64,000 bases of DNA, from NCBI GenBank assembly GCA_009699865.1, contig WLNJ01000001.1, positions 1 to 64,000 of the forward strand, written 5' to 3'. Shown here one piece after another: positions 1-64,000 of the stretch. Within the stretch, counting starts at the first letter, position 1; every line of letters begins with the position of its first letter. Made by a program: the position numbers and the translations under genes. The notes under the pieces are model-generated. The model saw only the letters and a program-made list of their open reading frames with translations, had not been told where the DNA came from and did not search any database. The stretch is from Actinomycetota bacterium (lineage in GTDB: Bacteria > Actinomycetota > Thermoleophilia > Solirubrobacterales > Solirubrobacteraceae).

Positions 1-94
1 GAATGGCAACTGCCGCATAGCTCACACCACCCAAGCCGAGAAACACTGCAAAGGTGGACATGGCATTGGCGTAGGTGAGACGCGGTTTGATCAT
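1..94 (-). CDS. Partial secreted protein, paralog of the pentapeptide-repeat gene at 3679-4404 (5' part only)
   Basis: Only the first 31 codons lie in the window; the gene continues past the left edge. The translation begins MIKPRLTYANAMSTFAVFL and goes on through GLGGVSYAAVAI, a basic start followed by a hydrophobic segment typical of an export signal or membrane anchor. The DNA matches the start of the gene at 3679-4404 at all but about eight of the first 110 positions, including some bases upstream of the ATG. It is therefore a recent paralog, and may carry collagen-like and pentapeptide repeats too, although these cannot be seen. A CAU tRNA gene lies just upstream on the same strand. Confidence 0.75.
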   Translation of the reverse strand, partial: MIKPRLTYANAMSTFAVFLGLGGVSYAAVAI

Positions 95-139
95 GCGCGA
101 GAACCTACACGCTCGCACCTACGACAGCGACGGCCATAA

Positions 140-212
140 TGCCCCGGGCCGGATTCGAACCGGCGCACTCCGGATTATGAGTCCGTTGCTCTAACCGCTG
201 AGCTACCGGGGC
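140..212 (-). tRNA. tRNA with CAU anticodon, probably tRNA-Ile2 (lysidine type)
   Basis: A complete 73-nt cloverleaf can be folded: acceptor GCCCCGG/CCGGGGC, D stem GCTC/GAGC, anticodon loop CTCATAA, T loop TTCGAAT, discriminator A. No CCA is encoded. The anticodon stem has an A-G mismatch at its outermost pair. CAU can read Met or, after lysidine modification by TilS, Ile AUA. The acceptor carries C4-G69 and C5-G68, features I recall as favouring TilS recognition, and the 8-nt D loop resembles E. coli ileX, so tRNA-Ile2 is preferred over elongator Met. The second CAU tRNA at 39766-39839 lacks these acceptor pairs. The identity split is inference; the tRNA itself is clear. Confidence 0.9.
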
Positions 213-221
213 AGCGTGATT

Positions 222-263
222 GTTGCGCGCCTGATTGGATTACGTCATCTCGGGGTGCGCAAC
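222..263 (+). promoter_or_regulatory. 10-bp inverted repeat upstream of the dehydrogenase gene
   Basis: GTTGCGCGCC at 222-231 is complementary to GGTGCGCAAC at 254-263, counting one G-U pair, with a 22-base spacer. It lies between the CAU tRNA and the start of the dehydrogenase at 296, so it may be a repressor operator for the + strand cassette or a hairpin in its leader. No convincing -35/-10 pair was found nearby, and the regulator is unknown. Confidence 0.35.
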
Positions 264-295
264 GCCCCTCTCAACCATCCATCGGGGAGACACAA

Positions 296-1018
296 ATGGC
301 CAAGAAGACAGCACTCATCACAGGCGCATCAAGTGGGATCGGGCTCGCGATCGCCAACATGCTCGGCAGCGAGGGTTACTCCCTCACAGTGGCCGCACGG
401 CGTCCAGAGAAGCTCGAAGCCGCAGCAGCCGGCCTGAGGGAACAGGGTTACGAAGTGCTTGCAGTCGCAGCCGACATGCAGAGCGAGGACGACATCAAGC
501 GCGTCGTTGACGCTCACCGAGCAGAGTACGGTCGCCTGGACGTACTAATCAACAACGCTGGCGTCGGTGTTGGAGCCCCAGTAGGCGATTACACGACAAA
601 GTCAATCGACATGCAGATGGACGTTAACTTCCGCGCCATCGTCCTGTTCTACCGGGAGACAGTGGACCTCCTGCGCGCAGCTGCAGCAGAGAACAAGACA
701 GCCCTTGTTGTCAACACCTCATCCATCAGCGGCAAGTTTGGGCAGGGTTGGCTTTCGGTCTACTCAGCCACCAAGCACGCTGTAGTTGGCTTCACACAGG
801 CTATGAACAAGGAGCTCTCCGGTGAGGGAATCAAGTCAACCGCCCTCTGCCCCGCCTTCGTAGACACGCCAATGACTGATTTTGCAAAGGGACAGGTTCC
901 TGCCGACGAGATGATCACGCCAGATGACATCGCTGCAGGCGTTCGCATGCTGATCCACCAGTCGCCGGCGTGCATCGTTCCCGAAATCATTTTCCAGCGT
1001 CCCGGCGAAGACCTCTAA
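296..1018 (+). CDS. Short-chain dehydrogenase/reductase (SDR family)
   Basis: A 240-residue classical SDR that uses NAD(P)(H) to oxidise or reduce an unidentified alcohol or carbonyl in the cytoplasm. The Rossmann cofactor motif TGASSGIG is at residues 9-16, NNAG at 86-89, the catalytic serine in NTSS at 140-143, and the active-site Y156xxxK160 in VYSATK. ARR at 34-36 after the second strand is compatible with NADP preference, which is inference. The ATG is preceded by GGGGAGA. It is the first gene of a + strand cassette, and the ribosome-binding site of the following luciferase-like oxidoreductase begins right after its stop. The substrate cannot be read from sequence. Confidence 0.92.
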   Translation: MAKKTALITGASSGIGLAIANMLGSEGYSLTVAARRPEKLEAAAAGLREQGYEVLAVAADMQSEDDIKRVVDAHRAEYGRLDVLINNAGVGVGAPVGDYTTKSIDMQMDVNFRAIVLFYRETVDLLRAAAAENKTALVVNTSSISGKFGQGWLSVYSATKHAVVGFTQAMNKELSGEGIKSTALCPAFVDTPMTDFAKGQVPADEMITPDDIAAGVRMLIHQSPACIVPEIIFQRPGEDL

Positions 1019-1035
1019 GCAAGAAGGAGTCAGAC

Positions 1036-2076
1036 ATGGATCTCGGTGTAAATCTTGGTTACTGGGGTCTCGGCCTTGGAGCTGAGGACCAACTCGCAAT
1101 CGTCCAAGAGGCAGAGCGCCTCGACTACTCCGTCGTCTGGACCGCAGAGGCCTACGGGTCCGATGCCGCAACAGTCCTAGGGTGGCTCGCCGGACAGACC
1201 ACAAAGATTGAGCTCGGGTCAGCGATCTTCCAGATTCCCGCGCGAACAGCTGCGATGACAGCAATGACCTCTGCCACGCTGGACCAAATCTCAGGGGGCC
1301 GGTTCCGCCTTGGCCTCGGAACATCCGGCCCGCAGGTCAGCGAAGGCTGGCATGGCGTTAGATTCGCAAAACAGCTGCAGCGCACCCGAGAGTACGTCGA
1401 TGTAATCCGCATGGCCCTTGCACGGGAACGCGTTGAGTACCACGGTCAAACCATCGACCTTCCGCTGCCCGACGGCCCAGGCAAGGCACTCAAGCTCACC
1501 ATCGCGCCTGTTCAGGACAACATCCCGATCTACATCGCAGCAATTGGGCCCAACAATGTTGAGCTCGTAGCTGAAATTGCGGACGGTTGGCTTCCTATCT
1601 TCTTCAGCCCGGAGCACGTTGATCAGTTCCGACCAATGCTTGATGCAGGTGCCGCAAAGGCCGGCAGGTCGTTGGAAAGCTTCGACATCGCGCCGAGCGT
1701 CAACACCCTCGTCACTGACGACGTGGCCGCAGCTCGCGACGTAATGCGTCCCTTCATCGGTCTCTACGTCGGTGGGATGGGAAGCAGGGACAAGAACTTC
1801 TACAACGCCCTTGTACAGCGCTACGGCTATGAGGCCGCTGCCAAGGAGATTCAGGACCTCTACCTAGACGGCAAGAAGGACGAAGCCTGTGCGGCCATCC
1901 CGGATGACCTGATTGACCTTGTCTCGCTGGTCGGAACGCGCGACTCAGTCCGTGACCGGATGCGCGCTTTCAAGGCAGCGGGCGTGGGAACGCTCAATAT
2001 CACCCCCGTGACTTTCACTCGCGACGAGCGCATTGCGCAGTTGCGGATCCTCGCGGAACTTCGCGACGAGATCTGA
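1036..2076 (+). CDS. LLM-class (luciferase-like) F420- or flavin-dependent oxidoreductase
   Basis: A 346-residue protein of the luciferase-like monooxygenase superfamily, a TIM barrel that in actinobacteria commonly uses coenzyme F420. Family features are the start MDLGVNLGYWGLGL, the segment AAVLGWLAGQT-like stretch near residues 45-55 followed by ELGSAIFQIPARTAA, GRFRLGLGTSGPQVSEGWHG, and IYIAAIGPNNVELVAEIADGW in the middle. The reading frame is open further upstream, but ATG 1036 is chosen because AAGAAGGAGT at 1021-1030 gives a well-spaced ribosome-binding site and the family start fits. It is co-transcribed with the SDR before it and the glycosyltransferase after it. Whether it uses F420 or FMN, and the substrate, remain unknown. 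Confidence 0.9.
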   Translation: MDLGVNLGYWGLGLGAEDQLAIVQEAERLDYSVVWTAEAYGSDAATVLGWLAGQTTKIELGSAIFQIPARTAAMTAMTSATLDQISGGRFRLGLGTSGPQVSEGWHGVRFAKQLQRTREYVDVIRMALARERVEYHGQTIDLPLPDGPGKALKLTIAPVQDNIPIYIAAIGPNNVELVAEIADGWLPIFFSPEHVDQFRPMLDAGAAKAGRSLESFDIAPSVNTLVTDDVAAARDVMRPFIGLYVGGMGSRDKNFYNALVQRYGYEAAAKEIQDLYLDGKKDEACAAIPDDLIDLVSLVGTRDSVRDRMRAFKAAGVGTLNITPVTFTRDERIAQLRILAELRDEI

Positions 2077-2093
2077 GTCAGGGCCGCCCGACT

Positions 2094-3269
2094 GTGCGCC
2101 GGGTCTTTCTGAGCGCATTCGGCGACCCGGGCCATGCGTTCCCGTCAATCGCTTTGGCACTCAAACTTGATGCCATGGGCCATAGCGTGGCGCTGGAAAC
2201 AGCTGAACCGTGGAGAAGCGCGGTAGCCAATTCGGGCGTTGAGTTCTTCCCAGCGCCCGAATTCCCAGCCGTGGGAGACAGGAAGGCTCCCCTCTCCCCA
2301 TACGCGGCAGTTGCGGCTGCAATGGAAACAACCCGGCCTCGGATCAGGCGGTTTGCGCCGGATGTCGTTGCCCACGACATCCTCACCCTCGCTCCAACCC
2401 TGTCAGCAGAGCTAGAAGGGGTTCCGACAGCAACAGTCATCCCCCATGTCTCCCCCGTCACACCCAAAGGAGTTCCGCCATATGGACTAGGCGCCTCAAC
2501 GCCAAGAACACCCATTGGGAACCTCCTGTGGTGGGGACTGTCTAAGCCGATTGGCTTCGGACTTGACCGAGGAGAACGCGAATACAACGAGCTGCGAAGG
2601 CGAGTTGGGCTGGGACCGCGCCTGGGGCACCACTCAGCCCTGTCTCAACAGCTCGTCATTGTCGCCACCCTCCCCCAGCTTGAGCGCGGTGAACCATTCG
2701 ACGAGCGCTTCCATGTCACAGGCCCAATCTTCTGGGAGCCAGAATGCCCTGACGTAGATCTCCCCGAAGGGGATGGTCCCTTGGTGATGGTTGCCCCGTC
2801 GACAGCACAGGATCCCGACCATTCACTCTTGCGAGCGTCCCTCGAAGGGTTGGGAGGTCTCGACGCCCGCATCATCAGTACATGGAACCGGAGGCCGATT
2901 CACTCCCCGCCGCCTGTCCCGGACAACACCAAGCTCGTCGAATGGCTGTCCTACTCGCGAACCATGCCCAAGTGCGATGTGGTGGTCTCCCAAGGAGGAC
3001 ACGGGACAATTGCCCGGACACTCCAAGCAGGAGCTGTTCCCGTCGTTATTCCCTTTGCTGGTGATCAGTACGAAAACGCCGCCCGAGTTGACTCCGCAGG
3101 CTTGGGGATACGCCTCCCCGCCCGCCTCATGTCACCTAAGACACTTCGCCTAGCTGTTGAGCGTGCTCTCGACTCCAGCTCAATGCGCGAGGGCTGCCAG
3201 CAGACCGCTGCGTGGGCCGCTGCGCACGACGGCACGGCAACCGCCGCAGAGCTGATCCTCAACCTCTAG
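2094..3269 (+). CDS. UGT/MGT-like glycosyltransferase (GT-B fold)
   Basis: A 391-residue GT-B glycosyltransferase resembling the macrolide and zeaxanthin transferase group (GT1). The N-terminus RRVFLSAFGDPGHAFPSIAL is the acceptor-side Rossmann start with the usual GH, and the C-terminal donor motif SQGGHGTIARTLQAGA, followed by PFAGDQYENA near residues 305-335, matches the nucleotide-sugar binding signature. GTG 2094 is the start, 18 bases after the preceding stop. Such enzymes move a sugar from a nucleotide sugar to a small hydrophobic acceptor. With the SDR and LLM oxidoreductase upstream this could tailor a small molecule or lipid, but no scaffold-forming gene is visible here. Confidence 0.88.
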   Translation: MRRVFLSAFGDPGHAFPSIALALKLDAMGHSVALETAEPWRSAVANSGVEFFPAPEFPAVGDRKAPLSPYAAVAAAMETTRPRIRRFAPDVVAHDILTLAPTLSAELEGVPTATVIPHVSPVTPKGVPPYGLGASTPRTPIGNLLWWGLSKPIGFGLDRGEREYNELRRRVGLGPRLGHHSALSQQLVIVATLPQLERGEPFDERFHVTGPIFWEPECPDVDLPEGDGPLVMVAPSTAQDPDHSLLRASLEGLGGLDARIISTWNRRPIHSPPPVPDNTKLVEWLSYSRTMPKCDVVVSQGGHGTIARTLQAGAVPVVIPFAGDQYENAARVDSAGLGIRLPARLMSPKTLRLAVERALDSSSMREGCQQTAAWAAAHDGTATAAELILNL

Positions 3270-3300
3270 ACCGACTCCTGCGCAAGGGATCCGGGGGTTA

Positions 3301-3633
3301 TTGACGACACAAACCGAGCTGACAACCAACCCGTATGCAGAGACCCCAACCCAGGCACCTAGACTCAGAGGAATGAACACACTCCGCAACGAGATCTACG
3401 CCGCAGCAATCATCAACGTGCTTCTGCTCCTCTGGTTCATCTGGTGGTGCGCGCAACTACTCAAACGGAAGTGCCCGGCATGCGGGTACAGAAATCGAAG
3501 CGGGAGGGCCACGGCACCCTCGCCGGCGTATGACCGGAACAATGAGATAACAGAAGCCTCAAGATCTGAGCTGAACACACACCTTGCCAACAGCCGCTAC
3601 TGCAAGCGCTGCCGGCACGACCTAACCACCTAA
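3301..3633 (+). CDS. Small membrane protein with two CxxC zinc-ribbon knuckles
   Basis: A 110-residue hypothetical protein. After a polar N-terminus it has one hydrophobic segment (about residues 32-52, AAAIINVLLLLWFIWWCAQLL), then KCPACGYRN and, near the C-terminus, YCKRCRHDL. The two CxxC pairs could form a single zinc ribbon on the cytoplasmic side. The TTG at 3301 is preceded by GGGGG at short distance; ATG at 3373 would keep the membrane segment and both knuckles and is an alternative start. It follows the glycosyltransferase by about 30 bases on the same strand. No function is recognised. Its position at the end of a tight cassette and the paired cysteines argue that it is real. Confidence 0.6.
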   Translation: MTTQTELTTNPYAETPTQAPRLRGMNTLRNEIYAAAIINVLLLLWFIWWCAQLLKRKCPACGYRNRSGRATAPSPAYDRNNEITEASRSELNTHLANSRYCKRCRHDLTT

Positions 3634-3678
3634 CAACCAGCATTCCGGCTCGTCAGCTAGACAACCCGGGAACAGCTA

Positions 3679-4404
3679 CTAGTAGAGCGTTCCGTCGGGC
3701 AGGGTCGTGCCACCAATACCCCCAACAATGTCACCGGAATCAGGACTAATCAAGTCCGTGAGTGACACGCCGGTCGCACCGAACAGGTTTGCATCATTTA
3801 GAAGCGTGCCATGCCAGTACGCGCCACTCAGGTTGGAGTAAGTCAGGTCACACCCACCTAGGTCCGCGTTATGCAGGTTTGCGCCACTCAGGTTCGCGCC
3901 ACTCAGGTTCGCCGACGAGAGGTTCATCTCAGTGAAGTTCATGCCATGGAGGTCAGTTCCAGCTAGGTTCGCGGCATGGAGATTGGCGCCCCTCAGATCA
4001 GCGCCAGTCAGGGTAGCGTGACTTAGGTTGAGGCCATGGAGGTCCATGCCGTGGAGGTCCGCGCCGTGGAGGTCGGAGTGGGCGCCGATCACATAGCCAT
4101 TGACGATCTTAGAACCCGCGGGGAGACTCCCAATGAAGTTTCCAGTGGCACCCCTCGCTCCCTGCGAGCCATCGGCGCCCTTACCGCCGGCCGCGCCATC
4201 CTGACCCTTTGCGCCAATCTGACTCTTGAGCGAATTGCGTGTTCCCTCGTTCAGGTCAGCTGCCATCACTTGCCCATCCTTGAGCTGGGCGCTGCCAACA
4301 CTGTTGTTGGGAATGGCAACTGCCGCATAGCTCACACCACCCAAGCCGAGAAACACTGCGAACGCGGACATGACATTGGCGTAGGTGAGACGAGTCTTGA
4401 TCAT
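3679..4404 (-). CDS. Exported pentapeptide-repeat protein with a collagen-like segment
   Basis: A 241-residue protein. Residues 1-30 form an export signal or anchor (MIKTRLTYANVMSAFAVFL and following hydrophobics). Then comes a NNSVGSAQLKDGQV linker, a short collagen-like Gly-x-y stretch (GAKGQDGAAGGKGADGSQG region, about residues 65-90), and about twenty pentapeptide repeats of the A(D/N)LxG type (HGADL, HGMDL, TGADL, SGANL), predicting a right-handed quadrilateral beta helix of roughly five coils outside the membrane. The many His at the first repeat position (HGxxL) are unusual. The gene is the full-length paralog of the truncated gene at 1-94 and likewise lies downstream of a tRNA gene. 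Function is unknown; a surface or structural role is inferred from export. Confidence 0.85.
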   Translation of the reverse strand: MIKTRLTYANVMSAFAVFLGLGGVSYAAVAIPNNSVGSAQLKDGQVMAADLNEGTRNSLKSQIGAKGQDGAAGGKGADGSQGARGATGNFIGSLPAGSKIVNGYVIGAHSDLHGADLHGMDLHGLNLSHATLTGADLRGANLHAANLAGTDLHGMNFTEMNLSSANLSGANLSGANLHNADLGGCDLTYSNLSGAYWHGTLLNDANLFGATGVSLTDLISPDSGDIVGGIGGTTLPDGTLY

Positions 4405-4585
4405 GCGCGAAAACCTACACGTTCAAACTTACAACCGCAACGCTCGCCCGTCCCGGGGGAAACCGTTTCGGCCCGCGGTCATTTGTTGCTTCCAGAGTTC
4501 ACATCGGCCGACGCGACAAACCGCCACACCCCTCAAACAAGGGAATGTGACGGTTGAGTGCGACTTGGTCGCTACAGCCGAATAG

Positions 4586-4657
4586 CTCCGGGGGTGGGAC
4601 TCGAACCCACAACCCTTCGATTAACAGTCGAATGCTCTGCCATTGAGCTACCCCGGA
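4586..4657 (-). tRNA. tRNA-Asn (GTT anticodon)
   Basis: A full 72-nt cloverleaf: acceptor TCCGGGG/CCCCGGA, D arm GCTC-AATGGCA-GAGC, anticodon arm TTCGA-CTGTTAA-TCGAA, T arm GTGGG-TTCGAGT-CCCAC, discriminator G. The anticodon GTT reads AAC/AAU. CCA is not encoded. It sits between dnaG and the pentapeptide gene, all on the minus strand. A TAAAGT hexamer about 10 bases upstream could be its -10 element, but no good -35 is visible. Confidence 0.97.
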
Positions 4658-4680
4658 AGGAAACCTGACTTTACCTACCA

Positions 4681-4694
4681 GCGGCAAACGCCGC
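4681..4694 (-). terminator. Short GC hairpin just after dnaG
   Basis: GCGGC and GCCGC pair around a 4-base loop, between the dnaG stop and the tRNA-Asn gene. No T-run follows, so intrinsic termination is uncertain; it may only delimit the tRNA transcript. Confidence 0.25.
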
Positions 4695-4702
4695 CGGCCT
4701 CG

Positions 4703-6535
4703 TCAAACCCCGCGTGATCCCTCGCGTGCCTCGGACTCGTCCTCAAGGGCCTCAGAGGCAATGTCAAGTGCCCGTCTGATCGCCTCTCGCTCAAGCGCCA
4801 GAGGGCCGGCAGCACCAGGATTAGTGCGGCGAGCTTGATCAATCTCGCGCTCAACCCTGAGCTTCTCAAGCTGCAACCACTCAAGTTCCACCGCGGCAGC
4901 TCCGCCCTCAAGCTCCATTGAACGCCCGAGCAGTTCACTGATCACATTCCCAAGCTCGTCATCATCACCGCCAGCAAGGCCGGCGAGAGGGTCAGCCAAG
5001 TGATCTCTCAGATGAACCGCGGCCTTACGTTCGACAAGACCCGTGAAGTGAGACTCCGGGACAACCTCATTCAGCTTCAGTCCCCCCGAGTGCCGGTCGG
5101 CAAGGCAGGTTGCCAGGAATGCCCGCTCTGTCTGTGCCACACGGTTGTGGGGACTTGGGGATTCCACAACCGGACTAGGAGCGCGCTGTGAGCCGCGCGC
5201 TTGGGACTGCGTAGGACCAGAACTCGACTTCACGGGCGCTGCAGTAACAAGGCCGGCCGCGAGCTCACCCGATAACCCAAGCTCAGTGGCAACTCTTGCG
5301 ACTAGCTCCTCCCGCAACACACTTGGTGGCTGCTCAGAGATAACAGGACGGATCAGGGCCAGGGCAGCATCCTTGCCCTCGGCTCCGGTCAGATCAGCGG
5401 CCTCAAGAATTGTCCTGATGCGGAACGAAACAAACGGCTCGGAAACCTGGAAGCGGGAACGGAGGCGCTCCTCCCCTTCCTCCTTCAAGAGGTCCCCTGG
5501 ATCCTTACCTGCCGGCATATCCACGACACGCAGCTCCAACCTCCGGCCCGAAGCAATCTCCCCAGCCCTCAGCATCGCCTTCTGGCCTGCCTTGTCCGCA
5601 TCGAGTGCAAGGAGCAGAACATTTGCTGTTCGCTCAAGCTGAGCAGCCTGATCGTCGGTCAGCGCAGTACCCATTAGGGCAACAACATTCTCAACGCCGG
5701 CTTGGTGGAGCGCAAGAGCATCAACGTAGCCCTCGACAAGAACGATCGACCCAGCCTTAGCTGCTGGGGCCCGCGCAAGGTCAAGCCCAAATAGCTGACG
5801 ACCCTTGTGGTAGACCTCACCCTCCGCGCTGTTGAGGTACTTGGGTCCCTGCTCGTCCCGCATCGCACGGGCTCCAAATCCAAGTACGCGACCGCGCTGA
5901 TCCGAAAGGGGGAACATGATTCGACCTCGGAAGCGGTCGAAGATCCCGTCCTTCCCGCGCTGCTTCTGGGCAAGTCCAGCGGCCATCAGCTCCTCTTCGC
6001 TGAACCCAGCCTCGCGTGAGGCCATCAGGACCCGGTCCCAGGCACTCGGGGAATAACCAACACGGAAGGCAGCCAATGTCTCCGCGTTGAGACCCCGTTG
6101 TGTGAGCATCTCCCGGGCAGCGGAAGCCTCACCCGCATCCTGAAGCACCTTCTCGTAGAAAGTTGTTGTCCGCTCAAGGAGGCTGATAAGCCGATCGCGG
6201 CGCTTGCGCTTGTCCGCTGCTCCAGCATCCTCTTCCATCGGCTCAACCTGAACTCCGAACCGGTCGGCTAGATGCTCGATTGATTCCCGAAAGTCAAGGC
6301 CTTCTGTCTCCATTACAAACTTGAACGGGTCTCCAGAGGCCTGACACCCGAAGCAGTGGTAGTGCTTCTCAAGCGGGCGCACGTGGAACGACCCGGAGCG
6401 CTCGTCATGAAATGGGCAGCGGCCGAAGTAACTGTTTGCACCGGCCCGTTTCAGCTCGGTGCGAGTCTCCACAAGCGCAACCATGTCGATGGCATCACGG
6501 ACCTTCTCGCGGTCCTCATCCGAATAGCGGCTCAC
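4703..6535 (-). CDS. dnaG: DNA primase DnaG
   Basis: A 610-residue bacterial primase that makes RNA primers at the replication fork with the replicative helicase. The N-terminal CHC2 zinc-binding module has C40, H43, C61 and C64 (GRCPFHDE and YHCFGCQASGDP). The catalytic core and Toprim domain follow, with VLVEGYVDALALHQAG near residues 268-285 and LLLALDADKAG downstream holding the acidic metal ligands. The C-terminal helicase-binding region is diverged, as is usual. The GTG start overlaps the dgt stop by four bases (GTGA), indicating coupled translation. Length and motifs are normal for the family. Confidence 0.97.
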   Translation of the reverse strand: MSRYSDEDREKVRDAIDMVALVETRTELKRAGANSYFGRCPFHDERSGSFHVRPLEKHYHCFGCQASGDPFKFVMETEGLDFRESIEHLADRFGVQVEPMEEDAGAADKRKRRDRLISLLERTTTFYEKVLQDAGEASAAREMLTQRGLNAETLAAFRVGYSPSAWDRVLMASREAGFSEEELMAAGLAQKQRGKDGIFDRFRGRIMFPLSDQRGRVLGFGARAMRDEQGPKYLNSAEGEVYHKGRQLFGLDLARAPAAKAGSIVLVEGYVDALALHQAGVENVVALMGTALTDDQAAQLERTANVLLLALDADKAGQKAMLRAGEIASGRRLELRVVDMPAGKDPGDLLKEEGEERLRSRFQVSEPFVSFRIRTILEAADLTGAEGKDAALALIRPVISEQPPSVLREELVARVATELGLSGELAAGLVTAAPVKSSSGPTQSQARGSQRAPSPVVESPSPHNRVAQTERAFLATCLADRHSGGLKLNEVVPESHFTGLVERKAAVHLRDHLADPLAGLAGGDDDELGNVISELLGRSMELEGGAAAVELEWLQLEKLRVEREIDQARRTNPGAAGPLALEREAIRRALDIASEALEDESEAREGSRGV

Positions 6536-7590
6536 GGTGAGAAGGCCGCCGGAACAGCGATGTCTTCAAAGATCCGAACTGAGAAGCGATCGGTCATGCC
6601 TGCGATCCAATCCCGCACTCGCTCGCCCTCAGTTGCACCCTCGGGTGAGACCCCTTCGGGTATCTCCCCAGGATTGTCAGTGAAGTGCTGAAAGAGCGTC
6701 CCGATGACCATGTCAATCCGAGCGTGTTCCCGACGTGCATCAGGACCGAGGTAGACGCGCTCAAACATGAACTCTCTGAGGTTGTTCATCGCAAGACCCG
6801 CGGCCTCGCCTTGGACAATGTCCCCGGCCTGGCCGCTGTGCTCAACGAGGTCATGGACCAAGTAGTCAATGCGATCGCCCCCGGTTGCACCGAGCCCTTC
6901 CATTGCCTCCACTGGTAGGTCGTCTATGGAGATGACCCCGGCCCGGAGGGCATCATCAATGTCGTGGTTGAGGTAGGCAACCCGATCAACGATCCGCACA
7001 ATCCGCCCCTCGAGACTTTGGGGCATGTCAGCCCTCCCCGAGTGATGAATGATCCCATCACGAACCGGGTTAGAGAGGTTCAGTCCTTGGCCGTCGCGCT
7101 CGATGTGGTCAACGATGCGGAGTGAGTGCTCGTAGTGCCTAAAGCCGAATCCGTATTTGGCCATGAGGAGCCTGTCGAGGGCGTCCTCCCCGATGTGACC
7201 GAAAGGCGAATGCCCAAGGTCATGCCCCAGACCGATTGCCTCTGTGAGGTCCTCATTAAGTCGCAGTGCCCGGGCAACAGTTCTAGAGATCTGGGTGACT
7301 TCCAGCGTGTGCGTGAGACGAGTGCGGTAATGGTCACCGACCGGCGAGACGAAGACTTGAGTCTTGTGCTTCAAGCGTCTGAACGCCTTGCTGTGAACAA
7401 TCCGATCTCGATCACGTTGGAATGGAGTCCGCAAGCCACACTCGGCCTCAGGTCGTTGGCGGTCCTCTGGGTACGAGCGGACCGCATCAGGCGCAAGGAA
7501 GCTTGTCTCCGTTGCCGTTACCCGTGCCTCGAACGCATCGGTCAATGGGCCGCGGGGATGGACTCGTTTGCCTTGATCTGAAGTAGACAT
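6532..7590 (-). CDS. dgt: Deoxyguanosinetriphosphate triphosphohydrolase-like HD protein
   Basis: A 352-residue HD-domain nucleotidase of the Dgt family, expected to cleave dNTPs to the nucleoside plus triphosphate. The N-terminal FQRDRDRIVHSKAFRRLKHKTQV block (residues 57-79), H94 in RLTHTLEV, and the H123-D124 pair in GLGHDLGHSPFGH are the metal-binding and family signatures. The 4-base overlap with dnaG downstream is a common actinobacterial arrangement. Substrate range within this clade (Dgt versus broader dNTPase) cannot be told from sequence. Confidence 0.95.
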   Translation of the reverse strand: MSTSDQGKRVHPRGPLTDAFEARVTATETSFLAPDAVRSYPEDRQRPEAECGLRTPFQRDRDRIVHSKAFRRLKHKTQVFVSPVGDHYRTRLTHTLEVTQISRTVARALRLNEDLTEAIGLGHDLGHSPFGHIGEDALDRLLMAKYGFGFRHYEHSLRIVDHIERDGQGLNLSNPVRDGIIHHSGRADMPQSLEGRIVRIVDRVAYLNHDIDDALRAGVISIDDLPVEAMEGLGATGGDRIDYLVHDLVEHSGQAGDIVQGEAAGLAMNNLREFMFERVYLGPDARREHARIDMVIGTLFQHFTDNPGEIPEGVSPEGATEGERVRDWIAGMTDRFSVRIFEDIAVPAAFSP

Positions 7591-7602
7591 ACCCGAGTGA
7601 GG

Positions 7603-8352
7603 CTACCGTGCCGCCGCTGGCCGCAACCTGATGTTCGCGTGAAACTCGACTGTGTCGTTGACAGCACGCTCTGCCTGACGTAGCGCCCGCTCATCCGTCT
7701 CGCCCGTTTGTGCGAGCGGAGAGCCCAACGCGGCCACCATCCAATCGAGAGCTTCACCCCCCAATGGGAACCCATCCCCTCCACATTCTGAGCAGATAAC
7801 CCCACCGGCCTCCCCTGAAAAAGCCGTGATTCCATCCTTAGATCCGCAGCCCGCGCAACTGGACAAATGAGGCTGCAGGCCGATCGCCACTAGGAGCTTG
7901 AGCCGGAAGGAAACCTGCGTTGCCTTAGTGGCGAGAGCTTGGTCTGACGCAACTGATGCCAGCGCATTGACGAGGAGGTTGTAGGCGTTGGCGTGAGGGT
8001 CTGGTCCGTCAAGCAGGCGCGAGACCGCATCGCAGGCCCTGGCTGCCCAGTCGAGCGACGCTGCACTTGTCCGAAGGCCTGCATTCGCCTCGATCGTCTC
8101 AACCCCAGACACCGCCATCAGATCACCCTTCCCAACGCGGAGAATCATCTTGGCCCGGGTAAACGGTTCCAGACGCGCGCCAAAACGACTCTTGGTCTTG
8201 CGGGCTCCCTTGGCAATTGCGCCGAGGCGGCCGTCTTCCGGCGAGTAGAGGTGAAGTATCCGGTCGGCCTCGCCGTAACGGATTGACCTAAGGATCAGCG
8301 CCTCTGTCTGCAGAGTGCGGCTCAAGCCGATGCCCAAACTAGGTCGTGACAA
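7603..8352 (-). CDS. recO: DNA repair protein RecO
   Basis: A 249-residue RecO, the mediator that helps load RecA onto SSB-coated DNA in the RecFOR pathway. The N-terminal OB fold shows TEALILRSIRYGEADRIL and SPEDGRLGAIAKGARKTKSRFG. A central Cys4 zinc site follows, CAGCG and CSEC about residues 166 and 188. The annotated start is TTG 8352; in-frame TTG codons a few residues later would start closer to the usual family N-terminus, so the start is uncertain. It lies 12 bases ahead of dgt on the same strand. Confidence 0.93.
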   Translation of the reverse strand: MSRPSLGIGLSRTLQTEALILRSIRYGEADRILHLYSPEDGRLGAIAKGARKTKSRFGARLEPFTRAKMILRVGKGDLMAVSGVETIEANAGLRTSAASLDWAARACDAVSRLLDGPDPHANAYNLLVNALASVASDQALATKATQVSFRLKLLVAIGLQPHLSSCAGCGSKDGITAFSGEAGGVICSECGGDGFPLGGEALDWMVAALGSPLAQTGETDERALRQAERAVNDTVEFHANIRLRPAAAR

Positions 8353-8400
8353 GAGATTCTCATCATGCCGTCGCGCAATCTCGCTAACGTCTCAAAGACC

Positions 8401-8652
8401 ATGGCTTCATTCACCGTATACACAACCGATCCCTGCCCTTACTGCTCTCGCGCCAAGGCGCTACTGAAAGCTCGCTCAATTGAGTTCGAAGAGATCAATC
8501 TGGCGCGCGACCCGGACGGACGGACAGAGCTGGCCGAGAAGACCGGCCTAATGACATTTCCGCAGATCGTTGTTGATGGTGAAACGCTTGGCGGCTGGAC
8601 CGAGTTAGAAGCGGCAGATCGCTCGGGACGCCTAGCTGAACTCATCGGCTGA
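8401..8652 (+). CDS. Glutaredoxin (GrxC-type)
   Basis: An 83-residue monothiol/dithiol glutaredoxin fold with the active site CPYC close to the N-terminus (FTVYTTDPCPYCSRAKALL), cis-proline in TFPQIVVDG and the GG of LGGWTEL, all as in Grx3. It would reduce disulfides using a low-molecular-weight thiol. ATG 8401 is preferred over ATG 8365 because the fold begins right there; neither has a strong ribosome-binding site. It is the only + strand gene within a long minus-strand run, sitting between recO and mutM and overlapping the 3' end of mutM by 11 bases, convergently. Confidence 0.9.
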   Translation: MASFTVYTTDPCPYCSRAKALLKARSIEFEEINLARDPDGRTELAEKTGLMTFPQIVVDGETLGGWTELEAADRSGRLAELIG

Positions 8653-9484
8653 CCTTCACCCTCGAAGGCCGGGGTTGGCACTGCTCGCAACAGTAAGTTG
8701 AGCGCCCTCCAACTTTGAAGCGGACAATCACATTGCCGCACTCAGGGCAGCCCTGCCCCTCTCTTCGGTGGACAAGAAACTCGGACTGATAGGCACCCCA
8801 CGCGCCATCGGGGTCTCTGAAGTCATCGATGGTCGCTCCCCCAGCATCAATTCCAGCCTGGAGAGCATCGATGATTCCTAAGCGAAGCTGGGCAGCCTGT
8901 TCGCGTGTCACCCCACGGGGCATCCTAAGCGGGTGAAGGCGGGCCCTAAAGAGAGCTTCGTCGGCATAGATATTCCCGATTCCCGCAACCAGCTTTTGGT
9001 CGAGTAGGAAGTTCTTCAGAGGTGACCTCCGATCTCGGGTGAGCGAGAAGAAGTGGTCTGCTGTGAAGTCTCGGTCAAATGGCTCTAGCCCTAACCTCGA
9101 GGAGAAGTAGCTGTCCACATCAGCTGACTCCAGCAAGTGACCGGTCCCAAATCGGCGCGGGTCGTTGAAGACGACAGTCACCCCGCCGGAGAGATTAAGT
9201 CGGAGCCTCTCATGGCCCTGCACCACAACCGGGTCGATCAGCAATGTCCCGGTCATGCGGAGGTGCATCAGAAGCGTTTGAGCGCTGCTTAGAGCCACAA
9301 CGATGTATTTACCGCGCCTCCCGACCTCAGTCACCGTTACACCGCTCAGGGAGCCTTCAAATCGCTCAGGTGACGCAGGGGTGCAGAATCTCGGATCAAG
9401 AACCTCAACAGCCTCGATCTCGCGTCCGAGAAGCGTGGGACGCAGTCGCCTTACAACTGTTTCAACCTCAGGAAGCTCGGGCAC
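8642..9484 (-). CDS. mutM: Formamidopyrimidine-DNA glycosylase (Fpg)
   Basis: A 280-residue bifunctional DNA glycosylase/AP lyase that removes 8-oxoguanine and formamidopyrimidines. The N-terminus PELPEVETVVRRL supplies the catalytic P2 and E3; the conserved lysine is in GRRGKYIVV near residue 58. The helix-two-turn-helix region (DQKLVAGIGNIYADEALFRA) and the C-terminal Cys4 zinc finger (CPECG and CCEQCQ) are intact. Translation starts at GTG 9484. It follows xerD in the same direction. Confidence 0.96.
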   Translation of the reverse strand: MPELPEVETVVRRLRPTLLGREIEAVEVLDPRFCTPASPERFEGSLSGVTVTEVGRRGKYIVVALSSAQTLLMHLRMTGTLLIDPVVVQGHERLRLNLSGGVTVVFNDPRRFGTGHLLESADVDSYFSSRLGLEPFDRDFTADHFFSLTRDRRSPLKNFLLDQKLVAGIGNIYADEALFRARLHPLRMPRGVTREQAAQLRLGIIDALQAGIDAGGATIDDFRDPDGAWGAYQSEFLVHRREGQGCPECGNVIVRFKVGGRSTYCCEQCQPRPSRVKVSR

Positions 9485-9523
9485 AGCCTCAAGTCAAGCA
9501 GGCTTGCCATTCACTGGAGAGCT

Positions 9524-10453
9524 TCAGAGCCGGGCGCGCGGATGCGCGGCAAAGTACGACTCTTTTAGATCCTCATTCGAGAGATGCGTATACATCTGCG
9601 TAGTGGCCGCGTCAGCGTGACCAAGCATCTCCTGGAGCGCCCTAAGGTCACACCCACCTGCCAACAGATGAGTAGCGAAGCTGTGGCGGAGAGTGTGGGG
9701 AGTCATCCGGCCCTCTAGCCCCGCGGTCTTGGCATGGCGACTAACAATCCCGTGCAGTCCCTGTCGGGTGAGCGCTCCCCCACGCTGATTAACAAACACC
9801 CGCCGTTCTTCCTTAACTCCAACAATTGCGGGCCGGCCCTTCTCGAGCCAATCACTCAGCGAAGTCTGAGCATCTCGGCCAATCGGCACCATCCGCTCTT
9901 TGCCGCCTTTACCGATGACCCTTAGTGTTCCCTCAACGAGGTCCAGTCGCGCAAGCTCAAGACCGGTCAGCTCGCTTGCCCGGAGACCGCATGCGTACAT
10001 CGTTTCCAAGATAGCTCGGTCGCGTAGACCCGCCGCGGTTGTTACATCAGGCTGGGTGAGCAGTGCGCCGACCTCTTCTCTGGAAAGCACCTTGGGAAGC
10101 CTCCGGTCGCGGGCTGGAGAACGGAGGTGCCGGGTGGGATCCCCCTCAATTAGCTCCTCACGCCTCAGCCACTTGAAGTAGGTCCGCAAACATGCCACCT
10201 TTCTGCGCAGAGTCGCCGCTGACACGCCGGGAACATCACCCGCACCAGTCGCGAGCGAAGCTGTCCAAGCGGCCAGATCCGACTCCGTGGCATTAGGGAG
10301 AGACCGACCCTTCTCGGACAGGAAGGTCGCCAACTGCAGAAGGTCGGTCCGATATGCCTCAAGCGTGTTTCGAGAGAGCCCTCGCTCAAGCTCAAGCGAC
10401 CCGAGAAAATCTAGTAGGTGATCCTCTCGGACAGAAGCTGGCATTCCCCACAT
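9524..10453 (-). CDS. xerD: Site-specific tyrosine recombinase XerD-like
   Basis: A 309-residue tyrosine recombinase, expected to resolve chromosome dimers at dif with a XerC partner not present here. An N-terminal SAM-like domain (DFLGSLELERGLSRNTLEAYRTDL) is followed by the catalytic domain with the Arg in GLRASELTGL, HTLRHSFATHLL (HxxR), the second His in LGHADAATTQ and the Tyr in MYTHLS. ATG 10453 is used; ATG 10444, three codons later, is equally plausible. The position among pyrG, recN and mutM is that of the housekeeping XerD rather than of a mobile-element integrase. Confidence 0.92.
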   Translation of the reverse strand: MWGMPASVREDHLLDFLGSLELERGLSRNTLEAYRTDLLQLATFLSEKGRSLPNATESDLAAWTASLATGAGDVPGVSAATLRRKVACLRTYFKWLRREELIEGDPTRHLRSPARDRRLPKVLSREEVGALLTQPDVTTAAGLRDRAILETMYACGLRASELTGLELARLDLVEGTLRVIGKGGKERMVPIGRDAQTSLSDWLEKGRPAIVGVKEERRVFVNQRGGALTRQGLHGIVSRHAKTAGLEGRMTPHTLRHSFATHLLAGGCDLRALQEMLGHADAATTQMYTHLSNEDLKESYFAAHPRARL

Positions 10454-10496
10454 TTCGGCGGGAGTAGCGTTCCACCTTCACACGGCACCTGACCGG

Positions 10497-13138
<2,642 letters not shown>

Positions 13139-14809
13139 TTACGCACCCGACAGCAGCTCTCGCGCGTGGGCCAAGGCAGCTTCATCGCCGTCCGGAGCAC
13201 CTAGCATTCGGACCATCTCCTCGAGAACCTGATCGCCGACAAGAGCCTCAACAGTAGTGACCGACTCGCCCTCGGAGACGCCCTTGCTGATCCTGAAGTT
13301 CCGATCCGCACCGGCAGCAACTTGAGGCAAGTGAGTGATGCAGAGCACCTGCCGTTGGGAAGCAAGCGCCTTCAGACGCTCGCCCACGGCCTTCGCTGTG
13401 CGACCACCAATCCCCGCGTCGATCTCGTCGAACACAACAAGCTTGCCCGGGCTGCCTTCTCCCCCTTCAATCGCTACGGAAAGCAGCGCCAAAAGTATCC
13501 GGCTCATCTCGCCGCCCGAAGCAGACTCGCTGATCGGAGCGGGGTCTATCCCGGCATTGGCAGATACCAAGAACTCAACCGTGTCCCCACCTGTCGGGCC
13601 AGGCTCAGGCCGTGGATCAACCGAGATGCGGAACCGAGCGCCTTCGAGCGCAAGGTCGCCGAGGACCTCTTGCACTGCGGGAGCCAGCTGCTTGGCCGCC
13701 TTCACACGCCCAGCCCTCAGCTGCACAGCAACAGCGGTGGCCGCAGCAAGAGCCTCATCACTTGCCTTCTTGGCACGCGAGACGGCCTGGTCAAGGTCGG
13801 AGATCTCCTCAAGCCTGCCGGCCGAAACCTCAGCGTGCGCAAGAACCGCGTCGAGACTTCCACCGTGCTTGAGCAGCAGCCGCTCCAGCTCGTCAAGGCG
13901 TTCCTCAACCTCTCCAAGCCGCTCGGGGGAGCCATCAAGACCGTCAAGCAAACTCCGGGCCTCTCGGGAAGCATCATCGAGCTCAATTCCAAGCTCAGAC
14001 AGACGCGAACCCAGAGCATCAACCGCTCCGTCGACCCCGGCAACTGTCTCAAACAGCCGCCCCGCCGCCCCGAGGGAATCGAGAGGTGAGTCACCGGCGT
14101 CCGAATTGTTCAATCCAGAGAGAGCCGTTAGTGCGTCACGCAGCCCATCAATTCTGCGGAGCCGTTCACGCTCGGCCCGAAGAGAGTCCATTTCGGCCGC
14201 GGATGGCGCGAGGCGCTCAATCTCCTCAACCTCGTATCGGAGGAGATCAACCTCGCGCTGGTAGCCCCCACCGTCACCGCTGAGCGATTCAAGGTGAGCA
14301 GATGCCTCTCGGACCCTTTGGTGAGCCTCAGCCGCCTGATCGCGCAGGCCGATCTGCTCTGCCCCAACAGCGCCATCAAGGACGTCCATCTGGAAGGTCG
14401 CAAGGCCGAGCTTGCGGTGTTCGTGCTGCCCGTGAAAAGAGAGAACTGCTGAGCCGAGCTCCCGCAGATCCCCAACGGTGGCTGTACGCCCGTTGATCAG
14501 GGCTCTGCTGCGCCCGTCGGGCCAGAGTCGCCTCGCCAGGACCAGCTCCTCGCTCCCCTCAGGGAGAAGGTCTGCGAGCTCTTCGCTCAGACCCGGTGGC
14601 AGTGAGAACGCCCCCTCGACCCATGCCTCCTTAGCTCCGGGCCGGACCAGACCGCTTCTTGACCGCTCTCCCAGCAACAGACCAAGTGCCGTGGCCAACA
14701 GTGTTTTGCCTGCGCCAGTCTCGCCCGTGAGGACGTTAAGACCTGGTCCAAGCCGCATCTCAGCGGCTTCGATCAGCAACAGATTCTCAATCTTGAGGTC
14801 AGTAAGCAC
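13139..14809 (-). CDS. recN: DNA repair ATPase RecN
   Basis: A 556-residue SMC-like repair protein acting on double-strand breaks. The Walker A motif GETGAGKT is at residues 29-36, then a long coiled-coil arm (about 160-360), then the C-terminal half with SASGGEMSRILLAL and the Walker B segment LVVFDEIDAGIGG. GTG 14809 is the start. No LexA-type GAAC/GTTC box was seen in the short space after nadK. It lies between nadK and pyrG, the usual neighbourhood for this gene. Confidence 0.96.
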   Translation of the reverse strand: MLTDLKIENLLLIEAAEMRLGPGLNVLTGETGAGKTLLATALGLLLGERSRSGLVRPGAKEAWVEGAFSLPPGLSEELADLLPEGSEELVLARRLWPDGRSRALINGRTATVGDLRELGSAVLSFHGQHEHRKLGLATFQMDVLDGAVGAEQIGLRDQAAEAHQRVREASAHLESLSGDGGGYQREVDLLRYEVEEIERLAPSAAEMDSLRAERERLRRIDGLRDALTALSGLNNSDAGDSPLDSLGAAGRLFETVAGVDGAVDALGSRLSELGIELDDASREARSLLDGLDGSPERLGEVEERLDELERLLLKHGGSLDAVLAHAEVSAGRLEEISDLDQAVSRAKKASDEALAAATAVAVQLRAGRVKAAKQLAPAVQEVLGDLALEGARFRISVDPRPEPGPTGGDTVEFLVSANAGIDPAPISESASGGEMSRILLALLSVAIEGGEGSPGKLVVFDEIDAGIGGRTAKAVGERLKALASQRQVLCITHLPQVAAGADRNFRISKGVSEGESVTTVEALVGDQVLEEMVRMLGAPDGDEAALAHARELLSGA

Positions 14810-14857
14810 AGACCCGGTCTACCAGCGGAGGGGGACGGAGCGCGTCCACCGGCACAC

Positions 14858-15709
14858 TCAGGAGGCTAAACGTCCGAACTTCTGTCGCAAACGGTGGTAG
14901 AAGCTTGAACCTGGAACTTGGGCCAGTCTGCCCGCCGCCTGCATGTAACTGATCTCCAGCTGACCACCGGGAGGAAGCTCACCGATCGGCCTGCCGTCAA
15001 CGGCAACATCGACAGGCTCATTGCTCGAGCGATTAACCAAGGTCACGTTGTCATCCGGGGCAACAATCAGTGCGCGGGCCGTAAGCGAGTGTGGAGCGAT
15101 AAACGAAACGACATAGCCGCTCACACCCCACGCCACGACAGGGCCACCATTGGCAAGGTTGTAACCAGTTGAGCCAGCCGGGGTCGAAAGCACCATCCCG
15201 TCGCAACGAACTCGCCCAACCTCCTCACCACCAACCAAATACGCAATGTCGGCAACACGCAGGCCAGGGCGGCGCTGCAAGGCCAGATCATTGAACGCCG
15301 GCATCGGCCCAGACATGCTCGAGGTCAGAGCCGGAAGGTCGAGAATGTCAAAGTCTCCCTCGAGTGCGCGAATCACCGATTCTTCGAACCCATCATCAGG
15401 GTCTGTCGCTGCTAGGAACCCAACCTCGCCGAAGTTGATCCCATAGGCGGGAGCAGGCGCTGCCCAAGCTGTTGATGCTCTCAGCCCCCTCAGGATGGTT
15501 CCATCGCCTCCGAGGCAGAGCCAAACATCCGGACCAGTCTCCGGGGATGGGTCGGCCAGAACCGCCGGATCCAAGCCGTGACGGGCAATCTCGTCATCCG
15601 ATGCCCAGACTCCAACACCGGTTGCCTTGGCAAGCTCAAAGACCTTGCCGACCGCGTCACTAGTGACCGCTGGGTCGTTGTGAGTTACAAGAGCGCAGAC
15701 GCGGCTCAT
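14858..15709 (-). CDS. nadK: NAD kinase
   Basis: A 283-residue NAD(+) kinase making NADP(+). The GGDGT motif is at residues 67-71 (WLCLGGDGTILRG), NFGEVGFLA follows, and the glycine-rich segment STPAGSTGYNLANGGPVV is the second conserved block. The ATG overlaps the tlyA stop by four bases (ATGA), so the two are probably translated together, as in many Gram-positive genomes. Confidence 0.96.
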   Translation of the reverse strand: MSRVCALVTHNDPAVTSDAVGKVFELAKATGVGVWASDDEIARHGLDPAVLADPSPETGPDVWLCLGGDGTILRGLRASTAWAAPAPAYGINFGEVGFLAATDPDDGFEESVIRALEGDFDILDLPALTSSMSGPMPAFNDLALQRRPGLRVADIAYLVGGEEVGRVRCDGMVLSTPAGSTGYNLANGGPVVAWGVSGYVVSFIAPHSLTARALIVAPDDNVTLVNRSSNEPVDVAVDGRPIGELPPGGQLEISYMQAAGRLAQVPGSSFYHRLRQKFGRLAS

Positions 15710-16530
15710 GGCTCAGCCCTCATCAGCATCTCCTCAAGTGAGGACTCTGAAACAACCTCGCTGCCGCGGCGCAGGTGGACAAAGCTTTCAAGGTTGCCCT
15801 TAGGCCCCGGGAGTCCCGACGAGACGAAAGCTTGCGGCACAAACCCAAATCGCGGGGCGGCAATCCCTACCTGCCGAAGGGCATCCCTTCGATCATCAGC
15901 ATCCCGAACGACGCCACCCTTGCCCACGCGCTCCTTCCCAACCTCAAACTGAGGCTTGATGAGAGCAACAATCTCCGCGTCCTCAGCACAGCAAAGACCG
16001 ATCGCACCCAAGACCTTCTCCAATGCGATGAACGAGACATCACAGACAACAAAGTCAGATACCCAAGGGAGCTGAGCTGGCTCTAGGTGGCGCGCGTTGA
16101 CACGCTCCATAACATGCACGCGCTCATCCTGACGAAGCTTCCATGCCAGTTCGCCATAGGCAACATCTAGAGCAATCACTCTGCGAGCACCGCGTTGAAG
16201 GAGGCAGTCTGTGAAGCCTCCGGTGGAAGCGCCTACATCCAGCGCTGAGACCCCCTCAACGTCGAGCTCAAGCTGGTCAAGCGCGTTGGTCATCTTGATT
16301 CCCCCGCGCGACACAAACGCGATTCCTCCCTCAACGGAGACCTCAACATCATCAGCAACGAGCTGACCTGGTTTGCGCGCACGCTCCCGATCCTTGCCCA
16401 ACAGAACCTCGCCCGCAATTACAGATGCCGAGGCCTTAGCCCGCGAGTCGAAGAGACCACGCGCTGTGAGCACGACGTCAAGCCGCTGCTTGGAGGAGCT
16501 CTTAACCCCCAGGGTGCTCGTGGTATCCAT
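15706..16530 (-). CDS. tlyA: TlyA-family 16S/23S rRNA 2'-O-methyltransferase (hemolysin A-like)
   Basis: An N-terminal S4 RNA-binding domain (QRLDVVLTARGLFDSRAKA) precedes an FtsJ-like Rossmann methyltransferase domain with LDVGASTGGFTDCLLQRGA for SAM binding and a late IKPQFEVGKERVGKGG motif. TlyA enzymes methylate 2'-hydroxyls in rRNA; in mycobacteria this affects capreomycin sensitivity. The frame is open upstream to a GTG at 16557, adding nine residues; ATG 16530 is chosen because the S4 domain follows soon after, but the ribosome-binding site does not settle it. The next gene is nadK, with a 4-base overlap. Confidence 0.93.
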   Translation of the reverse strand: MDTTSTLGVKSSSKQRLDVVLTARGLFDSRAKASASVIAGEVLLGKDRERARKPGQLVADDVEVSVEGGIAFVSRGGIKMTNALDQLELDVEGVSALDVGASTGGFTDCLLQRGARRVIALDVAYGELAWKLRQDERVHVMERVNARHLEPAQLPWVSDFVVCDVSFIALEKVLGAIGLCCAEDAEIVALIKPQFEVGKERVGKGGVVRDADDRRDALRQVGIAAPRFGFVPQAFVSSGLPGPKGNLESFVHLRRGSEVVSESSLEEMLMRAEP

Positions 16531-16570
16531 CTGTCGAATGATGGCACCTCGCTTCACCTCTTGGGAAAAT

Positions 16571-16585
16571 GAGGATCAAATCCTC
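16571..16585 (-). other. Small perfect hairpin in the tlyA leader
   Basis: GAGGAT and ATCCTC pair perfectly around three bases, about 14 bases upstream of the tlyA GTG at 16557; on the minus strand it is followed by ATTTTCCC. It could be a weak terminator/attenuator or a start-region structure. Only six base pairs, so this is tentative. Confidence 0.25.
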
Positions 16586-16733
16586 GAGATTCGAACCTGA
16601 TGGCCTATGTGCGGCAACTCACATCGGACAAGACGACGCTGTGTCACGATCACACCTGCGTAGGGCACCCGCCCCATAAGGCCCGCCCTGCGCCAGATAC
16701 GAGCAGCAAAACATATGTATCTCTCCTCCCCGG

Positions 16734-16776
16734 AAGGGCCTCCCTTAAAAGAGGCCCTTCCTCTTGGAGAGGAAGG
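16734..16776 (-). terminator. Two overlapping hairpins directly after dxs
   Basis: On the minus strand, AGAGGAAGG pairs with CCTTCCTCT around three bases (16756-16776), and AAGGGCCTC pairs with GAGGCCCTT around eight bases (16734-16759). Both arms are nine perfect base pairs and they share four bases, so they cannot both form completely. They lie two bases past the dxs stop. The T-run is in the loop rather than after the stem, so this may end the dxs transcript or act as a transcript-end stabiliser. Confidence 0.5.
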
Positions 16777-16777
16777 G

Positions 16778-18742
16778 TCAGCTGCCGGCTACAGAGCCAC
16801 GGGCTTCCGACACCGCGGCCTCAACACGTTCAGCGATGCGCTCCGGGGTATAACCAACCTCCTGATGTAAGAGGGCAGGAGCGCCATGCGTGACAAAGCG
16901 GTCTGGAAGACCAACGCGAAGCACGCGTGCCACTACGCCAGCATCATTGAGCGTCTCCAGTACTGCACTACCAAAGCCTCCTTGAAGCACGCCCTCTTCA
17001 ACAGTCACAACAAGATCATGTTCAGCCGCAATCTGGGCCATTAGGCCAGCATCAATTGGCTTGGCGAACCGAGCGTCAACAACAGTCGGGTTAAGCCCGC
17101 CTTCGCGCAGGATCTCCGCGGCCGCAAGTGACTTCTCCACGCCGCTGCCATAGCCAACGAGAGCAACCCGCTCTCCCTGAACGAGAATCTCGCCGGTACC
17201 GATCTCAATGCTCTCGGGCTGAGCTGGAATTGTCACGCCGGCAGCCGCACCGCGTGGGTAACGGATCCCAACGGGTCCACCATCGTGGTTAATCGCGGTG
17301 TGGAGCATGTTCACGAGCATCGCCTCATCACGGGGCGCCATGAGCGTGATGTTGGGAAGAGCGCGTAGGTACGCAATATCAAAGACACCGTGATGGGTCG
17401 GGCCATCGTCGCCAACAAGTCCAGCGCGATCCATCGCTATGACAACGGGTAGCGACTGAAGGCAGAGGTCATGGACAATCTGGTCAAAGCCGCGCTGCAG
17501 GAAAGTTGAGTAGATGGCAACCACGGGTCTAGTGCCCTCGAGCGACAGGCCCGCTGCGAACAGAAGAGCCTGCTGTTCAGCAATACCAACATCGAAGTAC
17601 CTCTCGGGCATCTCCTCCTGAAGAATGTTGAGCCCTGTACCCGAGTTCATCGCGGCCGTAACTCCGACCACGCGTGGGTCGCGCCTGCACTCATCCACCA
17701 TCGCGTGCCCAAACACCTCAGTCCAGGTGGGCACCGGAGTCGGCGCGGGGCCTGTTGGAACCTTCTTGGCAGCAGGCGCCCGGTCAACAATCGAATTGGG
17801 CTTTGCCGCATGCCACTGCTCCATTCCCTCCAGCCCACCATCCTCAGCTGGAGCAAAGCCCTTGCCCTTGACTGTTGCGCAGTGGACGACAACTGGCCTG
17901 TCAGCGTCAAGCGCCTCCTTCAATGCGGCTCGCAGGCTGTGCACGTCGTGCCCATCTACCACACCGACATAAGCCCAATCAAGTTCTTCCCACCAAAGGC
18001 CTGGGGCAGCAAACGCCTTGATTGACTCCTTCAGATGCGGACCGAGGCGCTCAAAGGTGGCGCCAATGCCGGCTGGGAGCTTGGACAGCCCGCCTTCTAT
18101 TCCCTCACGGGCGTGCCAGAGTTTTGGATTCAGACGGATGCGGTTGAAATAGCGCGACATCGCACCAACATTCGGCGAAATCGACATGCCGTTGTCATTG
18201 AGGACAACGACCAGAGGGGTGCCGAGCCCACCAGCTTGGTGGATCGCCTCGAACGCAACCCCACCGGTCATTGCTCCGTCACCAATAACCGCGACTACTC
18301 GCCCATCAGCAACTGGAAGCCCTTCAACTTGAGCACGCTTCATGCCCTCCTTCATCCCCACTCCGTAGCCAATCGAAGTGGATGCATGCCCTGCTCCCAT
18401 GGCATCGTGCTCCGACTCTTCGATTGAGCAGAACGGACTTAAGCCCCCATAGGAGCGGATGGTCGAAAGCTGGTCGCGCCGACCAGTGAGGATCTTGTGC
18501 GGATACGCCTGATGACCAACGTCCCAAAGAACTTTGTCTCTTGGACTATCGAGCAACGAATGAATCGCCACCGCGATCTCACAGGTACCGAGGTTGGCTC
18601 CAAAGTGTCCGCCAATCTCCCCCACCGTGTCGATGATGTGCTCGCGCACCTCCTGAGCCACCTGCTGAAGCTGGGAGTCGTCGAGACCGTGAAGGTCGCG
18701 GGGTCCGTTTACGGCATCGAGAAGTCGCTTGGTGTCAGTCAT
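16778..18742 (-). CDS. dxs: 1-deoxy-D-xylulose-5-phosphate synthase
   Basis: A 654-residue thiamine-diphosphate enzyme condensing pyruvate and glyceraldehyde 3-phosphate, the first step of the MEP isoprenoid pathway. The ThDP-binding motif is VIGDGAMTGGVAFEA with NDNGMSI following; the transketolase pyrimidine domain has DRAGLVGDDGPTHHG, and the C-terminal domain is complete. The ATG overlaps the stop of the prenyl synthase gene upstream (ATGA), linking precursor supply with chain elongation. Paired hairpins follow the stop. Confidence 0.97.
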   Translation of the reverse strand: MTDTKRLLDAVNGPRDLHGLDDSQLQQVAQEVREHIIDTVGEIGGHFGANLGTCEIAVAIHSLLDSPRDKVLWDVGHQAYPHKILTGRRDQLSTIRSYGGLSPFCSIEESEHDAMGAGHASTSIGYGVGMKEGMKRAQVEGLPVADGRVVAVIGDGAMTGGVAFEAIHQAGGLGTPLVVVLNDNGMSISPNVGAMSRYFNRIRLNPKLWHAREGIEGGLSKLPAGIGATFERLGPHLKESIKAFAAPGLWWEELDWAYVGVVDGHDVHSLRAALKEALDADRPVVVHCATVKGKGFAPAEDGGLEGMEQWHAAKPNSIVDRAPAAKKVPTGPAPTPVPTWTEVFGHAMVDECRRDPRVVGVTAAMNSGTGLNILQEEMPERYFDVGIAEQQALLFAAGLSLEGTRPVVAIYSTFLQRGFDQIVHDLCLQSLPVVIAMDRAGLVGDDGPTHHGVFDIAYLRALPNITLMAPRDEAMLVNMLHTAINHDGGPVGIRYPRGAAAGVTIPAQPESIEIGTGEILVQGERVALVGYGSGVEKSLAAAEILREGGLNPTVVDARFAKPIDAGLMAQIAAEHDLVVTVEEGVLQGGFGSAVLETLNDAGVVARVLRVGLPDRFVTHGAPALLHQEVGYTPERIAERVEAAVSEARGSVAGS

Positions 18743-19629
18743 GAAGTCCTTGTCAGTACATGATCCGCAATGGCGCGCAGCTCCGTCGCCTCGTCACCCA
18801 TTTCCTCTATCGCGCTGAGCGCCAGACCGTGATGCAAGCTGGCCATCTCCCCCGCGCCATCGAGGCCAATCTCGGACACAAACGTTCTCTTGTGCTCATC
18901 GGCCCCCGGTTGCTTCCCAAGGCTCTCATCAGTACCTGTTACATCAAGAATGTCGTCAACTATCTGAAAAAGTAGCCCAAGCTCACGGGCATAGGTGCTG
19001 ATGAAGGTCGTCTCCTCTTGGGGGGCCTCAAGTAGTGCCGTAACACAGTCCGCACTGGCGCTGATCAGCTTCCCCGTCTTTAGAGCGTGGAGAACCTCCA
19101 GACCCCCGATTCCATCACCAGCGGTTGCCTCGACATCAATGAACTGCCCACCAACCATGCCCTCCACTCCAGTTGACCTCGCAAGGATGCTGGCCGCCGC
19201 TACAAGCGCCCTCGGCTCATGGCCCGGAGCCCCTAGGAGGAGCGCGAATGCCTCTGCGTACAGACAGTCCCCAGCCAGGATGGCAACCGCCTCGCCACTC
19301 TCCTTATGAAGCGTCTTCTTGCCTCTGCGAAGATCGTCGTCGTCCATGGCGGGTAGATCATCGTGAATCAGCGAGTAGGTGTGGATCATCTCTAACGCCG
19401 CTGCTAACGGAAGAACCCGTTCAGCATCGTGACCGAGTGACCTTGCTGTCGCCATGGCGAGAACTGGCCGAATCCGCTTACCACCGGCAAGCAACGAGTA
19501 CCTCATCGCTTCGACCAGACCAGGTACCGCGTCAGTCCCAGGGAACCGCAGAGTGTCTAGGTAGCCGTCAACTAGCTCCTTCAACTCGTCCGGATACCCC
19601 GCGGGCGCTGCAGCGCCCCCTTCGCTCAT
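18739..19629 (-). CDS. Polyprenyl (farnesyl/geranylgeranyl) diphosphate synthase
   Basis: A 296-residue trans-prenyltransferase that elongates DMAPP with IPP. The first aspartate-rich motif is HDDLPAMDDDDLRRG with the four-residue spacing typical of bacterial FPP synthases, and the second is FQIVDDILDVTG; GGKRIRP near residue 52 binds IPP. Chain length (C15 or C20) cannot be fixed by eye. It sits in the classic ispA position before dxs. Its ATG shares one base with the stop of the BI-1 family gene (TAATG). Confidence 0.93.
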   Translation of the reverse strand: MSEGGAAAPAGYPDELKELVDGYLDTLRFPGTDAVPGLVEAMRYSLLAGGKRIRPVLAMATARSLGHDAERVLPLAAALEMIHTYSLIHDDLPAMDDDDLRRGKKTLHKESGEAVAILAGDCLYAEAFALLLGAPGHEPRALVAAASILARSTGVEGMVGGQFIDVEATAGDGIGGLEVLHALKTGKLISASADCVTALLEAPQEETTFISTYARELGLLFQIVDDILDVTGTDESLGKQPGADEHKRTFVSEIGLDGAGEMASLHHGLALSAIEEMGDEATELRAIADHVLTRTS

Positions 19630-20339
19630 TAGGAGCGAGCGCCGCCGAAGATCCGCAGGAGGCTGAGGAAGATGTTGACAAAGTTCAGATAGAGCGAAAG
19701 CGCTCCAAAGATTGCCAACTTACGTCCGGTTTCCTCATCGGTTGCTCCTGCGGCGAACGACTTGATCATCTGCATGTCCCAAGCGGTAAGCCCCGCGAAG
19801 ATGATCACACCGCCGAAGCCAAGAACGAGATTGAACGTGCTCCCACCAGTGAACATGAAAACAACCGAAGCGACGATCAAGCCAATCAACGCTCCGAAGA
19901 GAACCGGGCCGAGACCGGTTAGATCCCGCTCGGTGGTGTAGCCCCAAGCGGCCATTCCTCCAAAGACGCCTGCTGCCCCGGCAAATGCCATCGCGACAGA
20001 GCCTGTGGTGTAGGCAGTGACGATGACTGAGAACACAACCCCAGTTACGCCCGCGTAAAGGATGAACAGGAAACTCGCCGTTGCCGCACTGATCTTGTTG
20101 ATCCCGAATGAGAGGGCGAGGACAAGGCCGATTTGGACAAACATCGCGCCGAAGATCCACGCAGGCTTCGCAGTCAGATCCTTCATCAGTTGGTCATTGC
20201 TTCCAAACCAACCTGCGATAGCAGCGGTCAGACCAACACCAAGCAGCATCCACGAGAACACCGTCCTCATAAATACCCGCTCAACGGCTGGGTCAAGGGC
20301 GACGGTCGGAACTGCGTTTCTTGTGCGTGAGAAGCTCAT
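19629..20339 (-). CDS. Bax inhibitor-1/YccA family membrane protein
   Basis: A 236-residue protein with seven hydrophobic segments. The start MSFSRTRNAVPTVALDPAVERVFMRTVFSWMLLG and the C-terminal LTAWDMQMIKSFAAGA, followed by KLAIFGALSLYLNFVNIFLSLL, are characteristic of the BI-1/YccA family. Members have been linked to calcium leak and to FtsH modulation in E. coli; the role here is unknown. The frame is open upstream for 53 more codons, but ATG 20339 fits the family and avoids overlap with the small gene before it. It has slipped between the XseB-like gene and the prenyl synthase. Confidence 0.92.
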   Translation of the reverse strand: MSFSRTRNAVPTVALDPAVERVFMRTVFSWMLLGVGLTAAIAGWFGSNDQLMKDLTAKPAWIFGAMFVQIGLVLALSFGINKISAATASFLFILYAGVTGVVFSVIVTAYTTGSVAMAFAGAAGVFGGMAAWGYTTERDLTGLGPVLFGALIGLIVASVVFMFTGGSTFNLVLGFGGVIIFAGLTAWDMQMIKSFAAGATDEETGRKLAIFGALSLYLNFVNIFLSLLRIFGGARS

Positions 20340-20367
20340 GGTTGGAAGCTTAGAAGATTCCGCAGCG

Positions 20368-20598
20368 TCAGTTGAAACTTTGTGGGCCACGATCAACTGG
20401 AAGCTGCGACTGACCCGGAGCGGCTGGGACAGGCCTCGCCGCACGTGCGAAGCCATCAACAATCGAGGCAGCCTCGCTTGCCAACCGAGCCAGCTCACTG
20501 GCAGCGTCAGCGGCAGCGTCCTGGTCGAGGTCTCCAGCGCTCAGACGGCGCGCCTCCTCCTCGATCCGCTTTACAAGTCGATCCAGGTCCTCGCTCAT
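20368..20598 (-). CDS. Small helical protein, XseB-like (exonuclease VII small subunit?)
   Basis: A 76-residue acidic, helical protein (MSEDLDRLVKRIEEEARRL, then SAGDLDQDAAADAASELARL). The pattern of a helix ending in LxxGDL, then a second alanine-rich helix, is that of XseB, and the location between nusB and the ispA-dxs-tlyA group is where xseB usually lies. However, xseA is absent from this window and the C-terminal tail (PVPAAPGQSQLPVDRGP) is atypical. The ATG overlaps the nusB stop by four bases, which supports a real gene. It could equally be an unrelated coiled-coil protein. Confidence 0.55.
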   Translation of the reverse strand: MSEDLDRLVKRIEEEARRLSAGDLDQDAAADAASELARLASEAASIVDGFARAARPVPAAPGQSQLPVDRGPQSFN

Positions 20599-20993
20599 TT
20601 AGCCCTCTCCTCGTCGATGACAGCACCAAGTATGCCGTTGACAAAACCCGGAGCCTCTGAACCGCAGAAGCCCTTCGCTGTTTCAACAGCCTCATTGATA
20701 GCGCCCTCGGGAGGAATCGGCGTCCCATACTCAACCGCAGTTGGATCAGTGATCTCAAGAATCGCTACCCGCAGAATCGCACGCTCAAGCGGCGCAATCC
20801 GTTCCACGGCCCATCCGTTGGCATGCTGGTCAATTATTTGGTCAAGCGCCTCAGTGCGTACTTGGGTCGCCTGTGCGAGCGCAAGTGTCCAAGGGGTTGC
20901 ATCCTCATCAAGAAGATCCTCGACGGGACTACCGGTTACGTCGTGCTGGTAGACGGCGAACACCGCAGCGCGCCGCTGGTCGCGCCTACGCAC
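20595..20993 (-). CDS. nusB: Transcription antitermination factor NusB
   Basis: A 132-residue all-helical NusB that works with NusE/S10 on boxA in rRNA antitermination. The signature start RRRDQRRAAVFAVYQHDVTG, the central IDQHANGWAVERIAPLERAILRVAILEI and the C-terminal INEAVETAKGFCGSEAPGFVNGILG are all present. GTG 20993 is chosen: it puts the family start near residue 2 and overlaps efp by eight bases, while the longer frame to 21041 would overlap efp by 56 bases. Confidence 0.93.
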   Translation of the reverse strand: MRRRDQRRAAVFAVYQHDVTGSPVEDLLDEDATPWTLALAQATQVRTEALDQIIDQHANGWAVERIAPLERAILRVAILEITDPTAVEYGTPIPPEGAINEAVETAKGFCGSEAPGFVNGILGAVIDEERAK

Positions 20994-21546
20994 GTGAGAG
21001 GTACTCGCCGCTGCGGGTATCGACGCGGACTTTGTCCCCAATGTCGACGAAGAGCGGCACCATTACGCGCGCCCCTGTCTCAAGAAGAGCGGGCTTCGTG
21101 CCGCCTCCTGAAGCGGTGTCCCCTTTGACGCCAGGCTCAGTCTCAGCAACCGTCAGATCAACCGCGGTAGGGAGCTGAATGTCGCTCGGCTTCTCGTCGA
21201 TGGAGAGAACCTCAACCTCGTCATTCTCCATCATCCACTGCAACCGCTCCGTGAGAAGTCCCTCCGGAATGCCCATCTGCTCGAAAGTTTCAACGTCCAT
21301 GAAGTGCGCGTCGGTCCCATCGCGGTAGAGGTACTGCATCTTCCTGATCTCGGACCGGACAGACCTGAACTTCTCCCCCGCCCTGAATGTCTTGTCAATC
21401 ACAGCGCCATCATTGACGCGCTTGAGCTTGGTGCGAACGAAGGCCGCACCCTTACCAGGCTTGACATGCTGAAAGTCCGTGATCTTGAAGATCACCCCGT
21501 CAACCTCGATGTGGTTGCCGTTCTTGAACTGGTTAGTGGAGATCAT
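20986..21546 (-). CDS. efp: Elongation factor P
   Basis: A 186-residue EF-P, which relieves ribosome stalling at polyproline. The three beta-barrel domains are complete. The domain I loop reads FQHVKPGKGAAF, with K32 at the residue that is modified in other bacteria (beta-lysyl or 5-aminopentanol forms). No EpmA/EpmB-type gene is seen here. The C-terminus reads VDTRSGEYLSRA, the usual EF-P ending. It lies between the M24 peptidase and nusB on the same strand, a common Gram-positive order. Confidence 0.97.
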   Translation of the reverse strand: MISTNQFKNGNHIEVDGVIFKITDFQHVKPGKGAAFVRTKLKRVNDGAVIDKTFRAGEKFRSVRSEIRKMQYLYRDGTDAHFMDVETFEQMGIPEGLLTERLQWMMENDEVEVLSIDEKPSDIQLPTAVDLTVAETEPGVKGDTASGGGTKPALLETGARVMVPLFVDIGDKVRVDTRSGEYLSRA

Positions 21547-21568
21547 TGTTGACAGAGACTAGCCGGGC

Positions 21569-22654
21569 TTAGCTAACTTCGATCAGACCAAGGGGAAGAT
21601 GGGTCATCGCATTGGCGCCATCAGCCGTCACAACAAGCAGGTCCTCAATCCGAATGCCGAGCTCACCAGCAAGGTAGATGCCCGGCTCGACAGTCACAAC
21701 CATGCCTTCCTCAAGCGCCACATCCCCCGTCTTACCCAGTGTTGGCGCCTCGTGAATCTCTAGCCCAACGCCATGACCCAGGCCGTGACCGAAGTGCTCA
21801 CCGAAGCCCGCGTCGTCAATCAAGTCTCGCGAGACGGCGTCGATCTCCCGTCCTGTAGGGCCTGGACGCAACGCAGCGACACCGGCCTGCTGCGCGGAAA
21901 GCACTATCTCGTAGACCTCCTTCGCGTGGTCTGAAACCGCCCCGAGAGCAACAGTTCTAGTGCAGTCTGAGCAGTAGCCGCCAACGACCACTCCCCAGTC
22001 GATCACCACCAACTGCCCTGACGACAGGGCCTCGTGCTTTGGCTGCGCGTGCGGAAGAGCGCCGTGGGCACCAGCGGCAACAATTGATGGGAACGACATT
22101 GCTTCCGCCCCGAGTGCCCGGGCCCGTCGCTCAAGATCAGCAGCAATCTCAACCTCTGTGCGGCCGAGGAGACCAGTCTCAAGCACGGCCGTTAGCACCC
22201 GGTCCCCGAGCGTTGCCGCGGTCTGGATCGCTTCTACCTCCGCCGCATCCTTGACAGCGCGAAGCGCCGCCGACACGCCCTTTTGGGGAACAAGCTCGAC
22301 CTCCGCAGGGAGAACATCTTCCAGCTGATCCCTGGAGTCAACGCTGAGATCTTCGGAATCAAAGCCCAACCTCTGGACCGAGTTGGAACCGACCACCGCA
22401 GCAATCGACCTCCGAAGGGCTCCCTCCGAGATGACGGTTTGAAAGCCCTGACCAATCTCATCGGACGCCTGCTCTACATAGCGAAAGTCGGTGATGAAGG
22501 ACGCCCATTCGCGCCCAACCAGGGCAGCCCCGCTGCTACCTGTGAATCCAGTCAGCCAACGAACATTTGGCCCCCCAGCCAGCAAGAGCGCATCAAGCTT
22601 GCGGTCATCCATGAAGGCGCGGACGCGCCCCAGCCGGTGGTTTCCCTCGGTCAC
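21569..22654 (-). CDS. M24 family aminopeptidase (Xaa-Pro peptidase)
   Basis: A 361-residue creatinase-fold peptidase, N-terminal domain about 1-125 and catalytic pita-bread domain 130-361. Metal ligands appear in VIDWGVVVGGYCSDCTR (two Asp), GHGLGHGVGLEIHEAP (His), VTVEPGIYLAGELGIRIED (two Glu). Such enzymes remove N-terminal residues before proline. The GTG start overlaps the aroQ stop by four bases. The aroQ-pepP/Q-efp order is widespread in Gram-positive bacteria. Confidence 0.94.
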   Translation of the reverse strand: MTEGNHRLGRVRAFMDDRKLDALLLAGGPNVRWLTGFTGSSGAALVGREWASFITDFRYVEQASDEIGQGFQTVISEGALRRSIAAVVGSNSVQRLGFDSEDLSVDSRDQLEDVLPAEVELVPQKGVSAALRAVKDAAEVEAIQTAATLGDRVLTAVLETGLLGRTEVEIAADLERRARALGAEAMSFPSIVAAGAHGALPHAQPKHEALSSGQLVVIDWGVVVGGYCSDCTRTVALGAVSDHAKEVYEIVLSAQQAGVAALRPGPTGREIDAVSRDLIDDAGFGEHFGHGLGHGVGLEIHEAPTLGKTGDVALEEGMVVTVEPGIYLAGELGIRIEDLLVVTADGANAMTHLPLGLIEVS

Positions 22655-23094
22655 TTCAGTTTCGCCGCAAGAACTTGCAGAGCGGACTGATAGCCCTCGG
22701 GTCCTTGGCCTGAAACAACTTCAGAAACAATGCCCTCTAGGACGCTCACCTGACGCCAGGGCTCGCGAGCCGAAACGTCAGATAGATGAACCTCAACCGA
22801 GGGAAGGTCGGTGATCTCCAGGGCGTCTCTGATAGCCCACGAGTAGTGAGTCCAAGCGCCCGGGTTGAGAATCACAGCGTCGGCCATGCCATCAAGCCGG
22901 TGCAGGTGCTCAACAAAGGCACCCTCGCTATTGGTTCTAAAGAAACGGACATTGAGCCCAAGTTCGTGACCCCAAGCCTCAGTCTTCTGCTCGAGTTGGT
23001 CAAGGGTCAGATTTCCGTAGTGATCGGCTGGCCGCCTCCCGAGCTGGTCGAGGTTTACGCCGTGCATGACCTCAATCCGGTTACGAGTACTCAT
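22651..23094 (-). CDS. aroQ: Type II 3-dehydroquinate dehydratase
   Basis: A 147-residue type II dehydroquinase, third step of the shikimate pathway. The family pattern is recognisable: IEVMHGVNLDQLGRRPADHYG with the catalytic Tyr in HYG, NSEGAFVEHLH, the active-site ILNPGAWTHYSWAIRDAL, and VEVHLSDVSAREPWR. Two usual positions differ (HGVN for NGPN and HLSDVSARE for HISNVHARE). ATG 23094 is chosen because it overlaps the aroKB stop as ATGA; the frame could start two codons earlier at GTG 23100. Confidence 0.94.
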   Translation of the reverse strand: MSTRNRIEVMHGVNLDQLGRRPADHYGNLTLDQLEQKTEAWGHELGLNVRFFRTNSEGAFVEHLHRLDGMADAVILNPGAWTHYSWAIRDALEITDLPSVEVHLSDVSAREPWRQVSVLEGIVSEVVSGQGPEGYQSALQVLAAKLK

Positions 23095-24623
23095 GAGCAC
23101 ACCTCCTCAACAGCCGCCCGTACTGCCGAGGCAGGAATGACATGTCCATGGCTGACCATGCCGGGAGCTTCGCAGAGGACGAACGGGACAGTTCCGTCCC
23201 CCCTCCTCTTCTTGTCTGACTGCAAGGCGTCGATGACTACCTCGGGATCCACATTAGGAGCGCTCAAAGGTAGCCCCGCGGCCGCAAGGAGCTCTCCCGT
23301 CCGAGTGTGCAGTTCCGCGTGGCCCGAAAGCCTGAGAGCGGCCATCAGGCCGATGGACACTGCTTCCCCGTGACGAAACTCTCGGTATTCAGTCGCGGTC
23401 TCAATGGCGTGACCAATGGTGTGGCCGAAGTTAAGAACCTGCCTTCTGCCTCCGTCGCGCTCATCCTCTCGAACGACCGCGAGTTTTGTCCTCGCACACG
23501 CAAGAACCATTGCGTCGTCAACTTGGTCACCAGCAGAAATCCTGTCCCACAGAAGACCTCCGGCGATCAGCCCAGTCTTGATCACCTCAGCCATGCCCGC
23601 GGCCAGTTCTGCAGCGGGAAGGGTTTCCAGAAGATCAACATCAGCAATTACCGCAGCCGGTTGGTGATAGGCGCCGACGTAGTTCTTCGCCGATGGAAGG
23701 TCCACGCCCGTCTTGCCGCCGTAAGCGGAATCCACTTGAGCTACAAGAGTGGTGGGAATCTGAACGATTGGGATACCGCGCTGGAAGCTGGATGCGACAA
23801 ACCCGGAGACGTCCCCAACGACTCCACCACCAAGGGCAACGATCCCATCGTCTCTTGTCACGCCGGCGCTAGCCAGCTCAGTCCACAGACGCTCGCATGT
23901 GCCAAGCGTTTTGTGTTCCTCCCCAGGCTCGATAACAAGCCGAGCCATAACCGAATCGAGCAGGTCGCCATGAAGCCCAGCCACATTCCCGTCGCTAATG
24001 ACCGCCCAGCGTCGCCCACCCGGAAGTGGCACGCGTCCCGCAATTCCCGATCCGATCCAGACGGGATAGTTCCCAGAATCCGCTTCCGCCCAGAGAAGCT
24101 TGGGGCCCCTTCCCATCGCAGCAAGCCGGTGGATGTCTGGCAGCGCGGCAGTCAGCGTGTCCCGCCGTAGCGCCGGGACAACCGCATCGGCTGCAGCAAG
24201 GTAAGTCGCTTCTCGCTCAAGGAAGAGGGAATCGAAGCCAGCTCTGTCAGCGGCCAACGGCCGCTTAGATCGGCTAACCCGCTTCCAAAGCGTTTCTACA
24301 TCAGCATCCAGGAAGACGACCGTGTGGTGCTTGAGCGCCTCCCGGACTCGCTCTGAGCCAAGCGCCCCGCCCCCGAGAGAGATCAGCCCACCACCAGCAC
24401 CCGAAGCCGCTTGGTCAAGGCCCGCGAGCGTAATTCGCTCCTCTGCCTCACGGAATGAGCCCTCTCCATCGCGGCGGAAGATGGTCTCAACCGACGCACC
24501 AAGCTCGGCTTCAATCAGCACATCAGTATCTAGGGCATCAGGGGCAACAGACCGCGCGGCAGTGCTCTTGCCGGACCCCATGAAGCCGACGAGCACGAGG
24601 GCCCTCCCGGCAACGCCTTTCAC
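23091..24623 (-). CDS. aroKB: Fused shikimate kinase / 3-dehydroquinate synthase (AroK-AroB)
   Basis: A 510-residue bifunctional protein for two shikimate-pathway steps. Residues 1-165 are shikimate kinase: P-loop GFMGSGKS at 13-20, D32 and D34 in LDTDVLIEAE, ISLGGGAL, and the lid region SRSKRPLAADR. Residues about 170-510 are 3-dehydroquinate synthase: VIEPGEEHKTL, IVALGGGVVGDVSGFVAS, PTTLVAQVDSAYGGKTGVDL and the metal ligands in AEVIKTG, NFGHTIGHAIE and FRHGEAVSIGL. Both domains look catalytically complete. GTG 24623 overlaps the aroC stop (GTGA). Order aroC-aroKB-aroQ forms an aromatic biosynthesis operon. Confidence 0.96.
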   Translation of the reverse strand: MKGVAGRALVLVGFMGSGKSTAARSVAPDALDTDVLIEAELGASVETIFRRDGEGSFREAEERITLAGLDQAASGAGGGLISLGGGALGSERVREALKHHTVVFLDADVETLWKRVSRSKRPLAADRAGFDSLFLEREATYLAAADAVVPALRRDTLTAALPDIHRLAAMGRGPKLLWAEADSGNYPVWIGSGIAGRVPLPGGRRWAVISDGNVAGLHGDLLDSVMARLVIEPGEEHKTLGTCERLWTELASAGVTRDDGIVALGGGVVGDVSGFVASSFQRGIPIVQIPTTLVAQVDSAYGGKTGVDLPSAKNYVGAYHQPAAVIADVDLLETLPAAELAAGMAEVIKTGLIAGGLLWDRISAGDQVDDAMVLACARTKLAVVREDERDGGRRQVLNFGHTIGHAIETATEYREFRHGEAVSIGLMAALRLSGHAELHTRTGELLAAAGLPLSAPNVDPEVVIDALQSDKKRRGDGTVPFVLCEAPGMVSHGHVIPASAVRAAVEEVCS

Positions 24624-25789
24624 GGCCGCTGCTTCCAGCCGATCCGCTCGCGGTAAGTCGCAACAGCGGCGGTGAGGTCGTCAATGCTGTCCCCACCGAA
24701 CTTGTCTGAGTAGGCCTCGGCGAGAACGAAAGCAACCATTGCCTCAGCGACAACTCCGGCCGCTGGGACAGTGCAGGAGTCGGTCCTCTCCCTAAGAGCC
24801 GCGGCTGGCTCAAGCGTTGAAATGTCAACTGACCTAAGTGGCTTTGTGAGCGTTGGAAGGGGCTTCATTGCCGCACGGACAACGAGCGCCTCTCCGTTTG
24901 TCATCCCGCCCTCAACTCCACCCGCCCGGTTGGTTTCACGGAACCACCCACGCTCCTCTGAGTGGAAGATCTCGTCATGAGCTTCGCTGCCAGGCCTTCC
25001 AGCGAGGTCGAAGCCATCGCCGATACCAACACCTTTGATGGCCTGGACCGACATCACGGCCTGAGCGAGTCGCCCATCAAGCCGATCCTCCCAGGACACA
25101 TGTGAACCGAGGCCCGGAACGAGTCCCCATACGCGGACCTCAAAGGTGCCACCAATCGACTCATTCTTCTTGCGGAGGACATTGATCTCCTCGACCATTG
25201 CGACGCTTGCATCAGCATCAAGACAACGCACCGGGGAGGCGTCAACAGCATCAAAGTCAGATAGGGACGGGTTGTACACCTCTGGGGCGGTGACGGTCCC
25301 AATTTGGATGACATGGGACCGGACTTGTACCCCAACCGCGGCCAACATCGCCTTGGCGACAGCCCCGCCAGCTACCCGCGCAGCGGTCTCACGCGCGCTG
25401 GCACGCTCAAGAACATTCCGAACATCGGTGAAGTCGTACTTCCACGCGCCAGGGAGATCAGCGTGACCGGGCCTAGGAAGGTGTACCTCGTCAATGACAG
25501 GCTCGACCGGCCACGGGTTCATACGATCTTCCCAGTTCGCGAAATCAGCATTCGTAACGCTCAGGCAGATCGGGCCACCCAAGGTCAGCCCATGCCTGAC
25601 CCCTGCTGTGACATCAGCCTTATCGGTCTCAATCTTCATCCGACCACCACGGCCGTGGCCCAACTGACGTCGCGCTAGATCTCCGTTGATGGCCTCTTGG
25701 CTGAGCTCGAGGCCAGCAGGGATCCCTTCAACAATGCAGGTCAAACCGGGTCCGTGGCTCTCGCCAGCTGTTATCAACCTGAAGTTCAT
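24620..25789 (-). CDS. aroC: Chorismate synthase
   Basis: A 389-residue chorismate synthase needing reduced FMN. The starting ITAGESHGPGLTCIVEGIPAG is the first family signature, followed by RRQLGHGRGGRMKIE and a central ERASARETAARVAGGAVAK; the C-terminal RTDSCTVPAAGVVAEAM is the third. All are in normal places. It opens the aroC-aroKB-aroQ group and is preceded, 20 bases away, by a short prepilin peptidase gene in the same direction. Confidence 0.97.
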   Translation of the reverse strand: MNFRLITAGESHGPGLTCIVEGIPAGLELSQEAINGDLARRQLGHGRGGRMKIETDKADVTAGVRHGLTLGGPICLSVTNADFANWEDRMNPWPVEPVIDEVHLPRPGHADLPGAWKYDFTDVRNVLERASARETAARVAGGAVAKAMLAAVGVQVRSHVIQIGTVTAPEVYNPSLSDFDAVDASPVRCLDADASVAMVEEINVLRKKNESIGGTFEVRVWGLVPGLGSHVSWEDRLDGRLAQAVMSVQAIKGVGIGDGFDLAGRPGSEAHDEIFHSEERGWFRETNRAGGVEGGMTNGEALVVRAAMKPLPTLTKPLRSVDISTLEPAAALRERTDSCTVPAAGVVAEAMVAFVLAEAYSDKFGGDSIDDLTAAVATYRERIGWKQRP

Positions 25790-25809
25790 AGCCTCAGTCT
25801 ACGCGGCCC

Positions 25810-26217
25810 TCACCATGGAAAGCTGGCCGCGATGGCTCCTGCAGTGATGAAGGGAGCGAGTGGGATCGAAACGCTGGCCCTGAGCCCGCCGCTGAGCCAC
25901 CCCCACAAACTCCCCGCCGCACAAGCGATCAACAGCGCCAAGAGGCCATATGTACCCAAGGCAGCAAAGACAACCCCAATTAACTTCGCATCCCCCATGC
26001 CGAACCCATCTGGGCGCAGAAGTGACAGCACAACCAGCGGTAGGGCCAGAAGCAGCCACGAGACTCCAGCAACAGCCCCTAAGAGCCCAGCGGAACTCAC
26101 GCGACCCACAAGGACAAATAGCAATCCCAATCCATTCAGCCAGTTGGGGATTCTTCTCCAGCGGAGATCGGTGACACATGCGACAAGACAGACAGCGATG
26201 ACGACGGCCTTTTCCAC
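25810..26217 (-). CDS. Short A24 prepilin peptidase (TadV/CpaA-like)
   Basis: A 135-residue membrane protein with about four transmembrane helices. The two catalytic aspartates of the A24 family are present: D17 in CVTDLRWRRIPNWL and the Asp of GFGMGDAKLIG near residue 77. It lacks the N-terminal methyltransferase domain, so it resembles the small TadV/CpaA or C-terminal PilD type that cuts type IV or Flp prepilin leaders. Start is GTG 26217. No pilin or secretion ATPase gene is in the window; pilus genes often lie near aroC in related genomes, so a degraded or distant pilus locus is possible. Confidence 0.88.
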   Translation of the reverse strand: MEKAVVIAVCLVACVTDLRWRRIPNWLNGLGLLFVLVGRVSSAGLLGAVAGVSWLLLALPLVVLSLLRPDGFGMGDAKLIGVVFAALGTYGLLALLIACAAGSLWGWLSGGLRASVSIPLAPFITAGAIAASFPW

Positions 26218-26312
26218 ACATGAGCTAGCCGCAATCGATAGTTACTTAGCCCCCTGACTAGGGGCAGATACTGCTTCAAGCGCTATTGCACTCTGAGAAG
26301 AGAACGCTCAGC

Positions 26313-26528
26313 TCAGTCGCTTGCTGGGGGCTGCTCGCGAAGACGCTCGCCAGCCTCTTGGGAATCATGCTCGGGAATCCGCTTGCCGGTCCCCTCACAC
26401 CAAGGGCAGACAACGTCGTGTGGTTCTCCCCCCGCGTTGCTCTGCACACTCCCCTTGCCGGAGCAGGGCCCGCACTTGAGCTCGTCCACATCCGTCGGTT
26501 CCTCTTTGCGTTCTGGTGTGCCCTCCAT
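26313..26528 (-). CDS. Mini-protein with a DnaJ-type zinc ribbon
   Basis: A 71-residue acidic protein with CGPCSGKGSV and VCPWCEGTGKR, i.e. two CxxCxGxG knuckles separated by 17 residues, the pattern of half a DnaJ cysteine-rich region. Charged tails surround the knuckles. Such stand-alone mini-proteins are common in actinobacteria and are of unknown function. The ATG at 26528 is clear, and the CxxCxGxG spacing argues that this is real rather than a chance frame. Its 3' side runs into about 95 bases of non-coding sequence before the prepilin peptidase. Confidence 0.75.
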   Translation of the reverse strand: MEGTPERKEEPTDVDELKCGPCSGKGSVQSNAGGEPHDVVCPWCEGTGKRIPEHDSQEAGERLREQPPASD

Positions 26529-26631
26529 TCATGCGACGCTAGCGGCTCGCAGAAGACTTTGCAGGCCGCTGCCTGACCGCGACCCAAAGGGAATGGGTGC
26601 CCTAACCTCGAATGAGACGAGGATGCCAGTC

Positions 26632-28098
26632 ATGTTGAGAGCCGCCCGGGCCACACCACTCCTACTCGCTGTAGCCAGCATCGCCCTCTGCTGCGTGCCG
26701 GAATCAGGGTTCGCAACCCCGACACCTCCACTCAAGACACCAAAGGTCAGTGCGCTCCGCTGTTGGCCGTCTGTTACCTGTGGGTCAAACCTCCGCGTCC
26801 CAGTCGGCGCCTGGATGCTGATCCAGATCCAATCGTCATCACCCGGTCCCAAGGTCCGGTTCACTGGAGGAGTTCGTGTGTTGGCCCGCCGCATTAGAGC
26901 TAACCGGCTCCTAGTTCAAGTGCCGGCAGGCGCAAAGACCGGGCCAATCCGCGTCAGTGCCACCGGCACACGCTGGTCAGCGCCATTCGGCCGCGTCATA
27001 CCCATCGCCACCCCCACCCAGCCGCCGCCAACGCCAACCGGCTCCGCATTTGACGGCAACGGGATGTGGATCTGGCAGCTCGCCAACACCGAGCGGGGCA
27101 ACCTAGCCCAAATCATCACCCGTGCAAAGGCGCATGATGTAACCACCGTGTTCCTCAAGGCTGGCGATGGAACACACAGCTGGCCTCAGTTCAACACGCC
27201 GCTGATACGGACGTTTCACGCCGCTGGAATTCAAGTCTGCGCGTGGCCTTATGCCTATGGCAAGTCACCTTCAGCGGAGGCAACTGTTGCTATCAACGCG
27301 GTCAAGTTAGGAGCCGACTGTCTGGCTATCGACGCCGAGACGGAATATGAGGGCCGGTACACACAAGCCCTTACCTACATATCCAAGGTCCGGAAGGGGG
27401 TCGGGAAATGGTTTCCAATCTCTCTCGCCGGCTACCCGTGGGCTGACTATCACCAAAGTTTCCCCTACTCCGTGTTCTTCGGACCCGGAGGAGCTCAGTA
27501 CAGCCAACCACAGGTCTATTGGCGCGACATTGGTTCAGGAGTGGACAATGTGATGGCCCACACTTACAGGACCAACCTGCTCTACGGACGCCAGATTTTT
27601 CCACTTGGACAGCTGTGGCAGAAGCCCACCAGTCGCGAGATCCTCCGGTTCCGCGCTCTTGCTGCAGTTTGGGGCTCCCCGGGTGTGTCTTGGTGGGACT
27701 GGCAAGAGGCGTCACTGACACTCTGGCCGTTCGTAGGTTCTCAGATGTCATGGCCCCCCGCTAGGACCACATCACCCACTTGGTACACCCTTAGCCGGGG
27801 CGCAAGAGGGGACTTCACAATCTGGGCCCAGCTGCACCTCAAGCAGGCCGGGCAGGCAGTCCGAGTCGACGGGAGCTACGGATCGACAACCGTCACTGCA
27901 GTCACTCAGTTCCAGGCATCACGAGGGCTCGCCCAGACCGGCGTAATCAACACTGCCACTTGGAAGTCCCTACTGCGAGTCCGACTACCGGTCCCAGCAT
28001 GGGCTAGCGGTATCCGCAGCGCCAGCGCGTCAGTTCGCGCTTCCCTTGCCGCCGCACCAAAGACCCGGAGCGAATTCCGCGTCCGTCGAGCTCACTGA
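26632..28098 (+). CDS. Secreted protein: TIG-like domain, TIM-barrel glycosidase-like domain, peptidoglycan-binding domain
   Basis: A 488-residue exported protein. Residues 1-28 form a signal peptide (MLRAARATPLLLAVASIALC). A beta-sandwich segment resembling IPT/TIG follows (about 38-110), then a Pro-rich linker (TPTQPPPTPTG). A TIM-barrel-like domain (about 130-370) starts GNGMWIWQLANTERG and has AHDVTTVFLKAGDG and LGADCLAIDAETEYEG, whose acidic residues could be catalytic. A C-terminal PG_binding_1 repeat follows (RVDGSYGSTTVTAVTQFQASRGL). This suggests a cell-wall or glycan-acting enzyme. ATG 26632 is chosen for the GACGAGG site nine bases upstream and the signal peptide; ATG 26593 and 26623 are alternatives. 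It overlaps aroE convergently by seven bases. Confidence 0.8.
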   Translation: MLRAARATPLLLAVASIALCCVPESGFATPTPPLKTPKVSALRCWPSVTCGSNLRVPVGAWMLIQIQSSSPGPKVRFTGGVRVLARRIRANRLLVQVPAGAKTGPIRVSATGTRWSAPFGRVIPIATPTQPPPTPTGSAFDGNGMWIWQLANTERGNLAQIITRAKAHDVTTVFLKAGDGTHSWPQFNTPLIRTFHAAGIQVCAWPYAYGKSPSAEATVAINAVKLGADCLAIDAETEYEGRYTQALTYISKVRKGVGKWFPISLAGYPWADYHQSFPYSVFFGPGGAQYSQPQVYWRDIGSGVDNVMAHTYRTNLLYGRQIFPLGQLWQKPTSREILRFRALAAVWGSPGVSWWDWQEASLTLWPFVGSQMSWPPARTTSPTWYTLSRGARGDFTIWAQLHLKQAGQAVRVDGSYGSTTVTAVTQFQASRGLAQTGVINTATWKSLLRVRLPVPAWASGIRSASASVRASLAAAPKTRSEFRVRRAH

Positions 28099-28901
28099 GC
28101 TCTACTAACTGCCTCTCGGAGGACATTAAGAGAAGGCCGTCCACCGGTCCAGATCTCAATCGACAGCGCGCCCTGCCTGACAAGTATTTCCAGACCATCA
28201 ACGACCGGAAGCCCAAGCTCTTCTCCGAGCGAGGCAATCGGCGTCTGATGATCTCCGTAGACAAGATCGACCAGCAGGCGACAATCACCAAGATCCCCCT
28301 TCTCCAAAGCAAGATCCACAATCTCGTCGCCAGGCCTGAGACCCACTGATGTGGCGTTGATTACGACGTCGGGCCTACCAGTTTCAGCTACATGAGCAAC
28401 CCCATCAATGTTGGCAGCTAGAGCGATCGCTCGTTCCGGAGTGCGGTTCCAGACCCCAACGTCGGCTGCTCCAGCCGAAACCGCTGCATAGGCAGCCGCA
28501 CGTGCGCTCCCTCCCGCACCTAGGACCAAGACACTCAGCCCCTCTAGCGATCCGGACTCAAGACCATCAAGAAGCGCAGCCTGTATGGCCGGAGCATCCG
28601 TGTTGGCAGCGTGGATGACTCCCTCACGGAAGGTCAGCGTGTTTGCGGCACCGATCGCGGCTGCGGAGTCAGTCGCTACATCAGCCAGGCTGAGGGCAGC
28701 TTCTTTGTGGGGAATGGTCACGTTGACCCCAACAAACCCCGAGTCGGGAAGCGCTGCGGCTGTCTCCGCGAACACATCTGGGGGAATTGGCAAGAGCTGC
28801 GACTCCCACCCCTCAAGCCCAAGGTCACTGAACGCTGCCGCGTGCAGCGCTGGGGTGCGGCTGTGGGCAACGGGCCAGCCCGCTACCCCGGTCAGTGGCA
28901 T
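28092..28901 (-). CDS. aroE: Shikimate dehydrogenase
   Basis: A 269-residue NADP-type shikimate dehydrogenase. The substrate domain has GWPVAHSRTPALHAAAF, NVTIPHKEAA with the catalytic Lys, and ANTDAPAIQ with the catalytic Asp; the cofactor domain has VLGAGGSARAAAYA and WNRTPERA (Arg suggests NADPH). VDGLEILVRQGALSIEIWTG is the usual C-terminal block. The ATG overlaps the mltG stop by ten bases. It is separated from the other aro genes by about 2 kb and belongs to the downstream end of the alaS-ruvX-mltG operon. Confidence 0.95.
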   Translation of the reverse strand: MPLTGVAGWPVAHSRTPALHAAAFSDLGLEGWESQLLPIPPDVFAETAAALPDSGFVGVNVTIPHKEAALSLADVATDSAAAIGAANTLTFREGVIHAANTDAPAIQAALLDGLESGSLEGLSVLVLGAGGSARAAAYAAVSAGAADVGVWNRTPERAIALAANIDGVAHVAETGRPDVVINATSVGLRPGDEIVDLALEKGDLGDCRLLVDLVYGDHQTPIASLGEELGLPVVDGLEILVRQGALSIEIWTGGRPSLNVLREAVSRAQ

Positions 28902-29941
28902 TTGGTCGGCGCCTGACCGCCGTTTGCTTGGCGCGCCCGGTTGTACGCGGCAACAGCCTGGTTGAACGCCGTCTCCGTCACGGCAAAGGTGTGCTCACCG
29001 CAGGTCCATGGCTTAACCACGTAATAGACGAATGGTGTCTTTGCGGGCCGCGCCGCGGCCTGGATCGAAGCGATCCCTGGGTTGCCAATCGGGCCGGGAG
29101 GAAGGCCCTGCCTATTGCGCGTGTTCCAAGGGGAGTGGCTGGCAAGTTCGGACTGCCGCAGGGGCCTGAGCCAGTTCCCGTACTGATAGCGGGTCGTCGC
29201 ATCAATCCCGAGCGGGATGTGCTGGTGAAGCCTGTTCCAGATCACCGCCGCCACAAGTGGTCGTTCCTTTGAGACAGCCGTCTCCCGCTCCACCATCGCG
29301 GCGATCGTCAGCACATCAAACGCCGTGAGGTTCTTCGACTTCGCATACGACATATCCACTGTCTTGAACTCCCTCAGGAACGCATTGATTTGCGCGGTGA
29401 CGAGCTCGGGGCTGCGCGGAGGAAGCCTCAGGTCATAGGTCGAGGGAAAGAGAAACCCCTCAAGGCTGGCACCGGCGGGCGCTCCGTAAGCCCCTGGCTT
29501 AAGCAACGGGGAGGCCCGGGAGGCATCAAGATAGGAGCCCACAAGACCATTCTTGGCCGCTAACCGGTTGATCTCAACCCGGGAGAGCCCTTCGGGGATG
29601 GTGAGCGACCGTCCCTTTGAGATCTCTGCTCCCGTTAGAACCGCAAGCGCGTCTCCATAGGACATCCCCAAGTGGAGGACAAAGCTTCCGGCGTGGATTT
29701 TGCCTGCATCACCAGCTAGCCGAACCCTAAGGGCGAACAGAGAGCCATCATCAACCACCCCAGCCTGCTCAAGCCTTTGACCAATCGCCGAAACACTCTC
29801 GCCCTTGGGCACCGTGACGGTGACCGATGTTTCCGAGGGGGATCCGTGGAACGGTTGAAAGAACATAATCCACCCCGCCAGAAGAACAACCAGTCCCAGC
29901 AGGGCAGTACCAGCGACGAGCCTTCTCCCCCGGATGGTCAC
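28892..29941 (-). CDS. mltG: Endolytic murein transglycosylase MltG (YceG-like)
   Basis: A 349-residue inner-membrane lytic transglycosylase that cuts nascent peptidoglycan and may end glycan strands. A single N-terminal TM helix (about 8-27) is followed by a LysM-like segment (VPKGESVSAIGQRLEQAGV) and the catalytic domain with LEGFLFPSTYDL, IAAMVERETAV (catalytic Glu in MVERE), IDATTRYQYG and GLPPGPIGNPG. GTG 29941 is chosen: GGAGGAACA precedes it, and it overlaps the ruvX stop by four bases. Confidence 0.95.
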   Translation of the reverse strand: MTIRGRRLVAGTALLGLVVLLAGWIMFFQPFHGSPSETSVTVTVPKGESVSAIGQRLEQAGVVDDGSLFALRVRLAGDAGKIHAGSFVLHLGMSYGDALAVLTGAEISKGRSLTIPEGLSRVEINRLAAKNGLVGSYLDASRASPLLKPGAYGAPAGASLEGFLFPSTYDLRLPPRSPELVTAQINAFLREFKTVDMSYAKSKNLTAFDVLTIAAMVERETAVSKERPLVAAVIWNRLHQHIPLGIDATTRYQYGNWLRPLRQSELASHSPWNTRNRQGLPPGPIGNPGIASIQAAARPAKTPFVYYVVKPWTCGEHTFAVTETAFNQAVAAYNRARQANGGQAPTKCH

Positions 29942-30333
29942 TGTTCCTCCGACACGGCAAGCCATCTCTCTAGCAACACGGCCGCAGCCCGGGAGTCCTC
30001 GCTTGAGTTGCCTCCAATTTCCTGCGCGGCCTTGGTGGTCAGCCGCTCATCAAAGACCTCAACTTCAACTGGCGACAGCAGCTTCCTTAGTTGAGCGGCA
30101 AAGTGCTGGACTCGATTGGTCTGCTCCGTCGTTCCACCATCCATACCGAGGGGTAGGCCAACGATGACCAGCGCCGCCTCGCGTTCCTGAACAACATCCT
30201 TGATTGCTTCCATCCCTGCTGGCGTATCCGGCTTGGCGATTGCCTCAAGCGGAGTTACGATCGTCCCGGACGGGTCGCTGCTCGCAACACCACACCGAGC
30301 CGATCCGTGATCGAGAGCGACCACACGGCTCAT
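29938..30333 (-). CDS. ruvX: Putative pre-16S rRNA nuclease / RuvX (YqgF)
   Basis: A 131-residue RNase H-fold YqgF protein, implicated in 16S rRNA 5' maturation. ALDHGSARCGVASSDPSGTI carries the first Asp, LVIVGLPLGMDG the middle strand, and VFDERLTTKAA the second acidic patch. It overlaps alaS upstream and mltG downstream by four bases each. The alaS-ruvX-mltG-aroE order is the familiar actinobacterial one. Confidence 0.95.
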   Translation of the reverse strand: MSRVVALDHGSARCGVASSDPSGTIVTPLEAIAKPDTPAGMEAIKDVVQEREAALVIVGLPLGMDGGTTEQTNRVQHFAAQLRKLLSPVEVEVFDERLTTKAAQEIGGNSSEDSRAAAVLLERWLAVSEEQ

Positions 30334-32954
30334 CCCGTAGCTGCCTCTACGACAGCGCGCGCAGCAAGCAATGCTTCAGGAGTTAGCTCTGGGTCTTTGC
30401 CTCCGGCACGAGCCATTGAGTCCTTGCCGCCGCCGCCGCCGCCAACAACGCTCGCGGACCTGGCGACAATCTCCCCGGCCTTGACACCCCGCGCAATAGC
30501 GCCTGGACCTACGGCTGCGATCAAGTCAACCTTGTCCGAAGCCCTCGAAGCGATGACAACGACGGAGTCCTCGCCCAACAGGCCGAGCACTCGGTCAGCC
30601 AGATCAGGCAGCGCCTTGCCTCCAACATCGGCAACCTCAACAAAGACACAGGACAGCCCGTTGAGATCCGTTGCCTGGGCCGAGACCCCAGCCGGATCTA
30701 CAGCAGCGCTAGATTCGGCAACCTTCTCAAGCTCACGGAGTCGCTCCAACCGTTTCCTCACTGACTCAGCGGCTGCGTCCGGGGTGGTCTTGAGCTGGTT
30801 GGCGATATCCGACAAATTCAGATCATGCTCACGCAGAAGCCCGATCGCAACTGGTCCTGTAACCGCCTCGACTCTGCGAACATTCGCCGCGCTTGAGCCC
30901 TCTGAGGTGATCTTGAAGCAGCCAATCTCCGCTGTAGACCGGACGTGTGTTCCACCGCAGAGCTCGCGTGAAAAGTTGCCGTCCCCGATCTCGACAAGGC
31001 GTACGACAGCACCGTACTTCTCCCCAAACAGAGCCATGGCGCCCTTTTCCTTGGCGGCATCAAGAGTGGTCTGAGACCAGGTCACATCTTGATTGGAGAG
31101 GATCTGTGCGTTGACCCGATCCTCAATCGCCCCGATGTCAGCCTGCGTGAGCCCCTCTCCGTGAGTGAAGTCAAAGCGCAACTTGTCCGGACCAACATAT
31201 GAGCCTGCCTGCCTCACATGGCTGCCAAGCCGCTCCCTCAAGGCAGCGTGGAGCAGGTGGGTGGCAGTGTGGTTGGCCTGGGTCGCAAACCGACTCCCAC
31301 TCTCGACGCGTGCAGTAACCGTACTCCCGACCTCCGGAGCCAACGTCAGTCCAGTGAGGAGAATTACTTGGTCATCCCCTAGCCGCACAACGGAGGTGAC
31401 CTCTCCAACCTCGCCGCCAGCAGTAACAACCTGCCCAACATCGCCAACCTGACCGCCGCCCGCTGCGTAGAAAGGGGACTCATTCAGCTTGAGCAAGAAT
31501 GCATCGTCGTCAACGGCCTCGGTCGCGGTCACGGTAGCCGCGATCTCAATATCGCTATAGCCGACAAACTCAGAGGGAGCGCCCGTCTTGGCTAGTTGCG
31601 CAGCGGCCAGATCTAGCGCAGATACCTCGCCGTTAGGGCTCGCCGTCGCAGAACCTCCACGCGCCCGCTCCCTTTGCTCGTCCATCAGCAGCTCAAAGCC
31701 AGCCTCATCCACGCCAAGCCCATGTTCGGCGACAAGCTCGAGCGTTAAATCGATCGGAAATCCGTGAGTGTCGTGCAACAGAAACGCATCAGCGGCAGAG
31801 ATTCCCTCTTGCCCAGAAGTGCGGGCTGCCGAGATCAGCTCGTCGAGGGACTCTGAACCGGCGACGAGGGTGCGGCCAAAGCCCTCTTCCTCAGCGGCAA
31901 CCCATGTTCTGATCACATCACGTTGCTCACTCAACTCTGAATAGTTCTCAGCCATGACCTTCTCCACAGCCTCCGCGTATGCCAGAAGAAAACCAGGCTC
32001 CATTCCGAGCTTGCGGCCGTGAAGAATTGCTCTGCGCATCAGCCGACGGAGAATGTATCCCCGCTCCTCGTTCGACGGTACGACGCCGTCGGCAATGAGA
32101 AAGCACATTGCCCGGGAATGATCAGCGAGGATGCGCAGCGAACGTTCACTCACCTCCGCTGTAGCCAGCTCCCGCCCGAGGGCCATCAGTGGGATGAACT
32201 GATCTGTGTCAAACACCGATCCGACACCTTGGAGAATCGCGGCCATCCGGTTCAGACCCATGCCGGTATCGATGTTCTTGGAGGGCAGAGGCGTCAGTTC
32301 ACCCTTCGCCGACTGCTCATACTCCATGAACACAAGGTTCCAAAACTCAAGGTGACGTTCGCCATCGTCACCTGGACGCTCGCTATCGGGGCCGAACTCC
32401 GGCCCCCGGTCAAAATAGAGCTCTGAACATGGCCCACACGGCCCCGTTGGTCCTGCCTGCCAGAAGTTGTCTTTGCGCCCGAGTTGGGTGATTCTCTCGG
32501 GGTCGACCCCGACGGCTACCCATGCGTCGATGGCCTCTTGGTCTGGACCCAAGCCCAGCTCTGGGTCACCCGCAAAGACTGTGATCCAGATCTGCTCGGG
32601 AGCGAACCCAAACCCCTCCGTTGCCACCTTCCAAGCATGCGCGATGGCACCCTCTTTGAAGTACTCCCCGATCGAGAAATTCCCGAGCATTTCGAAGAAG
32701 GTGAGGTGCCTAGCAGTGGACCCAACATTCTCGATATCAGTGGTCCTGAAGCACTTCTGGCACGACGTGAGAATCGAATTTGGGGGTGTCTGTTGCCCAA
32801 GGAAGTACGGCTTGAGGGGATGCATACCCGCTGTTGTGAGAAGCACGCTCGCGTCGTGTGTCGCGGGCACAAGTGGTGCGGAATCAACGCGAAGGTGGCC
32901 CTCCCGCTCAAAGTGGTCAATGAATGTGCTGCGGATCTCGTCAGTAGTAGTCAC
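30330..32954 (-). CDS. alaS: Alanine-tRNA ligase
   Basis: An 874-residue alanyl-tRNA synthetase with class II core (RSTFIDHFEREGHLRVDSAPLVP at the N-terminus, FFEMLGNFSIGEYFKEGAI), tRNA-recognition region, editing domain with NHTATHLLHAAL and the second zinc motif CGGTHV, and the C-terminal oligomerisation (DHHA1-type) domain ending GGGGGKDSMARAGGKDP. GTG 32954 starts it, 12 bases after the mnmA stop. Full length and complete. Confidence 0.97.
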   Translation of the reverse strand: MTTTDEIRSTFIDHFEREGHLRVDSAPLVPATHDASVLLTTAGMHPLKPYFLGQQTPPNSILTSCQKCFRTTDIENVGSTARHLTFFEMLGNFSIGEYFKEGAIAHAWKVATEGFGFAPEQIWITVFAGDPELGLGPDQEAIDAWVAVGVDPERITQLGRKDNFWQAGPTGPCGPCSELYFDRGPEFGPDSERPGDDGERHLEFWNLVFMEYEQSAKGELTPLPSKNIDTGMGLNRMAAILQGVGSVFDTDQFIPLMALGRELATAEVSERSLRILADHSRAMCFLIADGVVPSNEERGYILRRLMRRAILHGRKLGMEPGFLLAYAEAVEKVMAENYSELSEQRDVIRTWVAAEEEGFGRTLVAGSESLDELISAARTSGQEGISAADAFLLHDTHGFPIDLTLELVAEHGLGVDEAGFELLMDEQRERARGGSATASPNGEVSALDLAAAQLAKTGAPSEFVGYSDIEIAATVTATEAVDDDAFLLKLNESPFYAAGGGQVGDVGQVVTAGGEVGEVTSVVRLGDDQVILLTGLTLAPEVGSTVTARVESGSRFATQANHTATHLLHAALRERLGSHVRQAGSYVGPDKLRFDFTHGEGLTQADIGAIEDRVNAQILSNQDVTWSQTTLDAAKEKGAMALFGEKYGAVVRLVEIGDGNFSRELCGGTHVRSTAEIGCFKITSEGSSAANVRRVEAVTGPVAIGLLREHDLNLSDIANQLKTTPDAAAESVRKRLERLRELEKVAESSAAVDPAGVSAQATDLNGLSCVFVEVADVGGKALPDLADRVLGLLGEDSVVVIASRASDKVDLIAAVGPGAIARGVKAGEIVARSASVVGGGGGGKDSMARAGGKDPELTPEALLAARAVVEAATG

Positions 32955-32966
32955 GGGGCCTTCAGT

Positions 32967-34412
32967 CTAAGCCCCGGCACCCGAGATCGTTGCGCAGCCG
33001 ACAATTAGGTCCCCCTCAAGCAGACAGGCCATTTGCCCGGGAGCAACCGCCACGGCTGGCTGCGCGAACGTAAGTACTGCTGCGCCGTCATCGCCCAGCT
33101 CGAGCGACGCGTCCCCCGTTGCTCCGTGATGTCGCAATCTCGCGGATGTCACCCGGGTGGCATCAGCCCTCAAGTCAAGGTCGACAAGCTCAACACGCAG
33201 CGTGGAAATAGCGGCCCTCGGAGCAACGGTGACAGTGTTGCTCTTTGAGTCAGTTCGGAGGACATAGAGCGGCTCGCCTCCGCCTATCCCCAAACCCTTG
33301 CGCTGACCAACGGTGTGGTTGTGGATACCTCGATGCGTGCCCACTCGCCGACCCTCCTGGTCTACAACAGGGCCCTCATTGGTTTTGACCCCACCGTGAC
33401 GGGCGAGGAATGCCTCTCGGCCTACTCCCGCTAGGAAGCAGAGGTCTTGACTGTCGGCGGTCTCCGCTGCTTCCAGCCCAGCCTTTCGTGCGATGTCCCG
33501 CACCTCGGGTTTATGCATGCCGCCAAGGGGAAACTCCATGCGCGCTAGCACCTCACGGGGAACCCGGGCTAGGGCATACGCCTGATCCTTTGCCGGGTCT
33601 ACTCCCTCACGCAATAGCGGCTCAAGCCCGTCAGCTGCATCATCCGAGAATCGGGCGTAGTGCCCAGTCACAAGGGCTTCGGCGCCAATGCTGTCAGCCA
33701 GGTCCACCATTGGCTCAATTCGAACATTGCCATTGCACTGAACGCAAGGGTTAGGCGTCGCGCCGTTTCGATAGCCGTCGATCCACGGGTCAACAACGCC
33801 AGCACGGAACTCTTCCCGCAGATCGAGAGTCAGATGGGGCAGTCCGAGAGTGTGGGCCATATCGCGCGCGCGCCTCACGGCGATGTGAGAACAGCAGGAG
33901 GCCTCGGCATCGGACTCCTCATCCCGCCAGAGCTCGAGCGTTACCGCCGCAACATCCCGCGTCCCGTCCTCTGACGCCAACCAAGCGGCGACCGCACTGT
34001 CCACCCCGCCGCTCATCGCAACGAGCCTGCGGTCAGAACGCGCCAGCGGCTCTGCGTCTCGAGCAGCAGCGCCAAGAGCACGGTGGAAGGCATCCACCGC
34101 CAATTCACTGGCATGCACCTTCGATGCCGACAGTCCCCCAAGCTCCTCAGCTACCTCAACGAGTCCCACCTTGGCTGCCTCCAGTAGTGGCAGACCAGAA
34201 ACTCGGGCCACGATGGCTGAGCCGCAAGCGGTCAGAGCACCACAGCCTTCAGCATCAAAGCCGGCCGCGACAGTTCCGGACGAGACCTCAACACGGAACT
34301 GGATTAGATCGCCACACGCGACACCGCCTGCGGAGCCCTGATGAGTGACTTCAGGGATTGCGCCCAAACCCTCTGGGCTCAGAAGGTGGTGCTCAAAGGC
34401 AAGACCATCCAC
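32967..34412 (-). CDS. mnmA: IscU/NifU-like domain fused to tRNA-2-thiouridylase MnmA
   Basis: A 481-residue fusion. Residues 1-118 resemble the IscU scaffold: VACGDLIQFRVEV (C33, D35), AEGCGALTACGSAI (C57, C63) and KVHASELAVDAF (98-109). In IscU the last motif has Cys after the His; here it is Ala101, although H100 is kept. Residues 125-481 are MnmA, which puts sulfur on U34 of Lys, Glu and Gln tRNAs: P-loop MSGGVDSAVAA (133-143), catalytic C223 in NPCVQCNG and C325 in DSQDLCF. GTG 34412 starts the IscU-like part in frame, leaving no sign of frameshift. The gene lies between aspS and alaS. The MnmA call is secure; the scaffold part's activity is not. Confidence 0.93.
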   Translation of the reverse strand: MDGLAFEHHLLSPEGLGAIPEVTHQGSAGGVACGDLIQFRVEVSSGTVAAGFDAEGCGALTACGSAIVARVSGLPLLEAAKVGLVEVAEELGGLSASKVHASELAVDAFHRALGAAARDAEPLARSDRRLVAMSGGVDSAVAAWLASEDGTRDVAAVTLELWRDEESDAEASCCSHIAVRRARDMAHTLGLPHLTLDLREEFRAGVVDPWIDGYRNGATPNPCVQCNGNVRIEPMVDLADSIGAEALVTGHYARFSDDAADGLEPLLREGVDPAKDQAYALARVPREVLARMEFPLGGMHKPEVRDIARKAGLEAAETADSQDLCFLAGVGREAFLARHGGVKTNEGPVVDQEGRRVGTHRGIHNHTVGQRKGLGIGGGEPLYVLRTDSKSNTVTVAPRAAISTLRVELVDLDLRADATRVTSARLRHHGATGDASLELGDDGAAVLTFAQPAVAVAPGQMACLLEGDLIVGCATISGAGA

Positions 34413-34417
34413 GCTGC

Positions 34418-36217
34418 TCAGTCCTCAGGTGTTCGCTGGACCCGATCAACCGGCAGACGCTGAAGACCAATCTCCTTGAGCTGCGCGGGATCAACCTCGC
34501 CTGGGGCTCCAGTAAGTGGATCTTGGGACGAAGCACTCTTAGGGAAAGCAATGACATCACGGATGGAATCATGGCCAGCGCAGAGAGCGACAAGTCGGTC
34601 GACTCCAAGCGCGATGCCGCCATGTGGTGGAGCACCTTGGCGCAAGGCCCTCAGCAGGAAGCCGAAGCGCTCCTCTGACTCAGCCGCAGTCATTCCAATG
34701 ATCTCTAGAACCTTGGCCTGTGTCTCCGGGTCGTGGATTCGGATCGATCCGCCGCCAATCTCAACGCCATCCAAAATGATGTCGTAGGCGCGTGACTTCA
34801 AGCTAGCTGGATCCCCAAGGTCCCCAGATGGCGCAGTAAACGGATGATGAAGCGCGGTCCAACCACCAGAGTTGGAGTCAGGCTCAAACATTGGGAAGTC
34901 AGTGACCCACAGCGCGTGATGGAGTCCATCCGGAACCAATCCCCGACGCTGGCCTAGGTCGATGCGAACCGCGCTCAGCGCAGCCCCCGCAGTGGCCTGG
35001 GAATCAGCCACGAGCAACATCAGGTCGCCCTCTGACGCGCTTAGAGCAGCAATTACACCCGCGCGCTCATCATCACTAAGGAACTTACCCACCGGGGAGC
35101 GCCAACCCCCATCTGCCTCGACGAATGCCCAAACGAGTCCTCCAGCACCGTGCCGCTTCGCAAGGTCGGTCAGGGCGTCTAGCTCGGACCGGGGCACTTC
35201 AACATTCCCGGCGTTCAGACCCCAGACAACCCCGCCAGAGTCCAACGCGCCCCTGAAGACCTTGAACTCGGTGGCCCCGAGCGCCTGGCCTACATCAGCA
35301 AGCTCCAGCCCAAAGCGGGTATCCGGACGGTCGTTACCGAACCTGGACATCGACTCGGCGTGTGTCATTCTCGCCCACGGGGCCGGGTTAACCTGAAGCC
35401 CAGCAACCTCAAAGACATGAGTAAGGACGCGTTCGGTGATTTCAAGAACGTCGTCCTCCTCAACGAATGACATCTCGAGGTCCATCTGCGTGAACTCGGG
35501 TTGCCTGTCAGCCCGAAGATCCTCATCACGGAAGCAGCGAGCGATTTGGTAATACCGTTCGATACCGCCGACCATCAAAAGTTGTTTGAAGAGCTGCGGT
35601 GACTGTGGAAGAGCGAAGAACTCTCCCGGGGAGGTCCTAGCCGGGACAAGAAAGTCGCGGGCACCCTCAGGTGTCGAGCGGGTCAGCACTGGTGTTTCGA
35701 CATCAGTGAACCCGGCCGTGTCAAGCACATGACGGATAGCCCTTGTCACCTCATGACGCAGACGCAGTGCGCGGGAGAGAGCTGGCCGCCGGATGTCCAC
35801 GGCACGGTTCTTCAACCGGATTAGCTCGTCTACATGCCCATCCTCATCAACTGGGAATGGTGGCGTCTCCGCCGACGAGATCAACACAAGTTTTGTTACC
35901 GAAAGCTCAACAGCACCGGTAGGAGCGTCAGTATTAACTTGCCCCTCCCCTCGCCTGACAAGCACTCCAGTGGCGGTAACAACATCTTCCGAGCGCAGGG
36001 CGTGAGCGACGCCGTGCGCCTCCGCGGCCTCCTCTGGATGAAAGACAAGTTGGACCAGCCCGCTTCTATCGCGAAGATCAACAAAGACAAGCCCTCCGTG
36101 GTCACGGCGCCGATGAACCCAGCCAGAGACTGTGACTGGGACAGGGGAATCCACGTCGGATTCCCGCAGGTCGCCAGCCCAGCGGGTGCGATAAGAGTTG
36201 GGCGTAAGCTCAGTCAC
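34418..36217 (-). CDS. aspS: Aspartate-tRNA ligase (AspS)
   Basis: A 599-residue bacterial-type aspartyl-tRNA synthetase. The N-terminal OB-fold anticodon domain includes VSGWVHRRRDHGGLVFVDLRD; class II motif 2 is CFRDEDLRADRQPEFTQ, and motif 3 is GIALGVDRLVALCAGHDSIRDVIAFPK. The GAD insertion between motifs is present. Whether it is discriminating or also charges tRNA-Asn is not readable here; no gatCAB genes are in view. The ATG overlaps the hisS stop by four bases. Confidence 0.97.
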   Translation of the reverse strand: MTELTPNSYRTRWAGDLRESDVDSPVPVTVSGWVHRRRDHGGLVFVDLRDRSGLVQLVFHPEEAAEAHGVAHALRSEDVVTATGVLVRRGEGQVNTDAPTGAVELSVTKLVLISSAETPPFPVDEDGHVDELIRLKNRAVDIRRPALSRALRLRHEVTRAIRHVLDTAGFTDVETPVLTRSTPEGARDFLVPARTSPGEFFALPQSPQLFKQLLMVGGIERYYQIARCFRDEDLRADRQPEFTQMDLEMSFVEEDDVLEITERVLTHVFEVAGLQVNPAPWARMTHAESMSRFGNDRPDTRFGLELADVGQALGATEFKVFRGALDSGGVVWGLNAGNVEVPRSELDALTDLAKRHGAGGLVWAFVEADGGWRSPVGKFLSDDERAGVIAALSASEGDLMLLVADSQATAGAALSAVRIDLGQRRGLVPDGLHHALWVTDFPMFEPDSNSGGWTALHHPFTAPSGDLGDPASLKSRAYDIILDGVEIGGGSIRIHDPETQAKVLEIIGMTAAESEERFGFLLRALRQGAPPHGGIALGVDRLVALCAGHDSIRDVIAFPKSASSQDPLTGAPGEVDPAQLKEIGLQRLPVDRVQRTPED

Positions 36218-37461
36218 TGGACCATCATCCCGCGAAGCGCGTCAAGAAGCGTCGCGACGGACTCAGCTGCGATCTGCTCCCCGGTATCCATGTTCTTCAG
36301 CTGGTCGCCAGAAGAGTCCAGCAGGGCAACTCCGCGAGCACCGATCTTGTTCGCATGCTTGAGGGAGGCCTTCACGGATCGTCCAGTCACCTCGAGCCGG
36401 GCTTCTATTCCTTGGGAGCGGGCAAGGTTGGCCAATACGAATGCGTCATTAAGCCTGTCTGCCTCAAGGGCAACTACAAGCAGATCGCAGCTAGGCTCAG
36501 GTGCGTCCCGTTGATCACGCGCGAGAAGGATTCTCTCCACCCCGGCCGCCCAGCCAATCCCAGGAGTGGCCGGGCCGCCGAGAAGCTCCATCAGACCGTC
36601 ATAACGGCCACCCCCACCAACTCCGCTCTGTGCTCCTAGCCGATCGGAGGTGAACTCAAACACGGTTCGACCGTAGTAGTCGAGGCCCCTCACCAAGCGC
36701 GGGTCAACCTCATAGGCAACACCGGCGGCATCAAGAAGCTCACGCACAACTTGGAAGTGTTCCGCATCCACCGAATCAAGCGAGTTAAGCAACAGAGGCG
36801 CCGTTGCCATCACCTCCTGAGTGGAAGGATCAGCGCTGTCGAAGGCCCTTAGCGGGTTGACATCTATCCGGCTCCTGACATCCTCTGACAGCTTGTCCTG
36901 ATTGGCCCTCAAGTGCGCTTGTAGGAGCTCGCGGTAGGTCAGCCTGGTCTCAGTTGAGCCAAGCGAACCGAGCCTCAGCCTAAGGTCGCCCACGGAGAGC
37001 TCCTCAAGTACCTCGGCCAAGAGAAGCACCATCTCGGCGTCCAGCTCCGGACGGTCGCTCCCTAGCGCCTCGGCACCAATCTGGTGGAACTGCCTAAACC
37101 GGCCGGCCTGTGGTGCCTCGTGTCTAAAGAATGGTCCGGAGTACCAGACGCGGATGGGTTGAGGAAGCTTGTGCATCCCGTTCTGAATGTAAGAACGGCA
37201 GATAGCAGCAGTCCCCTCGGGTCTGAGGGTTACCGAGCGCCCCCCACCGTCATCGAAGGAGTACATCTCCTTGGCCACAATGTCCGTCGATTCGCCAACT
37301 CCACGCGCAAAGAGCTCTGTTGACTCAAAGATCGGAGTCTGAATGCGGGCGTAGCCGGCCCTGCCCAAAACACGGGCCGCAACTGCCTCAACCTCTGAGT
37401 AGTCCGCCTCCTTGTCAGGGAGCACATCGAATGTGCCTTTGGGTGCCTGCAGCTCGCTCAT
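36214..37461 (-). CDS. hisS: Histidine-tRNA ligase
   Basis: A 415-residue class II HisRS. It shows APKGTFDVLPDKE at the start, TLRPEGTAAICRSYIQNG, motif 2 YSGPFFRHEAPQAGRFRQFHQIGAE, the histidine-specific RGLDYYGRTVFEF and GGGGRYDGL, and the C-terminal anticodon-binding domain. Start is ATG 37461 with a four-base overlap with the MBL gene upstream. It pairs with aspS in a synthetase operon, as in many Gram-positive genomes. Confidence 0.97.
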   Translation of the reverse strand: MSELQAPKGTFDVLPDKEADYSEVEAVAARVLGRAGYARIQTPIFESTELFARGVGESTDIVAKEMYSFDDGGGRSVTLRPEGTAAICRSYIQNGMHKLPQPIRVWYSGPFFRHEAPQAGRFRQFHQIGAEALGSDRPELDAEMVLLLAEVLEELSVGDLRLRLGSLGSTETRLTYRELLQAHLRANQDKLSEDVRSRIDVNPLRAFDSADPSTQEVMATAPLLLNSLDSVDAEHFQVVRELLDAAGVAYEVDPRLVRGLDYYGRTVFEFTSDRLGAQSGVGGGGRYDGLMELLGGPATPGIGWAAGVERILLARDQRDAPEPSCDLLVVALEADRLNDAFVLANLARSQGIEARLEVTGRSVKASLKHANKIGARGVALLDSSGDQLKNMDTGEQIAAESVATLLDALRGMMVQ

Positions 37462-38105
37462 GCCGTAAGGCCACCGAGGAATGGATTAGTGGCACGCTCA
37501 GCACCGAGGGTGGTGATCCCGCCGTGACCTGGATAGACAGAAGCGCTGTCCGGATATGCGGTCAACAGACCCTCGATGGACCGCAGCAGGGTAGGTCCGT
37601 CGCCTCCGGGTAGATCCGTGCGCCCGATTGACCCTTGGAAGAGCACATCCCCCGACACGAGAATCTCCCCCTCGTCGAGAACAAAAGTCATGTGCCCGGG
37701 GCTATGGCCGGGCGTGTGAACAACGTCGATCTCAAGTCCGGCTAGCTGCAGAGTCTCACCACCTGAGATCAGGTGGTCGGCCTCGTAGCTCTCAAAGGGA
37801 CCAAACCCTGGCCATGGAACAAAGTCCATGATGTTGGCTAGGACATCCCGTTCAATCTCCGGGCACCAAACCTCAGCTCCCGAGGCAGCGGCAAGGGGAG
37901 CCACCGCCCCGACATGATCAAAGTGCGTGTGAGTGAGAATGATCGCTTCGCAGCTCACTCCCAATCCCAGCAGGAACTCGCTCAGCCGGTCAATCTGATC
38001 GCCAGGGTCGACCACAACGGCGGCCGTGGAGCCTTCCCGGAAAAGCACGTGACAGTTCTCGGCAACGGGACCAACCGTGATAGACGCAACCGAGATGCTG
38101 CTCAC
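37458..38105 (-). CDS. MBL-fold metallohydrolase (glyoxalase II-like)
   Basis: A 215-residue metallo-beta-lactamase-fold hydrolase. The HxHxDH signature is present in ILTHTHFDHVGAV, further ligands are in TPGHSPGHM and LVSGDVLFQGSIGRTDL, and the last His in VYPGHGG. It resembles stand-alone hydroxyacylglutathione hydrolase-like proteins usually located before hisS. The real thiol ester or other substrate is not known. Coupled to hisS by ATGA and to the membrane protein upstream by the same kind of overlap. Confidence 0.92.
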   Translation of the reverse strand: MSSISVASITVGPVAENCHVLFREGSTAAVVVDPGDQIDRLSEFLLGLGVSCEAIILTHTHFDHVGAVAPLAAASGAEVWCPEIERDVLANIMDFVPWPGFGPFESYEADHLISGGETLQLAGLEIDVVHTPGHSPGHMTFVLDEGEILVSGDVLFQGSIGRTDLPGGDGPTLLRSIEGLLTAYPDSASVYPGHGGITTLGAERATNPFLGGLTA

Positions 38106-38473
38106 GCTGAGTCAGCCTTTCGCTTCATCCGGCGACGGAAAATCCACGAATCCGTGAAGTAGCCCAGCGGGGTGTAGAACCCAACCATCGCGACAGCAAC
38201 CATTCCCGATGCAGCCATCGGGCGCTTCAGCAGGAGGACAAGAATCCCGAAGAACGCAATTGAGGCAAATACAGCCCGCACGAAGGCGTTGCGCCAAGTT
38301 GGCGGATTATCAAGTCGGTTCGGGCGCGCGGCACCGGCCTCAGGGGTGGTCTTCTTGCCTTTGGCGACTTTCTCAGAGGAGGTGGGCTTGCGGCCGGTGC
38401 GGCCGCGGGACTCGACCATCCCGAGGGCATTGCCACGATGCTTGGTCTTACGCTTCTTCTTTGTCTTTGCCAT
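38102..38473 (-). CDS. Small two-helix membrane protein with a Lys-rich N-terminus
   Basis: A 123-residue protein of unknown function. Residues 1-50 are strongly basic (AKTKKKRKTKHRG and onward), then two hydrophobic segments at about 65-82 and 90-107 (FASIAFFGILVLLL, MVAVAMVGFYTPLGYF), and a basic tail RRRMKRK. The basic tract could contact RNA, ribosomes or acidic lipid headgroups; that is only inference. It overlaps the start of the MBL gene by four bases and its own ATG shares one base with the formiminotransferase-like stop (TGATG). Confidence 0.75.
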   Translation of the reverse strand: MAKTKKKRKTKHRGNALGMVESRGRTGRKPTSSEKVAKGKKTTPEAGAARPNRLDNPPTWRNAFVRAVFASIAFFGILVLLLKRPMAASGMVAVAMVGFYTPLGYFTDSWIFRRRMKRKADSA

Positions 38474-39360
38474 CAGTTAGTCACCCCGTGGAACCTTAGA
38501 GAACCTTCGATCGAGTGCAGATCAGGATCCAACCCCGGCATTGAGAGATAGCTAGGGATCGAATCGATCACCGACCTCTCTGCCAAACCAATCAGCTCAC
38601 CGCTAACAATCGCGTGCCGAGCGGCGACCGCCTCAACAACCTCCGGAATCCCAACAGAATCAGGGCTCTCCAGATTCATGGAGACCTGAACATAGCCCTG
38701 CGCCGATAGCTCGAGGCCGAGCGCCCGGACGCCCACCAGTCCAGCTGCTCCTCCTTCGCGAATTGCTGCCGCTGTTTCCTTGGCAGCCCCCAGCGTCTCG
38801 TTGCCAGCAAGACGAAGGTTGAACGCAACCAGCGGAGGCCGGGCAGCAACAAGCACCGCTCCAACTTTTGGATCAACGGTACGAGGACCAAAGTCGGGCA
38901 ATAATTCACCACTTGCCACACGAGAGGCAAGTTCCTGAGGTCCACCTCTACGAACTTCCGCCCGAGTCCTTCCACCCCCAAGGATCCCGTAGAGAAAGAC
39001 CGGGGCACCGGCCCTACCGAGAGCGCCAGCCGTTGCCAATGCCTCCGCGCAAGCAAGTCCCCGCTGGTCCTGTCTGCGAAACACAATCGGCGCAACATCC
39101 AGCACCCCAGCACGGGGGTGTACTCCTCTGTTGCCGCCAAGGGAAACTGACCCCGTGGCTGCCCGATATCCCGCCACTAACGCCGCCGACAGGGTGCCCG
39201 CGACTCCGGCGAGGGTGTGGACTGTTCGACCGTGGTCCGAATCGCTGTGAACGTCGAGCACTGTCGCACCGCCCGACTCGTAGGCGCGCGTGATGGCTGC
39301 CACCAGAGCCGGCTCCGCCCCGACAGACACATTTGGTATCGCGAGCAGAATCTCCGTCAT
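38473..39360 (-). CDS. Glutamate formiminotransferase-like protein
   Basis: A 295-residue protein resembling the formiminotransferase half of FTCD, which moves the formimino group of formiminoglutamate to tetrahydrofolate in histidine breakdown. Family features: LLAIPNVSVGAEPALV, DVHSDSDHGRTVHTLAG, GVHPRAGVLDVAPIVF and LVAFNLRLAGNE, AQGYVQVSMNLESP. There is no cyclodeaminase domain and no hut genes nearby, so it may act in folate salvage or another one-carbon reaction. ATG 39360 is chosen because the family start follows at once; the frame is open 17 codons further upstream. Confidence 0.85.
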   Translation of the reverse strand: MTEILLAIPNVSVGAEPALVAAITRAYESGGATVLDVHSDSDHGRTVHTLAGVAGTLSAALVAGYRAATGSVSLGGNRGVHPRAGVLDVAPIVFRRQDQRGLACAEALATAGALGRAGAPVFLYGILGGGRTRAEVRRGGPQELASRVASGELLPDFGPRTVDPKVGAVLVAARPPLVAFNLRLAGNETLGAAKETAAAIREGGAAGLVGVRALGLELSAQGYVQVSMNLESPDSVGIPEVVEAVAARHAIVSGELIGLAERSVIDSIPSYLSMPGLDPDLHSIEGSLRFHGVTN

Positions 39361-39383
39361 CAGTGGAGAGTACCTTTGTTCCA

Positions 39384-39671
39384 ATGAAGATCTACGTGTG
39401 TTACGGAACATTTCCCATCAAGGGCCACGGACATGTCTGCAGGAATGCCCACGAGGCACTCCTCGCTGCTGGCTACTCGCCACAGGTAGTCCGTTCATAT
39501 GGCTTTGGCCCACTCCCAAAGTGGCTCAACTTCGCCAAAGGACGCCGTGAGGTCCGCGAGCTAACTGGACAGCAATGGGTTCCAGTTCTGGTCGCTGATG
39601 ACGGTGAAGTCATCCAAGGCTCTGGGGACATCATCGGCTGGGCTGAAGCGCACCCAAACCCAAGCCGCTAG
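39384..39671 (+). CDS. Glutathione S-transferase N-terminal/glutaredoxin-like protein
   Basis: A 95-residue thioredoxin-fold protein. MKIYVCYGTFP, HVCRNAHEALLAAGY with C19, the cis-Pro segment WVPVLVADDGEVIQGSGDIIGWA fit stand-alone GST N-terminal domain proteins of actinobacteria. A single likely active-site Cys in place of CxxC is typical of monothiol types. It is transcribed divergently from the formiminotransferase-like gene with only 23 bases between the two ATGs, so the promoters must overlap or lie within a gene. A role in thiol-redox chemistry is inference. Confidence 0.8.
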   Translation: MKIYVCYGTFPIKGHGHVCRNAHEALLAAGYSPQVVRSYGFGPLPKWLNFAKGRREVRELTGQQWVPVLVADDGEVIQGSGDIIGWAEAHPNPSR

Positions 39672-39765
39672 CCCACTCGTAACGCCGCGCCAGATGCGGC
39701 CTCATAGACCCAAACCTTCCCATGCAGCCAACCAGAGCCCTGTCGGGCTAGACTGCGACCCCCTC

Positions 39766-39839
39766 GCCGGAGTAGCTCAGTTGGTTAGAGCAGCGGAATC
39801 ATAATCCGCGTGTCGGGGGTTCGAGTCCCTCCTCCGGCA
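39766..39839 (+). tRNA. tRNA with CAU anticodon, probably elongator tRNA-Met
   Basis: A 74-nt cloverleaf with acceptor GCCGGAG/CTCCGGC, nine-base D loop AGTTGGTTA, anticodon loop ATCATAA, and T arm GGGGG-TTCGAGT-CCCTC. CCA is not encoded. Acceptor bases 4 and 5 are G-G rather than C-C, so TilS determinants are lacking and elongator Met fits better; it has no initiator features such as the three G-C pairs flanking the anticodon loop. A32 in the anticodon loop is unusual. A TAGACT hexamer at 39749-39754 may be its -10 element. Confidence 0.93.
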
Positions 39840-39859
39840 TTTCCATCACCACCTACGAA

Positions 39860-42466
39860 TCACTTCTTACGGAAGGGATTCTCCAGTTTCGGAAGGTGCT
39901 GCTTAATCTGGGCAATGCGCGGCTTGAGATGCCTCGCGAGCTTGTTCTTTTCCCGTGCGAAGGAGATCTGAAGTCTGTTTGGCTCAGGCTTTTCAAGAGG
40001 TACTTGACCAGGACCAACTGCCCAATCTGGAATCGGGAGGTCTCGCCCTAATCTCTTCTCTATTCCCTTGCGGGGCTTCCAGCCTCGCCTTCCACCAATA
40101 ATCATTAGGGCGATCAAGAACAGCGCCGACAGGCTCAGGAACACCCCCTGCCAGAAAGGCGTTGAGCTGTATGTGAAGACGACTGTGTGCTTGCCAGGCG
40201 GAATCGAAATCCCTTGAATCGCGAAGTTAGTCGGCTTAACCACTGCCTCCTTGCCGTCAACCGTGGCCTTCCAGTCTGGAGTCCACGGATTACTCAGGAC
40301 AAGCCAACCACCTGGGCCAGTAGGGACGTCAACCCTCATCTCGCGATTGCTCGTCCACTTGGCCACCGCCGTCCTGTAAGCGTCACCACCTCCAAGAATT
40401 CCGGGGCTACCAACTGGGACATAGGCGAACTGCCTTGGCTTGAGCTTCCCATTCTTCATCTGTGTGAGAGCAAATAGCGCACCGGTGCGGTGGACCTGGG
40501 GAACAATGAACGCGCGCGGCATCGCGTATGCGTCCTGATAGATCACTGCATCAGGGCCTCTGTAGACCTCTTTCAGACCGGGAATCGAATAGCGCGCGTA
40601 AGGGCGGGAGAGGTAGTACCGAACATTCATCATCCGAAGCAACTCGAGGGCATTCCGATCCCGTGGATCGGGCCCGCCGGGTAGGCGCTCTAAGTAACCG
40701 GGCTGCTGAAGGGCCTTGGTCGCAAAGGAAACCCACCTGCGGCTAATTGGCGGATCGTGGCCCTCAAGCGTTTCAAGGCCGTACATCGCCGAGGCATTGG
40801 CTTGCATCAGGGTTGACTCAACGCCGATCCTAATTGTTCCTATGCGGAACGTCCCAGGTTGCCTCTGAAGGAACTGGATAGATGGCGGTGTTGCCGGGTG
40901 GGCGAGGCTCGGTGACAACCAGACATTCATGTTGGTCAGATAAGCGAGCTGCCCAACGCAGAGCACTAGCGCAGCCGCCACCGCCCACCGCTCCTTCACT
41001 CGGCCAAGCATCCAGAGCACAACAGCTGTCAGGACCAAGATTGCGGCAAGCCGACCGATAGCCAGATAGTGGACGGTTCGCTCTGGCCCATATGTGGTGT
41101 TGAACGCGAGCTCAAGCTCCAACACGGCTACCCCGATGACAAGCGGAAGCACGGTCCAAAGCCCAATTGATCTGACGCCCAAGGGCTTACGGATAAGGCT
41201 TGCTACCGCAGCGCCAGCGCCGATCGCGCCCGCAGCAGCAATGTAGACATAGACCCTCTGGACAATCACGGTGTCCAGAGGTGGAATCTTTAGAAGAAGC
41301 TTCGCTGGCCAGATCCCAAACATCAAGAGAGCAGAGATGCCAGCGACAGCCGCGAGAGCCTTCGTCTGTGCCGCAGCCCTGAACCGCCACAGTGCGACTA
41401 GAGCGAGAATCAACGCACCAACCCCAAAGTCGACCAAGGTTGATGTGAAGAGGAAGTCGAGCCGAGAGACGTTCGGCCAGTTATCCGCTCGCCCGTACAG
41501 ATCGGGCATTAGGTAGAGAAGCGCATCGGAAAGGTCCAGTGGGGAACGCGTCTGGTACTTATGGCTGATTCTCTCTATGGAGAGGTCATAGGACGTGTAG
41601 AACGGAATAACCGCGGCGCCAGCAACAGCTAGACCTAGGGCATTGGTGAAGGCCCACATCCCGATCTTCCGGATACCCACCAACCAGGTGGCTCTCCGCT
41701 CCCGGTCGGCGATGATCACAGCCGTTGCGTATGTGAACGCCGCGAGCGAATTCAGGATCGCTGACTCCGGGTGCCCAGCGAGAATCTCTAGGCCGATGAC
41801 AAGACTCACCCAGCCGACATCCCGCCAGCGGCCGCTCTTTGTCAATCTGTCTGTTGCCCAAAGCAACCAACCAAGCAGAGCGAAGACGAGAGCGTGGGGC
41901 CACTGCAGCCAACCGAGCATTGGGGCTGAGAGCATGAACACCGTTCCGGCCACGAGGCCGCCAGAGCGTCTGATTCCGACCCCTCGGGCAAAGGCGAACA
42001 TTCCCATCGCTGCTATCAGCAGGTTGAGAAGACACATGGGTCCCCAGGCCCAAGCTAAGGGGAGCAGAATCCCAATCCATGTCAGCGGGTAAAGCAGCGC
42101 GGTCTGCTGGTCACCAAGCATCACGTGGCCGCCATAGGTGTAGCGGTTCCAGAGCGGGATTTCACCTGCGCGGATATCGCGGCCAGCCGCAAGCCGAAGC
42201 GGATAGAAGGTGTGGGCCTCGTCGCCCTCGTTGGCAAGAATTGGTTGGGTGAGAGTCGCCGGCTCAGCCCCATGCCAAGGCCACTCAGCCCAGAGAATGT
42301 GCTGCTGCGACATCTGCTTCCCGAACAGCACAGGGTTGAAGAACACCAGCAGAATGAACGCAAACACGAGTGCGGCCGAGAGGTACGGTCGGCGGTCAGA
42401 CCAAGCAGTCACAGAACTCCAGCGCTCGCTGAGTCTTCCCCAGCGGGGTGCTTGAACAGGATCCAT
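39860..42466 (-). CDS. YfhO-like large membrane protein
   Basis: An 868-residue polytopic membrane protein with about twelve hydrophobic segments in the first 500 residues, starting RPYLSAALVFAFILLVFFNPVLFG, then an extracytoplasmic domain (about 510-800) and a final TM helix (FLSLSALFLIALMIIGG). The segment RAFIVPQVHR, WLVLSNPWTPDWKATVDG and IPPGKHTVVFTYSSTPFWQG are features of the YfhO family, linked in other bacteria to glycosylation of lipoteichoic acid or other cell-surface glycans. The role here is unknown. The C-terminal tail is Lys/Arg-rich. It is divergent from the FtsH-like gene, with 127 bases between them. Confidence 0.85.
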   Translation of the reverse strand: MDPVQAPRWGRLSERWSSVTAWSDRRPYLSAALVFAFILLVFFNPVLFGKQMSQQHILWAEWPWHGAEPATLTQPILANEGDEAHTFYPLRLAAGRDIRAGEIPLWNRYTYGGHVMLGDQQTALLYPLTWIGILLPLAWAWGPMCLLNLLIAAMGMFAFARGVGIRRSGGLVAGTVFMLSAPMLGWLQWPHALVFALLGWLLWATDRLTKSGRWRDVGWVSLVIGLEILAGHPESAILNSLAAFTYATAVIIADRERRATWLVGIRKIGMWAFTNALGLAVAGAAVIPFYTSYDLSIERISHKYQTRSPLDLSDALLYLMPDLYGRADNWPNVSRLDFLFTSTLVDFGVGALILALVALWRFRAAAQTKALAAVAGISALLMFGIWPAKLLLKIPPLDTVIVQRVYVYIAAAGAIGAGAAVASLIRKPLGVRSIGLWTVLPLVIGVAVLELELAFNTTYGPERTVHYLAIGRLAAILVLTAVVLWMLGRVKERWAVAAALVLCVGQLAYLTNMNVWLSPSLAHPATPPSIQFLQRQPGTFRIGTIRIGVESTLMQANASAMYGLETLEGHDPPISRRWVSFATKALQQPGYLERLPGGPDPRDRNALELLRMMNVRYYLSRPYARYSIPGLKEVYRGPDAVIYQDAYAMPRAFIVPQVHRTGALFALTQMKNGKLKPRQFAYVPVGSPGILGGGDAYRTAVAKWTSNREMRVDVPTGPGGWLVLSNPWTPDWKATVDGKEAVVKPTNFAIQGISIPPGKHTVVFTYSSTPFWQGVFLSLSALFLIALMIIGGRRGWKPRKGIEKRLGRDLPIPDWAVGPGQVPLEKPEPNRLQISFAREKNKLARHLKPRIAQIKQHLPKLENPFRKK

Positions 42467-42593
42467 AGACCAATTAACCTAGACCACGGGACGGGCGACC
42501 TGCGTTGATTGAGGAAGGCGCTCCATCCTCCCCAGTCCCGCATCGGGTGGATCCTGCGTCGGGCTGACCGCAACCCGGCTACTCTTCCCAGCC

Positions 42594-44975
42594 ATGGCCG
42601 ATCCGGGAGAGTCCACGCCACTACTCAAGAACGATCAAGCTGCGCTGAACGCAGAGTGGAACCGCCTGCGCCGAGCAGCGACAGCCGTTGCAATCCTGAC
42701 CGCCCCAGCGTTCTTCCTGACTCTCTGGCGCAGGAACGGATGGGACCTCAGCTGGGCCCTGGTAGGAACACTCTTCTCAGTAGCCGCATTCCGAGGTGTT
42801 GTGGATGTAGTTGTCAACCGCTTCCTCCCAAGGCCAAGTCTCTACGGGGCCGATCGCGAACAGCTTGTCAAGGATCAAGTTGCGCGGAGGCAGCTTTGGT
42901 TCTGGCGCCGCTGGGTCAAGATCGCCATCTGGCTCGCGGTTCTCTTCGTTCTATTTACAACGCTCTTCAACATCGGTGGCTGGGGCAAGACGGCGAGCTC
43001 GCTTGCACCTCAGATGCTCGTCTTGGGACTGCAGCTCCCCCTCCTCTTTCTGATCAACTTCGGAATCCTGTTTGGCCCCCTGCTTGTCTTTGCCATCCGC
43101 CAGATGAAGGGGTACGAGCCAGGCGATGCGGATTGGGGAGTCCGTCTGAGCGATGTTCGCGGGCAGCGTGAGCCGAAGGAAGAGGTCTCACGTGTGATCT
43201 CGCTCTGGCAGTCGGGTGAGGAGTTCGAGCGGCTCGGTGGTAAGCGTGAACGTGGACTGCTCTTCCTCGGCTCACCAGGTACCGGCAAGACCATGCTCTC
43301 CAAGGCCATCGCAACCTCCTTCAACTCCCCATTCATGACGATGCCCGGGTCAGGCTTCGCTCAGACATTCATCGGGATGGATGTAATCGTCGTACTTCTC
43401 CTAATCTCGAAAGCCCGTCGCCTAGCCCGCAAGTGGGGCGGCCAGTGCATCGTGTTCATTGACGAGATCGACGCTGTTGGGATGCGCCGAGCAGCTCTTG
43501 GGGCTGGAGGCGGCTCAGGCTTTGCCGCTCTATCCACTGGCCCAGGCTCGATCCACGACGACCTCTTCTACGGCCCCATGGGCTCGCTCACCTCCAGTGG
43601 GGATCTGATCCTCGAAACCCGCGCTTGGCGCGAGAAGATGTTTGCCAGTCGAGCCGAGGGCGTGTCCGATGCGATGCCTCCGATGCTCGCTGGCGCCCGC
43701 AACCGCATCAACGGGTTTATGGGTGGAATGGGAATGGGCGGCGGCGGGATGGCCCTCAACCAGCTCCTGATTCAGATGGACGGTGTTGACGACCCACCCT
43801 TCATGAAGAAGTTCGTCGCTAACAGAGTCAACAACCTGCTCGACGCTCTCTATGTGATCCCCCAGAAGATCGGACCGATCCGACTCCGTGTCAAGCCGCC
43901 GAAGCCGAGAGGCGAACAGATCTTCTTCATCGGGGCAACAAATGCGCCCCTTGACGCCCTCGACCCGGCTCTCACAAGACCTGGTCGGATGGGACGACAC
44001 ATTTGGTTCAGGACACCTACCAAGGACGACCGCAAGGACATCTTCGACCTCTACCTAGCGAAGGTTGCACATGAGGATGAACTCGATACCGAGAAGCGGC
44101 GTGATGAGCTCGCCCGCATCACTAACGGCTACTCCCCCTCGATGATCGAACAGGTCTGCTCAATGGGACTGACCTACGCGCACTCCGATGGTCGGAGTCG
44201 CTTCGCATGGAGAGACATCGTGGAAGCGATGACAACCGTGGAAACCGGGACGGCCGTGGGCGTCACCTACGTGCCAGCCGAAACTCGCGCGGTTGCCATT
44301 CATGAAGCCGGGCATGCCGCCGCCGGCCATGTCTTCATGAAAGGTGTCCTCTCAACCCGCCTCTCTATCCGCATGCGTGCCGGCTCCCTTGGCCACCACC
44401 AAGCGATTGAGGAAGAGGAACGCTTCAGCTCCTGGAGGAGCGAGCAGGTTGCCCGGCTGATCTGGACTCTTGGTGCGATGGCGGCAGAAGAGGTCTTCTA
44501 TGGGGAGAACTCGACGGGAGTCGGAGGAGATGTCGCCTCAGCAACCCGGCTCGCTTCGATGATGGTCGGCACGTGGGCAATGGGCGCCGGTCAGATTGAG
44601 CTGGCTGAGAGCGCCACAGTCCTGTCCGTCGCTGAGTCCGCAGAGGAACGTGACCTAATCGCCGCACGTTTTGAACGAATTGGGATGCAGATCATGAACC
44701 GGGCGGCAACGGGTAGCGCGATGGCCCCAGATCCGATCGCTTCTGTGCTTGGAGACCCGGGTAAGAAGACTGCCGTAGCAAGACTCCTTGGTCAGTCATT
44801 CGTCACCGCGTTCGCTCTCGTAACCCAGAACAAAGACGCCGTTGAGCAGATTGCCGACACGCTGATAGAACGGCGCGAGTTGCACGGCGACGAGGTTGTC
44901 GAACTGCTCGATTCCGTTGGGCTCCAGGAACCAGTCATCGACCTCCGGAAGGAGGAGACATGGCCGAAGATCTAG
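42594..44975 (+). CDS. Enlarged FtsH-like membrane AAA protease
   Basis: A 793-residue protein; FtsH is normally about 610-650. It has perhaps four N-terminal hydrophobic segments (about 29-45, 52-70, 108-126, 138-168). The AAA module has Walker A GSPGTGKT (226-233), a pore-type TFIG (258-261), Walker B IVFIDEID (286-293), SRH with arginines in ALTRPGRMGRHIW (459-471). Two insertions stand out: residues about 303-384 (Gly/Met-rich, ending MGGMGMGGGGM) and about 400-438. The M41 domain has HEAGH (570-574) and the Asp in GVGGDVASATRLA, so proteolysis should be intact. The next gene overlaps its 3' end by 16 bases. Function presumably quality control of membrane proteins; substrate unknown. Confidence 0.88.
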   Translation: MADPGESTPLLKNDQAALNAEWNRLRRAATAVAILTAPAFFLTLWRRNGWDLSWALVGTLFSVAAFRGVVDVVVNRFLPRPSLYGADREQLVKDQVARRQLWFWRRWVKIAIWLAVLFVLFTTLFNIGGWGKTASSLAPQMLVLGLQLPLLFLINFGILFGPLLVFAIRQMKGYEPGDADWGVRLSDVRGQREPKEEVSRVISLWQSGEEFERLGGKRERGLLFLGSPGTGKTMLSKAIATSFNSPFMTMPGSGFAQTFIGMDVIVVLLLISKARRLARKWGGQCIVFIDEIDAVGMRRAALGAGGGSGFAALSTGPGSIHDDLFYGPMGSLTSSGDLILETRAWREKMFASRAEGVSDAMPPMLAGARNRINGFMGGMGMGGGGMALNQLLIQMDGVDDPPFMKKFVANRVNNLLDALYVIPQKIGPIRLRVKPPKPRGEQIFFIGATNAPLDALDPALTRPGRMGRHIWFRTPTKDDRKDIFDLYLAKVAHEDELDTEKRRDELARITNGYSPSMIEQVCSMGLTYAHSDGRSRFAWRDIVEAMTTVETGTAVGVTYVPAETRAVAIHEAGHAAAGHVFMKGVLSTRLSIRMRAGSLGHHQAIEEEERFSSWRSEQVARLIWTLGAMAAEEVFYGENSTGVGGDVASATRLASMMVGTWAMGAGQIELAESATVLSVAESAEERDLIAARFERIGMQIMNRAATGSAMAPDPIASVLGDPGKKTAVARLLGQSFVTAFALVTQNKDAVEQIADTLIERRELHGDEVVELLDSVGLQEPVIDLRKEETWPKI

Positions 44976-45829
44976 ACACGCCGGTTGCGCCTTCGGGGCC
45001 TGAGGCAAGCACTGTTGACGGAATCCTTGTCAACCCAAGCACGACCCCAGAGGGCACCGGGAACCATCCTTCATCACCCCGGTTCCGCAGCATCGTTGTA
45101 GTCCTCTGCATTATTGGAGGCGTTGCGCTCCTGCTTGCGGGAGGCCTCGCCGCCTCGAAGGTCCACTCCGGGTCCGACACCGCATGGTCCGATTGGTCGC
45201 CGACTAAGTCCGGGGCGGCCGGGGCACAGGAGATAGCCAACCATGTTGCCCCCTCCTACAAGGGCAGCAATGGGCAACAGCTTGTCTCAGTGACCGGTGG
45301 TGAGGTCAAGGTCGCAGACCTTCCTGTCCGAATCGCACTGAGAAACACCGGGGGGACAGGAGACATCAAGCTCGTCAGCGGAACCGGGATCCTCTACACA
45401 ATGTGCGGATTGGGGGCACACTGCGCGATCGCGGCAGGCAAGGCCTCCCTGCAGCGCATGCTTCTTCTCCGAAGAGAGGCGCTCGAGCTAGCGCTCTACA
45501 CATTCAAGTCAGATAGCAGCGTTGATCACGTGGCCGTCCTAATGCCTCCGCGCCCCGGAGAACGACAGATCAAGGACTCAAGTGGGACGACAAGGGTTGC
45601 CGGTAATCAAGGCACCGCAATGCTGATCACTCGCGATTCGGTCAAGACCGCACTCGCCAATCCCCTCAGCGCGATAATCCCCGCTCAAACACCCAGCGTT
45701 GACACCATCGCGAAGTCACCGGAGGCTGCAGCGGTCAACGCCCTGACTGGGCCAGACCTCTTCATGATGTCGATCATCGAGGGTCAGGATGCCACGGCAT
45801 ACCTGGTCCTTGACCCGATCAAGAACTGA
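44960..45829 (+). CDS. Membrane-anchored protein coupled to the FtsH-like gene
   Basis: A 289-residue protein of unknown function. A disordered N-terminus (1-40, Pro/Ser/Thr-rich) is followed by one TM helix (about 44-65, SIVVVLCIIGGVALLLAGGLA), then an approximately 220-residue domain probably outside the membrane, with two Cys in TMCGLGAHCAIAAGK (could form a disulfide) and RREALELALYTFKSD. No known domain was recognised. GGAAGGAGGAGAC directly upstream is a strong ribosome-binding site inside the FtsH-like gene, and the 16-base overlap indicates co-translation. It may be a partner or substrate adaptor of that protease, by context only. Confidence 0.8.
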   Translation: MAEDLDTPVAPSGPEASTVDGILVNPSTTPEGTGNHPSSPRFRSIVVVLCIIGGVALLLAGGLAASKVHSGSDTAWSDWSPTKSGAAGAQEIANHVAPSYKGSNGQQLVSVTGGEVKVADLPVRIALRNTGGTGDIKLVSGTGILYTMCGLGAHCAIAAGKASLQRMLLLRREALELALYTFKSDSSVDHVAVLMPPRPGERQIKDSSGTTRVAGNQGTAMLITRDSVKTALANPLSAIIPAQTPSVDTIAKSPEAAAVNALTGPDLFMMSIIEGQDATAYLVLDPIKN

Positions 45830-45832
45830 ACT

Positions 45833-46057
45833 TCAGGAACGCGGGCCGTGCCGGGCTGGCTGATCGCCACGAGCCTCGAAGCGCGTACACCTCAAGACAG
45901 GCATCCGCGGGTACTTAGGCCAGTCGGGATCTGTCTTCGCAAGCCCACACATTGAAAACTCTCCCCCTCTGCCAGAACGGATCAGCTGCTGATGAGCACA
46001 CGCGGAGCAGATTCCATATGGGCTGGGAGGCGACATTGACCCAAGTATCCCCTTCAT
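45833..46057 (-). CDS. Small zinc-ribbon-like protein
   Basis: A 74-residue protein with four cysteines: ICSACAHQQLI, then SMCGLAKTDPDWPKYPRMPVLRC. The layout CxxC, then C, then DPxWPKYPRxPVLRC matches a short actinobacterial protein type I recall without assigned function. ATG 46036 (seven codons later) is an alternative start. It lies convergent to the anchored-protein gene and divergent to the ABC pair, with four bases between its stop and the neighbouring stop. The conserved-looking cysteine pattern supports it as real. Confidence 0.6.
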   Translation of the reverse strand: MKGILGSMSPPSPYGICSACAHQQLIRSGRGGEFSMCGLAKTDPDWPKYPRMPVLRCTRFEARGDQPARHGPRS

Positions 46058-46106
46058 CGAAGCATCGGTCCACTCACCTCGCGTCTAAGGTGGCCCTGAA
46101 CAAATA

Positions 46107-47879
46107 ATGAGCACCTTCATCCGACTTCTCGGCTTCCTGAAGCCCTACCGCCGCTCCGTGATCTGGTCGCTGCTCCTCGCGCTTGGCGCCATGGCCATGA
46201 CAGTCGCCCTTCCGCTCTTGACAGGCCAAGCTGTCAACGCAATCAACAACCACGACGGGGGCAAGTCACTGAAGCTGCTCGCTCTCGCGGTTGTTGCAGC
46301 CGGAGTCATTCGACTTGCGCTCTCCGTCGCCCGTCGGGTCGTTGCTGGCAAGGTGTCACTTGGGATCGAATACGACTTGAGACAGCGCCTCTATGGCCAC
46401 CTCCAGAAGCTTGAGCTCGGCTTCTTCGAAGGGCAACAGACAGGCCAGCTGATGTCGCGCGCAACAGTGGACCTCCAAGCCGTCCGCTTCTTTCTGGGTT
46501 ATGGCCTGGTCTTCGTTGTCCAGTCGGCACTGACGATCTTTCTCTCAGCAATCGCAATGGGAATCCTCCAGCCCAAGCTGGCTGCCATCTCTCTCCTCCC
46601 AGTTCCAATTGTTGTCTATGTGGCCCGTGCCTACGGACGTCGTTCACGTCCCGCCCTCCAGGAAGTCCAGCAGCGAATCGCGGAGCTCACGGCCGAAGCG
46701 GAGGAGAACATCTCGGGCGTCCGAGTCGTGAAAGCTTTCGCCGCGGAAGACAGGCAGCTTGAGCGCTTCCGGCACGCGACTAGTCGCGTGTTCTCGCAAG
46801 CAATGTTTGCAACAAAACTCCAAGCAATGTTTAACCCTCTGATTGCCTTCCTTCCCAACATGGGACTGGCCGCGATCCTGCTGATTGGCGGAAGGGACGT
46901 CATCGCAGGACGCCTCACTATCGGCGCGTTCGTTGCTTTCTACGCCTATCTGCTGATGCTAATCGGCCCCATGAGAACGCTCGGCATTATGTTGGGAATG
47001 GCTCAGCGCGCTACAGCGTCCGGAGCTCGAATCTTCGAGATCCTCGACAGGGAGCCAGCGCTAACCTCACCGGAAGGAGCCCCGCCTCCCCCTCCAGGTG
47101 GTGGGCGAATTGAGTTCGAAGCCGTTTCGCTGTCCTACTCCGGATCCAACCGACCTGCCCTGTCAGAGATCAACCTGACTGTGGACGCGGGTCGCACCGT
47201 GGCAATAGTTGGACCGAGCGGCTCAGGCAAGAGCAGCCTCGCATCCCTTGTTCCCCGCCTCTATGACCCCCAGTCGGGAACGGTCCGCCTCGACGGTGCT
47301 GATGTCAGGTCATTGGACCTGCCAAGCCTGAGGCAGTCGGTTGCCATTGTTGGTGATGATCCCTTTCTGTTCTCAGCAACCGTCCATGACAACATCGCGT
47401 ACGGCCAGCCCAATGCCAGCCGCGAAGAGGTTGTACGGGCAGCACAACAGGCTCAGGCAGCCGGATTCATTGACTCCTTGCCAGACGGATATGACACCCG
47501 CATTGGGGAGCGTGGACTGACCCTCTCCGGCGGTCAACGGCAACGGATCGCCATCGCTAGGGCAATCGTCGCGGACCCACGGGTTCTGATACTCGACGAC
47601 GCAACTTCCTCAGTTGATGCCACTACCGAGCGGGAGATCAAACGAGCACTCCAGTCGGTGATGGAGGGAAGGACAACTCTGATCGTTGCCCACCGGCTCT
47701 CAACAATTGCACTCGCTGATGAAATTGCCGTTCTTGACGCAGGCCATCTGATCGATCACGGAACCCACTCAGAGTTGCTGGAGCGATCCGATCTCTATCG
47801 ACGCATTGTCGAAAAGGGACTTCCCGACAATGTCTTCCTCAACCGCAAGCCAGTTGAGTCCGAGGCAGCCGGGCTATGA
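46107..47879 (+). CDS. ABC transporter half-exporter, subunit 1 (degenerate ATPase site)
   Basis: A 590-residue type IV (ABCB-like) half-transporter: six TM helices in about 1-320, then the nucleotide-binding domain with Walker A GPSGSGKS, Q-loop VGDDPFLFSAT, signature LSGGQRQ, Walker B VLILDDATSSVD and H-loop IVAHRLST. The residue after Walker B Asp is Asp instead of the catalytic Glu, which marks the weak site of asymmetric exporters. The gene is followed, with a 4-base overlap, by the second half-transporter. Substrate (drug, lipid or peptide) cannot be read from sequence. Confidence 0.93.
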   Translation: MSTFIRLLGFLKPYRRSVIWSLLLALGAMAMTVALPLLTGQAVNAINNHDGGKSLKLLALAVVAAGVIRLALSVARRVVAGKVSLGIEYDLRQRLYGHLQKLELGFFEGQQTGQLMSRATVDLQAVRFFLGYGLVFVVQSALTIFLSAIAMGILQPKLAAISLLPVPIVVYVARAYGRRSRPALQEVQQRIAELTAEAEENISGVRVVKAFAAEDRQLERFRHATSRVFSQAMFATKLQAMFNPLIAFLPNMGLAAILLIGGRDVIAGRLTIGAFVAFYAYLLMLIGPMRTLGIMLGMAQRATASGARIFEILDREPALTSPEGAPPPPPGGGRIEFEAVSLSYSGSNRPALSEINLTVDAGRTVAIVGPSGSGKSSLASLVPRLYDPQSGTVRLDGADVRSLDLPSLRQSVAIVGDDPFLFSATVHDNIAYGQPNASREEVVRAAQQAQAAGFIDSLPDGYDTRIGERGLTLSGGQRQRIAIARAIVADPRVLILDDATSSVDATTEREIKRALQSVMEGRTTLIVAHRLSTIALADEIAVLDAGHLIDHGTHSELLERSDLYRRIVEKGLPDNVFLNRKPVESEAAGL

Positions 47880-49696
47880 CTGCGACCCAAACACCAGTAC
47901 TGAGCCGGTCCGCGGATGTGCGCCGCCGCATGCGAGGAACCGGGGATCGTGGAAGGAAGCTGAAGGGGCTGATCCGCCTCTTGCGCCCCTACCGAGGCCG
48001 GGTCATATTGATGTTCCTCACTCTGTTTGCGGCTACAGCTGCCGCCATTGCGCCGGCCCCGCTCGCAAAAATGGCAATCGACAAGGGCATAACGCCGAAG
48101 GATGTGGGCGCTCTAGATCAGACCGTGGCCCTTTTCGTAGCAAGCGCAGTGGTGTACCTCCTCGCCACATCAGCCCAGACCTGGCTCACGGGATGGGTCG
48201 GGCAGCGAGCCCTCGCGGACCTCCGGATGGAGCTGTTCCAGCATCTCCAGACACTCTCGGTCGAGTTCTACTCCAAGAACCGCTCGGGGGTGATCATCTC
48301 CCGTCTAACTAATGACGTAGAGGCACTTGACTCCCTAGTGAGCGATGGAATTGTCTCCCTCTTCCAAGGCACACTGACCCTGTTTGGGACGGCAGCAGTG
48401 CTGCTCTACCTGGACACTCAGCTCGCGCTCGCGACATTCGCGGTGGTCCCAATTCTTTGGATTGGTGGTCTTCTGTATCGGATTGCCTCAGCGGACATCT
48501 ACAGGCGCACTCGCGAGAAGATCGCAGCAATCACTTCCTACCTCCAGGAAACGCTCTCGGGAATCAGGGTGGTGAGGTCATTTGGCCAGGAACCTCGCCA
48601 CATGACCGAGTTCGCACAACTCAACGAAGCTAACCGCGGCGAGAACATGAAAACCGTTTACCTCAACGCCAGCTACTTCCCGGCGGTCGAGATGCTCAGC
48701 GCAGCCGTGACCGCCGGCATCCTCCTAGTCGGTGGTGCTGCAGCGGTTTCAGGCCGTCTCACTGTCGGCGTCGTGTTCGCTTTTGTAGCCGCTCTGAACA
48801 ACTTCTTCGACCCCATTTCCCAACTGAGTCAGCTTTACACGACATATCAGTCAGGCATGGCAGCGCTTGACAAGATCTTTGAGCTGCTTGACACCGAGGC
48901 CGACATCGTGGACCAACCCACTGCGGTTGATCTCCCACACATCGAGGGACGCCTCACCTTCGACCAGATCCAGTTCGGTTACGCAGGTCCTGATGGAGCA
49001 ATGGCACTCAACGGGATCACCTTCGAGGTCCCTGCTGGAACAAGCGTTGCGCTTGTGGGCGAAACCGGCGCCGGCAAGAGCACGCTGGCAAAGCTTGTGG
49101 CGCGGTTCCACGACCCGACTGAGGGACGTATGTTGGTTGACGGTCACGACCTCCGCGAGGTCACGGCGCGGTCGCTTCGCTCGCAGATGGGAATAGTCCC
49201 GCAGGAGCCATTCCTGTTCAGTGGCACCCTCGCGGACAACATCGGTTTCGGACTCCAGGGGGCAACCCGCGAGCAGATAGTTGAGGCGGGCACACTAGTG
49301 GGCCTTGACACGGTCGTCGAGTCATTCAACGAGGGTTGGGACGCCCCTGTCGGCGAGCGAGGGGTTCAGCTCTCCTCAGGTCAACGCCAACTCGTTGCCT
49401 TCGCGCGAGCACTCGTGTCCGACCCGCGAATCTTGGTCCTTGATGAAGCAACTGCCAATGTGGATGTTCACACCGAGGAGCGCATCGAGGAGGCCCTCGA
49501 GAAGCTTCTGGTCGGCCGGACGGCCGTGATCATCGCGCACCGGCTCTCAACAATCAGAACCGCAGACATGATTGTTGTACTTGAACACGGACGGGTCGTT
49601 GAGAGCGGCAGCCACGATGAGCTAATTGAAGCTGGTGGACATTTCAGCGCCCTTCACAGGGACTGGATGGACCACGCCGGACCACTATCTAAGTAG
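47876..49696 (+). CDS. ABC transporter half-exporter, subunit 2
   Basis: A 606-residue partner of the preceding half-transporter. TM domain about 40-330, then an NBD with Walker A GETGAGKS, Q-loop VPQEPFLFSGTL, signature LSSGQRQ, Walker B ILVLDEATANVD with the catalytic Glu, and H-loop IIAHRLSTI. The signature has Ser where the second Gly normally is. Together with the Asp in subunit 1 this makes one weakened and one intact composite ATP site in the dimer. ATGA overlap indicates coupled translation. Confidence 0.93.
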   Translation: MTATQTPVLSRSADVRRRMRGTGDRGRKLKGLIRLLRPYRGRVILMFLTLFAATAAAIAPAPLAKMAIDKGITPKDVGALDQTVALFVASAVVYLLATSAQTWLTGWVGQRALADLRMELFQHLQTLSVEFYSKNRSGVIISRLTNDVEALDSLVSDGIVSLFQGTLTLFGTAAVLLYLDTQLALATFAVVPILWIGGLLYRIASADIYRRTREKIAAITSYLQETLSGIRVVRSFGQEPRHMTEFAQLNEANRGENMKTVYLNASYFPAVEMLSAAVTAGILLVGGAAAVSGRLTVGVVFAFVAALNNFFDPISQLSQLYTTYQSGMAALDKIFELLDTEADIVDQPTAVDLPHIEGRLTFDQIQFGYAGPDGAMALNGITFEVPAGTSVALVGETGAGKSTLAKLVARFHDPTEGRMLVDGHDLREVTARSLRSQMGIVPQEPFLFSGTLADNIGFGLQGATREQIVEAGTLVGLDTVVESFNEGWDAPVGERGVQLSSGQRQLVAFARALVSDPRILVLDEATANVDVHTEERIEEALEKLLVGRTAVIIAHRLSTIRTADMIVVLEHGRVVESGSHDELIEAGGHFSALHRDWMDHAGPLSK

Positions 49697-49700
49697 GAAG

Positions 49701-49771
49701 CTGCGGGACAGGGATTCGAACCCCGATTACCCGGACCAGAACCGGACGTCTTGCCGTTAGACGATCCCGCA
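49701..49771 (-). tRNA. tRNA-Gln (CTG anticodon)
   Basis: A 71-nt cloverleaf: acceptor TGCGGGA/TCCCGCA with the U1-A72 pair typical of tRNA-Gln, D stem GTCT/AGAC, anticodon loop TTCTGGT with CTG, T arm CGGGG-TTCGAAT-CCCTG, discriminator G. CCA is not encoded. Its 3' end comes within five bases of the stop of the ABC transporter gene on the other strand. Confidence 0.95.
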
Positions 49772-49798
49772 TGGATCAGGCGCTGATGATAGCGATGC

Positions 49799-50284
49799 TC
49801 AGCTGTCGGGCCATCCGTCGGGAATCTCGAACTCGATATCCCCCCGGGAGATGGCGTACTGGCCTGCGGCACCCGAACCTATCTCTAGCGGCGCACCGCC
49901 ATCGGCAGTCCTGAACTCAGCAGCAGCTAGGGCCTCGGGTCCGAAGAACCCAGCAAGTGCACCGAGTGACCGAGCAAGGTTCTCCAGCCCACCGATTGCT
50001 CCAACGATCTTTCCCTCATCGTCGTCAACGTCAAAGTCCGGAAACTTGTGTAGGTGGAGCTCTCCCAGCGTCGTCCCCCCGAGCCCATCAAGCGCGGGAA
50101 CGGTGCGCATCTCCTCTCCCTCTGCAACAGAGATCACGCCCTCCAAATGGTCATATCGGACGAGCGCAGGCGAGACGTCATCTCCTTGTGGAATTAGGAC
50201 ACCAACAGCTAAAGCGCCGGTGCCTTCAGCCCAGCCGACGAGAGTGGCTGCCGTGTCGGCGAGGCTTGGGATCCCCTCTGACAT
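49799..50284 (-). CDS. Hypothetical protein following the TrkA-like genes
   Basis: A 161-residue acidic soluble protein, not recognised. It has no TM segment; mixed alpha/beta with GELHLHKFPDFDVDDDEGKI and GGLENLARSLGALAGFFG as notable stretches. It starts 14 bases after the stop of the second TrkA-like gene and seems to be the last gene of that cluster before tRNA-Gln. The clear start and lack of competing frames support it as a gene. No function is proposed. Confidence 0.7.
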   Translation of the reverse strand: MSEGIPSLADTAATLVGWAEGTGALAVGVLIPQGDDVSPALVRYDHLEGVISVAEGEEMRTVPALDGLGGTTLGELHLHKFPDFDVDDDEGKIVGAIGGLENLARSLGALAGFFGPEALAAAEFRTADGGAPLEIGSGAAGQYAISRGDIEFEIPDGWPDS

Positions 50285-50298
50285 GCCTCTGTTCCCGC

Positions 50299-50967
50299 TC
50301 AGGAAGTGCTGGGCACGTTGAAGACCGCTGCTACCTGCTCCTCGAGACCTGGAGCCAACACGACGAGTACCTCATCTCCGACGCCGATGACAGTGTCAGC
50401 CCGTGGAACAAAGCCACCATCAGGCCTCAAAACGCTGATGATCAGGCTGCCATCCGGGAGAGGAATGTCTGAGACTGCGGCGTTGGCAGCAGGCGCGCCC
50501 TCAATGACCTCTACCTCGATGATCTCGATGTGGTCATCAGTCAACTCAAGGAGGTGAACGAGGCCGATCTTGGGTACCTCATGCTCAATCAGACGGAGGA
50601 TCATGTTCGTGGCTGATACGGCTGGCCGGATTCCAAGCAGGTGGAAGTGCTCAACATTGCGTGGGTTGTTGACTCGGGCAACAATCCGCTCGCACATGTA
50701 CTTCTCTTTCGCCATCTGACAGATCAGGATGTTGTCCTCGTCATCACCTGTCACGGCAACAAGAAGATCTGCCCTGAGCACCCCGGCCCGTTCTAGCACC
50801 CACATCTCTGTCGCATCTCCGTACTGGACAACATGCTCAAGTTCGTCCTCAATGACCGTGTATCGATCACGTCGCTGCTCGATGAGAGTGACCTCGTAGC
50901 CCTTCTCGAGGAGCTCCCTCGCAAGGTTGACCCCGACCTTCCCACCGCCTGCGATGACTACATACAT
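50299..50967 (-). CDS. TrkA-like RCK protein with NAD-binding and C-terminal domains
   Basis: A 222-residue potassium-transport regulator of the TrkA/KtrA type. The Rossmann RCK-N domain begins MYVVIAGGGKVGVNLARELLEKGY and has VVQYGDATEMWVLERAGV and AVTGDDEDNILICQMAKEKY. A TrkA_C domain (about 145-222) follows, with IEVEVIEGAPAANAAVSDIPLP and GDEVLVVLAPGLEEQVAAVF. ATG 50967 (GGAGG before it) is chosen rather than the longer open frame. It is one base past the stop of the previous TrkA-like gene. RCK proteins bind nucleotides and open K+ or cation transporters. Confidence 0.92.
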   Translation of the reverse strand: MYVVIAGGGKVGVNLARELLEKGYEVTLIEQRRDRYTVIEDELEHVVQYGDATEMWVLERAGVLRADLLVAVTGDDEDNILICQMAKEKYMCERIVARVNNPRNVEHFHLLGIRPAVSATNMILRLIEHEVPKIGLVHLLELTDDHIEIIEVEVIEGAPAANAAVSDIPLPDGSLIISVLRPDGGFVPRADTVIGVGDEVLVVLAPGLEEQVAAVFNVPSTS

Positions 50968-50968
50968 C

Positions 50969-51406
50969 TCAGGAACCTCCCTCGGCGGCGGCAATCGAGT
51001 TGTCCACGAGCTCAATCGCGCGGCTGGTACCGCAGATTGTTTCGATACCGCCGCGCTGGCCGTACCACTCAGCACGAGCCGGATCCAATACCCGGGCAAT
51101 GACCTTGGAGACCTTGAAGCGCTCCTTGGCAATCTGTGCGACGACAAGATTTGTGTTGTCTCCGTTGGTGGCGGCAACGACAACATCCGCCCGCTCAATT
51201 CCTGCGGCGATCAGAGCGTCGCTCTCAAGTGCGGCGCCGACGGTGAAGAGGCCTCCAGCCTCCTCCCATGTGGTCGGCATTCCCTGTTCAAGCTGCTCGT
51301 GGGAGAGAGCGTCTCTGTCAAGCACGGACACGGTGTCGCCGCGCTCAAGAGCACGCTTGGCGACGCTAGCGCCCACCCGTCCAACTCCAACCACAAGAAC
51401 GAACAT
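50969..51406 (-). CDS. TrkA-N (RCK-N) only protein
   Basis: A 145-residue RCK protein with only the NAD-binding half: MFVLVVGVGRVGASVAKRALERGD, VGAALESDALIAAGIERAD, AATNGDNTNLVVAQIAKERF. The family's C-terminal domain is absent, ending RAIELVDNSIAAAEGGS, so it may pair with the larger TrkA-like protein encoded next. The TrkA-TrkA pair recalls ceoB-ceoC beside an APC-type permease gene in mycobacteria. The APC gene here is 9 bases upstream on the same strand. Confidence 0.9.
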   Translation of the reverse strand: MFVLVVGVGRVGASVAKRALERGDTVSVLDRDALSHEQLEQGMPTTWEEAGGLFTVGAALESDALIAAGIERADVVVAATNGDNTNLVVAQIAKERFKVSKVIARVLDPARAEWYGQRGGIETICGTSRAIELVDNSIAAAEGGS

Positions 51407-51415
51407 ACGGCGATC

Positions 51416-53374
51416 CTACTCCGCTTCCCCGGCTTCATCCTCGTCGTCGCGGCTACGCGTTCCCTCAAGGTTTGTGGAAGGGACGGTGACGAGGACCCGA
51501 CATGCCGCCTTCCGCAGGACAAAGCGGGTCATTTCGCCAAGCCCAACCTGCCGGCCGATGCCCGCCGGCGCTGTTCGCGCAGCCCGAGTGGGCTCCTCTG
51601 CCGAAAGAATGATCACGTCAACCCCACGCCGCTTGGCCTCGCGGACGATCCCATCCCCCAGTTTCCGCACCCTGACTTGAGCCGTGGAGACGGTCACACC
51701 CTGATATTCCTCACCAACCGCCTTAGCGTGCCTCAAAGCCGTAAGTGCAAGCTCGGTCTGCTCTCGACTGATTGAGGCATCCAAGGGAAGGGCCAGTGGG
51801 ATCTCGTGGAACCAGATTGCCTCAATGACCGCACCATTCTCCTCGAGGTCATCGTGTCGGCTACCGGCCAGGCGACCTGCCGTCTGGACAATGTCGTCGT
51901 CTAGGTCAGTCCCAAGGATTGGAACGAGTATTGAGCCGTATGAGGCCGCCTCATCCGAGTAGGTAAGTGCTCTCTCCGAGACCTCAACCGCCCCAAGGAT
52001 GCTGTTCCCGGTCAGGAGTCGGTAGACGATGTAAAGCAGCACTCCTCCTGCCAACCAGGCTGAGCCAACAACTCGTGCCGCCGGGTGAAGAACCAACACG
52101 GCAATGAAGGCCGCTGCCGACGCAGTCGCTCCCACGGCGGCAGGGATCGGAACCGACCTGCTTGCCATCCCCACCGAAAGCGGCATTCGCCAGCTCCCCG
52201 GGGACATAACTCCCGTCCAGCGGAGCTTGATGACGGACAGATGAGCGATGGTGATGGCAAGCATCGCTCCAAAGGCGTAAAGGCCTGCCAACATCTTGAT
52301 ATTCCCCGGGGCCGCGAGGCCTGTGGCAGCAAGGCCCGACAGGATGATGATTAGCCAAGGAGTTCCGAAGCGTGAGCTCACTCGCGCAACCACCCGCGGA
52401 ATTTGCCTGTGGCGGGCCAGTGAGTAGGACAGCCGCGATAGGCCCAGCATCGCGGAACGGACCGCGGCGGTGAGTCCAATGAAACCGCTGATGGCAACCA
52501 CCTTCGCGAGGATGTCCCCGAGCGCTCCGGCGCTAAGGCCTTGCGCGACACCTACCAGCGGAGCGTTGAGCCATTCGGACCCGAGGGCAGTTGCTCCTCC
52601 TTGGACGGGAACAGCAGCAAGGGCAACACACGCTATCCCGACGTGGAGGACCACAATTACGCCCACCCCGCCAACAAGCATCCTCTTGACGCCCCGACCA
52701 TCCATCCTGAATTCAGGGGCAAGACTCGCCGCAGCTTCAAGCCCAGTGAAGGCAACCGTTACCAACGTCAATGCGTAGACGAGGTTTGCCCAAGTTGGCG
52801 ACACTCCAAGATCCACGCCCTTGGTGATCAGCCCCGCATTTCCGATGAGAAAGACAAGCCCGACAGCCAGCACAACCGCCTGAACTCCAATATCGGCAAC
52901 CGCGATGACAATTCGGTTCCGTGTTGCGGACGGATTCGCCCCTCGGATGTTGGCCACTACCGCATAGAGCACGACCAGCCCTGCCGTCAGCGCTCTGCCC
53001 CAACCATGTCCGAGCGGAGCCCAGATAGTGCCCAGATACCCGGCTGCGGTGGTGGCTGCAAGCGCCATCACCACCAAGAAATCGAGAACCACAGCCCAAC
53101 CAGCCGCAAACGAAACGAGCTCATTGAAAGCGTGACGGGCAAGCGAACTGGACCCGCCCGGCTCTGGATGGCCCAGCGCCCCTTCCGTATAGCTCATAGC
53201 GGCTAGACCGAGGAAAAGGCCGCCCGCGAGAAAGACGAGCGGAGTCAGCCCTAGGGCCTTGTCTGCAATCAGCCCCAAAGCGAAATAGAGAGCGGCAGCG
53301 CTGGTTGTATAGACCAGCGAGAACAACCCAAGTGGGCCAACACGCTGCGCCTGGACTTCATCCCGACCGGTCAT
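51416..53374 (-). CDS. APC-superfamily transporter with C-terminal USP-like domain (1)
   Basis: A 652-residue permease: about twelve TM helices in residues 10-470 and a cytoplasmic alpha/beta domain of the universal-stress-protein type in about 480-640 (YGSILVPILGTDLDDDIVQTAG, RRGVDVIILSAEEP). The TM part shows GLFSLVYTTSAAALYFALGL and EPGGSSSLARHAFNELVSF, the amino acid-polyamine-organocation pattern. APC plus USP-like tails are also seen in KimA-type K+ importers, so ion or amino acid uptake are both possible. It is followed by two RCK genes. ATG 53374 overlaps the small membrane gene upstream (ATGA). Confidence 0.87.
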   Translation of the reverse strand: MTGRDEVQAQRVGPLGLFSLVYTTSAAALYFALGLIADKALGLTPLVFLAGGLFLGLAAMSYTEGALGHPEPGGSSSLARHAFNELVSFAAGWAVVLDFLVVMALAATTAAGYLGTIWAPLGHGWGRALTAGLVVLYAVVANIRGANPSATRNRIVIAVADIGVQAVVLAVGLVFLIGNAGLITKGVDLGVSPTWANLVYALTLVTVAFTGLEAAASLAPEFRMDGRGVKRMLVGGVGVIVVLHVGIACVALAAVPVQGGATALGSEWLNAPLVGVAQGLSAGALGDILAKVVAISGFIGLTAAVRSAMLGLSRLSYSLARHRQIPRVVARVSSRFGTPWLIIILSGLAATGLAAPGNIKMLAGLYAFGAMLAITIAHLSVIKLRWTGVMSPGSWRMPLSVGMASRSVPIPAAVGATASAAAFIAVLVLHPAARVVGSAWLAGGVLLYIVYRLLTGNSILGAVEVSERALTYSDEAASYGSILVPILGTDLDDDIVQTAGRLAGSRHDDLEENGAVIEAIWFHEIPLALPLDASISREQTELALTALRHAKAVGEEYQGVTVSTAQVRVRKLGDGIVREAKRRGVDVIILSAEEPTRAARTAPAGIGRQVGLGEMTRFVLRKAACRVLVTVPSTNLEGTRSRDDEDEAGEAE

Positions 53375-53559
53375 CCGCCCCTCACCGTCAGCCAGTACCG
53401 CCCGAGGCCGGCAGCAACGAAGAGAACGCCCATCAAGACACCAACCGAGAGGACCCCGCCTCCGGAAGTGATCGCCCTAACAACAAGCGCAATGCCAACC
53501 AAGACCATCGCGCCAGCAAGGAAGCGAATGGTTGACCTGTGAACACCCGGTTGGCTCAT
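53371..53559 (-). CDS. 62-residue two-TM protein between the two APC-USP transporters
   Basis: MSQPGVHRSTIRFLAGAMV starts a mostly hydrophobic 62-residue protein with two predicted TM helices (about 11-28 and 33-52) and a basic end (RYWLTVRGG). It overlaps the stop of the upstream transporter and the start of the downstream one by four bases each (ATGA at both ends), a strong sign of a real coupled gene. The frame is also open further upstream, but then it would run into the transporter gene. Perhaps a small accessory subunit; no family recognised. Confidence 0.72.
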   Translation of the reverse strand: MSQPGVHRSTIRFLAGAMVLVGIALVVRAITSGGGVLSVGVLMGVLFVAAGLGRYWLTVRGG

Positions 53560-55457
53560 GCCCGCCCCCCGATGAACCCTCGGTTGCCCAGTGAGTCCGG
53601 GATCGATTGGACAATTACGCGGCATGGTCGCTCAGCGAGCACGGTGTCGAGCGTCCTGCTGAACGGACCTCCACCAGGCTTGGCCCTCGCCGGCAGAACG
53701 ATTGCCTTCGACCCGATCTCCTTAGCTAGGTCCACAATCACGCGTCCGGCCTGACCTGAGCGCACGTTGACGACACTCCCAGTGACTCTGCGACCGCCGG
53801 CAACTCGCGCCTCCTCAATAATTGCCTTGGCTCGGGCCTCCTGTACTGGCATCTCAGCGTCAATCGGGCTTTCGGCGGGTACTGGAATGGTGACTATGAC
53901 GTGAATGGCTCCCTGTGCCTCCCCGGCGAGTCCCTTAGCGGTTGAGATCAGCTCTGGATCAAAGACTCCTCCCTCTACGGCCACGAGGACTGATTGATAC
54001 TCGGCCTCGTGGGGAAGAACGGCTTGCGAAACCTCAGCAATGACAGTGGTGGTCAGGTCGAGGCCCTGACTCTTTCTGTACACCGCGTAGATCAGAACAC
54101 CAGCAACCAGCCAGCCGATACCTGTGATGGCAACATCAATATGCAGAAAGGTGACCGTCACCCACGCAAAAAGCGTTCCTAAACCACCAACCGACGCAAA
54201 CACGGGAATGTCCATGCCCCTGAACCTGAGGCGCCCAGGACCGCTGTAGGGCCGTTTCGCGTCAGGCTGAGTGACCCTGAGCCGGATTACCGCGGCGTGG
54301 GCGATTGTGAACGACAGCATCGCGCCAAACGCGTACAGATTCCCGAGGAACTCTGCCTGTCCTGGAATAACTGCGACACAGGCAATGGCGCCGAACAGGA
54401 GGATGCCAATCCACGGAGTCCGGTACTTCGGGTGTAGCTGGCGCATGCTGTCCGGCACCTGCCGGTGCAGACCCATCGAATAGACCAAACGCGATACCCC
54501 AATGATCCCTGCGTTAGTAGCGATGAAGAGGATCGTCGCCGCCAAGATCCCGACATAGATCTCCGCCGCCCCCTGGAGCGGACCAAGCGCTAGATGCTTC
54601 ACAACACCGAGCACGGGATCACCAGCAAAGCCGCCCTTTTCGCTCGACACACCGAGTTGCGTTTGGCACTTGCCGTCCACGCACGTGACGGGCAGCGCCG
54701 AGAGCGCGACAGCCGGCAGAACCGCATAGATGGCGAAGACTGCAATGACTACACGGTTGATTGCTTTCGGCACCGTCTTCCCTGGAGACTTGGCCTCCTC
54801 GGCCATATTCGAGATCGTCTCAATCCCCGTGTAGGCGATCATGCCCACCGGGATAGCGATCACAAAGTTGGTCCAAGTTGGTGCCACGCCCCACTGAACA
54901 TTGTTTGCAAGCGTCTCCGGCGAGAAAACGAGAAACAGACCGACAAGAACAAGTAGGAGCTGGGTTGCGAAATCAATCACGGCAAGGAAGATGTTCAACC
55001 CCGCGGCCTCCTTGACGCCAACAACGTTCACAACGCTCAGGAGCACAATCACGCCGATGGCGGCGATGATGTCCCCAGGCGAGTGCCGTAGCGGCTCCCA
55101 GAACAGTCCCCCGATGTAGTGGGGGACGAAGAAGGCACTGATCGCAATTGTGATCGTGTAGTTGAGCATCTGGCCCCAGGCTGCAAAGAACGACCAGAAC
55201 TCATTGAAGGCATGGCGGGCAAAGCTGGAGGACCCTCCCGCCTCCGGGTACATCGCGGTGGCTTCCGAATAGGTGGCCGCGGTCAGGTAGAACAGCACAC
55301 CGCTGATAAGGAAAACGATCGGCGTAAGCCCAAGGGCGTAGCTAGCAACGAGGCCTAGTGCGTAGTAGATCGAGGACCCAACATTGCCGTAGGCGGTCGC
55401 AAAGAGAGCGTTGACGCCAAGTACGCGTTCGAGTCCGGGAAGAAGCCTGCGAGCCAT
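53556..55457 (-). CDS. APC-superfamily transporter with C-terminal USP-like domain (2)
   Basis: A 633-residue paralog of the gene at 51416-53374. It shares GVNALFATAYGNVGSSIYYALG, EAGGSSSFARHAFNEFWSF and a USP-like C-terminal domain (about 490-630, EYQSVLVAVEGGVFDPELISTAKGL; GSKAIVLPARAKPGGG). Roughly twelve TM helices precede it. In the loop VTCVDGKCQTQLG the two Cys could form a disulfide outside the membrane. First gene of the transporter cluster; divergent from the reductase gene at 55532 with 74 bases between. Substrate uncertain. Confidence 0.87.
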   Translation of the reverse strand: MARRLLPGLERVLGVNALFATAYGNVGSSIYYALGLVASYALGLTPIVFLISGVLFYLTAATYSEATAMYPEAGGSSSFARHAFNEFWSFFAAWGQMLNYTITIAISAFFVPHYIGGLFWEPLRHSPGDIIAAIGVIVLLSVVNVVGVKEAAGLNIFLAVIDFATQLLLVLVGLFLVFSPETLANNVQWGVAPTWTNFVIAIPVGMIAYTGIETISNMAEEAKSPGKTVPKAINRVVIAVFAIYAVLPAVALSALPVTCVDGKCQTQLGVSSEKGGFAGDPVLGVVKHLALGPLQGAAEIYVGILAATILFIATNAGIIGVSRLVYSMGLHRQVPDSMRQLHPKYRTPWIGILLFGAIACVAVIPGQAEFLGNLYAFGAMLSFTIAHAAVIRLRVTQPDAKRPYSGPGRLRFRGMDIPVFASVGGLGTLFAWVTVTFLHIDVAITGIGWLVAGVLIYAVYRKSQGLDLTTTVIAEVSQAVLPHEAEYQSVLVAVEGGVFDPELISTAKGLAGEAQGAIHVIVTIPVPAESPIDAEMPVQEARAKAIIEEARVAGGRRVTGSVVNVRSGQAGRVIVDLAKEIGSKAIVLPARAKPGGGPFSRTLDTVLAERPCRVIVQSIPDSLGNRGFIGGRA

Positions 55458-55531
55458 AGAACTTGATCCTACGCCCCGGGCCTACAAGCCACCCGGGCAT
55501 CACCCCGGCGATGTCTCTAGTCTTGCCATCG

Positions 55532-56626
55532 ATGGCCGCACGAATAATTCTCTTTGGAGCCACGGGCTACACCGGTGAGCTCACAGCACGCGCCATGGTC
55601 AAGGCCGGCTCAACGCCAATTCTTGCCGCCCGCAGCCCAGAGCGTGTTCAGGCACTGGCGGACGAACTGGGAGGTCTAACAACGGTCGTTGCCGATGTGA
55701 CTGACCCTTCATCTGTCCGCTCACTCGTCGAGAAGGGCGACGTCATCGTCACCACCGTGGGTCCATTTGCTCGCCTTGGAGAACCTGCCTTCCAGGCAGC
55801 CCTCGACGCCGGCGCCCACTACGTGGACTCCACAGGCGAGCCGTCTTGGATCCGCAGAGTCTTTGAGGCGGACGCCGAAGCCAAGAATGCTGGAATAGCT
55901 GCGCTAACAGCCTTTGGCTACGACTATGTCCCAGGCAACCTTGCCGCAGGCCTCGCACTTGAGCAGGCCGGCGCAGATGCCGTAACCGTCAATGTCGGCT
56001 ACTTCTTCCAGGGCGGCTTTGGCGCCAGCGGCGGAACTCTCGCTTCACTTGCTGGAGCAATGCTGACCCCTGGCTTTGAATACCGGGATGGTTCAATCAG
56101 GACGGTTCGGGGCGCCAAAGCCGAACACTCATTCGCTACGCAAGGCGGTCCCCGCGTAGGTCTCTCGATCGGCTCGTCCGAACACTTCGCGATCCCACAG
56201 ATCGCTGCGTCGGTCACAGATGTGAACGCTTACCTCGGCTGGTTCGGGCCAAGAACAGCCCCAGCCCGCTACGGCGCTGCCGCGGTTGCCGGCATCACAA
56301 AGATTCCAGGCGCCAAGGCTCTCCTTGGGGCCGGGTTGAAGAGGGCCTTGCCCGGTTCAACCGGTGGGCCGAGCAAAGCCGAACGTGCGAAGTCCCAGTC
56401 GGTCGCCGTTGCCGAAGCACTAGCCGCCGATGGCAGTCAGCTCTCGTTTGTTGAGCTGAATGGCCCTAATGGCTATGACCTGACCGCCGAGTTCCTTGCC
56501 TTCGCAGGCAGGACGCTGGCCACAGTCGGGCCGGCCGACACAGGCTCGCTCGGGCCAGTCAAGGCCTTCGGTCTTGACGCCCTCGCCGCTGGCTGCGCAG
56601 CCGCTGGCCTCAAGCCAATCAGCTAG
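55532..56626 (+). CDS. Saccharopine dehydrogenase-like / trans-acting enoyl reductase family protein
   Basis: A 364-residue Rossmann oxidoreductase. The cofactor site is RIILFGATGYTGELTARAM at the N-terminus; VADVTDPSSVRSLVEKGDVIVTTVGPF and GAHYVDSTGEPSW follow, the pattern of the actinobacterial enoyl reductase (Rv2953-like) and saccharopine dehydrogenase-related group. It could reduce a lipid or polyketide intermediate. ATG 55532 is chosen to keep the Rossmann strand at the start; ATG 55511 is an in-frame alternative, and neither has a visible ribosome-binding site. No lipid-synthesis gene is adjacent. Confidence 0.83.
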   Translation: MAARIILFGATGYTGELTARAMVKAGSTPILAARSPERVQALADELGGLTTVVADVTDPSSVRSLVEKGDVIVTTVGPFARLGEPAFQAALDAGAHYVDSTGEPSWIRRVFEADAEAKNAGIAALTAFGYDYVPGNLAAGLALEQAGADAVTVNVGYFFQGGFGASGGTLASLAGAMLTPGFEYRDGSIRTVRGAKAEHSFATQGGPRVGLSIGSSEHFAIPQIAASVTDVNAYLGWFGPRTAPARYGAAAVAGITKIPGAKALLGAGLKRALPGSTGGPSKAERAKSQSVAVAEALAADGSQLSFVELNGPNGYDLTAEFLAFAGRTLATVGPADTGSLGPVKAFGLDALAAGCAAAGLKPIS

Positions 56627-56702
56627 CCGCTACCTCTCCCAGCCTTTCTCACCCCCGGCTTCCCGGGTGCCGACCCGCCTGCCAGGGATTATTCCGGGCA
56701 TG

Positions 56703-56744
56703 AAAAAACCCGCCCCCTGCCGAACTTCTCAGCAGAGAGCGGGT
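56703..56744 (-). terminator. Strong intrinsic terminator after hppA
   Basis: On the minus strand ACCCGC-TCTCTGC pairs with GCAGGGG-GCGGGT (13 base pairs, two of them G-T) around an 11-base loop, and six Ts follow at once (AAAAAA at 56703-56708 on the + strand). It lies 15 bases downstream of the hppA stop. This is the clearest terminator of the window. Confidence 0.9.
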
Positions 56745-56758
56745 CGAATTCAGTTGAT

Positions 56759-58828
56759 CTAGCTGATTACTGGAATCAGCAGGATCGCAACAATGTTGGC
56801 TACCTTGATCATTGGGTTGATCGCTGGTCCGGCCGTGTCCTTGTAAGGATCACCGACCGTGTCGCCTGTGATGGAGGCCTCGTGAGCAAGAGTTCCCTTG
56901 CCACCAAACGCACCATCCTCAATCAGCTTCTTGGCGTTATCCCAAGCACCACCACCGGCGGTCATTGAGATTGCCACGAACACGCCGACCACGATGACAC
57001 CCATGAGGAGTCCACCGAGTGCCTTGACACTGACGAGCGCGACAACTGCAGTCACGACGATCGGAATCAGGGACGGAATGATCATTTCGCGCTGAGCAGC
57101 CTTGGTTACAAGGTCTACGCATGCTGCATAGTCGGGACGCTCAGTCCCATCCATGATGCCTGGCTTCTCACGGAACTGTCGACGAACTTCCTCGACAACC
57201 GCACCGCCTGCGCGGCCAACGGCCTCCATTGAGAGAGCGGCGAACAGGTTGACCATCATGCCGCCGATAAGCAGCCCGATCAGAACCTCAGGGTTGCTGA
57301 TCGAGAAGCCTGCTGTGTCAACAGTCTTTGGCAGCTCGCGCTCGAACGCAGCGAACAGAACGAGAGCGGCAAGAGCGGCTGAACCGATTGCGTAGCCCTT
57401 CGTCACTGCCTTAGTCGTGTTGCCAACAGCGTCAAGCGGATCAGTCACAGCGCGAACCTCAGCTGGAAGGTCTGCCATCTCGGCAATACCACCAGCGTTG
57501 TCTGTGATTGGGCCGAATGCGTCAAGCGCAACGATGAGACCTGTAAGCGACAGCTGAGCCATTACGGCAACTCCGATGCCGTAGATGCCGTCAGTTCCGC
57601 CACCAGCAAGCTTCCAAGCGCCAAAGATGCCTGCGCAAAGAACGATCGCTGGCAGTGCCGTGGCCTGGTAACCCTGGGCAAGGCCCTGGATGATGTTGGT
57701 TGCGTGACCAGTCTGAGAGGCCTCTGCTGTCTTCTTAACAGGAGCAAAACGCGTGGACGTGTAGTAATCCGTAATCACGAACAGGAGGGCTGTTACGCCA
57801 AGGCCTACAAGTGAACAGAAGTACAGATCGTTGGCGCTAGGACCGCTGCCATTGGGCGTTGAGAGAATCGCGCCATCAAACATCCAGTGAGTGACTGGGT
57901 AGAACGCAACGGCTGCCAGAAGGCCGGAAACCGCAAGGCCCTGGTAGAGAGCGCGCTCAACGTTGCCTGCTGCTGACTTAACAGCGAAGGTCCCGATGAT
58001 CGAAGCGATGATCGAAACACCACCAAGCACCAGTGGGTAGAGAGCAACCGTCGTCGTAGCACCGTTGAAGGTGAGTACCCCGAGGAGCATCACGGCTACA
58101 GCGGTAACAGCGTAGGTCTCAAAGAGATCGGCTGCCATGCCGGCGCAGTCGCCGACGTTGTCGCCAACGTTGTCTGCAATCACAGCCGGGTTACGAGGGT
58201 CATCCTCGGGAATGCCAGCTTCGATCTTGCCTACGAGATCAGCACCAACATCAGCACCCTTGGTGAAGATGCCGCCGCCGAGACGGGCGAACACGCTGAT
58301 CAGCGAGCCACCAAAGCCAAGTCCGATGAGAGCATCGATGGCGTGCTTAGGAGTCTGATCCACAAACGAGGTGAGGATGCCGTAGTAAGCGGCAACGCCA
58401 GTGAGGGCAAGACCGACGACGAGCATGCCGGTTACGGCACCTCCGCGGAATGCCACATCAAGAGCTTTGCCTACGCCACCGCGAGCAGCTTCGGCAACGC
58501 GGGCATTAGCCCGGACCGAAACGTTCATCCCGATGAAGCCTGCAGCACCCGAAAGGACGCCGCCAATCAGGAAGCCAATGGCAACAGAGAGGTTCTGGAT
58601 GAAGTACAGCGCAACGAAGAGCACTACGCCAACAACGGCAATCGTTGTGTACTGACGGGTCAGGTAGGCAGTTGCGCCTTCCTGAATAGCCAGGCTGATT
58701 TCACGCATCTTCTCATTGCCAGGCGAAAGCTTGAGCAACGACTGCGCGGTAACAACGCCGTATACAACTGCGGCTGCGGCACACACCAAGGCGAATAGAA
58801 CACCGTGGTCGTTCAGGAACTGAGTCAA
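56759..58828 (-). CDS. hppA: Membrane proton-pumping pyrophosphatase
   Basis: A 689-residue H+-PPase with about sixteen TM helices that couples PPi hydrolysis to proton export. The PPi site motifs are [39 protein letters not shown] and [22 protein letters not shown] has Lys where K+-dependent enzymes have Ala, so it should be the K+-independent type. The start is TTG 58828 with GGAGG seven bases upstream. It is monocistronic: about 160 bases of leader/promoter region upstream and a strong terminator downstream. Confidence 0.96.
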
Positions 58829-58990
58829 GGGAGTCCTCCGGAGGGTCTCGGGACGGTCAATTACGGCGCCGGGATTGGCACAGGCCGCAAAACACGGCCC
58901 TACCGCTAAGTGCTGCAGAGCATACTTACCCCGCCGGACCCCCGTTTCCTCCCCGCGTGCCCAGACAGTCCGGGCCGTCTTGCCGAGAGG
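58829..58990 (-). promoter_or_regulatory. Leader and promoter region of hppA
   Basis: A 162-base non-coding stretch between the DUF1844-like stop and the hppA start. It holds the GGAGG ribosome-binding site within CCTCCGGAGG, a GGCCG/CGGCC hairpin with a seven-base loop in its middle, and a TATGCT hexamer that could be a -10. No matched -35 is evident. It must carry the hppA promoter. Confidence 0.4.
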
Positions 58991-59428
58991 TCAGCTTCCT
59001 GGGACCCAGATGCGGCTGGGCCGGTCCTCAGGGCCGGTTTCCCCATCCTCACCAGGCCCATCAGCGGCTCCTTGATTTCCGGAAACACTCGAATCAGCGT
59101 CCCCGCCCGCTTTTACATAAGCGAGCTGCAGTTGGGATAGAGCATCCTTAACAGCTGGAAGCTGTTCAGGAGCAACGGTCTCCACGGAGGGCAGCAATGC
59201 CCGGACAGCATCAATTGAAATCCGCACCTGCTCCAGGTCCCGTTCGCCCTCAGTCTCGGGAGCTGTCCCAGTTCGACGCGCGGCAAGGTTGACAAGCGAG
59301 ACAACCGTCTGGAGTACGACATCACCGACGTGAACGTGGCTCATCTCCTCCTCAAGCGCAGCACGTATCTCCGCTTCAGTCGGCTGTTGCGGAGGTGCTG
59401 TGGCGTCTATTTCGTCTGAATCACTCAT
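58991..59428 (-). CDS. DUF1844-like protein
   Basis: A 145-residue soluble protein. The central part (about 25-110) fits DUF1844: EEEMSHVHVGDVVLQTVVSLVNLAARR, then RISIDAVRALLPSVE and LSQLQLAYVKAGG. N- and C-terminal tails are acidic and low-complexity. DUF1844 proteins have no established function. It is last in the tsaE-to-YbdK cluster and its ATG overlaps the stop of the ligase gene (ATGA). Confidence 0.8.
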   Translation of the reverse strand: MSDSDEIDATAPPQQPTEAEIRAALEEEMSHVHVGDVVLQTVVSLVNLAARRTGTAPETEGERDLEQVRISIDAVRALLPSVETVAPEQLPAVKDALSQLQLAYVKAGGDADSSVSGNQGAADGPGEDGETGPEDRPSRIWVPGS

Positions 59429-60576
59429 GCGACTGTCTCTGGAGCATAGGTGTCTCCGGTCTGGCGTAGGAGATCAGCGTAGATCTCCCTAATGCTCCTC
59501 CCCTTAGCGAGCTGGCCGCGCTGCCTCTGCGTCGCGTTCAACGCGGGAAGCTCCGGTGTGATCCCGTGCTCGCTGCGCACCGGCGCGGTCCACTCGAGAA
59601 GACGATCCAGTGACTCCGCCCCTGGGTATTCCGCAAGCCGCTCAAAGTCGATCATCTTGCCCTCTACGCCGAAGCGGATCGCCCTCCAGAAGTTCTCCTC
59701 AAGCAAGCCCCGTGACACATCCGGTATCGGCACTCCCTCGTCCTCATCACGTGCGGCCTGGAGCACGCAGGCAGTAATCAGCTGAGCAAGGCCATCACTC
59801 TCGGCCGCTGTTGGCTGAGCGTCACAGATACGGACCTCAACCGTGCCAAATGAAAGATGCGGCCTTACCGACCACCAAACTTGGGTGTACTCGACGATTG
59901 ACTCGACCGCGAGAAGCGTCTCTAGATACCGGCGGAAGCCATCCCAGCTGCCGTAGGCATCGGGAATTCCACAGCGGGGAAAACTCTTTGTGAAAATCTG
60001 CGACCTGACCGAGTGAAGCCCGGTATCCCTGCCGTCTAAGAATGGCGAGCTCGCTGATACGGCAAGCAATGCGGGCAGTACATGCCGAAGGCGGTCACAG
60101 ACCCGGACTGCACGGTCGAGGCCGTTGACGCCCACATGGACATGTAAAGAGAAGGTGTTGTTACGGGACGCAACCCAGCGAAGGTCGCTCTCAACCCTGC
60201 GGTAGTGATCTGTGTCAATGATCTGCTGATCGCGGTAGTCGGCCCACGGGTGCGTTCCAGTCGCAGCGAGAGCTAGGCCCTGCTCCCGAGCCAGGGCAAA
60301 AAGACTTGCCCGGTGGTCCTGCTGAAGCTGCTGCGCGTGGGCAAGGTCTTCGCCGCGCCCCGAACGGATCTCGATCTCTGACCGAATGAGCTCTCCAGCA
60401 ATTGCGGAGTCAAGGCTCTCGTGGGCACTAGCGGCAAGCCTTAGGTCATCAAATCTCGAAACAAGCTCGAGAGTCTCCGGATCGACAATGGCGAACTCCT
60501 CCTCAAGGCCAACCGTGCCGTCAACGCTCGCCGTGAAGACTTCCTGTGCGTCATCAAAGTTGATTCCGGGTGTCAT
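59425..60576 (-). CDS. YbdK-type carboxylate-amine ligase (glutamate-cysteine ligase 2 family)
   Basis: A 383-residue GCS2-type ATP-grasp-like ligase. VGLEEEFAIVDPETLELVSRF carries the early Glu ligands; RSEIEIRSGRGEDLAHA, SLHVHVGVNGLDRAVRV and HLSFGTVEVRICDAQPTAAESDGL are the family blocks. Members join glutamate and cysteine (weakly) or unknown carboxylates and amines. Next to rex and a glutaredoxin-like gene a thiol role is attractive but unproven. Six bases separate it from rex, in the same direction. Confidence 0.92.
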   Translation of the reverse strand: MTPGINFDDAQEVFTASVDGTVGLEEEFAIVDPETLELVSRFDDLRLAASAHESLDSAIAGELIRSEIEIRSGRGEDLAHAQQLQQDHRASLFALAREQGLALAATGTHPWADYRDQQIIDTDHYRRVESDLRWVASRNNTFSLHVHVGVNGLDRAVRVCDRLRHVLPALLAVSASSPFLDGRDTGLHSVRSQIFTKSFPRCGIPDAYGSWDGFRRYLETLLAVESIVEYTQVWWSVRPHLSFGTVEVRICDAQPTAAESDGLAQLITACVLQAARDEDEGVPIPDVSRGLLEENFWRAIRFGVEGKMIDFERLAEYPGAESLDRLLEWTAPVRSEHGITPELPALNATQRQRGQLAKGRSIREIYADLLRQTGDTYAPETVA

Positions 60577-60582
60577 GTCAGA

Positions 60583-61239
60583 TCAGGTGAGGTAGAAGTA
60601 GAGGGCGTAGAGAAGGTCAACCGCAGGAGACGATGTATGCACGGTGACCTCGGGAGGTACCTGCAGAAGCGTCTCCGAGTAGTTGAAGATAATCCGCACT
60701 CCGGCATCAACGAGACGATCAGCCAGTGGTTGGGCCGCGGCAGCCGGTACGGCTAGGACTGCGACGACGATCTCATCCTCCACAACAGCCCGCTCCAGGC
60801 TGTCGGCGTGGCGAACTTCATGAGGACCAACCTTCTCGCCGACCTTGGCTGGATCAGAGTCAAACAGGGCTACAACTCGGAAGCCATGGTCAGCAAACAT
60901 GTCCGAGCTAGCAATTGCCTTCCCCAGGTTCCCCGCCCCGAAGAGACCGATGTTGTGTTGCCCCGCGGTTCTCAAGATGTCTCTGATCGCGGTCACTAGA
61001 CCGTCAACGTTGTAGCCAACCCCTCTCTTACCGAAGCGACCAAATCCACTCAGATCCCGTCGAATCTGGGTCGGGTTCACATGCGTGTATTCGGAAAGCT
61101 CCTGAGACGAGATTGTTTCCTTACCCATCTTGCGGGCCTGAGTGAGGACCTGTAGATACCGCGACAACCGCGCGGCAACCCCGAGAGCGAGGCGTTCGCC
61201 CCCGCGTTCCTCCTCGCTGAGTTCAGTCCCCATTGTCAT
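60583..61239 (-). CDS. rex: Redox-sensing transcriptional repressor Rex
   Basis: A 218-residue Rex, which senses NADH/NAD+ and represses respiratory and fermentative genes. The N-terminal winged helix shows AARLSRYLQVLTQARKMG and SQELSEYTHVNPTQIRRDLSGFG; the Rossmann domain has NIGLFGAGNLGKAIASSDMF and VVALFDSDPAKVGEKV; the C-terminal domain-swapping helix is VDLLYALYFYLT. ATG 61239 is chosen; 61233 is in frame too. The coding sequence overlaps the glutaredoxin-like gene upstream by 17 bases. Confidence 0.95.
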   Translation of the reverse strand: MTMGTELSEEERGGERLALGVAARLSRYLQVLTQARKMGKETISSQELSEYTHVNPTQIRRDLSGFGRFGKRGVGYNVDGLVTAIRDILRTAGQHNIGLFGAGNLGKAIASSDMFADHGFRVVALFDSDPAKVGEKVGPHEVRHADSLERAVVEDEIVVAVLAVPAAAAQPLADRLVDAGVRIIFNYSETLLQVPPEVTVHTSSPAVDLLYALYFYLT

Positions 61240-61504
61240 CGCGGGCAATGCTAGCCACGCCAGCCATCAACTTCACTAGTTGATCCTTAGTGGCCCCAAG
61301 TTCTGAGAGCACGACGCCACCGTGTTCGAGGATGGGGATCCGTTCCAGATAACGCTTGTGGAGATCATCATTGCTCTCGATATCGACCTCAACGATGTCG
61401 AATTCAAATGGGTTGCCAACGAGCGACTCAAGCCGCGCCCGGGTCTCATCGCAGAGGTGACAGCCAGCCCTCCCGTAGAACGTGATCGAGATTGGGCTGG
61501 TCAC
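61223..61504 (-). CDS. Glutaredoxin-family protein
   Basis: A 93-residue thioredoxin fold with CHLC (ITFYGRAGCHLCDETRARLESL) near the N-terminus and the cis-Pro region ERIPILEHGGVVLSELGA, resembling the DUF836/glutaredoxin-like type found next to rex in actinobacteria. GTG 61504 overlaps the tsaD stop by four bases, and its 3' end overlaps the rex start. Together they suggest a coupled thiol- and NADH-redox gene pair. The reductant is not known. Confidence 0.9.
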   Translation of the reverse strand: MTSPISITFYGRAGCHLCDETRARLESLVGNPFEFDIVEVDIESNDDLHKRYLERIPILEHGGVVLSELGATKDQLVKLMAGVASIARDDNGD

Positions 61505-62493
61505 CGGCCCGCCCTCGTTGCAGTCGAGTAGGCATCAAGGGAGAATGCTGCGTCGTGGGGTAAGTCTTGAACCTCAAGGGAGGCGCGCCCAATCATGGCT
61601 GCGTTGTCGGTGCAGTACTTCCTAGGTGGAACAACGAGCTTGATTCCTGCTGCGGTCAGTCCCAGACGTGCCGAGGAGTTAGCGGCAACGCCTCCGCCGA
61701 ACGCGACAACGCTGACCCCAGTGCTGTCAACCGCGCGGGTCACGCGCTCAACCAACTGATCGACAATCGCGGCCTGATAGGAAGCCGCTAGATCGGCTCG
61801 CCGAGCAGTTGCATCGGCCTCCCCCAGATCCCTCACGGCATAGAGAAGGCTTGTCTTCAGCCCTGCAAAAGAGAAGTCGGCCCCAGCGACACCTTTGGCC
61901 CGGGGGAAGTCAAACGCATCCGGGTCTCCGGCCTTAGCCTGCTCTTCCAACAGAGGACCACCCGGGTAACCCAAGCCCAAGATCCTGGCGCCTTTGTCAA
62001 AGGCCTCACCAGCCGCATCATCAATGGTCGTCCCAACAACAGACCAGTTCGGACCCGGCTCTTGGACGTTTGCAATCAACGTGTGCCCGCCACTTGCCAC
62101 AAGACAGAGGAAGGGCGGCTCGAGGGGAACTCCAGCCAGATAGGACGCGGCAACGTGCCCATGCAGATGGTCAACGGCTCTGAGCGGTATCCCTAGCCCG
62201 GCAGCGAGGCCTTTCGCTGTGGCGAGGCCTACCAGAAGTGCGCCTACGAGACCTGGGCCTTGGGTGACAGCAACACTCTCGAGGTCAGCGAGCCCGATGC
62301 TGGCTTCGGCTAGGGCTCGCTCGACCACGGGGAGCAGCAGCTCAAGGTGGTGCCGTGCTGCTATCTCGGGAACGACTCCCCCATAGAGATCGTGAATCAC
62401 CTGGCTACCGACAACACTGCTGAGGACGTCACCGGAGGAGGTCAGCACAGCCGCACAGCTGTCATCGCAGCTGGTCTCAATCGCGAGAATCAC
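61501..62493 (-). CDS. tsaD: tRNA N6-threonylcarbamoyltransferase TsaD
   Basis: A 330-residue ASKHA-fold enzyme that attaches threonylcarbamoyl to A37 of ANN-decoding tRNAs with TsaB and TsaE. AIETSCDDSCAAVLTS, the metal-binding VVPEIAARHHLELLLP, DHLHGHVAASYLAG, LVASGGHTLIAN and FGGGVAANSSARLGL are family features. GTG 62493 overlaps the rimI stop by four bases. The tsaE-tsaB-rimI-tsaD order is the standard actinobacterial cluster. Confidence 0.97.
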   Translation of the reverse strand: MILAIETSCDDSCAAVLTSSGDVLSSVVGSQVIHDLYGGVVPEIAARHHLELLLPVVERALAEASIGLADLESVAVTQGPGLVGALLVGLATAKGLAAGLGIPLRAVDHLHGHVAASYLAGVPLEPPFLCLVASGGHTLIANVQEPGPNWSVVGTTIDDAAGEAFDKGARILGLGYPGGPLLEEQAKAGDPDAFDFPRAKGVAGADFSFAGLKTSLLYAVRDLGEADATARRADLAASYQAAIVDQLVERVTRAVDSTGVSVVAFGGGVAANSSARLGLTAAGIKLVVPPRKYCTDNAAMIGRASLEVQDLPHDAAFSLDAYSTATRAGR

Positions 62494-62975
62494 CTCGCAC
62501 CTCCGTCAGCATTGGGAACATCCTCAAGCGATCCCCTCAGGGTTGCCTCTGTTCTCCACATGATCAGAGCATCCTCGCCCGTGTCCGCGTAATAGCGGGT
62601 CCTTCGCCCCGCCAGCATGAACCCGAAGGACTCATACAGCGCGATCGCAGCCTCGTTAGAAGGACGGACTTCAAGGGTCATCCGGGCGTCGTTCCCAAGC
62701 TCGGCTAGAAGGGACGTCATTAGCGCCTTCGCTATCCCCCTGCCACGACAGGCTGGAGGGACTGCAATGTTCATCAGGTGCCAGTCGAGATCAAGTTGGC
62801 TGCAGACGACGTAACCGACAATCTCGCCATCCGCCTCGCCGACGAAGCAGAGCGAATCAGCTCTCGTAAGTTCAAGCGCAAACATAGCGGCCGACCAAGG
62901 GGCGGGAAACGACTCACGCTCGATCCGCAGAACGCGCGGCAGATCCTTCAAGACAAGGTGGCGGATCAGCATCAC
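62490..62975 (-). CDS. rimI: Ribosomal protein alanine N-acetyltransferase RimI-like
   Basis: A 161-residue GNAT acetyltransferase: LKDLPRVLRIERESFPAPWS, GYVVCSQLDLDWHLMNIAV, the acetyl-CoA loop ACRGRGIAKALMTSLL, LEVRPSNEAAIALYESFGF. RimI acetylates S18 and other N-termini. GTG 62975 overlaps the tsaB stop; ATG 62972 is next. Placement between tsaB and tsaD is usual. Confidence 0.92.
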   Translation of the reverse strand: MMLIRHLVLKDLPRVLRIERESFPAPWSAAMFALELTRADSLCFVGEADGEIVGYVVCSQLDLDWHLMNIAVPPACRGRGIAKALMTSLLAELGNDARMTLEVRPSNEAAIALYESFGFMLAGRRTRYYADTGEDALIMWRTEATLRGSLEDVPNADGGAR

Positions 62976-63646
62976 GAACCCCGCTCCGATGTTGGAACTG
63001 CGTCAGGGCGGCGCAGGTATTCCGGAGCAACATCGACGCCCTCAGGCCAACTGCTGGCCTCAAGGCAGACATCAATCGGAGAGATCCGGTGGAGAGAGTC
63101 CGAGGGGACGGGGACCGTGAATCCGGCGGCCGTAAGGACATCAGCATTCTGGATTGCTCCATCACCGATGCAGATCGCCCCAGCTGGGAAGCCTTGCCAC
63201 CATTCCGTCTGTTCAGTCAACGGGAGTGCGAACCGGTCCTGGGGCGCAGTACTTGTGGCGACAAAGAGTTCCCCTCTCCGGGCATCGATCAATGCAACGG
63301 CAGGCTGTTGGAGTGCAGCAGCCCCCCTCAGGAGTGTGAGCAGCGATGACGCTCCCTGAGCCTTGACCCCAACAGCGAGCGCTAACCCATTTGCGGTCGC
63401 AAGCCCGATCCGAATACCCGTAAACGAACCGGGACCCACTGTGACTGCAACTCGGCCTATCTCGTCGAAACCGGCACCGACGTCAGACAGAGCCTGTTCA
63501 AGCATCCTCAATGTCGCAGAGGAATGAGCTGGTCGTGTGCCGGGCTGGGGTATGTCGAAGCGCTCCAAAGCGCGTCCATCAGGTAGCACCACACCTACCC
63601 CCGTTTCGAAGGTCGAAGTATCTATGCCAACGGTTAAGAGAGACAT
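62972..63646 (-). CDS. tsaB: tRNA threonylcarbamoyladenosine complex subunit TsaB
   Basis: A 224-residue TsaD paralog that scaffolds the TsaBDE complex. LTVGIDTSTFETGVGVVL, VAVTVGPGSFTGIRIGLATANGLAL and VALIDARRGELFVATS are typical; the C-terminal half is short and divergent, as expected. Overlaps tsaE by 13 bases and rimI by four. Confidence 0.94.
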   Translation of the reverse strand: MSLLTVGIDTSTFETGVGVVLPDGRALERFDIPQPGTRPAHSSATLRMLEQALSDVGAGFDEIGRVAVTVGPGSFTGIRIGLATANGLALAVGVKAQGASSLLTLLRGAAALQQPAVALIDARRGELFVATSTAPQDRFALPLTEQTEWWQGFPAGAICIGDGAIQNADVLTAAGFTVPVPSDSLHRISPIDVCLEASSWPEGVDVAPEYLRRPDAVPTSERGS

Positions 63647-64000
63647 TCCACAAGCACCTGTCGCTCGTCGCCCCCGAGATGCTGAAGTGAGACCCGGTAA
63701 GTGGGCTGAAGGGCACCGAGGGGAGCCCGCTCAGGCCACTCGACCAATGTCACTCGCTCGGTGGAGAACTCCCCCTCGAGTACACCCGGATCCTCACCTG
63801 CCATGCCCGGCTCTAGCCGGTACAGGTCAAGGTGGGAAACAGGCAGCCGTCCCTCCTCGTAGCGCTGGGCCAGTGTGAAAGTTGGGCTGGTGATGTCGGC
63901 CGCTATCCCGAGCCCCCGACAAATGCCTCTGACGAGAACAGTCTTACCTGAGCCAAGGTCTCCCTCGAGAATCACGCGATCGCCAGCAACAAAGCACTCG
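63634..64000 (-). CDS. tsaE: tRNA threonylcarbamoyladenosine ATPase TsaE (5' end outside the window)
   Basis: The P-loop protein of the TsaBDE complex; the visible part has 122 codons and continues upstream beyond the right edge. The frame before the P-loop reads AGDRVILEGDLGSGKT, the usual TsaE lead-in, which shows that the GTG at 63975 is internal and the true start lies outside. ITSPTFTLAQRYEEGRLPVSHLDLYRL and VEWPERAP follow. The stop overlaps tsaB by 13 bases. Confidence 0.93.
   Translation of the reverse strand, partial: ECFVAGDRVILEGDLGSGKTVLVRGICRGLGIAADITSPTFTLAQRYEEGRLPVSHLDLYRLEPGMAGEDPGVLEGEFSTERVTLVEWPERAPLGALQPTYRVSLQHLGGDERQVLVECLS

What the first reader, a model, noticed from the sequence alone, without database searches (positions are those of the whole stretch)
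32967..34412. IscU-like scaffold domain fused to MnmA, with one cluster-ligand cysteine replaced
The N-terminal 118 residues keep two of the three IscU ligand cysteines (C33, C57), the Asp and the His, plus an extra C63, but the third Cys position is Ala101. Fusion to the tRNA thiolase could deliver sulfur or an Fe-S cluster directly to MnmA, replacing TusA-type relays. The Ala suggests a changed cluster (for example using C63) or sulfur-carrier role. No TusBCDE gene is in view.
Basis: partly seen in the sequence, partly recalled or inferred. Interest (0 to 1): 0.62.

Follow-up and report, generated by a model that had tools for sequence, protein, structure and literature searches.

The report
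Repurposed IscU domain fused to MnmA
An enzyme that puts sulfur on transfer RNA carries a built-in relative of the iron-sulfur scaffold IscU that lacks the cysteine through which human ISCU takes up sulfur; the arrangement is widespread in one group of bacteria and looks like a scaffold turned into a private helper of the tRNA enzyme.

Summary
The minus-strand ORF 34412-32967 (481 aa) is a NifU_N/IscU domain (1-118; Pfam 62 bits, cut-off 22) joined by a short linker to a complete MnmA. C33, D35, C57, C63, H100 and A101 are as stated. The fusion occurs throughout the sampled order, most of the class, and further families of the phylum. The missing cysteine is systematic: none of 90 fused domains keeps all five IscU ligands (C-D-C-H-C). 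In the window's order C33, D35, C57 and H100 are invariant (33/33) while position 101 is Ala, Gly or Val; other families keep the Cys but lose the His, or lose more. C63 is sporadic and no substitute ligand. The host has one detectable cysteine desulfurase (SufS, with its own SufU) and no detectable IscS, TusA or TusE. Best reading: an IscU recruited from an iscS-iscU-mnmA-alaS operon, released from Fe-S scaffolding, and kept as a metal-binding docking or persulfide-relay module for MnmA. Metal, partner and relay chemistry are inferred, not shown. No paper describing the fusion was found. New variant of a known kind.

The parts
32967..34412 (-). Fused IscU-MnmA gene, 481 codons and stop
34059..34412 (-). 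IscU/NifU_N domain, residues 1-118
   Evidence: Pfam NifU_N 9-114, 62.3 bits; PDB IscU matches
34314..34316 (-). C33, first ligand Cys; equivalent of the sulfur-acceptor Cys of SufU (inferred from alignment)
   Evidence: invariant in 33/33 order members; PMC10216065
34308..34310 (-). D35, ligand Asp
   Evidence: invariant in 33/33 order members
34242..34244 (-). C57, second ligand Cys
   Evidence: invariant in 33/33 order members
34224..34226 (-). C63, extra Cys, not conserved
   Evidence: 6/33 order members Cys, 26 Ala, 1 Ser
34113..34115 (-). H100, ligand His
   Evidence: invariant in 33/33 order members
34110..34112 (-). A101, in place of the third ligand Cys
   Evidence: Ala, Gly or Val throughout the order
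34032..34058 (-). Linker, about residues 119-127
   Evidence: sequence; distance from domain end to the PP-loop most often 19 residues in the fused set
32970..34031 (-). MnmA part, residues 128-481, PP-loop SGGVDS at 134-139
   Evidence: NF001138 and TIGR00420 above cut-off
33891..33896 (-). C173-C174, the CC of C-type MnmA
   Evidence: sequence; motif definition PMC11784392
33735..33746 (-). CxxC of MnmA (C223, C226)
   Evidence: NPCxxC in 124/124 MnmA sequences compared
33438..33440 (-). C325, third Cys of the CxxC-C centre
   Evidence: sequence
34418..36217 (-). aspS, upstream neighbour
   Evidence: ORF; same neighbour in relatives; name by my reading of the sequence
36214..37461 (-). hisS, upstream
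   Evidence: ORF; conserved neighbour; name by my reading of the sequence
30330..32954 (-). alaS, downstream neighbour
   Evidence: ORF; conserved neighbour; name by my reading of the sequence

Best explanation
An IscU that once stood in an iscS-iscU-mnmA-alaS operon was joined to MnmA and stopped being a general Fe-S scaffold; it now serves MnmA alone. In the window's lineage it keeps a four-residue site (C33, D35, C57, H100), which I infer binds Zn2+ or Fe2+. I infer that it docks on the only cysteine desulfurase found in the cell, SufS, takes persulfide sulfur on C33 (the position used by SufU, not the lost third Cys used by ISCU) and hands it to the CxxC-C centre of MnmA for 2-thiolation of tRNA U34. 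Shown: the fusion, its breadth, the systematic ligand loss, invariance of the four-residue site in the order, purifying selection, the operon arrangements in relatives, and the absence of detectable IscS, TusA and TusE in the host. Inferred: metal binding, SufS as partner, C33 as acceptor, transfer to MnmA.
For: 0 of 90 fused domains have the full CDCHC set, 62 of 89 keep four of five. In the order only 9 of 114 positions are invariant at 52% mean identity, and C33, D35, C57 and H100 are four of them. In f9 C33 is invariant (15/15) although the other ligands are gone. dN/dS about 0.07 in the domain and 0.06 in MnmA. One strong desulfurase match in the host and in complete order genomes G002, G005, G023; it is SufS in the host, with a His 19 residues before the catalytic Cys (sequence), the spacing of His354 and Cys373 in the M. 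tuberculosis enzyme that works with SufU (PMC10216065). Human ISCU2 takes sulfur on the Cys that is lost here and binds Fe2+ with the four residues kept here (PMC11021402). TusA and TusE absent.
Against: No biochemical data. f7 keeps only a ligand-less stub and f14 members can lack C33, so the chemistry is dispensable in some lineages. The cell's own SufU could feed MnmA, or SufS could do so directly, as B. subtilis YrvO does (PMC10219651). C33 is dispensable for persulfidation in human ISCU2. HMM scores place the domain nearer to IscU than to SufU.
Confidence: 0.45

Rival explanations
1. Docking or structural module: the IscU fold holds the desulfurase (or stabilises MnmA), and sulfur passes straight from desulfurase to MnmA; the ligand site is eroding at different speeds.
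For: f7 retains a stub of about 75 residues without any ligand, f9 keeps only C33 of the ligands, f32 has an N-terminal extension without ligands. YrvO feeds MnmA directly in B. subtilis (PMC10219651).
Against: Four ligands are invariant in 33/33 order members at 52% mean identity, which docking alone would not need.
Confidence: 0.28
2. Iron or Fe-S supply: the domain binds Fe2+ or a cluster and loads the [4Fe-4S] centre of its own C-type MnmA.
For: The MnmA half has the CC, CxxC and C motifs of the Fe-S type, and T. thermophilus MnmA of that type has a [4Fe-4S] cluster (PMC8584467). C, D, C and H are the residues with which free ISCU2 binds Fe2+ (PMC11021402).
Against: No fused domain has the five ligands; unfused C-type MnmAs do without the domain; order genomes have SufU and SufB/D.
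Confidence: 0.17
3. Vestige: a remnant of the old operon's IscU, fused by chance and without function.
For: Ligand loss, and reduction to a stub in f7.
Against: Retained across the order and most of the class, dN/dS about 0.07, invariant CDCH site.
Confidence: 0.05

Closest known systems
IscU / NifU N-terminal scaffold (PF01592, TIGR01999, TIGR03419)
   Same: Fold family by HMM; first Cys, Asp, second Cys and His kept; gene neighbourhood in relatives with a desulfurase
   Different: Third ligand Cys (persulfide acceptor in human ISCU2) is Ala; LSASK in place of the LPPxK segment of the complete IscUs; fused to MnmA
SufU zinc sulfurtransferase (TIGR01994)
   Same: A four-residue site in a NifU_N fold; acceptor Cys of SufU aligns with C33; host has a SufU-type SufS with the His
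   Different: SufU keeps the last Cys and has Lys for His (CDCKC); the fused domain keeps His and lacks the Cys; SufU model score far below cut-off
C-type (CxxC-C) MnmA, e.g. Thermus thermophilus (PMC8584467)
   Same: MnmA half at equivalog level, with the CC, CxxC and C motifs
   Different: Carries an extra N-terminal IscU-type domain
Apicomplexan MnmA with an N-terminal SufE-like domain (PMC10219651)
   Same: A presumed sulfur-acceptor domain attached to the N-terminus of MnmA, in a compartment with SufS and no Tus proteins
   Different: Other fold (SufE-like), eukaryotic organelle, independent origin
E. coli IscS-TusABCDE-MnmA and B. subtilis YrvO-MnmA
   Same: Sulfur supply to MnmA
   Different: Separate relay proteins, or a dedicated desulfurase; no fused IscU-like domain

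Membership tests
NifU_N domain family (PF01592) | Score over the curated cut-off | tested here: met
   62.3 bits against 22
IscU Fe-S scaffold | Three ligand Cys plus Asp and His | tested here: not met
   A101 in place of the third Cys; 0 of 90 fused domains have the full set
IscU Fe-S scaffold | NCBIfam IscU or NifU equivalog cut-off | tested here: not met
   40 bits against 192 (IscU) and 54 against 188 (NifU_clost)
IscU Fe-S scaffold | Assembles and transfers an Fe-S cluster | not testable with these tools
   needs protein chemistry
SufU sulfurtransferase | SufU model cut-off; Lys before a third Cys | tested here: not met
   19.5 bits against 92.5; His-Ala instead of Lys-Cys
SufU sulfurtransferase | Accepts persulfide from SufS on the first Cys | not testable with these tools
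   C33 is present and invariant in the order; chemistry untested
MnmA, tRNA 2-thiouridine(34) synthase | Equivalog cut-offs and PP-loop SGGxDS | tested here: met
   326 bits against 284 and 274 against 237; SGGVDS at 134-139
C-type (Fe-S) MnmA | CC, CxxC and C motifs | tested here: met
   C173-C174, C223xxC226, C325; motif as in PMC11784392
C-type (Fe-S) MnmA | Bound [4Fe-4S] needed for activity | not testable with these tools
   needs protein chemistry

The most novel reading that the evidence does not exclude
A class-wide, so far undescribed tRNA-thiolation route in which an IscU fold changed trade, from Fe-S scaffold (persulfide on the third Cys) to a built-in metal-gated sulfur relay of MnmA (persulfide on the first Cys, SufU-like but reached independently), the loss of scaffold ligands being permitted by a second scaffold in the cell.
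Probability: 0.3. Interest if true: 0.7.

Novelty: new variant of a known kind. Interest (0 to 1): 0.55.

Why it matters
How MnmA gets its sulfur outside E. coli and B. subtilis, and what an Fe-S cluster does in MnmA, are open or disputed (PMC11784392). Here the presumed helper is tied to the enzyme, and different lineages have lost different ligands, giving ready-made variants (CDCHA, CDCHG, CDCxC, C33 only, none) to test which residues sulfur delivery needs as against scaffolding.

Tried and rejected
C63 as a substitute ligand: rejected, sporadic. One-off mutation or sequencing error: rejected, same in L001 and throughout the order. Derivation from SufU: rejected by HMM scores and by the desulfurase-iscU-mnmA neighbourhoods. 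Loss of the Cys as a consequence of fusion: not upheld, as four unfused f21 IscUs also lack it. Fisher test of second scaffold against incomplete site (p about 2e-5, hand count over 34 genomes): not claimed, because independent pairs on the tree do not reach significance. Paper searches for IscU-MnmA or NifU-TrmU fusions found no description of one; the library lacks many subscription papers, and domain-architecture databases were not available, so the architecture may already be listed there.

Full report
WHAT IS THERE. The reported frame is a minus-strand gene of 481 codons (34412-32967), starting 5 nt after aspS and ending 12 nt before alaS in the run hisS-aspS-fusion-alaS. Residues 9-114 match NifU_N well above the curated cut-off, and residues 130-476 match MnmA at equivalog level. 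The PDB holds relatives of each half but no chain matching both.

NOT A ONE-OFF. An independent assembly of a related species, titled a Solirubrobacterales MAG, has the same frame at 88% identity. Most genomes sampled in the order have two NifU_N matches, typically one short frame and one frame of roughly 470-600 aa. With the whole protein as query, 32 of 33 order genomes show at least part of the IscU region in the same frame as MnmA, and the 33rd match begins at a contig end. Other families of the class also have it (f5, f8, f9, f10), as do f21, f14, f53 and f71 elsewhere in the phylum. The two f6 loci read have separate genes; the five f7 loci read have only a stub; two f8 loci have none.

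THE MISSING CYSTEINE IS A RULE. I extracted 130 IscU-type domains. Of 90 fused ones none has Cys-Asp-Cys-His-Cys (one is cut by a contig end). The window's order and f5 read CDCH followed by A, G or V; f21 reads CDCHA or CDCHG; most f8 members, f10, f53 and f71 keep the last Cys but have lost the His; other f8 members have lost more; f9 keeps only C33, with one stray His; f14 is degenerate. Separate SufU proteins of the order read CDCKC in 28 of 28. Separate IscU proteins in f8, f9, f14, f53 and f71 read CDCHC. Unfused iscU genes beside mnmA read CDCHC in f6, f27 and f49 (8 sequences) but CDCHA in f21 (4 sequences). On a maximum-likelihood tree of the MnmA halves, position 101 needs at least 5 changes, the His at least 7, and complete versus incomplete at least 3; fused, adjacent and absent together need 12. 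Fused lineages lie in at least two places on the tree with unfused ones between them, though several forks are weak.

THE REST OF THE SITE IS USED. Among 33 order members with 52% mean identity, 9 of 114 positions are invariant, and four of these are C33, D35, C57 and H100. Between the window gene and L001, dN/dS is about 0.07 in the IscU part and 0.06 in MnmA. In f9 C33 is invariant in 15 of 15 although the other ligands are gone.

WHERE IT CAME FROM. In f21, f6, f27 and f10 a gene matching a cysteine desulfurase lies upstream, and in f21, f6 and f10 alaS mostly lies downstream. The ancestral order was therefore probably iscS-iscU-mnmA-alaS. In the window's order no desulfurase gene was seen at the locus. 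The host and three single-contig order genomes (G002, G005, G023) have one strong Aminotran_5 match each; in the host it is SufS. The host's next match reads as another aminotransferase, not a desulfurase (my reading of the sequence). TusA and TusE were not found in the host or in G002, G005 and G023.

SECOND SCAFFOLD. In 33 genomes placed on the tree, 7 of 8 with a complete mnmA-linked IscU have no other NifU_N gene, and 23 of 25 with an incomplete one have another. This suggests that the mnmA-linked copy lost ligands once it was no longer needed as scaffold. Counted by independent changes the evidence is thin (one informative supported pair), so it stays a suggestion.

MECHANISM. In human ISCU2 the third Cys (Cys138) is the persulfide acceptor, while Cys69, Asp71, Cys95 and His137 bind Fe2+ in the free protein (PMC11021402). 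The window domain has kept exactly the latter four and lost the former. In SufU the first conserved Cys takes sulfur from SufS after a SufS His displaces it from zinc (PMC10216065). The host SufS has a His at the same distance, 19 residues, before its catalytic Cys (sequence). The most economical reading is a SufU-like use of the site, feeding MnmA; docking alone is the main rival, and iron or Fe-S supply to the cluster-type MnmA a weaker one. An apicomplexan MnmA with a SufE-like N-terminal domain is a conceptual precedent (PMC10219651).

LIMITS. No structure and no chemistry. The host genome is 92% complete. TusB/C/D were not searched. The fusion was not sought outside the phylum. One genome per species was sampled.

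Noticed in passing
L081, L082, L083, L084, L085 (family f7), N-terminus of the mnmA frame: MnmA carries a stub of about 75 residues that aligns with the beta-sheet and last helix of the IscU domain but lacks every ligand segment; kept in all five loci read.
   Followed up: partly
L102, L120, L121, L122 (family f21): Unfused iscU genes between a desulfurase-like gene and mnmA already lack the third Cys (CDCHA), while close relatives in the same family are fused.
   Followed up: partly
L157 (family f32), mnmA frame of 523 aa: N-terminal extension of about 165 aa with no recognisable IscU ligands ahead of MnmA; possibly an extreme form of the same domain.
   Followed up: no
L109, L110 (family f14; genomes G439, G332): The degenerate fused domain is the only NifU_N match found in the genome, an exception to the second-scaffold pattern; the assemblies are fragmented and have one SufBD-like match.
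   Followed up: no
L114 94-3043 (host genome G000 contig C33): Host suf locus: a putative regulator (Rrf2-type by my reading), a SufC-like ATPase, SufS and SufU in a row; two SufBD matches lie further along the same contig.
   Followed up: partly
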